The notes under the pieces: model-generated
What the model saw: the letters and a program-made list of their open reading frames with translations, nothing else
The model's database searches: none
What the model was told of the DNA's origin: nothing
Part shown: one piece after another, positions 1 to 34,471 of the stretch
How positions within the stretch are numbered: position 1 is the first letter of the stretch
How the letters are laid out: each line of letters opens with the position of its first letter
Position numbers and translations under genes: made by a program
Assembly: GCA_903889915.1 (NCBI GenBank)
Contig: CAISZK010000098.1
Span: 1-34,471, forward strand
Direction: 5' to 3'
DNA length: 34,471 nucleotides
Origin: an uncultured Bacteroidota bacterium
GTDB taxonomy: Bacteria; Bacteroidota; Bacteroidia; Bacteroidales; CG2-30-32-10

Positions 1-113
1 ATACCTTTAAACTCCCGTTGGGGGAAAGGGGGTGGTGTGTTCGGCTACTATCAAAAGTCTCCTAAACTTAAAAATATCATCCTATTTTTAGCTCACAATG
101 TCATAAAAAAGTT

Positions 114-470
114 TTGTACTTTTGTTTGCGACTTTTGGGTAATACTTATTGCGATACTTCATATTTGCAAAAATCACCAAACACTATAATATCTGTTGAT
201 GTAGTAGCTCCAAGTGGTACAGGAGTTAATGAATTTAATATTTCGCCTAACATTTCTATTTTTCCAAATCCAACAACAAACAATTTGACTTTTAATTGCC
301 AGCAAAAATCTAAAATAAAGATTTTAAACATCCAGTGCCAAATAATCAAAACCTTCGAAACAAAAGAGAACGAAACAAACCTTGATGTTTCAAGTTTTTC
401 AAGGGGGATTTATTTGATAAGTGTAGAGACGGACAAGGGGGTTTGGAGAGGGAAATTTGTGAAAGAATAA
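114..470 (+). pseudogene. 5'-truncated remnant of a T9SS cargo gene (C-terminal sorting domain)
   Basis: Only the end of a secreted protein is left. About 35 residues resembling the tail of an extracellular Ig-like domain (CDTSY) lead into a type A sorting domain with the ISIFPNPTTNNL motif, the KILNIQCQIIKT strand and the terminal WRGKFVKE. There is no signal peptide. The only available start is TTG at 114, inside a promoter-like TACTTTTG at 117-124, and the frame is closed by a stop near 66. The sorting domain and the hairpin after the stop are close DNA relatives of those at 1200-1450, 3790-4065 and 6000-6270. The full-length genes nearby carry a signal peptide plus 200-400 residues before this domain, so this is most likely a deletion remnant or a displaced copy of the cassette. 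A short unexported protein could still be made. Confidence 0.6.
117..124 (+). promoter_or_regulatory. Bacteroidota-type -7 box TACTTTTG
   Basis: TACTTTTG fits the TAnnTTTG -7 element exactly. It lies inside the first codons of the truncated cargo remnant, so transcription would start inside the remnant. I see no clear -33 element. This may be the promoter of the original gene left after a deletion, or a chance match. Confidence 0.35.
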
Positions 471-473
471 GTG

Positions 474-505
474 CGGCACGCGTTGGGAAACGCGCACCAA
501 CAGAG
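474..505 (+). repeat. Post-stop hairpin repeat, copy 1
   Basis: Four bases after the stop codon, CGCGTT and AACGCG pair across a GGGA loop (479-494). The same sequence family, consensus GGCACGCGTTGGGAAACGCGCGC then CAACAG, follows the stop codons at 1424, 4036 and 6240 but not those of the unrelated genes at 2473 and 4774. It may act as a 3' mRNA stabiliser or weak terminator; there is no T run. Confidence 0.7.
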
Positions 506-524
506 CATTTGAATTAAAAAAAAT

Positions 525-1424
525 ATGAGACACATACTTTTTGCATTATTTGCGATTATTGCTACAGCAACCTATTCTCAAGATTTTGCACCTGTAGGGG
601 CCAAATGGTATTATACAGTTAAATGGGCATGGTCCTGGCAAGGAGAGCAAACTTATATGACTATTGATGCAACCAAAGACACAATAATTGACAGCATAAA
701 TTGCACAGAATTATCTGCATCAACATCATTTTGCGGTGGCTATGAACCCATGATAACCTGGGTATATAGTTCCGACAGCATTGTTTACTTCAAGAATCAA
801 ATTTTTGATCATTTTCAAATTCTGTACAATTTTAAAGCTAAAACAAACGATTCCTGGAAAATTGACTACCCTACAGACATGAGCAATATTGATTCATTGA
901 TTGTTTCTGTTGATTCGGCAACTATTGAAACTATTAATTCAACTCCGCTAAAGGTTTTGTACGTAAAATACACTTCATTAACTGATTCAAATTTTAATTA
1001 TCACTCAAAAATTGTTGAAAAAATTGGTGACTTTAGTTATCTTTTTAACTTAAATAATGACCTTACTATTTGCGATGCTACCTGGTCTGACGGGTTACGT
1101 TGTTATGAAGATTCAGTCTTTGGATTCTATTCAACTGGCGTTACTTCTACGTGTGACTATGTATATGTATTGGGGCTAAACGATGTGAATATTAATGAGG
1201 AAATTGTTACATTATTTCCAAATCCTGCAACCAATTACCTGACTATTGAAACCCCACAGCAAACCACTATAGAAATCTCAAACATCCAAGGCCAAATAAT
1301 CAAAACCCTCGAAACAAAAGAGAACAAAACTAATGTTGATGTTTCTGGCTTTGCAAGGGGGGTTTACATTATAACTGTGGAGACGGATAAGGGGGTTTGG
1401 AGGGGGAAATTTGTGAAGGAATAA
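525..1424 (+). CDS. Secreted T9SS type A sorting domain protein
   Basis: The protein has 299 residues. Residues 1-19 are a Sec signal peptide (LFALFAIIATATYSQ), and cleavage after the Gln is typical of Bacteroidota. The middle, about residues 20-215, is beta-rich with several cysteines and matches no family I recognise. Residues 225-299 form a type A T9SS sorting domain: LFPNPATNYLTI, then a strand with NIQGQIIKTLETKENKTNVDV, then GFARGVYIITVET and the terminal WRGKFVKE. The product should cross the inner membrane by Sec and be exported to the cell surface by T9SS. The coding end and the hairpin after it belong to the repeated cassette of this region, and this copy keeps the uninterrupted NVDVSGF site where two sister genes carry a ten-residue insertion. 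ATG 525 follows an A-rich stretch with no Shine-Dalgarno site. Confidence 0.85.
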   Translation: MRHILFALFAIIATATYSQDFAPVGAKWYYTVKWAWSWQGEQTYMTIDATKDTIIDSINCTELSASTSFCGGYEPMITWVYSSDSIVYFKNQIFDHFQILYNFKAKTNDSWKIDYPTDMSNIDSLIVSVDSATIETINSTPLKVLYVKYTSLTDSNFNYHSKIVEKIGDFSYLFNLNNDLTICDATWSDGLRCYEDSVFGFYSTGVTSTCDYVYVLGLNDVNINEEIVTLFPNPATNYLTIETPQQTTIEISNIQGQIIKTLETKENKTNVDVSGFARGVYIITVETDKGVWRGKFVKE

Positions 1425-1426
1425 GG

Positions 1427-1455
1427 GTGGCACGCATAGGGAAACGCGCGCTAAC
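1427..1455 (+). repeat. Post-stop hairpin repeat, copy 2 (degenerate)
   Basis: The sequence GGCACGCATAGGGAAACGCGCGC follows the stop codon by a few bases and is clearly the same family as the hairpins at 474, 4039 and 6245. Here CAT replaces CGT, so the stem is weakened. Confidence 0.6.
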
Positions 1456-1488
1456 AAAAGAAATTTGATAAAGATAAAATTAAAGAAA

Positions 1489-1521
1489 ATGAAAAAACTA
1501 TTGCAATTACTTTTCAGTTAA
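1489..1521 (+). other. Ten-codon leader-like mini-ORF
   Basis: ATG at 1489 opens MKKLLQLLFS followed by TAA, ending 28 bases before the next gene. A diverged copy of this stretch (ttgaaaaatctattgcaatt) sits at about 2523-2542, ahead of the gene at 2612, where the ATG is TTG and the frame is lost. This could be a vestige of a signal peptide start copied with the upstream region. A translated leader is possible but unsupported. Confidence 0.25.
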
Positions 1522-1549
1522 CATAATTAACTAACTAAATTTAAAACAA

Positions 1550-2473
1550 ATGAAAACAAAACTGCTTTTAGCTTTTTTGATTGCTGGTTTTCAAACATTG
1601 ATTTTTGGGCAAACAAATATTTATCATCCTTTTCCTGATAGTGCTGCAACATGGAAAGTTAGTTGTGGTGTTAATGCCGATCCTTGTTATGGGACATGGA
1701 CCTATAATTATATACTAACGGGAGGGGATACAATTATTGGAACTTATCAGTATAAAAAAATATATTCACAACTTGAAAGTTGTTCCGGACCAAATCCGTG
1801 TTATTGCGATCCCAACTCAGCCGGCTATGTTTTGCATTATTATGCAGCAATACGAAATGATACAATTGCGAAAAAAGTTTTCATTGCTTTAAATGGAATT
1901 GATTCCATGTTATATGATTTCAATTTAAACCTAGGTGACACTCTCAGAGGCGCCAATACATGGCTGTCATCTGTAGAACAATGTCCTTCAACAGTTAGTT
2001 CCATTGATTCCGTACTTTGTGGAAGTCACTACAGGAAGAGATGGATTACCAGCATATCAAATTGTGCAATTATCGAGGGTATTGGCAGTACATTCGGAAT
2101 ATTTTCACCTATATGTCCTCCATTTGAAAGTGGATGTGACCTTAATTGTTTTTCGCAAAATAATGTAACTTTATATGGAAATGGCTTATGCGAACCTTTA
2201 TTTATAAAAGAAAGTAACACAACTCCTCAAATTAAAATATCACCCAATCCAACCGCCCACGATCTGACTATTTCCATTTTGCTCCCAATCTCTGAAGCAA
2301 TTTCGTTTACCCTTTATAATCCTTTGGGGCAAGCGGTAAAGGAAATGCGAATAGCGGATTTTGAAAATCAGGAAATAAAAATGAATGTGGATGAATTACC
2401 AGCAGGACTTTATTTGCTTTTGGTAAAAGCACATGATTGGGCAAGAAACGAAAAAGTAATGAAAATTGAATAA
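1550..2473 (+). CDS. Secreted T9SS sorting domain protein, cysteine-rich
   Basis: The protein has 307 residues. The signal peptide is at residues 1-21 (MKTKLLLAFLIAGF to FGQ). The mature part has many cysteines in short-spaced groups (NADPCYG, ESCSGPNPCYCDP, SPICPPFESGCDLNC), which suggests disulfides outside the cytoplasm. The C-terminal part, about 225-307, is a T9SS sorting domain with IKISPNPTAHDLTI, FTLYNPLGQAV and LPAGLYLLLVKA. It is clearly a different lineage from the WRGKFVKE-ending domains on both sides, and the post-stop hairpin is absent. It therefore interrupts the run of cassette-sharing genes. I recognise no catalytic domain in the middle; similar environmental Bacteroidota proteins are simply annotated as T9SS proteins. 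Confidence 0.85.
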   Translation: MKTKLLLAFLIAGFQTLIFGQTNIYHPFPDSAATWKVSCGVNADPCYGTWTYNYILTGGDTIIGTYQYKKIYSQLESCSGPNPCYCDPNSAGYVLHYYAAIRNDTIAKKVFIALNGIDSMLYDFNLNLGDTLRGANTWLSSVEQCPSTVSSIDSVLCGSHYRKRWITSISNCAIIEGIGSTFGIFSPICPPFESGCDLNCFSQNNVTLYGNGLCEPLFIKESNTTPQIKISPNPTAHDLTISILLPISEAISFTLYNPLGQAVKEMRIADFENQEIKMNVDELPAGLYLLLVKAHDWARNEKVMKIE

Positions 2474-2611
2474 CATAGAAAGAAGATAGAACAACGGATG
2501 ATAAAGTAAAAATTGCAGGAATTGAAAAATCTATTGCAATTTTATTTCCGTTAGCAACAAGACGAAGCAATAAATGACAATCATTTGATATTAACACAAA
2601 CCAATAAAGCT

Positions 2612-4036
2612 ATGAAAACAAAAAAAATTACGAAGACTTTTATTACGTTGATAGCAGTAACGATGCTGACAATGATAGTAAAACAAGTTAATGCAACAAA
2701 TTACTTAATCCTGGAGGTAAATACCATCACCAATAATGATAGTGTTTATTATTGCCCCACTGGTTACGATTCAATTATGATTATTGCAAATGGGGGTAAT
2801 GGAGGCAATAACACCTGGATATATCTTAATTATTCCCTTGGTTGGGGTGATACTATACGCAATAACCATAGTGATACTCTTATTTTACCTAAAAGTTCAT
2901 GGGGGGAAATTCAAAATACTAATTCTATATCGGGGTTTAACTATTTCTTTATTTGCCCAATTTATTTTTATGTAACAGGCAGCACAGCTATTTCTTGCGG
3001 AGGCTCTACTAATTTGAATACTTTATCAAATTATACGGGGACAGGTTCTATTACATATAGCTGGTTGCCGGTAACAGGATTAAATAATCCAAACATTGCA
3101 AACCCTGTTGCTAATCCTAATTCAACGACTTATTATACAATGACTGCAATGGTTAATGGTTGTGCTGTTGTTGATACTGTCAAAATTTCAATAATCCCGG
3201 TGAGTGCACCTGAAATTTGTATTGTAGGAGTTGACAGCGCCAAAAAAAATATGATAGTGTGGAATAAACCATTGTCAACTGAAATTGATTCATTTTATAT
3301 TTATAGGGAAACGAGCATGACAAATGTTTATCAGAAAATTGGTATTGTAAGTTATGACAGTTTTAGCGTTTTCATTGATACAAATTCGTTTCCTGATGTT
3401 CAATCAAACAAATACGAACTTTCAATAATAGATAAATGCAGGATTGAATCGGGCACAAGTACTTCGCACAAAACCATGCATCTGAATATTAACCAAGGAA
3501 TAAACCTTTCGTGGGATTTAGCCTGGGAACCTTATGAGGGTTTTACTGTTTCAACCTATAGAATATACAGGGGAACTACAAATTCTAATATGCAACTGAT
3601 AGGAACAACCTCTGGCACTTCTACTCAATACAGCGATTATACCGCTCCTTCCGGATATGTATATTACATGGTTGAAGTGGTTAGTCCCAATAATTGTAAT
3701 CCTTCAAAATCATATAATTCTTCCCGTTCAAATATTGCAACAAATCATCCTCTTGGAATTAATGAAAATAGCAATGCAGAGAATCTGTTTTCAATTTTCC
3801 CTAACCCTGCAACCAATAACCTAACCATCCAGACCCAGCAACAAGCCACCTTAGAAATCTTAAATATCCAAGGCCAAATAATCAAAACCTTCGAAACAAA
3901 AGAGAACAAAACAAATGTTGACCACGTTGGATGGTCATCCTACGTAGTTGATGTTTCAGCTTTTTCAAGAGGGGTTTACATGATAAGTGTAGAGACGGAA
4001 AAGGGGATTTGGAGGGGGAAATTTGTGAAGGAATAG
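2612..4036 (+). CDS. Secreted T9SS protein with Ig-like and Fn3-like regions and an in-frame palindrome insertion
   Basis: ATG 2612 is preferred because it starts a normal signal peptide (MKTKKITKTFITLIAVTMLT to VNA); the longer frame from TTG 2585 adds nine uncharacteristic residues. That gives 474 residues. About 118-195 resembles the Ig-like/PKD-like repeats of Bacteroidota surface proteins (SYTWLP-like core, TTYYTMTAMVNGCAVVDTV). About 205-370 has two Fn3-like halves (IDSFYIYRETS, VSTYRIYRGTTNS). Residues 390-474 are a type A sorting domain ending WRGKFVKE. Within that domain the ten residues HVGWSSYVVD interrupt the NVDV strand. They come from a 30-bp palindromic insertion at 3922-3951 that the relative at 525 lacks. 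The protein is probably an adhesive or binding surface protein; its ligand cannot be told from sequence. Confidence 0.8.
   Translation: MKTKKITKTFITLIAVTMLTMIVKQVNATNYLILEVNTITNNDSVYYCPTGYDSIMIIANGGNGGNNTWIYLNYSLGWGDTIRNNHSDTLILPKSSWGEIQNTNSISGFNYFFICPIYFYVTGSTAISCGGSTNLNTLSNYTGTGSITYSWLPVTGLNNPNIANPVANPNSTTYYTMTAMVNGCAVVDTVKISIIPVSAPEICIVGVDSAKKNMIVWNKPLSTEIDSFYIYRETSMTNVYQKIGIVSYDSFSVFIDTNSFPDVQSNKYELSIIDKCRIESGTSTSHKTMHLNINQGINLSWDLAWEPYEGFTVSTYRIYRGTTNSNMQLIGTTSGTSTQYSDYTAPSGYVYYMVEVVSPNNCNPSKSYNSSRSNIATNHPLGINENSNAENLFSIFPNPATNNLTIQTQQQATLEILNIQGQIIKTFETKENKTNVDHVGWSSYVVDVSAFSRGVYMISVETEKGIWRGKFVKE
3917..3951 (+). repeat. 30-bp palindromic in-frame insertion, copy A, with GTTGA direct repeats
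   Basis: GTTGA at 3917-3921 and again at 3947-3951 bracket a dyad-symmetric core (3922-3946) built as CCACGT-T-GGATG, GT, CATCC-T-ACGTAG. The related gene at 525 has a single GTTGA (1335-1339) at the same place, so the difference is exactly 30 bp and the frame is kept. The right arm here has one more mismatch than copy B. Confidence 0.75.
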
Positions 4037-4038
4037 GT

Positions 4039-4067
4039 GGCACGCTTTGGGAAAGGCACGCTAACAG
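4039..4067 (+). repeat. Post-stop hairpin repeat, copy 3
   Basis: GGCACGCTTTGGGAAAGGCACGCTAACAG follows TAG 4034-4036. CTTT pairs with AAAG across GGG, so stem bases have changed on both sides relative to copy 1 while pairing is kept. That is what selection on the hairpin would look like, although two copies cannot prove it. Confidence 0.6.
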
Positions 4068-4138
4068 AAAAAAATTACAGGACTGGAAATATGTGACGAA
4101 ACTTGAAGACCAAAATGTGTAATAAAATTTAAAAAACA

Positions 4139-4774
4139 ATGAAAAAATTAGTAACAATAGTTATTATTGCAATAATGACAACCTTCATTGCCTGCGGCCC
4201 AAGCGCAAATGAAAAAGCATTGAAAGCAAAACTCGACAGTATTAAAAAGGCTGATTCCATTGCAATAGGAACAACACTGGTAATAAACTGTGATAAAGTG
4301 AATATGCGTACAACTCCCTCTGTGATGGGAGGAATAAAAACAGTTCTGAATTCAGGCTATGTTTGTAAAATGATTGAAAGAGGCCCTGCCGAAAAAATAA
4401 AAGACAGTAATGACTATTGGTATAAAGTAAGTTATAATGGTAATATTGGATGGGTTTTTGGCACTTTCACTTCGCTTGCAGTTTCTTCAAATGCTTCTCA
4501 AATTATTGATAGTTGGGTGGGAAGCTATGGCGATGGCGATGGTTCAGGTGTAACAATTGAGAAAGATGGAAATGGCTATAAAATCGCAATATCGGCTTAT
4601 GGTAAGGTTGAAGGTCCATTCATGAGTAATGAGGAAGGCGGGCAATTGAAATTCAACTATAATGGCAAAATTTCATTTATCAGCCATCATAACAAAGACG
4701 ACAGATTTTATTCAAACGGATCATCCAACTGTATAAAAGTATCATTCGGAAATCAACTTACATATTGCAAATAG
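4139..4774 (+). CDS. Lipoprotein with bacterial SH3 domain
   Basis: The protein has 211 residues. The N-terminus MKKLVTIVIIAIMTTFIAC is a lipoprotein signal with lipobox FIAC and Cys19 as the acylation site. A short charged, possibly coiled linker follows (NEKALKAKLDSIKKADSIAI). About residues 48-115 match a bacterial SH3 (SH3b) domain: VNMRTTPSVMGGIKTVL, then WYKVSYNGNIGWVFGTFT. This is the usual pattern of an SH3b domain, which often binds peptidoglycan or peptides in the envelope. The C-terminal 95 residues (about 117-211) are beta-rich with no recognised family. There is no T9SS sorting domain and no post-stop hairpin, so it is an unrelated gene inside the T9SS cluster. A periplasmic, lipid-anchored location is inferred. 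Confidence 0.8.
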   Translation: MKKLVTIVIIAIMTTFIACGPSANEKALKAKLDSIKKADSIAIGTTLVINCDKVNMRTTPSVMGGIKTVLNSGYVCKMIERGPAEKIKDSNDYWYKVSYNGNIGWVFGTFTSLAVSSNASQIIDSWVGSYGDGDGSGVTIEKDGNGYKIAISAYGKVEGPFMSNEEGGQLKFNYNGKISFISHHNKDDRFYSNGSSNCIKVSFGNQLTYCK

Positions 4775-4793
4775 ATTTGCTCATAAGGATAAA

Positions 4794-4946
4794 ATGAACA
4801 GAGTCCTGAAACATTATAAAACCCGTCGCTCAGTTTTTGCACCGCCCAAAAGTCCCGAAGCTTTGGAATGTACTCCTTTCGGTTATAACCCGGGATTTGT
4901 GATCCCACAAAAAGGAAGTAATTTGGCAATATGTCGCAACACATAA
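4794..4946 (+). CDS. Possible small ORF of 50 residues, no recognised family
   Basis: ATG 4794 opens a 50-codon frame (begins MNRVLKHYKTRRSVF, ends ICRNT) preceded by AAGGAT at a spacing suited to ribosome binding. It fills most of the 221-base gap between the SH3 lipoprotein and the next secreted protein. It has no signal peptide or motif I know. Its central part is proline-containing and looks like ordinary coding sequence. It may be a real small gene, a remnant of a longer one, or chance. Confidence 0.25.
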   Translation: MNRVLKHYKTRRSVFAPPKSPEALECTPFGYNPGFVIPQKGSNLAICRNT

Positions 4947-4995
4947 CGAAGGAACAACAATTGTAACACAACAAACAATACATAAAATCAAAAGC

Positions 4996-6240
4996 ATGAA
5001 AAACATTCTCAACATTTTTATAGCCCTGTTTCTGCTGAATTGCCCTGGTATTTCAACAGCATTTTCAGCAGGTCAGACTTCGCCTCATACTTACAAACAA
5101 ACCAATTCTTTGAACCATGACCTGGTTTTAGTAAAACCATTGGTGAATTTTAATGACACCAACGGTGGATTTTACAGCGATTATTACAAAGAGCAGGTGA
5201 ATAATATTTATTGCGGAGGGGTAGTGAAGAACAGCGGGCTTTTAAGCACTACCCATGTTTATTTGCTGGTACACATTTTAGGCTACAACAATAATGTGAT
5301 GGCTACATATACATCCGATACAATTCCACTTATGGCAGCAAACGAAACTGATACTTTGAAAGTTCAGCCATTCACAAATACCGGCAATTGGTACAATTTT
5401 AAAATTTCCTTTGAATTAATGAGCGATTCTACCGATGAAAATGCAGCCAACAATATTGATACTACTGCTACTTTAACGATGTGGGATCCCATGTGGTCGC
5501 ATGTATCAAGAGCAAATGTCCCTACGGCTACTTTAAACATAAACAATATTCCCAACTTTCATTCAGGAGATTTTATCGGGGCAACTTTAAAAATTCCTAA
5601 CTATAGTTTCCATTGGGCAGTAATGTTGTCGGTTTATTTAACTGATATTTTGCCCGATTCAGTAACCTTGGTTGCTGAAATTTATGAAAATGGAATTCTG
5701 AAAGGTTCTGATACTATTATAAGTAATACACAAGGTTGGGTAAGTACACCGCTCACATATTATTATTTCACAAATCAAATATCAACCGACAGCCTTTATT
5801 ATTTTGGTGTGAAAATAATTTGTCCAAACGGTACTAACATTCCGATAGGAATTGACACATCTGCATTTCATAATTTTCAGACAGAAACAGTAGCCAAAAT
5901 TGGCAATACCTGGACAACACTGAATTTTGTTCCCCTGATACAATTGGTTTGCGACCCCGAAGGTATCCCGGAGATCCCGAATAATGATCTGATTTCTGTT
6001 TACCCCAACCCTGCAACCAACAACCTGACCATACAGACTACCCGGCAAGCCACTATAGAAATCTTAAACATCGAGGGTCAAATAATCAAACGCATAGAAA
6101 CAAAAGAGGGCAAGACAAATGTTGACCACGTTGGATGGTCATCCTACGTGGTTGATGTTTCAGGCTTCTCAAAAGGGATTTACATGATAAGAGCACAGAC
6201 GGACAAGGGGCTGTGGATGGGGAAATTTGTGAAAGAATAA
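4996..6240 (+). CDS. Secreted T9SS type A sorting domain protein with palindrome insertion
   Basis: The protein has 414 residues. The signal peptide is at about 1-25 (MKNILNIFIALFLL to AFSAG). Residues 45-155 look like a beta-sandwich with spaced Asn/Thr strands (VVKNSGLLSTTHVYLLVHI), reminiscent of CARDB-like or Fn3-like folds. Residues 180-310 form a second beta-rich region (GDFIGATLKIPNYSF). The C-terminal domain (about 325-414) is the type A T9SS sorting domain: ISVYPNPATNNLTI, ILNIEGQIIKRIE, KGIYMIRAQTDKG and WMGKFVKE. It carries the same ten-residue HVGWSSYVVD interruption as the gene at 2612, from the insertion at 6126-6155. The protein is probably surface displayed. Its function is unknown, and the N-terminal part is unrelated to the other cassette genes, so the sorting cassette has been joined to different passengers. 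Confidence 0.8.
   Translation: MKNILNIFIALFLLNCPGISTAFSAGQTSPHTYKQTNSLNHDLVLVKPLVNFNDTNGGFYSDYYKEQVNNIYCGGVVKNSGLLSTTHVYLLVHILGYNNNVMATYTSDTIPLMAANETDTLKVQPFTNTGNWYNFKISFELMSDSTDENAANNIDTTATLTMWDPMWSHVSRANVPTATLNINNIPNFHSGDFIGATLKIPNYSFHWAVMLSVYLTDILPDSVTLVAEIYENGILKGSDTIISNTQGWVSTPLTYYYFTNQISTDSLYYFGVKIICPNGTNIPIGIDTSAFHNFQTETVAKIGNTWTTLNFVPLIQLVCDPEGIPEIPNNDLISVYPNPATNNLTIQTTRQATIEILNIEGQIIKRIETKEGKTNVDHVGWSSYVVDVSGFSKGIYMIRAQTDKGLWMGKFVKE
6121..6155 (+). repeat. 30-bp palindromic in-frame insertion, copy B, with GTTGA direct repeats
   Basis: GTTGA at 6121-6125 and 6151-6155 flank the insertion. The dyad spans 6125-6152: ACCACGTTGGATGG followed by TCATCCTACGTGGT, pairing at 12 of 14 positions. 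The encoded residues HVGWSSYVVD sit in a loop of the sorting domain. Confidence 0.75.
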
Positions 6241-6244
6241 GTAT

Positions 6245-6273
6245 GGCACGCGTTGGGAAACGCGCGACAACAG
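6245..6273 (+). repeat. Post-stop hairpin repeat, copy 4
   Basis: GGCACGCGTTGGGAAACGCGC, then GACAACAG, follows the TAA ending at 6240. CGCGTT pairs with AACGCG across GGGA, as in copy 1. Confidence 0.7.
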
Positions 6274-6330
6274 AGGGTAAATTTAAAAATAACGATCCGG
6301 TTTTTAACCAAAACACAAAGCAGAAAAAAC

Positions 6331-7242
6331 ATGAAATCAATCTATTTAGAAAAATCAATTGAAATAATTTTCAATGCTTTGCATGGTATTGTTTCCGAAG
6401 ATGAATATTCTTTAGTCTCTGCAAGGAAAAATGAAGGAGAAAAATTCACCCAAACCATTATTAAAACTTTTGATGCAGAAAAACTAAGCCGGATTACCAT
6501 CGAAGAATACACTGTTAATAGCAAGGCTTATGGTGTAGTCCTGAATATTTATCCTAAATCAAACTATGGTATTCCTATATTTACCTTTCAACTGGGTGGG
6601 CAAATACCTGACAAGGTAATCTTTATTGTTGACATAATTCCCACTTTAAAAACCGGTGAAGAGCATAAAACAAAAGAGATCTTTAATCATTATTCTTCAT
6701 TGTTGAACAACCTGGGGTCTGAACAAGATTGGATAAATGAAATTTGTTCAGCCAATGCACTTATATGTCAATACAAACCTCTGGATCCTGAAATGATACT
6801 GAAAGCATTGTCAGAATATTTGAATTATTGGAAAGAGTTGTATGTTCAGGCAACAGCGCCTGTTTCAAAAGATGTTGAAATTAAAGAAATAACAGAGAGT
6901 ATTGTTAAGTTTAAAAAAATATTACAGGCCAATGATGCAGGACTGGATATTTATCTAAAGAAATTCGGAAAAGAAATGCTTGCAGCAATAGAAGCTGCTG
7001 CTTTTGGTGGGTATCCAGGTTTAGATATACTTGAACCACAAAAAGTGATAGAGGCATCTGAATCAGTCAATAAAGTTGTGGAGGTAAATTCAAATTTCAA
7101 GTGGACAAAAGAAGCAGAAGATTATTTGTTGGATGCACCAAAATTTGTCAGGACTAAAATAAGAAATAATGCAGAAAAGAAAGCCAAAGAATCAGGCATT
7201 AGCGAAATAACCCGTGATTTTATTGAGAATTTAAGAAAATAA
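6331..7242 (+). CDS. Probable ferredoxin-dependent bilin reductase-like domain fused to a PCP_red domain
   Basis: I take ATG 6331 as the start; a longer frame to 6253 runs into the upstream hairpin repeat. That gives 303 residues with no signal peptide, so it is cytoplasmic. Residues 66-105 (IYPKSNYGIPIF, then VIFIVDIIPTL) resemble the PcyA-type stretch containing FPEPLYGLPLFG and IADLSPT. Residues 136-172 fit the helical end of that fold. Residues 257-303 (W258, FVRTKIRNNAEKKAKESG, then ITRDFIENLRK) match the PCP_red domain that ends BchB/ChlB. Aligned from memory, PcyA His88 and Asp105 fall on Val70 and Gln87, so normal PcyA chemistry is doubtful. A tetrapyrrole-binding or altered reductase role is inferred. 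The PCP_red call is firmer than the N-terminal one. The neighbours, all secreted proteins, give no help. Confidence 0.55.
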   Translation: MKSIYLEKSIEIIFNALHGIVSEDEYSLVSARKNEGEKFTQTIIKTFDAEKLSRITIEEYTVNSKAYGVVLNIYPKSNYGIPIFTFQLGGQIPDKVIFIVDIIPTLKTGEEHKTKEIFNHYSSLLNNLGSEQDWINEICSANALICQYKPLDPEMILKALSEYLNYWKELYVQATAPVSKDVEIKEITESIVKFKKILQANDAGLDIYLKKFGKEMLAAIEAAAFGGYPGLDILEPQKVIEASESVNKVVEVNSNFKWTKEAEDYLLDAPKFVRTKIRNNAEKKAKESGISEITRDFIENLRK

Positions 7243-7470
7243 TTGCAACCTTTAATGAAATGTGGCAGTAAAATAGTTTCAATGGTAATTAAATCTTTCC
7301 ATTCCGCATATTTTCTTGTGCTGGAGCAAAGTAATATGAAATGAACACTCAACCGTTATACCCGGTAAAAACTAACAACAAGGATAGAGAAACTGATTAA
7401 GAATAATATTCAGTTAATAACAGAGGAATTACAATAACAATCAACAAATAAATTAAATTAATTTTTAAAA

Positions 7471-7477
7471 AGGAGGT
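7471..7477 (+). promoter_or_regulatory. Strong Shine-Dalgarno site AGGAGGT
   Basis: AGGAGGT ends five bases before ATG 7483. Bacteroidota genes rarely use Shine-Dalgarno sites and the other starts here follow A-rich leaders, so this one stands out. It fixes the start of the gene at 7483. Confidence 0.75.
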
Positions 7478-7482
7478 CAAAA

Positions 7483-7971
7483 ATGCATTACAAAAAATTG
7501 AAGTTAATCGCTATACTCTTGTTAAGTTTAGGACTGACAGGATTACAGGCGCAGGAAACAACCGCCACATCAGGCGGTGATGCTTCGGGAAGCGGAGGCT
7601 CGGTGAGTTGTTCTATCGGGCAGGTTTTTTACATAACAAATACCGGGTCCAATGGCTCTGTTGCGCAAGGAGTACAACAACCATTCGAGATTTCGGAAGC
7701 AAGTGGAATTGAGGAAGCCGCAGGCATTACCTTGCAATGCTCAGCTTACCCGAATCCTTCAACTGACTATCTAAACCTGGTAGTTGAAAATTACAAATTA
7801 GAAAATTTAACTTATCAGCTTTACGACATCAGCGGAAAACTTTTAGAAACAAAGAAAATTGAAAGCAGTGAAACAACTATTGCAATGTGCAATTTTAACC
7901 CTGGCATATATTTTCTAAAAGTAACCGATAACAGCAAAGAAATTAAAACATTAAAAATTATTAAAAATTAA
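7483..7971 (+). CDS. Short secreted T9SS protein, first gene of a two-gene unit
   Basis: The protein has 162 residues. The signal peptide is at 1-24 (LIAILLLSLGLTGLQAQ). Residues 25-75 are a recognisable Gly/Ser-rich block (TSGGDASGSGGSVSCSIGQV, then GSNGSVAQGVQQPFEI) found in many Bacteroidota secreted proteins. Residues 85-162 are a T9SS sorting domain (CSAYPNPSTDYLNL, YQLYDISGKLLET, NPGIYFLKV, terminal KTLKIIKN). It is almost all signal and sorting domain with only a small passenger. The next gene starts five bases after its stop and carries a family that I recall often following this one, so the two are probably co-transcribed and act together at the cell surface. Its Shine-Dalgarno site suggests high expression. 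The specific function is unknown. Confidence 0.8.
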   Translation: MHYKKLKLIAILLLSLGLTGLQAQETTATSGGDASGSGGSVSCSIGQVFYITNTGSNGSVAQGVQQPFEISEASGIEEAAGITLQCSAYPNPSTDYLNLVVENYKLENLTYQLYDISGKLLETKKIESSETTIAMCNFNPGIYFLKVTDNSKEIKTLKIIKN

Positions 7972-7976
7972 ACACC

Positions 7977-8663
7977 ATGAAAAAGTTAATTACAATTTTA
8001 GCAGCAGCATTAATCGCTGTAAGTGCTTACGCACAAACGCCTCAATTTATGAGTTATCAAGCAGTCATCCGTAACACAAGCAATGACCTTGTCACAAACC
8101 AATTTGTAGGAATGCGAGTAAGTATAATAAAGGATTCGGCAGCTGGCACAATCTTCTACCAGGAAACATACAATCCCAACCCGAAAACCAATGCCAACGG
8201 TTTGGTAACAATTAAAATTGGAAGTGGAATACCGTTAATAGGAGCATTTGATACAATTCCATGGCAAAACGGATCCTACTTTGTCAAAATTGAAACCGAC
8301 CCAACTGGAGGTACAACTTACACCATTACAAACACAAGTCAATTGCTAAGTGTGCCTTATGCCCAATTTGCAAGAAATGGGATTATCGGTTATGGAAATA
8401 TCAGTTCAACAGGAACTATTAATACGGGTTCAGAAAATTATACAGTAACACATGCCGGAACCGGAGCCTATAATATCAATTGGACTGGAAATATCAATAC
8501 CTATTGGTCACGTGGTTTGGTGAATATTTCAACAACTTATGGAAACCCACGAATTACCTCATGGACAAGTTCAGGAGGTGGAACTATTTTACAAGTTTAT
8601 ATTTGGGACATAAGTGGAAATCCGGTTGATGATTATTTTTCATTCAATGTTTTCCAACCTTAA
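7977..8663 (+). CDS. Secreted protein with the MSYQAVIRN N-terminal family motif
   Basis: The protein has 228 residues. The signal peptide is at 1-19 (MKKLITILAAALIAVSAYAQ). The following stretch TPQFMSYQAVIRNTSNDLV, then GMRVSIIKDSAAGT, then TNANGLVTIKIGSG and LLSVPYAQFA, is a conserved Bacteroidota module usually placed ahead of tail-fibre-like, collagen-like or other displayed sequences. In this copy the distal part (about 138-228) is short and beta-rich and has no T9SS sorting domain. The five-base spacing from the preceding T9SS gene points to an operon, so it may reach the surface by another route or with its partner. A biochemical role cannot be assigned. The family is often annotated as hypothetical. 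Confidence 0.75.
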   Translation: MKKLITILAAALIAVSAYAQTPQFMSYQAVIRNTSNDLVTNQFVGMRVSIIKDSAAGTIFYQETYNPNPKTNANGLVTIKIGSGIPLIGAFDTIPWQNGSYFVKIETDPTGGTTYTITNTSQLLSVPYAQFARNGIIGYGNISSTGTINTGSENYTVTHAGTGAYNINWTGNINTYWSRGLVNISTTYGNPRITSWTSSGGGTILQVYIWDISGNPVDDYFSFNVFQP

Positions 8664-8703
8664 ACTTTTGTAAATATTAAGATCAAAAAAAAACTAAATG
8701 TAA

Positions 8704-8762
8704 GAAGCGGTTGCTTTCAGTGGCAGGAGCAATGCAGCAAAAACCACCGAAGCAACTGCTTC
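8704..8762. repeat. Imperfect inverted repeat in the gap after the secreted pair
   Basis: GAAGCGGTTGCTTT (8704-8717) and GAAGCAACTGCTTC (8749-8762) pair at 12 of 14 positions across a 31-base loop rich in GCA. It may be a terminator lacking a T run or a regulatory hairpin. Confidence 0.45.
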
Positions 8763-8853
8763 AACCATATAAGTAATGTTTCTATAAAAAAATAGCGATG
8801 AAAATAATACAAACTACGCCTTAATATTCTGTTTTTTATCACTCAAAAACAAA

Positions 8854-8861
8854 TATCTTTA
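8854..8861 (+). promoter_or_regulatory. Putative -7 box TATCTTTA for the zinc-ribbon gene
   Basis: TATCTTTA differs from TAnnTTTG in the last base and lies 23 bases before ATG 8885, the usual distance for a short Bacteroidota leader. Confidence 0.4.
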
Positions 8862-8884
8862 CTTTATACCAAAACGACATCAAT

Positions 8885-9754
8885 ATGCCTTTTTGTTCAC
8901 ATTGCAACTTATTATTAAAACCAGGAGCGCATTTTTGTCATAAATGCGGTGCTCAATATATAGAAGCTTACGTCACTCCCACTCCTCAGTCGCCACCGCC
9001 TGTAAACATGCTGGAACTTCCTTCTAACAGGAAGCAAACTTACGCTATTATCTGGCTTTGCCTTACATTGGCATTCCTTGCTTGCATATTACTCCCTTTT
9101 ATTGCTGACATTGACATGATGAATGGCGGCGGTGCTATGATCTTCATTGGTTTTATCATGTTTATCACAGGGGCTATTGTTACTCCATTTTATTTCAAAC
9201 TGGCAAAAAAATTCAGTAACATTGTTTCGGGAAAAAACATTCTGGCCTATTGGATTTATGATGCTGCCGAATGGGGCGAATATGCCGAAGGCGAGTTAAG
9301 GAAGCGCAAAAAGGAAAAATGGGCAATGTTTTGGTTCATTACTTTAATTGGAATAGTTGTTAATATTATTTTATGTATTGCAAAGCCCGCTGGGCTGTTT
9401 TTTTTCGTAATTGAGCAGTTTGTGCTTATGGCTATTATTGGTATCACTGCATATCTTTCCTACTCTTTGCCCCATCAGAAAAATGTGAGGAATATGGGCA
9501 GGGCAATCATTGCACCTAATGGTGTATATCTCAATGGCTCGTTCCATTCGTGGCAAGGACTTTCGGCAAGGTTTGAAAGTGTCAGGCTTACCGACAACGA
9601 CACCATACTGCAATTTACTTATTCAGCTTTGGTGCGCTATGGTCAAAGGGAGAACTATACGGTCAATGTGCCCATACCGCGCAATCAGCTTTCAACGGCC
9701 TTCAAGATCATCAGCTTCTTTAATGAACATAATGGAATGAAAAATAATCATTGA
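8885..9754 (+). CDS. Zinc-ribbon multi-pass membrane protein
   Basis: The protein has 289 residues. The N-terminus is a zinc ribbon with Cys4, Cys7, Cys18 and Cys21 (CSHC, then CHKC), facing the cytoplasm as usual for this arrangement. A proline-rich linker follows (TPTPQSPPPV). Four hydrophobic segments follow at about 54-75, 81-104, 148-166 and 168-190. A conserved-looking segment between helices 2 and 3 holds ILAYWIYDAAEWGEYAEGE. The last 90 residues are soluble and beta-rich (NGVYLNGSFHSWQGL, VRLTDNDTILQFTYS), like the PH-like domains found in small membrane proteins. I do not recognise a named family. A structural or regulatory membrane role is an inference from the zinc ribbon plus helices. 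It is a single gene with its own promoter-like box, followed by a terminator-like hairpin. Confidence 0.75.
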   Translation: MPFCSHCNLLLKPGAHFCHKCGAQYIEAYVTPTPQSPPPVNMLELPSNRKQTYAIIWLCLTLAFLACILLPFIADIDMMNGGGAMIFIGFIMFITGAIVTPFYFKLAKKFSNIVSGKNILAYWIYDAAEWGEYAEGELRKRKKEKWAMFWFITLIGIVVNIILCIAKPAGLFFFVIEQFVLMAIIGITAYLSYSLPHQKNVRNMGRAIIAPNGVYLNGSFHSWQGLSARFESVRLTDNDTILQFTYSALVRYGQRENYTVNVPIPRNQLSTAFKIISFFNEHNGMKNNH

Positions 9755-9808
9755 ATTGTATGAATGACATTACTAGATATAATTTGATATTCAGCAAAAG
9801 AACTTATG

Positions 9809-9841
9809 CTGGACAGAGCTTGTGCAAGCCAGACTTTTTTT
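9809..9841 (+). terminator. Terminator-like hairpin after the zinc-ribbon gene
   Basis: CTGG pairs with CCAG outside and GCTT with AAGC inside (9809-9832), followed by seven T residues (9835-9841). The inner mismatch makes the stem imperfect. Confidence 0.45.
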
Positions 9842-9955
9842 ACCACATAAACATATAGGGACGTAGGTTTCACATAAAATAATTACAAAGAAAAACGGAC
9901 ATTTCTGTATCTTTCCTATGTGAAGGTCTATGTATCTATGTGCTGATATGGTGAG
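9842..9955. repeat. Imperfect inverted repeat with CACATA/TATGTG ends
   Basis: The left arm (CCACATAAACATATAGGGA, then GTAGGTTTCACATA, about 9844-9878) is the approximate reverse complement of the right arm (CCTATGTGAAGGTCTATG, then TATCTATGTG, about 9917-9943). It fills most of the gap between the zinc-ribbon gene and the adhesin operon. It resembles non-coding palindromic repeats I recall from Bacteroidota intergenic DNA. Nothing coding is seen here. Confidence 0.4.
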
Positions 9956-10015
9956 TTTTTAAGGAAGAAAAACAATAAATAATATTTCAAAAAGGCAACT
10001 ATTCTGAAAAAAACG

Positions 10016-10023
10016 TATCTTTG
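10016..10023 (+). promoter_or_regulatory. -7 box TATCTTTG for the adhesin operon
   Basis: TATCTTTG matches TAnnTTTG exactly, 20 bases before the TTG start at 10044. This implies a very short leader. The -33 region is not obvious. Confidence 0.6.
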
Positions 10024-10043
10024 TATCAAGAAACTCACGCAAT

Positions 10044-13000
10044 TTGAAATTCCCATCTGGAAAAATATTCATCTTTATTTTCATCCTTCAAACCTTATTT
10101 GGTTTGAGCAGCCGAATCATTGCGCAACCATTCCATTACCGTTCAGGTTCCATTGGGTTCTTGGAAAACAAAAATCAATGGGATACTGCTGTTCTTTATA
10201 AAGCTGACATAGGCGGTGGCACTGTTTTTCTTGAAAAGAAAGGCTTCACTTTTGTTTTTGAAGATGTGGAAGCAGTCAAAAAACTTATGAGCTATAAGTT
10301 CAAAGATGCTTCAATAAGAAGAGACTCCACTCCCCCATCGGGGCTGGTAAATTACCACGCCTATAAAATGAAATTTCTGGGAATGCAGAACAATGTGAAG
10401 GTGACTTCATCAGTGCCTTCTAAGGAATATTACAACTATTTTATTGGTAATGATAAATCAAAATGGGCATCAAAAGTGAGGAAATACCAGGATGTGACTT
10501 ATGCGGGACTTTACACCAACACGGATTTGCACGTGTATGAGAGCGACTTTCACCTTAAATACGATTACATCATTCATCCGGGAGGAAACCCATCGGATAT
10601 TTTACTGGAATATGATGGCACAGATAAGATGTATATTAAAGACAAGAGCCTCTACATTGAAACTTCGGTGAACCAGGTAATAGAATTTAAGCCTTATGCT
10701 TACCAGGTTGTCAACGGTGTAAATGTTCAGGTGCCCTGCAAATTCAACTTAAAGAAGAATCACGTTAGTTTTTCTATTCCTGACGGGTATGACAAAACAC
10801 TTGATCTGATTATTGACCCAATACTTATTTTTTCAACCTATTCCGGTTCTTATGCTGATAACTGGGGCTTTACTGCCACTTACGATAGCAAAGGATTTGT
10901 TTATGCAGCAGGAAATATTTTCGGATTGGGTTATCCTGCAACAACAGGTGCCTTTCAGTTGACTTATGCAGGCGGCAACTGCGATATTGCAATAACAAAA
11001 TACGACACCACTGGCTCGTTCCTTATCTACGCCACTTATCTTGGAGGCAACGGTGTTGACATTCCGAACAGCCTTATTGTAAATAATAATGACGAACTCT
11101 TTCTTTTAGGGACTACAGGATCGTCGGATTATCCAACAACTGCCGGAGCTTTTGATGTTACGTTTAATGGCGGAGCTTATTACCTCTATGATTATGTACT
11201 TCATTATACCAATGGTTCGGACATCGTCATCTCGCATTTCAATGTGAATGGCACTGCTCTATTAGGTTCTACTTATGTTGGAGGCACAGGAGATGACGGA
11301 TTAAATTCAGCCGCCCCGCTTAAACATAATTATGCAGATGAAGCACGCGGTGAAATAATGATAGATGCCAACAACAATGTCTATGTGGTTTCAAGCACAC
11401 AGTCCTCAGATTTTCCGGTAACATCCAACGCATTTCAAACTACTTTCGGAGGCGGGCTACAGGATGCCTGTATTTTCAAAATTGATAATAACCTTTCAAA
11501 CATGATCTGGTCCTCCTACCTTGGCGGCAGTGGTAACGAAGCAGCTTATTCCATCGCACTTGACCACAACAATGACGTCTATGTTTGCGGTGGCACCAGT
11601 TCAACGAATTTCCCGACAACACCGGGTGTGCTTCATCCGGCATTTATGGGAGGTTCATGCGACGGTTTTATTTCCAAAATAAATCAGAACGGAAGTTCGA
11701 TACTCAAATCCACTTATTGGGGCGCCAATGCTTATGACCAGACTTACTTAATAAAATTAGACAAGTACGACAATGTTCACGTTGTCGGTCAGACTGAAGC
11801 TACCGGAAATACGTATATTTATAATGCGCTCTGGAACCAGCCCAACAGCGGTCAATTTATCAGCAAAATAAACCCTGACCTGAATACCCTCATTTGGTCA
11901 ACGGCTTTTGGAACAGGATCGGGAATACCCAACATTTCGCCCTCTGCCTTTATGGTTGACCTTTGCAACAACATCTATCTGTCGGGATGGGGTGGCGCGG
12001 TAAATGGATTTGGCGGCACTACAGGAATGCCTGTCACTCCCAATGCCTATCAACTGACAACTGACAACAGCGATTATTATTTTCTTGTTATCAAAGATGA
12101 TGCTTCAGCCATAGTTTACGGAACCTTTTTTGGAGGGTCAAGCTATGAACACGTTGATGGTGGAACAAGCAGGTATGACAAGACTGGCAAGATCTATCAG
12201 GCTGTCTGTGCAGGCTGTGGTGGCTCTTCAAGTTTTCCGACAACTCCCGGAGCATGGTCGCAGACGAACAACAGCTCCAATTGCAATGAAGGAGTGATCA
12301 AATTCGATTTTAAACTTCCGCTTGTTGTGGCGGCATTTACTGTTCCTCCTATTGGTTGCGCCCCGTTTAACGCCCCGTTTCATAATTCTTCACACACCAC
12401 AGGCAGTTCCGGAATATTTTTTCAATGGAATTTCGGTGACGGGACTTCTTCTTCAGCGGCAAATCCTATTCATGATTACACACACTCCGGAATTTATAAT
12501 GTCACTCTTATCGTAACTGACACAGGAAGCTGCAACCTTTCGGACACTGTAAGTCATCAGCTCGTCATTCTTTCAGATAGTGTAAACGTTCTTGCTCCTA
12601 AAAATATTTGTCTTGGTGACTTTACGCAGATAGGATTGCTTCCTTTGCCTGATACAGGGCTTACATATCTTTGGATCCCATCATCAAATCTGAGCAATGA
12701 CACCATTGCAAATCCGATAGCCAGCCCGACATCATCAACAGATTATGAACTTCTGATCTCAAACGGAATCTGTACGGATACCATTAAACAACATGTAGGC
12801 GTTCAGGTGCTGACTACCGATGCCGGACCCGATACAACAATATGTCTTGGAAGCGGCACCGTGCATCTTACAGCTCACTCAACAGGAGGAGCAACAACTT
12901 TTGTCTGGTCAACCTCAGCGACACTTGCCGACACTTTAAATTCCCCATTGACGAATAACACTGTAACAGTAAACCCTACAACCAACACAACCTATTATGT

Positions 13001-14963
13001 GCAGGCATCAAATCAGTCATGCTCAAAACTCGACAGTATCAGGGTCAATGTTTCAGCTGTCAATATCCTCCCCGGAAATAATATGATCATTTGTCTTGGA
13101 GATACGGCTCACTTAAGTGTCACAAATCTCAACCCGTCTAATCCACTCAATTATCAATGGTCTCCCTTAGGTTCGATCATCAGCGGAGCCAACTCATCTG
13201 CTGCTGTTGCAGTGCCAACATCAACCACACCCTTTGTTGTCATGGCAACTGACGCACACGGATGCCAGAAGAAAGATACCGTATTAATACTTGTTTCTGC
13301 AATCATACCAAACCTTGTTACCGACAGTGTTCGTTGTCATGGCGATTGCAATGGTACTGCCACTGTCAATGCTACAGGTGGTCTTTTTCCATACACTTAC
13401 CAATGGAGCAATGGGCAATCAGTGAACCCTGTCACTGGACTATGTGCAAACTCTTACAGTGTTACTGTCAACGATGATTTTGGTTGTCAGAAAGTAGTAC
13501 CCTTCAATATTTACGAACCTGCCGCATTGACAGCTTACATTTCAGATACAAGCATGGTTTATTGCGATTCTGTTTGCAATGGATTTGCAACTGTGACGGT
13601 TTCAGGAGGGACCCAATCATATCATTATTCCTGGATTGACGGTCAGAGTGCATCCACAGCCTCAAATTTATGCGCAGGAAATTATTCAGTCACTGTAACT
13701 GACCACAACAGTTGCACAGTCTCTGTTCCAATCAATATTGTTGATACTTCTAACTTTTCCGTCACCATTGACAGCTTGATCCCACCGCTCTGTCATGGAG
13801 ATTGCAATGCAATTGCCTTTGCAGTTGCAAGCGGTGGATTGTCGCCGTACAATTATAATTGGGACAACAGTGATCATGGCATTTTTGCCGATAGCTTGTG
13901 TGCCGGAAATCATAACGTCATGATATTTGAAAGCGGAGGATGTATCAGGAATCTGTTCTACAACATCACTCAACCGGCTGTGGTAACAGTTACACCCACT
14001 GTTGTCAACAATCCGGCATGTACAGGGATCTGCGATGGGTCAATTACTGTCAGTGCTTCCGGTGGAACTCCCAATTATCACTATTCATGGGACAGTGGAC
14101 AAAGCGGAGTTACAGCAACCAATCTTTGCCAGGGGACTTACTATGTGACAGCATACGATTCGCATGGCTGTAAACAATCGGATACAATAACACTGACAGA
14201 CCCCTCCCCTCTTTTGCTCAATGTTACAAGTTCAAATGTACCTTGTGCAAATGTATGTAATGGTGTTGGAACAGCATTTCCATCAGGAAGTACCCCGCCT
14301 TACTCATACGTTTGGAGCAACAATGCAACGACAAATCCTACCACTAACCTTTGTCCGGGCACATACACTGTAACAGTTACGGACAGTCACAATTGCACAA
14401 GAATTGCATTCATCACCGTGCATGATTCAACCACATTCCCTCCGAATATTCAGTGCTGGTCTGATGATACGGTTATTTACAGTTCACAAAGCACAGGGAT
14501 ACATACGACGGTTATTCCGGGATACACTTACTCATGGACACCTACAACCGGTCTGAGTTCACCTTCTTCCCCGAATTCTACAGCTTCACCTATTACTACC
14601 ACCACTTATCATGTTGCAATAGAGGATCAGTATGGCTGTATTTATTACGATTCGGTGAAGATATCGGTAATAGATGTTTTGTGCGACGCTTCACAGATTT
14701 TTGTTCCGAATGCTTTCACTCCTAACGGGGATAATAAGAATGATATCGTCTATGTCAGAAGTAATGTGATGAAGAGTATTTACTTTGTGATCTATGACAG
14801 GTGGGGAGAAAAAGTTTTTGAAACACAGGATCTGTCGCAAGGCTGGGATGGTACTTACAAGGGAAAACCCTGTGATCCCGGTGTATTTGATTATTACATG
14901 AGAGCTGTCTGTATTGACGATAAAGAATTTATTAAGAAGGGGAATATTACTTTGATAAGATAA
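10044..14963 (+). CDS. Large surface adhesin-like protein: SBBP propeller, PKD, SprB repeats, CHU_C (type B) C-terminus
   Basis: The protein has 1639 residues. TTG 10044 is the start: it opens a good signal peptide (FIFIFILQTLFGL to IIAQ) and no ATG occurs before residue 104. Domains in order: a DUF7948-like N-terminal region (30-270, FLENKNQWDTAVLY); SBBP-type beta-propeller repeats (280-760, with YLGGNG, YVGGTG, YLGGSG and FFGGSS); a PKD domain (about 775-850, WNFGDGTSS, HDYTHSGIYNVTLIV); three PKD-like/Ig-like units starting NICLGD, TTICLG and MIICLG (850-1090); five SprB-like repeats of about 76 residues from 1091, each with four cysteines (CHGDCNG, then LC); and the CHU_C domain (1550-1639, FVPNAFTPNGDNKND, VIYDRWGEKVFE). 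It is probably exported by T9SS and held on the surface. The PorP/SprF gene next door fits the SprB-SprF partnership known from Flavobacterium. Confidence 0.9.
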   Translation: MKFPSGKIFIFIFILQTLFGLSSRIIAQPFHYRSGSIGFLENKNQWDTAVLYKADIGGGTVFLEKKGFTFVFEDVEAVKKLMSYKFKDASIRRDSTPPSGLVNYHAYKMKFLGMQNNVKVTSSVPSKEYYNYFIGNDKSKWASKVRKYQDVTYAGLYTNTDLHVYESDFHLKYDYIIHPGGNPSDILLEYDGTDKMYIKDKSLYIETSVNQVIEFKPYAYQVVNGVNVQVPCKFNLKKNHVSFSIPDGYDKTLDLIIDPILIFSTYSGSYADNWGFTATYDSKGFVYAAGNIFGLGYPATTGAFQLTYAGGNCDIAITKYDTTGSFLIYATYLGGNGVDIPNSLIVNNNDELFLLGTTGSSDYPTTAGAFDVTFNGGAYYLYDYVLHYTNGSDIVISHFNVNGTALLGSTYVGGTGDDGLNSAAPLKHNYADEARGEIMIDANNNVYVVSSTQSSDFPVTSNAFQTTFGGGLQDACIFKIDNNLSNMIWSSYLGGSGNEAAYSIALDHNNDVYVCGGTSSTNFPTTPGVLHPAFMGGSCDGFISKINQNGSSILKSTYWGANAYDQTYLIKLDKYDNVHVVGQTEATGNTYIYNALWNQPNSGQFISKINPDLNTLIWSTAFGTGSGIPNISPSAFMVDLCNNIYLSGWGGAVNGFGGTTGMPVTPNAYQLTTDNSDYYFLVIKDDASAIVYGTFFGGSSYEHVDGGTSRYDKTGKIYQAVCAGCGGSSSFPTTPGAWSQTNNSSNCNEGVIKFDFKLPLVVAAFTVPPIGCAPFNAPFHNSSHTTGSSGIFFQWNFGDGTSSSAANPIHDYTHSGIYNVTLIVTDTGSCNLSDTVSHQLVILSDSVNVLAPKNICLGDFTQIGLLPLPDTGLTYLWIPSSNLSNDTIANPIASPTSSTDYELLISNGICTDTIKQHVGVQVLTTDAGPDTTICLGSGTVHLTAHSTGGATTFVWSTSATLADTLNSPLTNNTVTVNPTTNTTYYVQASNQSCSKLDSIRVNVSAVNILPGNNMIICLGDTAHLSVTNLNPSNPLNYQWSPLGSIISGANSSAAVAVPTSTTPFVVMATDAHGCQKKDTVLILVSAIIPNLVTDSVRCHGDCNGTATVNATGGLFPYTYQWSNGQSVNPVTGLCANSYSVTVNDDFGCQKVVPFNIYEPAALTAYISDTSMVYCDSVCNGFATVTVSGGTQSYHYSWIDGQSASTASNLCAGNYSVTVTDHNSCTVSVPINIVDTSNFSVTIDSLIPPLCHGDCNAIAFAVASGGLSPYNYNWDNSDHGIFADSLCAGNHNVMIFESGGCIRNLFYNITQPAVVTVTPTVVNNPACTGICDGSITVSASGGTPNYHYSWDSGQSGVTATNLCQGTYYVTAYDSHGCKQSDTITLTDPSPLLLNVTSSNVPCANVCNGVGTAFPSGSTPPYSYVWSNNATTNPTTNLCPGTYTVTVTDSHNCTRIAFITVHDSTTFPPNIQCWSDDTVIYSSQSTGIHTTVIPGYTYSWTPTTGLSSPSSPNSTASPITTTTYHVAIEDQYGCIYYDSVKISVIDVLCDASQIFVPNAFTPNGDNKNDIVYVRSNVMKSIYFVIYDRWGEKVFETQDLSQGWDGTYKGKPCDPGVFDYYMRAVCIDDKEFIKKGNITLIR

Positions 14964-14985
14964 GCCAAAGTTATTTAAGATTTGA

Positions 14986-15021
14986 GATATTGGATGTTGG
15001 ATGTTGGATATTGGATGTTGG
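14986..15021 (+). repeat. Heptamer tandem repeat (GATRTTG) x5
   Basis: Five seven-base units GATATTG, GATGTTG, GATGTTG, GATATTG, GATGTTG fill the 84-base gap between the adhesin and the PorP/SprF gene. No coding content or promoter box is seen. Confidence 0.7.
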
Positions 15022-15047
15022 AATTTGAGGCTTGAGATTTTTAAGAA

Positions 15048-16064
15048 ATGAAGAGGAAATTATTTTTGATATTAATTTTAACTACCAGTGCTATCTTCGC
15101 GGATGCACAGGATATTCATTTTACACAATACTACACAAGCCCGGAAAATCTCAACCCTGCACTTACAGGTTTCTTCAACGGCACACAGCGTTTCACATTA
15201 CAGAATAAAACACAATGGAGTTCAGTGACGACTCCCTACACAACCTTTTCCGCCTCGTATGACATGCCGGTATTGAAACGCTATCTGCACCAGGATCTCT
15301 TTGGAGGTGGCATTGTCATTAACCGTGATCAGGCCGGTGATTCAAAATTCGGAACCACACAGGCCAGCCTTTCTTTATCGTACATTAAATCTCTCAGCAG
15401 ATTCAACAACCAGTTTATTTCACTGGGTATTCAGGCTGGCGCTGCACAAAGAACGATTGATTATACCGAACTGGTTTTCGATAACCAGTATGATGGAAAC
15501 TCTTTCAATCCCACATTGCCAAACAATGAGCAATTTTCAAAATCCAACTTTGTCTTTTTTGACCTGTCTGCAGGAGCTTACTGGCATTACATCCGTCACC
15601 ATGATCTTGTTTTCAATGGAGGAGTTGCTTTGTATCACATCAATGAACCCATGCAGTCCCTGTTCAATAACGCTGATGTCCGCCTCGACAGGAAATTGTT
15701 GTTTCACGCAAGCACGCAGTTGGAACCCAAAAGAAACGTCCAGATTTTACCCGGATTTCTCTTTATGCACCAGGGTACCTACAATGAATTTGATGTAGGT
15801 GCGTTGTTTAAATTTATCAAGATACCCAATGAAGTGAATTACCTGGCCCTTGTTCTGGGACTATATACGCGCATGGGAGATGCATTTAACTTTATTGCAG
15901 GCCTTGATTATAAAGAAGGATCATTGGGTATCAGCTATGATGTAAATACTTCAAATCTTGTTCCTGCCAGCCATAACAGAGGTGGTCTGGAAATATCGTT
16001 GTCGTATATTATGAGTAAAAATAAAAAAACATACGTGAAGAAAATTCCGTGTCCGATATTCTAG
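15048..16064 (+). CDS. PorP/SprF family T9SS outer-membrane protein
   Basis: The protein has 338 residues. The signal peptide is at 1-20 (LFLILILTTSAIFADAQ). The start of the mature protein, DIHFTQYYTSPENLNPALTGFF, is the hallmark of PorP/SprF proteins, and amphipathic beta strands continue to the end with a C-terminal PCPIF. Family members are outer-membrane beta barrels. SprF of Flavobacterium johnsoniae is needed to export SprB and other cargos with type B C-terminal domains. Lying 84 bases after a CHU_C-ended adhesin and just before an OmpA-like protein, this one is most likely the dedicated export or attachment partner of that adhesin. It is less likely to be PorP of the core T9SS, whose gene usually sits with porK/L/M/N, not seen here. 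Confidence 0.9.
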   Translation: MKRKLFLILILTTSAIFADAQDIHFTQYYTSPENLNPALTGFFNGTQRFTLQNKTQWSSVTTPYTTFSASYDMPVLKRYLHQDLFGGGIVINRDQAGDSKFGTTQASLSLSYIKSLSRFNNQFISLGIQAGAAQRTIDYTELVFDNQYDGNSFNPTLPNNEQFSKSNFVFFDLSAGAYWHYIRHHDLVFNGGVALYHINEPMQSLFNNADVRLDRKLLFHASTQLEPKRNVQILPGFLFMHQGTYNEFDVGALFKFIKIPNEVNYLALVLGLYTRMGDAFNFIAGLDYKEGSLGISYDVNTSNLVPASHNRGGLEISLSYIMSKNKKTYVKKIPCPIF

Positions 16065-16073
16065 AACTGCAGG

Positions 16074-18545
16074 ATGAAGAAAGTAGAAGGTATTAAAAAG
16101 TCAATTGTCAATAGTCAACAGTCAATAGCAGGCAGTCAGCAGTCAATACCCGGATTACTTTCTTGCCCCATTCTTCACACTATTTTCATCACCCTTCTTG
16201 TACTTCTTATGAGTGTATCGGTGAAGGCACAGACACGTGAAGAGAATCTGAATTTTGGTGATCAGGCTTTTGCTGACGGGGATTATTACAGCGCTTCCAC
16301 TTATTTTTATACTGTACTGAAAGAAGACTCAACTGACATTTCTGTTGCCTACAAATATGCAGAGTCTTGCAGGCTTTTCAATGATTACAAGAGCGCTGAG
16401 AAGTGGTATAAATTTGTGAACAATTCAACAAAAAGTAAAGTTTATCCGCTTTCCTTGTTTTACCTTGCCCTGATGAATAAAAGCAATGGTAAATATTCCG
16501 AAGCGAAGAACAATTTCGCTTCCTATTACAATTCCCATAAATCCGAGGATACTTATTTTGAAAAAAAAGCTCTGCATGAATTGACATCCTGTGAAACTGC
16601 AATGAAGATCATGAGCGACACCCTACGTGTAATTATTGATCACCTGAGTGAAAATGTAAATTCGCCTTATGCAGAATTTGCTGCTCAACAACTGGGCGAC
16701 ACCATGCTTGTTTTTTCGGCACTAAGGCCCATGGCTACAGATGAATTTGATTACCTGCTTCCTGATTTTTATTTGGCTAAAATTTACAAATCCAAATCAA
16801 CTATTGCCGGTTGGGCTGCCGGGAAAAAAATGAATGGTGTTATCAACAACAAAGAGTCGAACAACGCCAATTCGCTGTACAGTCCTGATCATAAAAAGAT
16901 GTATTTCTCACGTTGCAGTCCTGAGAAAATCGTGGATATGAAGTGTGCAATTTACGTTACCGAAATGAAAAACGGCAAATGGTCAAAGCCCGATAAACTG
17001 AATGATAAAATAAACCTGGAAGGTTATACGTCCACACAACCTGCCCTGCAAATATTGAATAGCGATGTACAAGTACTTTACTTCGTTTCCGACAGGCCAG
17101 GAGGATTTGGTAAAAATGACATCTGGTACTCTTTGATAAAGGATGGAAAATACAATGACCCCGTTAACCTTGGAAGCATCATCAACACTCCGGGTGATGA
17201 AATTTCACCCTATTATTACAACACCACGGGAACCCTTTATTTTAGCAGCGACTGGCATGACGGTCTTGGTGGCTATGATATTTTCAAATCAAAAGGTGCA
17301 CTGAATGAATGGACACCACCTGCCAACCTGGGTTATCCTATCAACACCAGTTTTAACGATCTTTATTACACCATCAATGAAAATGACACTGATGGCTATT
17401 TCACATCCAATCGTCCCGGCTCATTCTACATAAAAGGTGAGACATGCTGCAACGATATCTGGTCTTATGAATGGTTGAAAAATAAGAAAAACAAAGTTGA
17501 CACTCTGGCACGCCGTAAAGACACTATCAGCTACGAGAGAAACATACTTGACCTTTTGCCTTTGACATTGTATTTTCATAATGACATCCCTGATCCGGCA
17601 TCGAATGACACAGTAACTAAACTGAATTATAAGACCACACTTGCCGAATATGTCGAGATGAAAGATACGTATGAAAAGGAGTATTCAAAAGGATTGAAGG
17701 GCGCTGATAAAACGAAAGCTGTAAAAGACATTGATGAATTCTTTGATAATTATGCAAGCGAAGGATTTAATAAATTGCAGCAATTCACCGATTGGCTGTT
17801 GAAAGAACTGCAAAAAGGGAAAGAAATTAAGATCACAGTAAAAGGTTACTGCAGCCCTTTGCAAACTGATGAGTATAATATTAAACTAGCAAAACGGAGG
17901 ATTTCCAGCCTTATCAATTACTTCAAAGCTTATGACTATGGGGTTCTCTTAAGTTATATGAGTGGTACCTCATCTGATGGAGGCAAACTTGAAATTCACG
18001 AAGACCCCGTTGGTAAATCGCAGGCGAATCCTCTTGTGAGCGACAATCCAAATGACCAGAGGAATTCAATCTATAGCCGTGGCGCTGCACTGGAACGCAA
18101 AATTCAGATCATCATGTACCAGTCGAATGATTCACTTGGAGCAATCACCAAATATCCTGTGATCAGTTTTGCAACATTGACAAATGACCTTGGAAAGATC
18201 ACACAGGGAGACAAGAAAGTTTATTCATATACTTTCAGAAATACCGGCAACGCCAATCTTATCATTGCAAGTGTTGAAACAAGTTGCGGGTGCATCATCA
18301 CTGACTTTTCAAAGGAACCTGTGCCTCCGGGAGCAACAGGGCAAATAAATATCCTGTTCGACAGCAAAGATGAACTTGGGCAAAAGAAAGAAACGATCAC
18401 TGTTTTTGCAAACACTTTAAAAACAAAAACCGAATTGACTTTATCAGCAATAGTAGCGCCTGCCCCTGAACAGAAAAAGGATGTTCCCAAAAAGGAAGAC
18501 CAGAAGAAAACCAATCAACAAAAGCAACCTCCAAAAAAGAAATGA
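16074..18545 (+). CDS. TPR / PD40 propeller / OmpA-like protein with a DUF1573 domain
   Basis: The protein has 823 residues. Domains: an N-terminal extension with signal-like hydrophobic stretch (about 28-52, LHTIFITLLVLLMSVSVKAQ); TPR-like helices (53-165, FGDQAFADGDYYSASTYFYT); a PD40/WD40-like propeller (about 265-450, SPDHKKMYFSRCSPEK, YFVSDRPGGFGKNDIWY, YFSSDWHDGLGGYDIF); an OmpA-like peptidoglycan-binding domain (about 560-690, KGYCSPLQTDEYN, LAKRRISSLINYF, ERKIQI); and DUF1573 (about 703-794, ETSCGCIITDF, VPPGATGQINILF). A Lys/Gln-rich tail follows. TPR, PD40 and OmpA together recall PorE, which anchors T9SS parts to the cell wall, but PorE as I know it lacks DUF1573. In the OmpA part, TD is replaced by CS where the peptidoglycan-binding Asp is expected. 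The stop overlaps the next start (ATGA). Confidence 0.85.
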   Translation: MKKVEGIKKSIVNSQQSIAGSQQSIPGLLSCPILHTIFITLLVLLMSVSVKAQTREENLNFGDQAFADGDYYSASTYFYTVLKEDSTDISVAYKYAESCRLFNDYKSAEKWYKFVNNSTKSKVYPLSLFYLALMNKSNGKYSEAKNNFASYYNSHKSEDTYFEKKALHELTSCETAMKIMSDTLRVIIDHLSENVNSPYAEFAAQQLGDTMLVFSALRPMATDEFDYLLPDFYLAKIYKSKSTIAGWAAGKKMNGVINNKESNNANSLYSPDHKKMYFSRCSPEKIVDMKCAIYVTEMKNGKWSKPDKLNDKINLEGYTSTQPALQILNSDVQVLYFVSDRPGGFGKNDIWYSLIKDGKYNDPVNLGSIINTPGDEISPYYYNTTGTLYFSSDWHDGLGGYDIFKSKGALNEWTPPANLGYPINTSFNDLYYTINENDTDGYFTSNRPGSFYIKGETCCNDIWSYEWLKNKKNKVDTLARRKDTISYERNILDLLPLTLYFHNDIPDPASNDTVTKLNYKTTLAEYVEMKDTYEKEYSKGLKGADKTKAVKDIDEFFDNYASEGFNKLQQFTDWLLKELQKGKEIKITVKGYCSPLQTDEYNIKLAKRRISSLINYFKAYDYGVLLSYMSGTSSDGGKLEIHEDPVGKSQANPLVSDNPNDQRNSIYSRGAALERKIQIIMYQSNDSLGAITKYPVISFATLTNDLGKITQGDKKVYSYTFRNTGNANLIIASVETSCGCIITDFSKEPVPPGATGQINILFDSKDELGQKKETITVFANTLKTKTELTLSAIVAPAPEQKKDVPKKEDQKKTNQQKQPPKKK
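16099..16147 (+). repeat. Heptamer tandem repeat (AGTCAAT) x7 inside a coding start
   Basis: Seven seven-base units, AGTCAAT, TGTCAAT, AGTCAAC, AGTCAAT, AGCAGGC, AGTCAGC, AGTCAAT, lie within codons 9-25 of the OmpA-like gene and encode a Ser/Gln-rich stretch (SIVNSQQSIAGSQQSI) before the signal peptide core. The frame stays open through all seven units. Confidence 0.75.
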
Positions 18546-19279
18546 GAAAGATTGCACTGGTTGCTGCTGCAGCGATGTATCTGCTGGCATGTGTAGAAAA
18601 TAACAGCAAAGTTCCACAAGCTGCAGATGATACTTTGCATCACAAAAAAGCTGTAGTAAAAAAGCCAATCACAGAATTCGAAAAAGAATGCATTGCAGCA
18701 GGAATGGTTGATGTACATCAATTGGATTCAACCATTGTGGTAAGCCTGAAATATTCAACAACCGATAACTTCATGGGCATGGATATGTATGGCGATTTTG
18801 ACAAAGCCTATCTTCAGAAAGATGTTGCCGAAAAGCTGGTAAATGCCCAAAAATTTCTTGAAGAAGCAAAGCCCGGTCTTCATTTGATCATTTACGATGC
18901 TGCCCGTCAGCACAGGGTGCAGCAGTTGATGTGGGACAGTGTGAAAATGCCTTTAAACGAAAAAACGTGGTTTCTCGCTGATCCAAAACTCGGCAGCCTG
19001 CACAACTTTGGTGCAGCAGTTGACATAAGCATCGTTGACGTTCAGGGAAAAGCGCTGGATATGGGAACTCCCTTTGATTTTAATGGAACAACATCAGCCA
19101 CCGATAATGAAGCAAAATTGTTGAATGAAGGTAAACTCACTCAATCGCAGATTGACAACAGAAAGCTTTTGCGAAGTGTTATGAATAAAGCCGGATTTTT
19201 CAATGTCCAATCGGAATGGTGGCATTTTAATGCATGCACTTATGAAGAGGCGATGAAGAAGTATGAGATTTTGGAATGA
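18542..19279 (+). CDS. VanX-like D-alanyl-D-alanine dipeptidase, lipoprotein
   Basis: The protein has 245 residues. The lipoprotein signal is MRKIALVAAAAMYLLAC with lipobox LLAC and Cys17. The rest matches the M15 family, VanX/DdpX branch: DVHQLDSTIVVSLKYSTTDNFMG, YDAARQHRVQQLMW (Arg122, like the VanX Arg), SLHNFGAAVDIS with zinc ligands His154 and Asp161, and EWWHF with catalytic Glu225 and ligand His228. All active-site residues are present, so it should cleave D-Ala-D-Ala. Being lipid-anchored, it would work in the periplasm, unlike cytoplasmic VanX of resistance clusters. No other van genes are present. ATG 18542 overlaps the previous stop, so translation is coupled to the OmpA-like protein. 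This suggests cell-wall turnover linked to the adhesin system rather than antibiotic resistance; that role is inferred. Confidence 0.85.
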   Translation: MRKIALVAAAAMYLLACVENNSKVPQAADDTLHHKKAVVKKPITEFEKECIAAGMVDVHQLDSTIVVSLKYSTTDNFMGMDMYGDFDKAYLQKDVAEKLVNAQKFLEEAKPGLHLIIYDAARQHRVQQLMWDSVKMPLNEKTWFLADPKLGSLHNFGAAVDISIVDVQGKALDMGTPFDFNGTTSATDNEAKLLNEGKLTQSQIDNRKLLRSVMNKAGFFNVQSEWWHFNACTYEEAMKKYEILE

Positions 19280-19394
19280 AGTGAAACTTTCAGAGTAAAT
19301 TTTTCAATATTATTCATCGAATTACAATTCTTCAAGGATACACTTTTTTCCTTGTCTCCTATTTATGTTTTCCCTTTAATCAGTAAATAATTCC

Positions 19395-19402
19395 TAAATT
19401 TG
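19395..19402 (+). promoter_or_regulatory. -7 box TAAATTTG for the transglutaminase-like gene
   Basis: TAAATTTG matches TAnnTTTG exactly, 71 bases before ATG 19474. It fits a separate transcription unit after the adhesin operon. Confidence 0.45.
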
Positions 19403-19473
19403 CTTTAAAATTATAATCAATAAAGGCAGGCATTGACCTCTGTTATCAAACATCCTAAACAAAAATCATTTTC

Positions 19474-22134
19474 ATGAAAAGATATTTCTTACTGCTTCTT
19501 ATTATCATTTCTTTTTCGTCAAAAGCCCAGTTGATAAAGGATACTGCTACCATCAGCAGCATGAACAGGATGTTCCTAAAAACAAAAGAGCTTGCAAAGA
19601 ACAGGAATGATGTGCTGTTTGCAGTGTTCAACAAACAAATTACTGCAGATGAAAAGCAGGCGCTCACTTTTCTTTATGCATACATGCCTCTTAGCGATCT
19701 GGCTGATTACTCTGGGCAATTCTTTTTGGATAATGTAAAATTAGCACTGAAAGCAAAGAACGAAATGTCGTGGGGAAAGAATATTCCTGAAGATGTGTTT
19801 CTGCATTTTGTGTTGCCTGTCCGCGTAAATAATGAAAACCTCGACTCGTTCAGGATAGTGATGTATGATGAATTGAAGAAACGGGTAAGCGGTCTGTCCA
19901 TGAAAGAAGCTGCGCTGGAAGTGAACCACTGGTGTCATGAAAAGGTGACATACAAAGCCTCTGATGATCGCACATCTTCACCGTTAAATACAATTAAATA
20001 TTCATTGGGAAGGTGTGGCGAAGAATCCACTTTCACTGTTTCTGCTATGCGCATGGTTGGTATTCCGGCAAGGCAGGTTTACACTCCCCGCTGGGCGCAC
20101 ACGGATGATAACCATGCCTGGGTGGAAGTGTGGGTGGATAATAAGTGGTATTTTCTTGGCGCCTGTGAGCCTGAATCGGATTTAAATATGGGTTGGTTTG
20201 CCAATCCTGCTGCCCGTGCAATGCTTGTTCATACCCGTGCTTATGGCGCATATTTTGGCATCGAACCAGTGATTGATAAAGAGGACAGATTTGCTGAACT
20301 CAATCTTATCTCCAATTATGCACCCACGAAATATTTCGTTGTTAAAGTAACCGATTCTCTTGGCAAAAGTGTAAGCAATGCAAAAGTCGAATACCAGTTG
20401 TACAACTATGCAGAATATTATCCAATTGCAAAGAACTATACGAATACATTCGGAATTACAGGACTGACCAGCGGTTTGGGGGATCTGATCATTTGGGCGA
20501 ACAAAGGAGATGCTTATGGCTATAAAAAGATCACTGTCGAAAGTGTTGACACTGTCACAATCCAACTATTGAAATCGCATCCTGTAGAAGCATCCGAAAC
20601 GTTTGATATCATTCCTCCCGTTGAGCGTTCTGTTGCAGTTGCAAGTAAAGCCGGAGTTGCAGAAAACAGTAAACGTCTCAAAGCTGAAGATTCATTGCGG
20701 ACAATTTACATGAGGACTTTCAAAGACAGTGCATGGGTAATTAATTTTGCTGCTAAGAATAAGATCAATAAAGATTCTGCCCTTTCGTTTATTTTAAAAT
20801 CGTTTGGCAACTGGAAAGAGATCACTTCATTTATTGAAAACACTCCGGTTGAAAAGCGTGGATGGGCAATGAAACTGCTATCGGTTATCAGTGATAAAGA
20901 TTTGCGCGATACCAGGGCTTCAATACTCCGTGACCATTTGAACAATGCTTTTAGATATGATAAAGGTCTTGCGACTATGAATCCTGAACTCTTTACAAAA
21001 TATGTTCTATCTTGCCGAATTGATAATGAAATGATGATAGGCTGGCGGTCATTTTTGCAGGATAAATTTGATACTGCTTTTGCCCGCAAAGCAAAAAAAA
21101 ATATTACAGTTATCACAAAATGGATTACTGATAATATTTCAATTGATAACAGTTCTAATCTTCATTCCCGCGCTCCACTCACTCCAGTCGGAGTTTATAA
21201 TCTGAAAGTTGCTGATAATACATCAAGGGATATTTTCTTTATCGCTCTTTGCCGCAGCTTAAACATCCCTGCAGGTTTAAATCCTGAAACCCGCGAACCG
21301 GAATATTGGGCAGGCACCGAATGGATGGAGATGAACCCGTCAGATGAAAGAAATGTAACCGTTATGAAAGGATATTTTCATTTGACAAATCCTTCGGCTA
21401 ACATTGAACCTAAGTACACGCTTAATTTTACCATTGCAAAATATAAAGACGGGGTTTACCGCACACTTGAGTATGAAGAAAGCAAAATGCTGAAAGATTT
21501 TCCTGAAAAGATAGAAGTTGATCCCGGCAAATATATACTCGTTACCGGCAACCGCATGAGCGATGGAAGTGTTTTGAGTTACATGCATTTCTTCAATGTA
21601 GAAGAAGGCAAAACGACAAATGTAAAAGTGATAGTCCGTGAAAAAGCAATGGATGAAAAACCTTTGGGAACGCTGGATACCTCAGGTGTGGTTTTGAAAG
21701 ATCTTAATAACAATAAATCATACAGGCTTTCTGAATTGGTGAAAACCAAAGGCACAGTCATCATTTTTATTGACCCTGAAAAGGAACCATCAAAACATGT
21801 GCTGGTTGACATTGCAGCAGTAAAGGAATCCTTTGAGAAATGGGGAGGATCAATGATATTTATCATTCCTGCCAAAAGCAAAAGCAGTTCACTTAACGCT
21901 TCAAATTTTACAGGACTGCCAAAACAGAGCCTGTTTGTTGCAGATTCAAAAACCGATGATTTCATAATAAATATTAATAATCAGAAGGGATGTTCAAATG
22001 TGGACAAATTCCCCGTAATTTTGTACGCTGACAAAACCTGCAAGCTTTACTACTATTCGGAGGGTTACAGGATAGGTGCAGGTGAGCAGCTTTTGAAGGT
22101 GATTGGAAAAATGAAAGTAGAAATTGGAAAGTAG
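19474..22134 (+). CDS. Secreted transglutaminase-like domain protein with thioredoxin-like C-terminus
   Basis: The protein has 886 residues. The signal peptide is at 1-19 (FLLLLIIISFSSKAQ). A transglutaminase-like core is at about 145-245 with Cys181 (GRCGEES), His214 (NHAWVEVWV) and ACEPE at 230-234 where the third residue, usually Asp, is expected; the Glu fits a subfamily I recall, so activity is possible. Residues 285-365 look like a carboxypeptidase-regulatory-like Ig domain (VTDSLGKSVSNAKVEYQLYN). Residues 400-700 are of unknown fold. Residues 700-886 look thioredoxin/TlpA-like (SYRLSELVKTKGTVIIFIDPE, FIIPAKS), but no CxxC is seen, so it is probably a binding domain, not a redox enzyme. 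It should be exported by Sec to the periplasm or outer membrane; there is no T9SS domain. It may act on wall peptides or proteins. The final codons and stop lie in a short tandem duplication (AAAGTAGAAATTGG). Confidence 0.8.
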   Translation: MKRYFLLLLIIISFSSKAQLIKDTATISSMNRMFLKTKELAKNRNDVLFAVFNKQITADEKQALTFLYAYMPLSDLADYSGQFFLDNVKLALKAKNEMSWGKNIPEDVFLHFVLPVRVNNENLDSFRIVMYDELKKRVSGLSMKEAALEVNHWCHEKVTYKASDDRTSSPLNTIKYSLGRCGEESTFTVSAMRMVGIPARQVYTPRWAHTDDNHAWVEVWVDNKWYFLGACEPESDLNMGWFANPAARAMLVHTRAYGAYFGIEPVIDKEDRFAELNLISNYAPTKYFVVKVTDSLGKSVSNAKVEYQLYNYAEYYPIAKNYTNTFGITGLTSGLGDLIIWANKGDAYGYKKITVESVDTVTIQLLKSHPVEASETFDIIPPVERSVAVASKAGVAENSKRLKAEDSLRTIYMRTFKDSAWVINFAAKNKINKDSALSFILKSFGNWKEITSFIENTPVEKRGWAMKLLSVISDKDLRDTRASILRDHLNNAFRYDKGLATMNPELFTKYVLSCRIDNEMMIGWRSFLQDKFDTAFARKAKKNITVITKWITDNISIDNSSNLHSRAPLTPVGVYNLKVADNTSRDIFFIALCRSLNIPAGLNPETREPEYWAGTEWMEMNPSDERNVTVMKGYFHLTNPSANIEPKYTLNFTIAKYKDGVYRTLEYEESKMLKDFPEKIEVDPGKYILVTGNRMSDGSVLSYMHFFNVEEGKTTNVKVIVREKAMDEKPLGTLDTSGVVLKDLNNNKSYRLSELVKTKGTVIIFIDPEKEPSKHVLVDIAAVKESFEKWGGSMIFIIPAKSKSSSLNASNFTGLPKQSLFVADSKTDDFIININNQKGCSNVDKFPVILYADKTCKLYYYSEGYRIGAGEQLLKVIGKMKVEIGK

Positions 22135-22165
22135 AAATTGATTGGAATTAGAATCTTTTGAAAAC

Positions 22166-22200
22166 CGCAACCTTGAACTTTGAACCTTAAACATTGAACG
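22166..22200 (-). repeat. Heptamer tandem repeat (GTTCAAR family)
   Basis: Read on the minus strand, GTTCAAT, GTTTAAG, GTTCAAA, GTTCAAG and GTTGCGG follow one another. This lies in the gap ahead of cutC. Confidence 0.55.
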
Positions 22201-22221
22201 CATTAACAACAAACATTTCTT

Positions 22222-22863
22222 ATGATAAAAATAGAAGTTGTTGCATACACACTCGACTCAGCGATAATGGCTGCCGATAATGGCGCACATCGCATTGAAC
22301 TTTGCTCAGGAATGGCTGAAGGTGGCACTACCCCATCCTTTGGTACTATTGCCGCAGCAAGTGAAATTTTGGAGATACCCATTCATGTAATGATCCGGCC
22401 ACGTGGTGGTGACTTTGTTTATTCCCCTACCGAGTTTGAGTCAATGAAGATTGATATTGAGATCTGCAAAAAGCTGAATGTTGATGGTGTTGTTTTCGGG
22501 ATCCTTAATCCCGATAATACTGTTGATAAAGAACGCTGCAAAGAACTTGCTCAGCTTGCACTCCCTCTGACTTCCAATTTTCATCGTGCGTTCGACAGGT
22601 GCAGTGACCCGTACAAATCCCTTGAAGATATTATCGAGTGCGGCTTTCAAAGGATACTCACATCAGGCAGAGAAAAAATTGCAATGGATAGTTGTGGAAG
22701 ACTTGCCGACCTTGTCAGGAAATCAGGCGATCGAATCATCATCATGCCGGGTGGTGGAGTGCGAAAAGAAAATCTCAAAACGCTTGCAAATATTACAAGA
22801 GCATCAGAATTTCACACTTCCGCTATTAATGAATTGCAGGAAATGCTCAACGTGGTTAAATAG
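22222..22863 (+). CDS. cutC: CutC family protein, short form
   Basis: The protein has 213 residues and no signal peptide. The CutC fold is clear: IEVVAYTLDSAIMAADNGAHRIELCSG, GGTTPSFGTI, IPIHVMIRPRGGDFVYS, VDGVVFGIL, FHRAFDRCSD, GFQRILTSG and IMPGGGVRKENL. These cover the TIM-barrel strands of the family, linked historically to copper homeostasis although the catalytic role is unsettled. Typical members have about 240-250 residues. Here the chain stops soon after FHTSAINELQEMLNVVK, so the usual region after HSSA with the MRYRN-type segment and the final helix is missing. The sequence after the stop is repeat-like (TTCAAGG). The 3' end of the gene may have been lost or replaced; the protein could still fold. 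It probably belongs to a separate unit from the downstream membrane gene. Confidence 0.85.
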   Translation: MIKIEVVAYTLDSAIMAADNGAHRIELCSGMAEGGTTPSFGTIAAASEILEIPIHVMIRPRGGDFVYSPTEFESMKIDIEICKKLNVDGVVFGILNPDNTVDKERCKELAQLALPLTSNFHRAFDRCSDPYKSLEDIIECGFQRILTSGREKIAMDSCGRLADLVRKSGDRIIIMPGGGVRKENLKTLANITRASEFHTSAINELQEMLNVVK

Positions 22864-22877
22864 TTTAATGTTCATAG

Positions 22878-22898
22878 TTCAAGGTTCAAGGTTGCAGG
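22878..22898 (+). repeat. Heptamer tandem repeat (GTTCAAG) after cutC
   Basis: GTTCAAG, GTTCAAG, GTTGCAG runs directly downstream of the cutC stop. It is the same heptamer family as the minus-strand run at 22166-22200, in the opposite orientation, so the two bracket cutC. Confidence 0.6.
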
Positions 22899-22920
22899 GT
22901 CTATTCATTAATCTTTGGGG

Positions 22921-23301
22921 GTGTTTCTGTATCATTTTCTCGATTTCTTCTTTCTTATTTTTCATACAATTCTCACACTTTTTAATCTGTTGGGCTGGAT
23001 ATGGAAAAAGACAAGGCTTGCCAATTTCATCTCTCTTCTCCTGACTGGTTTTGCCTGGTTTGGTTTGGGCATTTTTTATGGCATTGGTTATTGCCCGCTG
23101 ACTGACTGGCATTGGGATGTACTTGAAAAGTTAGGTGTGAAAAATCTACCTGATTCTTACATTACCTACATTATTCAACGACTGACAGGCATCAGGATGA
23201 ATGATCAATTTGTTGAAGCAGTAACATTGATATGCTTTATTGTCGCACTATTTATGTCTGTCTATTTGAATTTCTTTAGGAAGAAGTTAAAAGTGTGCTA
23301 A
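22921..23301 (+). CDS. DUF2784 family small membrane protein
   Basis: GTG 22921 is preferred as the start because it gives the usual family start (MFLYHFLDFFFLIFHT); TTG 22915 is also open. That gives 126 residues. Three to four hydrophobic segments are seen (about 3-22, 37-58, 99-118). The family mark is the sequence LFNLLGWIWKKTRLANF followed by YGIGYCPLTDWHW; the YCPLTDWHW block is conserved in DUF2784 proteins. They are inner-membrane proteins of unknown function. The stop codon lies inside the repeat that starts at 23291 (AAAGTGTGCTAA), so the last residues (KVC) come from repeat DNA. The true original C-terminus may have differed. Confidence 0.75.
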   Translation: MFLYHFLDFFFLIFHTILTLFNLLGWIWKKTRLANFISLLLTGFAWFGLGIFYGIGYCPLTDWHWDVLEKLGVKNLPDSYITYIIQRLTGIRMNDQFVEAVTLICFIVALFMSVYLNFFRKKLKVC

Positions 23302-23451
23302 AGTGTACTAAAGTGTCTAAAGTTACCGGATAAACAGAGATTATGACGCTTTGAGATCATCACGAATTCACTTTTCTCTAAACACACTACCATTGTTTTT
23401 GCTACTGCTGCTACTTCAAGTACTTTAGCACACTTTGGTAACCGTTTCTTT
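23291..23451. repeat. Repeat element with AAAGTGTACT inverted ends, copy 1
   Basis: The left part reads AAGTGTGCTAAAGTGTACT and on through GTCTAAAGTTACCGGATAAAC. The right part reads CTACCATTGTTTTTGCTACT, then CTTCAAGTACTTTAGCACAC and TTTGG. The ends are inverted relative to each other. Copy 2 at 24071-24302 has the same order, the same left GTTACCGGATAAAC, and the same right CCATTGTTTATGCTACTTC. The middle parts are diverged. Confidence 0.65.
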
Positions 23452-23481
23452 TTTCCCCAATCCGGAATCATGAGTAAAAAC

Positions 23482-23784
23482 TCATTTTAATCTTTTACAA
23501 TGAATCACAGAATAGATAATCAGGTTATTTTTTACCAGTCTATAAATAAAGATATAGGTATGTTCAAAAACTGCACAATGCATTCCATGTTTTTTATACA
23601 CAGGGTGATTACTTACAGGATATTTATCAGGGAAATTTGCAAGAGATCTGCCAAAAGCATAAAGTCGTTCAAGATAATTTTGAGCAGTATCAGGATAGCC
23701 TTTTTCTGCAATATACCATGCTACAGAAGCAATATTAGTTGCAGCCTTTTCGGTAAATACAACAGTTATTTTTCTCTGCTCCAT
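23482..23784 (-). CDS. RelE/ParE-type toxin
   Basis: The protein has 100 residues. The fold signs of the ParE/RelE superfamily are present: ITVVFTEKAATNIASVAWYIAEKG with a first strand and two helices, then a linking helix (AQNYLERLYAFGRSLANFPDKYP), then the beta-sheet residues CAVFEHTYIFIYRLVKNNLIIYSVIHCKRL. The typical tail (IYRL, then HCKR) is found in RelE/ParE toxins. These act on ribosome-bound mRNA (RelE) or DNA gyrase (ParE); the sequence does not say which. The start overlaps the end of the antitoxin gene by 19 bases, giving the antitoxin-first order of these operons. The pair sits between two copies of a repeated element, which suggests acquisition or movement as a unit. Confidence 0.8.
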   Translation of the reverse strand: MEQRKITVVFTEKAATNIASVAWYIAEKGYPDTAQNYLERLYAFGRSLANFPDKYPVSNHPVYKKHGMHCAVFEHTYIFIYRLVKNNLIIYSVIHCKRLK

Positions 23785-24038
23785 TTCTCAATGAGTTCTT
23801 TTGAAAATTGCTCGGCATCCTTTGCACTCATGTATGGGCTTACTTCAGCCTCATTAAGCATTTGTTCATGTTCCTCATCAGTGGCAGGTCTTCCAATTTT
23901 CACCCAATCTGTTGCTGACAATGGCTTTTCACTATCGTTATGAACAGTAATTGAATGAATGGATGAAATGGTCTTCAAAAAGCCAACTAATTTTTTTGCA
24001 ATTGTGGCATTTTCCGTTTCAATAGTGATGGTAGTCAT
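23766..24038 (-). CDS. Antitoxin of the RelE/ParE pair (DUF2683-like)
   Basis: The protein has 90 residues, acidic, in two halves: a strand-rich N-terminus (MTTITIETENATIAKKLVGFLKTISSIHSITV) and a charged helical C-terminus (DEEHEQMLNEAEVSPYMSAKDAEQFSKELIEKWSREK) that would wrap the toxin. This matches the DUF2683-type partners found next to RelE/ParE toxins in Bacteroidota. The stop lies inside the toxin start region, so the genes are translationally coupled. A -7 box TATCTTTG on the minus strand lies 15 bases ahead of the start codon. Autoregulation by the complex is expected from family behaviour; no clear operator is seen. The call rests mostly on the partner gene. Confidence 0.7.
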   Translation of the reverse strand: MTTITIETENATIAKKLVGFLKTISSIHSITVHNDSEKPLSATDWVKIGRPATDEEHEQMLNEAEVSPYMSAKDAEQFSKELIEKWSREK

Positions 24039-24053
24039 ATTGAATATTTTTTA

Positions 24054-24061
24054 CAAAGATA
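24054..24061 (-). promoter_or_regulatory. -7 box TATCTTTG (minus) for the toxin-antitoxin operon
   Basis: CAAAGATA on the plus strand is TATCTTTG on the minus strand, a perfect TAnnTTTG match 15 bases before the antitoxin start at 24038. The leader would be very short. The neighbouring repeat copy 2 begins about ten bases further upstream, so repeat and promoter are adjacent. Confidence 0.55.
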
Positions 24062-24070
24062 AGAAAATTT

Positions 24071-24302
24071 TAAGTGCCTAAAGTGTACTAGAGTGTACTA
24101 AAGTGTCTAAAGTTACCGGATAAACTGAGATTATTGCGAATTGGAATCATTGCATTATCTATTTCAATTACTCAAAATACACAGCCTCTACCATTGTTTA
24201 TGCTACTTCAAGTACTTTAGCACACTTTAGACACTTTAGTACACTCTAGTCACTTTAGTACACTTTAGCACACTTTAGACACTCTAGACACTCTAGTACA
24301 CT
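24071..24302. repeat. Repeat element with AAAGTGTACT inverted ends, copy 2
   Basis: Left end AAGTGCCTAAAGTGTACTAG, then AGTGTACTAAAGTGTC and GTTACCGGATAAAC as in copy 1. The right end is expanded to eight or more units of CTTTAGTACA/CTCTAGTCA type (24208-24302), the inverse of the left-hand units. It lies directly between the antitoxin promoter and the M50-like gene. Confidence 0.65.
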
Positions 24303-24311
24303 TCTTTTTCT

Positions 24312-24319
24312 TACTTTTG
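24312..24319 (+). promoter_or_regulatory. -7 box TACTTTTG for the M50-like gene
   Basis: TACTTTTG fits TAnnTTTG exactly and includes the possible TTG start at 24317. If it is a promoter, translation must begin later, at TTG 24338, which is why I chose that start. Confidence 0.4.
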
Positions 24320-24337
24320 CTGTCCAATGCAGAATTT

Positions 24338-24997
24338 TTGAACGCTGAACATTTATACATACTATACGCCCTGCCTGTGGTTGTTCTCGTCACCAACCGT
24401 ATCCCATACATTGGCAAATACTTTAGAGTGACCAACACATTGATACACGAAAGCGGTCATGCATTGGCCGCATTACTTATGAGTGGTGAGATTTATTCTG
24501 TTGAACTTTTCGGCGACACATCGGGAACTGCTGTCACTAAAACTCATGGCAAATTCAGCCAGTTTCTGGTTTCCATCGCAGGTTATCCTTTCGGTTCAGC
24601 GCTGGCATTTCTTCTTTTTTACATTATCAGCATTGACCACAACAGGATAGTGCTCTATATCCTCGCATGTTTCTCCTTACTAAATCTGATGTTCCTTGTA
24701 AGAAACACTTATGGAATTTTTTGGATAGTTACCTTTACCATCATCATCTTTGTTGTGAATTTTTATGCAGGCGATTTTCTTCAATTTACTTTCTCTGCAT
24801 GGCTTGCAGGCATCATACTTTTCGAAGCTTTATACTCCTCCATTGAGTTGGTGATGATCGCTAAAAAGAAACCAAAAGCTGCAGGTGATGCTGCAAATCT
24901 TGCACGACTAACACACATTCCCGCTCTTGTGTGGGCAGTCCTTTTCGTTGCACAATCAGGATATTTTATTTACCTGACGATCCGGTTATTTTTCTAA
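24338..24997 (+). CDS. M50B-like membrane metalloprotease
   Basis: TTG 24338 is the chosen start (219 residues); an upstream in-frame TTG at 24317 overlaps a promoter-like box. The zinc-binding motif is HESGHA (His37, Glu38, His41), next to LIHESGHALAALLMSGEIYSVELF and KFSQFLVSIAGYPFGSAL. About six hydrophobic segments are seen, as in M50B-like integral membrane proteases, which cleave in or near the membrane. The third zinc ligand of the site-2 protease family cannot be placed with confidence, so activity is probable but not certain. It is the first gene after the expanded repeat. No obvious substrate, such as an anti-sigma factor, is next to it. Confidence 0.7.
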   Translation: MNAEHLYILYALPVVVLVTNRIPYIGKYFRVTNTLIHESGHALAALLMSGEIYSVELFGDTSGTAVTKTHGKFSQFLVSIAGYPFGSALAFLLFYIISIDHNRIVLYILACFSLLNLMFLVRNTYGIFWIVTFTIIIFVVNFYAGDFLQFTFSAWLAGIILFEALYSSIELVMIAKKKPKAAGDAANLARLTHIPALVWAVLFVAQSGYFIYLTIRLFF

Positions 24998-25033
24998 ATC
25001 AGAAAATCTTTTAATTGTTGGTTGGTCTCAGCA

Positions 25034-25060
25034 CTGCTACTGCTACTGCTACTGCTACTA
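25034..25060. repeat. Hexamer tandem repeat (TGCTAC)n at a gene end
   Basis: Four TGCTAC units and a partial unit lie immediately downstream of, and overlap, the stop codon of the minus-strand propeller gene (TAG read from 25060-25058). Shorter TGCTAC runs occur inside both repeat copies (23400-23416, 24200-24207). Confidence 0.6.
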
Positions 25061-26023
25061 CTTCATTTTAATCAACCCATTCTGAGATGCTATCCATTTA
25101 AAATTTTTCTTGTCAACAACAACTTTATTCAGAAAATAATCGGCAATATTTGAGTTTGCGGGGCTGTAAAGGGTCCAATCCTTATCATCGAATTTTACCA
25201 GTCCCATATTTGAAGTTATCCATTTAACATTGGTCTTATCAATAGTCACTGTGTATTCACAATAAAGCGGCAGCTTTGAATTCTGAGGAGTATAAACAGT
25301 CCAGGTACTACCTGATATTTTGGCCACACCTCCCCAGAATGACACCCACACATTCTGTTGTTTGTCAACTGCAATATGATTCACTTTATTGTCGGTGAGT
25401 TTTGAGTTAGCTGTATTATAAACTGTCCATGTTTTACCATCGTATTTCACAAGACCATCGTCCGTGGCTATCCAGGGAGTTCCACTGGAATCAAGGGCTA
25501 CAGCATTTATCTGATTATTGGGCAGACCTGAATTGGTTTTCTTAAACACTTTCCAGAGATTTTTCTCAGAGTCGAATCTCAAAAGACCATTGTCGGTACC
25601 GACCCATAGAACATTTTTTTTATCAACCGCTATTGTCGTCACATGTTTGTCGGGCATTTCAGAATTTGTGGTATTGTAGTTGATCCATTTCAATCCACCG
25701 TAAACAAACAATCCTGTATTGCGTGTGCCAACCCATGTCTGAGCATACGTGTCAAACTCAATGCAGGTAACAAACTTGTCGCGGATACCTGAATTCAGAG
25801 AATCATATTTGGTAAAAGTTGTACCATCAAACTTCATCAGGTTTCCACCATAAAAGCAATCACCGGTAACAAACCATACATTTCCTGACGAATCAATATT
25901 GACAGTCTTGATCAAATTGTCAGGTACTCCTGAGTTGCCTTTATTAAAAACTATCCAGTCCTGCGAAAACACCTGCGGCAATGCCAACAATTGAAGAATA
26001 AAAATAACGATGACCCTATTCAT
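25058..26023 (-). CDS. Secreted seven-bladed Reg_prop propeller protein
   Basis: The protein has 321 residues. The signal peptide is MNRVIVIFILQLLALPQVFSQ. The rest is a series of about seven repeats near 42 residues, each with a pattern like VTTIAVDKKNVLWVGTDNGLLRFD, matching the Reg_prop beta-propeller of hybrid two-component sensors. The blade starts can be followed from NLIKTVNIDSSGNVWFVTGD onward (IRDKFVTCIEFD, MPDKHVTTIAVD, LPNNQINAVALD, LTDNKVNHIAVD, LYCEYTVTIDK, IADYFLNKVVVD). There is no membrane helix, histidine kinase or T9SS sorting domain, so it is a free-standing exported propeller, perhaps a periplasmic or surface ligand-binding protein. It diverges from the large protease gene at 26258; the intervening 234 bases hold two opposite promoters. 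Confidence 0.8.
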   Translation of the reverse strand: MNRVIVIFILQLLALPQVFSQDWIVFNKGNSGVPDNLIKTVNIDSSGNVWFVTGDCFYGGNLMKFDGTTFTKYDSLNSGIRDKFVTCIEFDTYAQTWVGTRNTGLFVYGGLKWINYNTTNSEMPDKHVTTIAVDKKNVLWVGTDNGLLRFDSEKNLWKVFKKTNSGLPNNQINAVALDSSGTPWIATDDGLVKYDGKTWTVYNTANSKLTDNKVNHIAVDKQQNVWVSFWGGVAKISGSTWTVYTPQNSKLPLYCEYTVTIDKTNVKWITSNMGLVKFDDKDWTLYSPANSNIADYFLNKVVVDKKNFKWIASQNGLIKMK

Positions 26024-26185
26024 GACTTAAATTTGATTGATAAAAGTAATAATAATTTCGGGTTATTAAGAAAACAATTTTTCGAGCAATCTCTTTAAAC
26101 AACAACTGCGGTTTACTGAGATTTTTCAATCCGTTAGTTATCTTCTGGGTGAATTTGTTAACAAAATTATTTTTTTGATGATTTA

Positions 26186-26196
26186 CTCACAGTGAG
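26186..26196. promoter_or_regulatory. Small palindrome CTCACAGTGAG in the protease promoter
   Basis: CTCAC-A-GTGAG is a perfect dyad 13 bases ahead of the -7 box at 26210, where a -33 element would be expected. It could be an operator, but it is short enough to occur by chance. Confidence 0.25.
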
Positions 26197-26209
26197 AAAA
26201 TATTATTAG

Positions 26210-26217
26210 TAAATTTG
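26210..26217 (+). promoter_or_regulatory. -7 box TAAATTTG for the large protease gene
   Basis: TAAATTTG matches TAnnTTTG, 40 bases before ATG 26258. The AT-rich leader is typical of Bacteroidota. Confidence 0.5.
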
Positions 26218-26257
26218 TTTGCTGTACCAAACAATTTATTTATCAAAATAATTCGTT

Positions 26258-29200
26258 ATGAAAAAAAGTTACTTATTGATCACATTGGCGCTGTTACTGT
26301 CATTTTCAATGCACAGTATCGCGCAAATTAGTCAGGGTGGATTACCCGAAAGTTTTCCAAAAGCCAATTTACTTAAGCCGGTAAATTATTCAACCATGGA
26401 ATCCGTTAATGTTGCACAACTGCAAGCGGAAGACATCATGCTCGACACATTGAAGAGCTTCCCGTGGAGATTTGGCGAGAATCTTTTTGTTGATCTCAGC
26501 CCACAGAATTCAGGTGTGTGGGATACGCTGAATAACGGAACAAAGATCTGGAGACTTGGAATCAGCTCGGCAGGAGCGCTTACGATCAACCTGACTTTTG
26601 ACAGATACATACTTCCTCCGGGAGCGAAATTATTTGTTTACAATTCCACGAAGTCTGAGGTGATCGGAGCATTCACTGATTTCAATAACCAGGCCGATAG
26701 TATTTTTGCAACAACACTATTGAGGGGAGATTCAATAATCATTGAATATAACGAACCGGAAAACGTAGCATTCCCGGGCCAACTTCACCTTTGGAGAGTA
26801 ACGCATGGCTACAGAAGCGCGGTTGATTATGCCAAGGCATTTGGAGGTTCAGGTTCATGTGAAATAAATGTTGCCTGCCCTACAGGTGTAGGTTGGGAAA
26901 ACCAAATTCGTTCAGTTTGCATGCTGGTAACCGGTGGCAGCGGCTTTTGCACAGGTTCACTTATCAACAATACAGCCAATGACGGCACACCATATATTCT
27001 TACAGCAAACCATTGTTACAGCGCACCCGGTTCATGGGTATTCTGGTTCAACTGGCAAAGCACCACATGCACCAATCCATCCTCATCGCCTTCGTATAAT
27101 TCAATATCGGGTGCAACCCTGGATGCGAGGACAACCACTTCAGATTTTTGCCTTGTGACCATGAGTAGTATTCCACCTTCAAACTACAACGTTTATTATG
27201 AAGGATGGAACAGAACAACCACTCCCCCCACAACAGGCATGGGCATTCACCATCCTAACGGCGATATCAAAAAGATCTCCCCGGCAGGTCAGTTTAGCGC
27301 TGCCGGTAGTGTTGATGAAGGAAACGGGGCAGCCGATTGCTGGCAAGTTAACTGGAGCGGACTTGCATGCACGGAGCCGGGTTCATCAGGTTCGCCAATC
27401 TATGGCGCAGATCATTTATTGGTTGGTCAGCTTTATGGCGGTCCTTCTGCCTGTGGTGAAACTACTGCCAATATGCATGATTTCTATGGGAGGTTCTGCA
27501 CATCATGGACAGGCGATGCAACCAATACAACACGTCTGAGCAACTGGCTTGATCCATCTTCATTAAATCCAAACACACTGCCGGGTTTCGACCCCAATGG
27601 ACCTATGGCTCCTATAGCCGCTTTCTCTGCAGCACCAACAACAACCTGCACCGGGGTTGTTCAATTTACTGATGCCAGTACAGGCGGCCCCACCGGATGG
27701 GCATGGAATTTTGGAGACGGAGGAACAGATACCACACAGAACCCTTCACATACTTATACCACCAGCGGCACATTTACAGTTACACTGATCGTCAGGAATT
27801 CTGTTGGTGATGATACGCTGATAAAAACAAATTACATCACCATCAACCTTCCATCTGCGCCTACTGCAACAGGAGGTTCAAATTGCGGAACCGGGACAGT
27901 TACACTCAACGCTACAGGCAGTGGAACAGTTGAATGGTTCAGCGCTGCTACAGGAGGTTCGCCGGTGCATACAGGCTCACCTTTCACAACACCAAGCTTA
28001 ACAACAACCACAACATATTTTGTTCAGGATTCTGTGCCCGGACCTTCACAGTATGTCGGAATGGTGAATGACACAACATCCGGAGCTAACTACACTCAGA
28101 ATATTGCACAGTATGAAATATTCGATTGTCTGAGTCCAGTGACATTGGTATCTGTTGAAGTGGTTGCATCCACAGCCGGCAACAGGACTATCTCATTGCA
28201 GAATTCATCAGGAACAACATTGCAAACAACTACAGTCAATGTCCCTGCAGGAAGGAGCAGAATTACTTTGAATTTCAGTGTTCCTGTTGGAACAAACCTG
28301 CGACTGGTTGGCCCTACCACACCAAACCTTTACAGAAGTAATAGCGGAGTGGCCTATCCATATACGCTTGCAGGGTTAATAAACATTACAACCAGCAGCG
28401 CCAGCACGAACCCTACAAGTTACTACTATTATTTTTACAAGTGGGAAATCAAGAACAGCGCATGCATCAGTGCAAGGACACCTGTGGTTGCAACTATCAA
28501 CACTCCATCACCGGTATCTTTGAATATTGCAGCCAATCCAACAGGTGCGATATGCTCAGGAACAAGTGTTACTTTTACAGCAACACCAACCAATGGTGGA
28601 ACGTTGCCAACATATCTGTGGAAGAAAAATGGCGCTACCATTACAGGAGCTACAAACGCTACATACTCATCAAGCACTCTTGCCAATAATGACGTGATCA
28701 CTTGTGTGCTGACAAGCAATGGCACCTGCATTTCAGGTTCACCTGCAACATCCAATTCCATTACAATGGTGGTGAATAATGCGGCTGCGGCTGCGGTGAA
28801 TATAGCAGCAAATCCTGCAGGAGCGATCTGTGCGGGCACGAATGTCACTTTCACTGCCACACCGGTCAATGGGGGAACACTGCCAACATACCAATGGTTG
28901 AAGAACGGTGCAGTTATTAATGGCGCATCAAGTTCAACATACAGCTCAAGCACGCTTACAAACAATAGTTCCATTTCATGTGTGATGACCAGCAATGCAG
29001 GCTGTGTAATGGGTTCGCCTGACACATCAAGTGCAGTTGTCATGACAGTGAATGCGCCGGCAACGGTTTCAGTGAGCATTGCAGCAAATCCTACCGGACC
29101 TCAATGTTCCGGAACGAGTATCACCTTCTCTGCAACACCTGCAAACGGAGGCACCACACCTGTATATCAATGGCAGGTGAATGGAGGTAATGTTGGAACC

Positions 29201-30634
29201 AATGCATCCACATTTTCAAGTTCAACTTTGAATAACAGCGATATTGTTACGTGTATCCTTACATCCAATGCAACATGTGTTACTGCTAATCCTGCTACTT
29301 CAAATGCAATTACAACTGTGATAAGTTCGGCGCTGACTGCGGGAGTTAACATTGCAGCAAGTCCCTCGACGACCACATGCCCGGGAACAAATATTACCTT
29401 TACTGCCACACCGGTCAACGGTGGAAGCAATCCTGTTTATGACTGGGAAGTAAACGGAAGCTCGGTGGGAACGAATAGTCCTACCTATTCATCGTCAACT
29501 TTGAATACCGGTGATGTTGTGAGCTGCCAGATGACTTCCAACTCATCATGTGCGACAGGAAGTCCGGCGACATCAAATTCGCTGACAATTACAATTACCA
29601 GTACACTCTCAGCTTCCGTGATCATTTCGGCCAACCCGGGGATAAACATTTGTGCAGGAACGAGCGTTACTTTCACTGCTACTCCTTACAATGGCGGAAC
29701 ACCTTCATACCAATGGAATGTTAATGGCACCAATGTGGGAACAAACAGTGATACCTATACCACATCAACTCTTGCAAACAGTGATGTTATCAGTTGTGTG
29801 ATGACTGCATCAGAATCCTGTGCGACAAATAACCCGGCTACCTCAAATTCTTTGACTGTAGTGCTGAATCCATTGTTACCATCAAGTGTAAGCATCGTTC
29901 AAAATCCTACAGGAACCGTTTGCAGTGGTACTGCTGTAACCTTTACCGCAACATCTGTGAATGGAGGGATCAACCCTGTTTATCAGTGGCAGGTGAATGG
30001 AGTTGATGTTGGCAGCAATAGTTCGGTATATGTCACTTCAGCGTTGAATGATGGAGATGTTGTGAACTGCCAGATGACTTCTTCATTAAGTTGTGTTACT
30101 GCAAATCCTGCTGTTTCCAATGATGAAACTGCTTCTGTGACACCGGGACCGGTTACACCGACAATCACACAAAACGGAGATACGCTTGTTTCATCAGCAG
30201 CTACAGGCAATCAATGGTATTTCGAAAATGCACTTGGCAGCTTCCCTGTTTCAGGAGCAAACGGACAAACTTATTTGCCGATAGTGACGGGGAGTTATTA
30301 CACAATAGTTACAGGTGGCGGATGTTCATCAGACAGTTCGAATATCATTTATGTGGTGATAACAGGTATCAATGAATTCTCAACTTCTTCAGTTCTTATT
30401 TATCCAAATCCTGTAACAAACACCTTGTATGTTGATTTCACAGGGGTTTTGACAGGCAGCACCGATATTGAGATCATGAACAGTCTTGGTCAATTGGTGA
30501 ATAAAGTGAGTTTTGAGAATATCGCAAAAGATGCTGTTAAAGAATTCAACATGTCGGTATTTCCAAAGGGGATCTATTTCATGAGAATTAAAAACGAGCA
30601 TTTGTTCCATGTTGAAAAGTTGGTGATTGATTAG
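26258..30634 (+). CDS. Lysyl-endopeptidase-like secreted serine protease with PKD and six tandem Ig-like repeats, T9SS cargo
   Basis: The protein has 1458 residues. The signal peptide is at 1-23 (LLITLALLLSFSMHSIAQ). A propeptide-like region (24-200, IWRLGISSAGALTINLTFDRY) precedes a trypsin-fold domain of lysyl endopeptidase type (about 205-425). The catalytic triad is visible: His252 (LTANHC), Asp296 (TTSDFCLV) and Ser377 (EPGSSGSPIY), with several cysteines for disulfides. Then come a PKD domain (about 453-530, WNFGDGGTDTTQNPSHTY), an Ig-like unit (531-595), an unassigned beta domain (about 597-745), six tandem repeats of 89-92 residues (about 750-1293, each with IAANPTG, CSGTSVTFTATP-like cores and a conserved pair of cysteines), and a T9SS sorting domain (about 1370-1458, VLIYPNPVTNTLYV, NSLGQLVNK, PKGIYFMRI). 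It should be a secreted or surface protease, possibly nutritional. Confidence 0.9.
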   Translation: MKKSYLLITLALLLSFSMHSIAQISQGGLPESFPKANLLKPVNYSTMESVNVAQLQAEDIMLDTLKSFPWRFGENLFVDLSPQNSGVWDTLNNGTKIWRLGISSAGALTINLTFDRYILPPGAKLFVYNSTKSEVIGAFTDFNNQADSIFATTLLRGDSIIIEYNEPENVAFPGQLHLWRVTHGYRSAVDYAKAFGGSGSCEINVACPTGVGWENQIRSVCMLVTGGSGFCTGSLINNTANDGTPYILTANHCYSAPGSWVFWFNWQSTTCTNPSSSPSYNSISGATLDARTTTSDFCLVTMSSIPPSNYNVYYEGWNRTTTPPTTGMGIHHPNGDIKKISPAGQFSAAGSVDEGNGAADCWQVNWSGLACTEPGSSGSPIYGADHLLVGQLYGGPSACGETTANMHDFYGRFCTSWTGDATNTTRLSNWLDPSSLNPNTLPGFDPNGPMAPIAAFSAAPTTTCTGVVQFTDASTGGPTGWAWNFGDGGTDTTQNPSHTYTTSGTFTVTLIVRNSVGDDTLIKTNYITINLPSAPTATGGSNCGTGTVTLNATGSGTVEWFSAATGGSPVHTGSPFTTPSLTTTTTYFVQDSVPGPSQYVGMVNDTTSGANYTQNIAQYEIFDCLSPVTLVSVEVVASTAGNRTISLQNSSGTTLQTTTVNVPAGRSRITLNFSVPVGTNLRLVGPTTPNLYRSNSGVAYPYTLAGLINITTSSASTNPTSYYYYFYKWEIKNSACISARTPVVATINTPSPVSLNIAANPTGAICSGTSVTFTATPTNGGTLPTYLWKKNGATITGATNATYSSSTLANNDVITCVLTSNGTCISGSPATSNSITMVVNNAAAAAVNIAANPAGAICAGTNVTFTATPVNGGTLPTYQWLKNGAVINGASSSTYSSSTLTNNSSISCVMTSNAGCVMGSPDTSSAVVMTVNAPATVSVSIAANPTGPQCSGTSITFSATPANGGTTPVYQWQVNGGNVGTNASTFSSSTLNNSDIVTCILTSNATCVTANPATSNAITTVISSALTAGVNIAASPSTTTCPGTNITFTATPVNGGSNPVYDWEVNGSSVGTNSPTYSSSTLNTGDVVSCQMTSNSSCATGSPATSNSLTITITSTLSASVIISANPGINICAGTSVTFTATPYNGGTPSYQWNVNGTNVGTNSDTYTTSTLANSDVISCVMTASESCATNNPATSNSLTVVLNPLLPSSVSIVQNPTGTVCSGTAVTFTATSVNGGINPVYQWQVNGVDVGSNSSVYVTSALNDGDVVNCQMTSSLSCVTANPAVSNDETASVTPGPVTPTITQNGDTLVSSAATGNQWYFENALGSFPVSGANGQTYLPIVTGSYYTIVTGGGCSSDSSNIIYVVITGINEFSTSSVLIYPNPVTNTLYVDFTGVLTGSTDIEIMNSLGQLVNKVSFENIAKDAVKEFNMSVFPKGIYFMRIKNEHLFHVEKLVID
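28515..30137 (+). repeat. Six tandem coding repeats of about 270 bp
   Basis: Units start near 28515, 28791, 29068, 29335, 29609 and 29880, with spacings of 267-277 bases. Each encodes one Ig-like domain of the protease. The units are similar but not identical at DNA level, which permits copy-number change by recombination. Confidence 0.75.
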
Positions 30635-30664
30635 GGATGGAATAAATTGATCGAATCATAAGGT

Positions 30665-30700
30665 TGCCGCTTGATAGGGATATTGAGCGGCATTTTTTTT
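30665..30700 (+). terminator. Rho-independent terminator after the protease gene
   Basis: TGCCGCT (30665-30671) and AGCGGCA (30686-30692) form a perfect seven-base stem followed by eight T residues (30693-30700), 31 bases after the stop. Confidence 0.75.
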
Positions 30701-30810
30701 GTGATGGTAGTGCAGTGGGGTTGGTTATGAAGAATGATGGTTTTGTTGAAATTTTGTTTCAATAATAATATCGTCCATAGAGAACATTTGATCAGAGTTG
30801 TTTTTCAAGG

Positions 30811-31020
30811 CTACCATAATGCCGTCACTACCGTGACTTTTGTTTGAGCGTTATTAAACTATAATACCAAAATGTCGTCACTACCGTGACTTTAGTTTAA
30901 GCTTATTATTATTGTACTACCAATATGCCGTCACTCCGTGACTCTCATTTGAGCATTATTAAACTGTACTACCTATCTGTCGTCAGCTCGTGACTTTCGT
31001 TCAAGCGGATTTTAAATATT
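30811..31020. repeat. Array of four 53-bp tandem repeats with internal GTCAC/GTGAC dyads
   Basis: The dyads start at 30824, 30877, 30930 and 30982, a period of 53, 53 and 52 bases. Each unit has CTACC, AATATG-like sequence, CCGTCACTACCGTGACTTT (unit 3 lacks two inner bases; unit 4 has GTCAG with CTC), then TTTGAGCATTATTAAACT. A weak fifth unit may precede it near 30760. This lies in a 520-base gap between convergent genes with no gene in it. Confidence 0.75.
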
Positions 31021-31023
31021 CTG

Positions 31024-31066
31024 CCAGGCTGTTTTTCAAACAAAATATGCAATAATAATAGCCTGG
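31024..31066. repeat. Long-loop inverted repeat CCAGGCT/AGCCTGG
   Basis: CCAGGCT (31024-31030) and AGCCTGG (31060-31066) are perfect complements across a 29-base AT-rich loop. It sits between the 53-bp array and the terminator. Confidence 0.45.
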
Positions 31067-31078
31067 GTAATATGGCGC

Positions 31079-31120
31079 AAAAAAAATCCGGGTGCGAACT
31101 GGAGTCGCGCCCGGACTTTT
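31079..31120. terminator. Bidirectional terminator between convergent genes
   Basis: TCCGGGTGCGA (31087-31097) pairs with TCGCGCCCGGA (31105-31115) at ten of eleven positions. Eight A residues precede it and four T residues follow, so it works best for the minus-strand gene at 31155-33269 (T run of eight) and more weakly on the plus strand. Confidence 0.75.
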
Positions 31121-31154
31121 ATTGAAAACCTTTGCAGTCTTTGTTGCTGCTGTT

Positions 31155-33269
31155 TTATTTGATCACAGATAATTTTTTAAACAACACCACATCATCCGTT
31201 GTGAGCCTGTATAAATAAATTCCAGATGAAAGATCACTGGTGTTGAATTTCACATGTTGCCATCCTGCATCACGCTTTTCATTCACGAGGGTGGCCATCA
31301 GTTGTCCTGATAAGGAATAAACCTGCAATGTCACTTGTTTTGCCTGTGGCAACGTAAAGGATATTTCAGTCTCGCTGCTGCATGGGTTCGGAGTGTTTTG
31401 CATCAGTTGATATGCATCAGGTGTTCCGGGATTATCATTGATCCCTGCAGGTGAATGGAGGATGGTACAGCTACCGCTTCCATCAGTAATAGTAGCATTC
31501 ACCGGTGTTGAAAGATTCATTGTAAAATAAATGTTTGAGCTGTGATTGTGATTAACCAGAACAGGCACCTGAATCTGTTTCATGATCTGATCAGTTGTGA
31601 ATGTCAGAATTCCTGTGGTTGTGGTATAATCGCTGCCTGCGATTGCTGTTGCATTTGTTGTTGTGTAATGAACAGTGATCGTTTGCTGAGCCGGCGATGA
31701 GAGACACACTGTAAACACAGCGTTGACTGGTCCTGCCCATGGTTCGGGGATAGTAATATCTTTAATGCAAATACCGGGTGTGATCACAGGTATTTTTGTT
31801 GTTGTTCCGTGAAGAATCACTGATGTGACTGTTTGTCCTGCGGGAGCATTGCCAAGAATAGCATTGGTACCACCAAATCCGCTTGCACCGCCATTGCCGA
31901 GAGTGAAGTAATTTGTGTCGGCCTGAACTGTTGAAGTTCCTGCAATGTAAATACCAACTGAAGCGCCACCTGCACCACCGGCTCCTGAACCTGCTGCACC
32001 ACCATTGCCACCTGCACCGCCGTATCCACCTGCACCAATTTCACCAGTGCATGTGTTGCCACCGGCAGCGCCAGCGCCACCAACACCACCAAGTCCTCCA
32101 TTGCCACCTTTGGCTCCTGTGCCACCAGCACCTGTCATGATCTTGTTGCGGTCAATCACAGCGATGGCATTATTCACCAATACGCCGAATGAGCAACCAC
32201 CCGACAGACCACCTGTTCCGACAGTACCGGCACAACCGCCGCCACCACCGCCGCCGCCACCGTTTCCGCTACCATTGTCGCACAGTGTACATCCCTGTCC
32301 ACCGCCGCCACCAGCGCCACCGCCACCATTTCCATTAGTTCCTGCTATGCCATTACCGCCTGATGAAGGTATGTATAATCCGGCACTGGTAATAGTACCA
32401 AATGAGGGAGCAACTGTTCCGTTAGTGCCATTGGCACCTGCAGATCCTGCAACGCCTGTGCCACCCTGGCTGCCGGGATTACCACCGGCACCACCTACAC
32501 CACCTGCTGCTCCGCCAACTCCCGAAGTTCCGTTTGCGCCTGCATTTGCGCCTTCAGATCCACCGACACCACCTGCGCCACCGTTTTGGCCACATGGCGA
32601 TGTTCCGCCTACTCCACCTGCTCCAGGTGTTGAACCATCGCAAGAACCCAAACCGCCGGCGCTTCCTGATGTCGCGCTTGCACCTGCAGTTCCATTGTTT
32701 CCTATTGTTCCGTTAGCACCGGCACCCGGCTTAAGTGTGTTGAAACGAAGAATGGTTGCAGCCGAGCCGCTGTTGATACGAACTGCATAGCTGCTTTCGC
32801 CTGCATTGATAGCCGATGCGGCATCAATTTCGAAACCTTCAATATGGGTGTCGAGGTTCAAACTATCAGCATACACTGCGGTTTGCACACCACTGATGAT
32901 GGTGGTATTGGTCGCTGAACGTGACCAGCCTGCAGTGCAGTTAAATTCGCCATAAAGACTAACACCTGAAACTATACGCAAAGGTGCAGTTAGAATATAA
33001 GTGCCCATTGAAACATAGACATCCTTGCCTGCCAGCGCAGCCAGTTGAATTCCTTTTTCTATTGTTTTCACCGGCTTTTGTTTGGTACCTGTGTACGTGT
33101 CGTTACCGGTTACTGCAACAAAAATTGCTTTGGTAGAATCACCGTCAATGCCGTCGCCATTTACATCCTGAAACAAATTATCAGGAATATCCCTGGGAGG
33201 ACAGGTTTGTGCAAAAGATCCTTTCATGATGAACAATGAGAGAAACATTGCAATGTAGAGTTTTTTCAT
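31155..33269 (-). CDS. Glycine-rich T9SS surface protein with DUF1565-like region and Calx-beta domain
   Basis: The protein has 704 residues. The signal peptide is at 1-21 (LYIAMFLSLFIMKGSFAQ). Residues 45-180 resemble the DUF1565/pectate-lyase-like parallel beta-helix proteins (FVAVTGNDTYTGTKQKPVKT, AGKDVYVSMGTYIL). Residues about 185-475 are a Gly/Ala-rich stretch (GGVGGAGG, GGAGGNGG) with a short break (CSFGVLVNNAIAVIDRNKIM) that looks like a beta-helix coil. About 505-610 is a Calx-beta domain (AVFTVCLSSPAQQTITVHYTT, GILTFTTDQ). The sorting domain (about 611-704) has QNTPNPCSSETEI, VYSLSGQLMATLV and SSGIYLYRLTTDD. The whole product looks like an extended surface-exposed fibre or coating protein. 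Its GC-rich repetitive coding differs sharply from its AT-rich neighbours. A cell-surface location is inferred; function unknown. Confidence 0.8.
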   Translation of the reverse strand: MKKLYIAMFLSLFIMKGSFAQTCPPRDIPDNLFQDVNGDGIDGDSTKAIFVAVTGNDTYTGTKQKPVKTIEKGIQLAALAGKDVYVSMGTYILTAPLRIVSGVSLYGEFNCTAGWSRSATNTTIISGVQTAVYADSLNLDTHIEGFEIDAASAINAGESSYAVRINSGSAATILRFNTLKPGAGANGTIGNNGTAGASATSGSAGGLGSCDGSTPGAGGVGGTSPCGQNGGAGGVGGSEGANAGANGTSGVGGAAGGVGGAGGNPGSQGGTGVAGSAGANGTNGTVAPSFGTITSAGLYIPSSGGNGIAGTNGNGGGGAGGGGGQGCTLCDNGSGNGGGGGGGGGCAGTVGTGGLSGGCSFGVLVNNAIAVIDRNKIMTGAGGTGAKGGNGGLGGVGGAGAAGGNTCTGEIGAGGYGGAGGNGGAAGSGAGGAGGASVGIYIAGTSTVQADTNYFTLGNGGASGFGGTNAILGNAPAGQTVTSVILHGTTTKIPVITPGICIKDITIPEPWAGPVNAVFTVCLSSPAQQTITVHYTTTNATAIAGSDYTTTTGILTFTTDQIMKQIQVPVLVNHNHSSNIYFTMNLSTPVNATITDGSGSCTILHSPAGINDNPGTPDAYQLMQNTPNPCSSETEISFTLPQAKQVTLQVYSLSGQLMATLVNEKRDAGWQHVKFNTSDLSSGIYLYRLTTDDVVLFKKLSVIK

Positions 33270-33292
33270 AATTTATTTGTTTTAAGTAAGTG

Positions 33293-33300
33293 CAAAAGTA
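33293..33300 (-). promoter_or_regulatory. -7 box TACTTTTG (minus) for the glycine-rich gene
   Basis: CAAAAGTA on the plus strand reads TACTTTTG on the minus strand, matching TAnnTTTG, 23 bases upstream of the start at 33269. Confidence 0.5.
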
Positions 33301-33656
33301 AATTCTTTCTGAAATGTGTATGTTACAAAATTATTATTTCTGGTTTAAACAAATGTTATCAGGTGTTTTTTTAACAATAATTCCTGACTGCGAAGATATG
33401 CAATCTCTTTTAAAATCCAACAAAAACAGTTCACGGATCAATGTTCAAAGTTTAATGTTATAGAGTTCAAAGTTGACTTAACCCTGAACAATATCCCATT
33501 TATAAACCTCTAAGAATATATGCAGAATGACGCTGCAACCTTAAACTTTACAACCCTGAACTTTTAAACTTTTCTACTCATATACTCCTCAACCTGATCA
33601 CTGTGTTGAAAAATATTTTTTAATCAGGATACAATAATTTAACAGTTTTAACGTTC
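33301..33656. other. Gene-free gap with degenerate GTTCAAA repeats
   Basis: No gene is seen in this stretch. From about 33438 to 33475 and 33538 to 33570 there are degenerate repeats of GTTCAAA/GTTTAAT type in both orientations (AATGTTCAAAGTTTAATG, AACCTTAAACTTTACAACC), related to the heptamer runs around cutC. The rest is AT-rich with no clear hairpin. A promoter for the LytTR gene may lie here but I cannot place it. Confidence 0.5.
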
Positions 33657-33680
33657 ATGAAAAAAATAATTGTCAGATGA
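33657..33680 (+). other. Seven-codon mini-ORF overlapping the LytTR start
   Basis: ATG 33657 encodes MKKIIVR and ends at TGA 33678-33680, overlapping ATG 33677 as ATGA. It could be a leader peptide coupling translation to the LytTR gene, or a coincidence of A-rich DNA. There is no other support. Confidence 0.25.
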
Positions 33681-34045
33681 AAAACAAGGTTCCAGTGTCA
33701 ATTCAAGGCCTGTTAATATGTATCTTCTCCAATAGAAGATACTATCAGCGCAAGTGGGATGATCTGTGCTATGTAGCTACGTGTGATCATTACTGCGAGT
33801 TTTTTTTCAATTCAGGAAGTCCTATTGTTGCAAAGATTTCTTTAGAAAAGCTTATGGCAATACTTCCGGAAATTTCATTTTATCGTTGTCACAAAAAATT
33901 TCTCATCCATTTAAAGATCATTAATGAGGCAGTAGTTTTCGTTGACCATATTGATTATCGTGGGAAAAAAATTGATATTTCACGCGACACGATAGATGTT
34001 CTGATTCAAAAATCGCTGGAATATCAGGCAGGACTAGTGAATTAA
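33677..34045 (+). CDS. Orphan LytTR-type DNA-binding regulator
   Basis: The protein has 122 residues, nearly all one LytTR domain: DDLCYVATCDHYCEFFF at about residues 28-44, IVAKISLEKLMAILPEISFYRCHKKFLIHLKIINE at about 50-84, and VDHIDYRGKKIDISRD at about 89-104. The FYRCHKKFLIHL block is the typical LytTR recognition-segment signature. There is no receiver domain and no membrane part, so it is not a two-component regulator by itself. Stand-alone LytTR proteins may work with a partner or respond through their concentration. It bind direct-repeat sites as a family. It sits between the divergent glycine-rich surface gene and the partial gene at 34273. The target is unknown. Confidence 0.8.
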   Translation: MKNKVPVSIQGLLICIFSNRRYYQRKWDDLCYVATCDHYCEFFFNSGSPIVAKISLEKLMAILPEISFYRCHKKFLIHLKIINEAVVFVDHIDYRGKKIDISRDTIDVLIQKSLEYQAGLVN

Positions 34046-34215
34046 TACCTGCATTCCGAATCCGGATCAAAAATAATTTGATTCAAAAAGTACTGAAAAG
34101 CCCATTTTCCGTGCTTTTCCCTGCATTTTCATGCACTGAACTTTCCATTCGCGTACCAAAGTCCCCATTTAACGGAAGGCAATCTTCAGGTTACGGTATC
34201 GGCATTTTCGCGTTA

Positions 34216-34223
34216 TATCTTCG
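34216..34223 (+). promoter_or_regulatory. Weak -7 box TATCTTCG before the last gene
   Basis: TATCTTCG differs from TAnnTTTG by one base and lies 49 bases before ATG 34273. The support is weak. Confidence 0.3.
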
Positions 34224-34257
34224 TTGCGTTAAATTCAATGATTTATTTACTTAATTA

Positions 34258-34264
34258 AAAGGAG
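34258..34264 (+). promoter_or_regulatory. Shine-Dalgarno site AAAGGAG before ATG 34273
   Basis: AAAGGAG ends eight bases ahead of ATG 34273, the second strong Shine-Dalgarno site in a window where most starts have none. Confidence 0.6.
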
Positions 34265-34272
34265 AAATTAAA

Positions 34273-34471
34273 ATGGAAGAAAAAGTGAAATTCGTGTACT
34301 CACACGGTACACGGCAGAAAAGATTCAGAGGACACCTTGCCCCTGGTCAGGTTGTTGTCCTTATCAGCGACCGCGCCCCGGTAATCGTTGCAGCGGTTAT
34401 TATTAAAATCCCTAAAATCGGGTTTAATTTGCCTAACTCGTGGTCAGGAAAGTTGGAAAAACTTTATCTGA
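34273..34471 (+). CDS. Partial gene of unknown function, runs off the window
   Basis: ATG 34273 opens a frame of at least 66 codons that is still open at the last base of the window. The visible part begins MEEKVKFVYSHGTRQKRFRG and continues with HLAPGQVVVLISDRAPVIV and then IIKIPKIGFNLPNSWSGK. A hydrophobic stretch (VVVLISD, VIVAAVII) is not long enough for a sure membrane segment. I do not recognise the family. A strong Shine-Dalgarno site supports the start and suggests good expression. The function cannot be told from the part shown. Confidence 0.5.
   Translation, partial: MEEKVKFVYSHGTRQKRFRGHLAPGQVVVLISDRAPVIVAAVIIKIPKIGFNLPNSWSGKLEKLYL

Follow-up and report, generated by a model that had tools for sequence, protein, structure and literature searches.

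A short palindromic element carried in frame at one site of T9SS sorting domains in an uncultured Bacteroidota bacterium

In-frame palindromic repeats represent a rare case of selfish DNA turned into protein. Those of Rickettsia, the Rickettsia palindromic elements (RPEs), are mostly longer than the 30-bp insertion considered here, with RPE-1 spanning about 100-150 bp. Repetitive extragenic palindromes (REPs), of the GTAG and CGTC superfamilies, constitute a second comparable system; some of them are located in frame within genes, and CGTC REPs have been reported from Bacteroidetes, without a dedicated transposase (PMC3733652). Described intragenic REPs include copies at about the same recB site in two Xanthomonas species, and the in-frame elements of Rickettsia are described as well (PMC3733652). 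The first-pass annotation of the DNA analysed here knew of no such element in Bacteroidota; REPs of Bacteroidetes and in-frame REPs of other bacteria were already on record.

The window, a 34,471-nt stretch, represents the forward strand of contig CAISZK010000098.1 (C98) of an uncultured Bacteroidota bacterium (GTDB Bacteroidales; CG2-30-32-10; GCA_903889915.1), the assembly being a draft of 476 contigs with an estimated contamination of 4.3%. Congruent with the first-pass annotation, the genes at 2612 and 4996 each carry the dyad as a 30-bp in-frame insertion that adds ten residues (Table 1). The gene at 525 displays the empty site with one GTTGA, the ORF at 114 is empty also, and occupied and empty paralogous sites can be compared within one genome. 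The dyad pattern ACCACGTTGGATGGTCATCCTACGTGGT is matched with one mismatch by copy A and with none by copy B, and not at all in 100 dinucleotide shuffles, which together with the absence of matches in reversed-pattern controls rules out a chance origin. Twelve of the 14 stem positions pair in copy B, the same count as obtained previously, and 11 of 14 in copy A, the two copies differing by a single base in the right arm, also as first described. The TIGR04183 match spans the insert and exceeds the cut-off in both occupied proteins. A GGCACGCGTTGGGAAACGCGC-like dyad is repeated after the stop codon of the four sorting-domain genes (470-500, 1424-1455, 4036-4066 and 6242-6272), and hence the four cassettes of the window have common 3' ends too. 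The window also contains four head-to-tail repeats of ~52 bp (CCGTGACT...GTCGTCA) between two genes at 30831-31037, as well as mutually inverted ACTTTAG / CTAAAGT arrays (23290-23360 and 24072-24308) on either side of a short minus-strand ORF at 23482-23784.

Table 1. Positions of the palindrome copies, their flanking repeats and the sorting-domain genes in the window.
Feature	Position	Strand	Remarks
28-bp palindrome, copy A	3921..3948	+	in frame, sorting domain of gene at 2612; insertion 3922-3951; model R1 41.6 bits
28-bp palindrome, copy B	6125..6152	+	in frame, sorting domain of gene at 4996; insertion 6126-6155; model R1 45.9 bits
Left GTTGA of copy A	3917..3921	+	TTGA is the candidate 4-bp target duplication
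Right GTTGA of copy A	3947..3951	+	
Left GTTGA of copy B	6121..6125	+	
Right GTTGA of copy B	6151..6155	+	
Secreted protein, occupied C-terminal T9SS type A sorting domain (residues 395-474)	2612..4036	+	TIGR04183 E 4.9e-12
Secreted protein, occupied T9SS type A sorting domain (residues 335-414)	4996..6240	+	TIGR04183 E 4.8e-11
Related secreted protein, empty site, single GTTGA 1335-1339	525..1424	+	TIGR04183 E 9.6e-15
Short ORF, same kind of sorting domain, empty site (TNLDVS)	114..470	+	TIGR04183 E 4.7e-12

At up to three mismatches, 11 copies of the 28-bp dyad were recovered from the genome (none with the reversed-pattern control), and a twelfth, more decayed, was found on contig 16. There are thus at least 12 coding copies on eight contigs, two each on C98, C57, C85 and C440 and one each on C138, C254, C302 and C16. 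All 12 occupy the same site (TNV-DHVGxSSYVV-DVS) of a T9SS type A sorting domain, close to its end, in one orientation and one phase, in frame, with a 26-bp core and a net gain of 30 bp. The single orientation is explained by selection, since the element in reverse would give a TGA stop in the frame of the domain. The host domain (TIGR04183 / PF18962) is C-terminal and matches TIGR04183 above the cut-off, and the protein regions upstream of it do not form one family, only some of them being mutually related. The genome encodes at least 150 sorting domains, and most of those read are empty, amounting to dozens of empty paralogous domains; the other type A members read likewise have no ten-residue insertion between their strands 4 and 5. 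With 12 copies on eight contigs, scattered on the domain tree, the earlier concern that only two copies exist, both within one recent duplication, is dispelled, and a single cassette duplication as the source of all copies is ruled out, although ordinary duplication of a cassette may account for the two copies on C98 taken by themselves. The suggestion of several copies at unrelated genes was not borne out either, as the coding copies all share one homologous codon position in one domain type. The coding type of the element was not found in five family members, which constitute the entire family-level comparison, in about 240 other members of the order and 394 members of the phylum, or in GTDB contigs and viral contigs. 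A looser peptide-coded scan returned four GTDB matches, none of them in a sorting domain, and these were hence taken as chance. Moreover, a search of the open-access literature retrieved no palindrome in T9SS sorting domains.

Outside the sorting domains, a relaxed search recovered relatives of the element, ACCCCGTTGGATAAATATCCTACGGGGT. A covariance model built from 14 sequences recognizes, with an E-value cut-off of 0.01, about 65 separate places in the genome, 12 of them in sorting domains. The non-coding relatives that were read are mostly located between genes, several overlapping extended open frames with a probable start codon downstream. The hallmark of the family is a stem with a fixed mismatch and arms ACCCCG..CGGGGT, the core being CCMCGTTGGAT-loop-ATCCTACGKGG with a T.T mismatch that is conserved in the short forms. 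Non-coding cores measure 25, 26, 28, 29, 31 or 59-61 bp, with loops of 3-9 bases in some members and a centre of ~33 bases in others. The 59-61 bp class (L175-L189; contigs 80, 279, 134, 314, 385 and others) has ends ACCCCGTTGGATA / TATCCCACGGGGT around its variable ~33-base centre, often displays C opposite the mismatched T, and may constitute a MITE family of its own. Inverted neighbours were observed among the relatives on C418 and C173, and two ACCCCG-type copies are present in one genome from another family of the same order. L161 and L162 were discarded as ordinary perfect terminator-like palindromes lacking the T.T mismatch, and comparison with Rfam gave nothing convincing, only one sub-threshold miRNA match. 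In the window, AT-rich GTTCAAAGTTTAA-type intergenic arrays (22167-22210, 22852-22898 and 33429-33471) are of the kind of sequence that surrounds many intergenic hairpins.

Coding and short non-coding forms have length, stem and T.T mismatch in common and differ by the one compensatory pair of the whole set, A4-T25 versus C4-G25. Most coding copies carry A4-T25, as opposed to none of the short non-coding relatives read, which have C at position 4 and mostly G at position 25. The A4-T25 variant was not found outside sorting domains, nor the common non-coding variant inside them. This confinement points to one putative founder of the coding copies.

The flanking duplication proposed in the first-pass annotation is strengthened by the relatives, as all nine 25-bp intergenic copies exhibit an exact 4-bp direct repeat, TTTA or TTCA, where the coding copies carry TTGA, exact in eight of the 12. 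None of five 26-bp intergenic copies has an exact direct repeat, the longer classes are without it, and the flanks of the 59-61 bp class are mostly complementary, not direct. Agreement between left and right flanks is modest when the intergenic copies are taken alone (p 0.026), and many of these sit in GTTYAA arrays, themselves a source of direct repeats. A 4-bp target duplication in the short class is likely, though not proven, judging from these flanks. The candidate duplication, TTNA, lies next to the element ends CCCCGTTGGAT / ATCCNACGGGG, beside the stem ends ACCMCG / CGKGGT. A 26-bp core and 4 bp add up to 30 bp and keep the frame, whereas a 25-bp core would shift it, which fits with coding copies that are all 26 bp and non-coding ones of varied length. 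As for a mobilising enzyme, the genome harbours six Y1_Tnp (Y1/RAYT-like) transposase genes (L148-L153); model R1 detected no element near these six loci, and linkage to a RAYT was rejected at all of them. Around L148, on C339, lie repeats of another kind, the TTTGTCCCTACGGGACAT type. A partial search recovered no parent insertion sequence with the ends of the element.

On a tree of 70 sorting domains, calculated with the insert left out, occupied and empty domains are interleaved, with 10 changes of occupancy (parsimony does not distinguish gain from loss), at least six of which are forced by well-supported branches, and none of 200 bootstrap trees yielded one origin of occupancy. An occupied and an empty domain on C440 are sisters with a support of 100/100, and their flanks are 96% identical to the left and 81% to the right of the site; given the lower value, the right part may stem from elsewhere. 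The draft state of the assembly and its estimated contamination leave some mixing of strains conceivable. The mean pairwise difference among coding copies is 0.12 in the insert versus 0.37 in the flanks, codon pairs encoding one and the same residue differ in 11.5% versus 44.7% of cases, and the insert is less diverse than every one of 62 nine-codon windows taken from the flanks. The insert of C57:18954 is identical to that of C440:3370, with flanks only 48% alike. As its divergence falls far below that of the flanks, synonymous sites included, the element has moved without them, and vertical descent of the inserts appears very unlikely from these comparisons. Occupied copies are clustered on contigs (p=0.006; 0.02 omitting one C98 copy), and their extra similarity relative to empty domains is mainly found at about -6 to +12 bp from the site, a zone that may reflect either the copying of a very short tract or preference for a target.

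The account that we favour, with modest confidence, is that a hairpin of REP/MITE-like type came to lie in frame in one sorting domain and was then copied from domain to domain in very short tracts. The many-copy hairpin family would be the source within this genome, with a 26-bp member inserting once or very few times at AAT-GTT-GAT-GTT (Asn-Val-Asp-Val) of a T9SS sorting domain, where a 4-bp duplication of TTGA together with the core would produce 30 bp and an open frame. This founder would subsequently have been copied to the same site of other sorting domains, the flanks being left behind; gene conversion over very short tracts, or template switching at the hairpin, is the most likely route, with the common AATGTTGATGTTTC as guide. 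Drift after arrival would cause older copies to lose pairs and change amino acids. We infer the single founder, the copying mechanism and the near-neutrality, and homology-guided copying is favoured because the coding variant is found only in sorting domains, the site is constant and occupied copies are clustered on contigs. On the other hand, the domain of C57:18954 is only 40-48% identical to others, offering little homology for ordinary gene conversion, the TTNA repeats resemble genuine duplications made on insertion, whereas conversion would do no more than copy them along, four of the 12 coding copies lack an exact repeat, and the narrow zone of similarity could reflect target preference. 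The main rival is a real if minority possibility, namely that a mobile hairpin inserted directly and repeatedly at a preferred target (about AATGTTNA) with duplication of TTNA, the Asn-Val-Asp-Val codons matching the target and the 12 copies representing independent or serial insertions. Congruent with this, exact repeats flank every 25-bp intergenic copy (TTTA/TTTA or TTCA/TTCA) and most coding copies (TTGA/TTGA), left flanks are often AATGTTTA or AAAGTTTA in intergenic and AAATGTTGA in coding copies, which a flank matrix ranks among the top 0.4% of window positions, and at C57:18954 the flank codons on either side remain those of its own domain. The left flank of that same copy however scores poorly on the target matrix, no coding copy was found at other sites and no A4-T25 outside sorting domains, the direct repeat is missing from the longer classes and from the five 26-bp intergenic copies tested, and GTTYAA arrays create such repeats by themselves. 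If the hairpin did home repeatedly into the Asn-Val-Asp-Val codons, duplicating TTNA, with 26-bp core plus 4 bp always in frame, it would constitute a protein-domain-specific in-frame insertion element, which we regard as doubtful. One ancestral insertion with vertical inheritance and many precise losses would explain the identical site through a single origin, but is barely credible, considering that inserts are much less diverged than flanks, even identical across domains with 48% flank identity, and that the losses would need base-exact repetition.

Two further explanations assign the insert a function. Modelled with AlphaFold, the occupied domain shows seven strands (mean pLDDT 79), and the best Foldseek matches of the model include 8qb1 and 8glk, which are T9SS C-terminal domains and support the fold. 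Strands 4 and 5 are joined by a longer loop, and by alignment SSYVVD fills the place of KTNVDV of the empty domain. The predicted fold suggests a reason for the tolerance of the insert, which lengthens one loop and supplies a replacement strand (YVVDV for TNVDV). Changes among the coding copies mostly alter the amino acid (H to P, V to I, Y to C, V to T, and Y/W/L), and five of the 12 have broken pairs without a change of the partner. Thus, neither peptide nor stem appears strongly conserved, and the insert looks tolerated rather than functional. It is improbable that the ten residues form a selected module, e.g. for secretion, cleavage or anchoring, with the DNA kept through the peptide: all copies do share place and frame, and DHVGYSSYVV is present in most, but synonymous sites nearly frozen next to variable flanks are not given by peptide selection alone, the observed changes are mostly amino-acid changes, and closely related domains lack the insert. 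Retention of the hairpin for a role in the mRNA (stability, attenuation or ribosome bypass) we consider highly improbable, despite a predicted RNA fold with flanks of -20 kcal/mol (z -4.0 to -5.3), as no compensatory change is seen among coding copies, pairs are lost as above, and an insert that is a multiple of three and devoid of stops makes bypass unneeded.

Occupied and empty states in many paralogs, beside a non-coding reservoir, render the origin, the mode of copying and the tolerance of the protein testable, and the T9SS sorting domain would be a recombining cassette that spreads small inserts. The likeness to RPEs proposed in the first-pass annotation holds for the arrangement, an in-frame palindrome in normal protein genes with empty homologs and tolerated, decaying copies. 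It does not extend to location, since RPEs are found in unrelated genes at many sites and this 30-bp element at one site of one domain type; we therefore describe it as resembling an RPE without placing it as one. As with REPs, it is a repeated stem-loop of 20-40 bp, mainly intergenic, with some inverted doublets and some in-frame copies, yet neither a GTAG nor a CGTC tag is present where its stem ends (definition in PMC3733652), and its intragenic copies are all at one homologous site. GTAG-type REPs moreover flank a RAYT gene, as opposed to none of the six Y1 genes here. The 59-61 bp relatives, with 13-bp terminal inverted repeats around a variable centre, and the 4-bp flanking repeats of the 25-bp copies are reminiscent of MITEs, although the element is far shorter than is typical and the longer class has mostly complementary flanks. 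What sets the element apart from known REPs is the absence of a GTAG/CGTC tag, and from REPs and RPEs alike the confinement of the genic copies to one domain site.

Follow-up and report, generated by a model that had tools for sequence, protein, structure and literature searches.

The window analysed here, a stretch of 34,471 nucleotides from an uncultured Bacteroidota bacterium, carries a short tandem array between two convergent genes whose products, secreted surface proteins, end in type IX sorting tails (Table 1). TRF detected the array with a score of 208, 3.1–3.7 copies and 79–80% matches, which bears out the 53-base period and the four units described in an earlier note on this DNA. The dyads also read as described there, with GTCAC-N4-GTGAC in units 1 and 2, N3 in unit 3 and an altered arm in unit 4. 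In a terminator scan, each side of the array has its own terminator-like hairpin, stronger than those of the array. The window gave no match in Rfam, and no tRNA or tmRNA was found in it. When the search was confined to the window, a 16-nt consensus found two matches at up to 3 mismatches, a number reached in 5 of 100 shuffles; the strength of the dyad signal is therefore genome-wide. Arrays elsewhere in the same genome are similar to this one over about 30810–31001.

The window also contains decamer tandem repeats (ACTTTAGNAC) at 23290–23323, 24078–24113 and 24205–24303, whose 17-nt pattern has 14 matches in the genome, four of them in the window, versus none for a reversed control. Heptamer repeats (GATGTTG, AACCTTG) lie at 14986–15022 and 22169–22199, between or at the ends of ORFs.

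Table 1. Features of the array and its surroundings, in positions of the window (R1, covariance model of the units).
Feature	Position	Strand	Basis
Four-unit tandem array of putative REP-like hairpins	30811..31001	minus	TRF period 53; similarity to own-genome arrays
Unit: AAA, stem GTCAC, loop GGTA (GNNA), stem, spacer GGC, tail ATTATGGTAG	30811..30840	minus	sequence
R1 match to this unit	30809-30843		E=0.0047
Unit: AAA, GTCAC-GGTA-GTGAC, spacer GAC, tail ATTTTGGTA	30865..30893	minus	sequence
R1 match to this unit	30862-30896		E=1.2e-4
Unit: GTCAC-GGA-GTGAC (GNA loop), spacer GGC, tail ATATTGGTAG	30917..30942	minus	sequence
R1 match to this unit	30915-30948		E=7.2e-7; unit is among the 39 sequences used to build R1
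Decayed unit: closing C-G pair gone (GTCAC-GAG-CTGAC), tail AGATAGGTAG retained	30969..30997	minus	sequence; no R1 match at E<=0.01
Dyad 1, N4	30824-30837		sequence
Dyad 2, N4	30877-30890		sequence
Dyad 3, N3	30930-30942		sequence
Dyad 4, arm altered (GTCAG-CTC-GTGAC)	30982-30994		sequence
Flanking gene: PKD/Ig-like surface protein, type IX secretion C-terminal sorting domain	26258..30634	+	Pfam PF18911, PF19081, PF18962
Flanking gene: Calx-beta protein, type IX secretion C-terminal sorting domain	31155..33269	-	Pfam PF03160, PF18962
Separate strong terminator-like hairpin, the upstream gene's own (12 pairs, T-run)	30665..30692	+	terminator scan
Second separate terminator-like hairpin (11 pairs)	31087..31115	+	terminator scan

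A dispersed family of hairpin units

The array is one of roughly 40–50 places with such units in its own genome. Searching for other arrays with the same dyad, as the earlier note had suggested, gave 91 matches to GTCACTN{0,3}CGTGAC in the 5.55 Mb assembly versus 3 for the reversed pattern. Read on the minus strand, a unit consists of a 5-bp hairpin, exactly 3 nt and then a tail, AT-N-TT-[TG]-GTA(G/A). When both strands are read, neighbouring hairpins of one locus differ in their stems and have this downstream motif in common. Pair counts on units preselected for perfect pairing are 100% by construction; the non-circular test is a comparison of spacers downstream of hairpins at 97 exact tails from 46 loci of the genome, with no stem sequence specified. 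A perfect 5-bp hairpin with a loop of 3 or 4 was present at spacer 3 for 70 of the 97 tails, and none was present at spacers 0, 1, 2 or 4–7.

The stems change in sequence with strict Watson-Crick compensation. Among 88 units with at most one tail mismatch, GTCAC was found in 49, ATCAC in 14, ACCTC in 9 and ATCCC in 5, and the rarer stems were GTCCC (4), GTCCT (3), ACTCC (3) and AATCC (1). The last was judged a chance occurrence and excluded from the covariance model R1, which leaves seven recurring stem types in the genome. R1, built on a gapless alignment of 39 units, has at least 123 matches in the genome at E≤0.01 among the 150 candidates scored. At the sixth stem position, beyond the 5-bp core used in the scans, 64 of 89 units have an A-G mismatch and 20 a Watson-Crick pair; the strongest mutual information (0.56) links the bases that immediately precede and follow the stem, as a foot pair or A-G mismatch. 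A guide-cleavage pairing of the IS608 type was also considered, and mutual information gave no clear link between 5′ flank and tail.

Only one of 89 units lies within an ORF of 100 aa or more. Twenty neighbouring pairs are in tandem, 49–53 bp apart and mostly 51, so the helical phasing of about five turns that had been suggested for the window array is not conserved. Twelve further pairs are inverted with their tails outward, 11 of them at 23–24 nt, and no pairs with the tags inward were seen; inverted dimers of the REPIN/BIME type are thus present in this genome. The position in a convergent gap, also pointed out earlier, is true of the window array and is not characteristic of the family, as such gaps hold 8 of the 39 unit groups that could be placed, versus 23 of 182 adjacent ORF pairs at the same loci.

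R1 has matches at E≤0.001 in 59 of 247 genomes of the order; these differ in the stem and keep the tail. The dyad pattern itself gave mostly single, chance-like matches in 40 relatives. One genome from another family of the order (G013) had ten, nine of which belong to one repeat, and these were set aside as their flanks differ; the dispersed repeat TCGCGGTCACTTCGTGACTTTTGA, at the loci L062–L072 of this genome, is different from the units described here.

Hairpin units at Y1 transposase genes

Units of this design are physically associated with genes for small Y1 transposases. At the best of six Y1_Tnp loci in the genome of the window (L076, on contig C339), eight units lie within 2.6 kb on both sides of the gene. 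Two or more hairpins with a shared tail (9 nt, one mismatch at most) were found at 27 of 36 Y1 loci, comprising these six and 30 from the order, versus one of 30 tRNA-synthetase loci (PF00133) and one of 30 DDE-transposase loci (PF01609, DDE_Tnp_1) from the same genomes. Tails of the window type occurred at 15 of the 36 Y1 loci, at none of the 30 PF00133 loci and at one of the 30 PF01609 loci.

Since the genomes behind these 36 loci had been chosen for model matches, we added an independent set of the best 80 genome-contig loci, ranked by nearness to an alignment of 17 transposases. Shared-tail hairpins were present at 73 of the 80. Window-type tails had a hairpin at spacer 3 in 131 cases, versus 0, 1, 1, 4, 0, 2 and 0 cases at spacers 0, 1, 2 and 4–7. 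The list of window-type tails includes ATATCGGTA, which was taken from L076 itself, and because similarity to L076 determined the ranking of the 80 loci, ATATCGGTA should be prevalent in this set if tails go with transposases. Some loci of the independent set have tails of another pattern; 49 of the 73 fit A.....[GT]TA.

At 66 loci with a usable protein and tail, the nearest upstream unit has the sense of the gene in 45 cases and the opposite sense in 5, and the nearest downstream unit is antisense in 41 and sense in 13, so that the nearest units are inverted around the Y1 gene. The tails co-vary with the transposases: distances between transposases and between tails are correlated (Mantel r=0.41, reached in 0 of 2000 permutations), a correlation to which shared descent contributes. 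At the level of whole genomes, co-occurrence is not discriminating, as Y1_Tnp is present in 18 of 20 genomes of the order picked for model matches and in 16 of 20 without such matches; two model-positive genomes (G035, G052) are without Y1_Tnp.

In the genome of the window, three of the six Y1 loci (L078, L080, L081) have no shared-tail hairpins even at two mismatches, and none of the six genes is flanked by GTCAC units with the exact tails of the window. Nearest to a cognate is the Y1 gene on C339, flanked by ATATCGGTA units; together with a GGGAC arm, ATATCGGTA has only eight exact copies, all on C339 and C215. The window copy thus looks like an orphan cluster in a genome without its exact cognate transposase.

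The transposases are about 150 aa long, and the motifs HxH, WQ and Y---Q--HH are invariant in all 17 aligned sequences, while the first HUH residue varies between D, N and E. According to the available text of a 2018 survey (PMC6006769), TnpAY1 subclass 1.2 is defined by DH[IV]H, WQ and Y---Q--HH at about 148 aa and is mostly restricted to Cyanobacteria and Bacteroidetes. In motifs, length and distribution in Bacteroidetes, our transposases match this subclass and, as judged from their protein sequences, carry its signature. NCBIfam NF033573 names six of seven tested transposases as IS200/IS605, above the cut-off, and the NCBIfam REP model stays below its own cut-off; their relatives in the PDB are transposases. 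Near-identical copies as in IS elements were not seen among the own-genome loci, with L077–L079 only 37–49% identical to L076.

Probable DNA hairpins and alternative readings

The earlier note had listed a repeated RNA structure among the possible roles of the array, and the repeated structure stands. The units could be RNA hairpins, acting as terminators or 3′-end stabilisers under selection on the transcript, with a secondary link to the transposase. On the plus strand, T-rich stretches follow the hairpins, which rate as weak terminators, and RNA folding of the array beats that of shuffled sequences (z of −2.7 on the plus and −2.1 on the minus strand). However, both neighbouring genes have stronger terminators of their own, Rfam has no match, and the units show no strong bias towards convergent gaps. 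Moreover, units in which one of the five pairs is broken have as many G-T as A-C mismatches (7 versus 7, few cases and some of them by chance), so that G-U pairs have no advantage. On the strand where the tail stands 3′ of the hairpin, three-nucleotide loops are GNA in 65 of 85 of the genome's own units, and four-nucleotide loops are GNNA in 84 of 95 in the independent genome-contig set, with a closing C-G pair in 349 of 362 units over five unit sets. C(GNA)G is an unusually stable DNA mini-hairpin. The DNA folding energy from a thermodynamic model is modest (−3.2 kcal/mol per unit versus −2.8 on the reverse strand), and compared with shuffles it was not exceptional for one of two units tested. 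Together with the strict pairing, the evidence points to single-stranded DNA hairpins rather than RNA. As a reading by RNA also leaves the conserved tail at 3 nt and the flanking of Y1 genes unexplained, we regard it as improbable.

We likewise consider it unlikely that the units are remnants of MITEs or DNA transposons, riding in larger elements moved by a different transposase. Such an origin would fit a composite of several units found at 14 places in the genome (including L022, about 5400–5800), with full copies of about 260 bp, conserved and apparently inverted ends and unrelated flanks. It would also fit the finding that four contigs agree without a mismatch over stretches of at least 80 bases surrounding one two-unit array. 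Yet the DDE_Tnp_1 loci are almost without units (1 of 30), Y1 genes are flanked by units directly, and the composite could be a REP cluster of higher order. The regular period and the dyads would suit an array bound by a protein as an iteron, partition, decoy or regulatory operator site, the first three of which the earlier note had also proposed. Here, pairing survives free variation of the arms, the opposite of what marks a sequence-specific operator, the tail is asymmetric, the units are dispersed over tens of loci, and the eight window ORFs scanned, part of those in the window, include no replication or partition gene. We therefore give protein binding hardly any credence. As to a CRISPR array, which would have unique spacers and cas genes, the sequences between units at L010 and L050 are themselves repeated.

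Relation to REP systems

Our preferred reading, that the window array is a head-to-tail cluster of REP-like units whose single-stranded DNA hairpins are processed by subclass 1.2 transposases, is likely to be correct. As single-stranded DNA, the minus strand of a unit can fold into a mini-hairpin of 5 bp whose GNA or GNNA loop is closed by a C-G pair, with the tail following at a fixed 3 nt. Y1 (HUH-tyrosine) transposases of subclass 1.2 would recognise such hairpins in single strands, of which the lagging-strand template is one example, and may cut at or near the conserved tail, whereby units could be copied or moved within the genome; recognition, cleavage, mobility and the strand used are what we infer here.

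Like the TnpAREP REPtrons of the REP/RAYT kind in the available text of two studies (PMC6006769, PMC8266576), our units are short, many-copy intergenic hairpins in tandem and inverted clusters, flank a small Y1 HUH transposase gene and have tags that co-vary with the transposase. Stems of 5 bp are described for Marinomonas REPs in the available part of PMC8266576, and as multi-copy extragenic palindromes our units agree with canonical REPs. In contrast, the GT[AG]G that stands 0–2 nt 5′ of the stem in REP/RAYT is absent from our tail-selected units on both strands (0 of 89 own units and 0 of 228 at Y1 loci), and their conserved tag is on the 3′ side, where it begins 3 nt from the hairpin. Class 2 transposases of REP/RAYT have Y---NP, whereas ours have Y---Q--HH in 17 of 17. 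Because two defining features, the 5′ GT[AG]G and the Y---NP enzyme, are lacking, we do not file the array as a canonical REP; we regard it as a variant of the REP/RAYT kind that very probably works like one.

The 2018 survey, in its available portion, lists subclass 1.2 with “no” under REP and as generally without terminal structures of the IS200 type, whereas hairpin units flank most of the loci examined here (PMC6006769). Its search for REPs admitted only hairpins with GT[AG]G on their 5′ side and a stem of at least 7 nt (PMC6006769, same portion), features that our units lack. We found no description of REPs for subclass 1.2 in the literature searched, which mostly excluded subscription papers. 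CGTC-tagged REPs (PMC3733652) are likewise palindromic and occur in Bacteroidetes, and the plus strand of the window reads CGTC at the stem. As far as the available text of that study goes, they have stems of 8–9 bp and no adjoining transposase gene, whereas our units flank Y1 genes; the paired core taken as 5 bp in our scans varies freely. The likeness to IS200/IS605 lies in the NCBIfam name and the PDB relatives of the transposases. The ends of IS200 have a same-strand layout, unlike the inverted arrangement of our nearest units around the gene.

More broadly, we lean towards the view that subclass 1.2 is a phylum-wide REP system of its own, with a single-stranded DNA mini-hairpin of the form C(GNA)G or C(GNNA)G and a 3′ tag co-evolving with the transposase, from which intergenic hairpins and tandem arrays have arisen in their hundreds throughout Bacteroidota. 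If true, this would provide a function and substrates for this transposase subclass, and would account for a large class of hairpin repeats found between genes in Bacteroidota. Owing to the 3′ tag and to loops of the DNA type, the choice of strand and the site of cleavage can be tested with short oligonucleotides. Moreover, the system would offer a new comparison for how IS200-type enzymes turned into REP-processing enzymes.

Hairpins of other types also occur beside Y1 genes. At L079 (1946–2280), 56-bp tandem hairpins of a second family, AATCCC-TTC-GGGATT with another tail, adjoin the Y1 transposase gene of that locus. At L127, L114 and L117, the hairpins next to the Y1 genes have TAAA/TTTA or TGAA/TTCA loops and tails of quite another kind, and perhaps represent a separate branch of the system.
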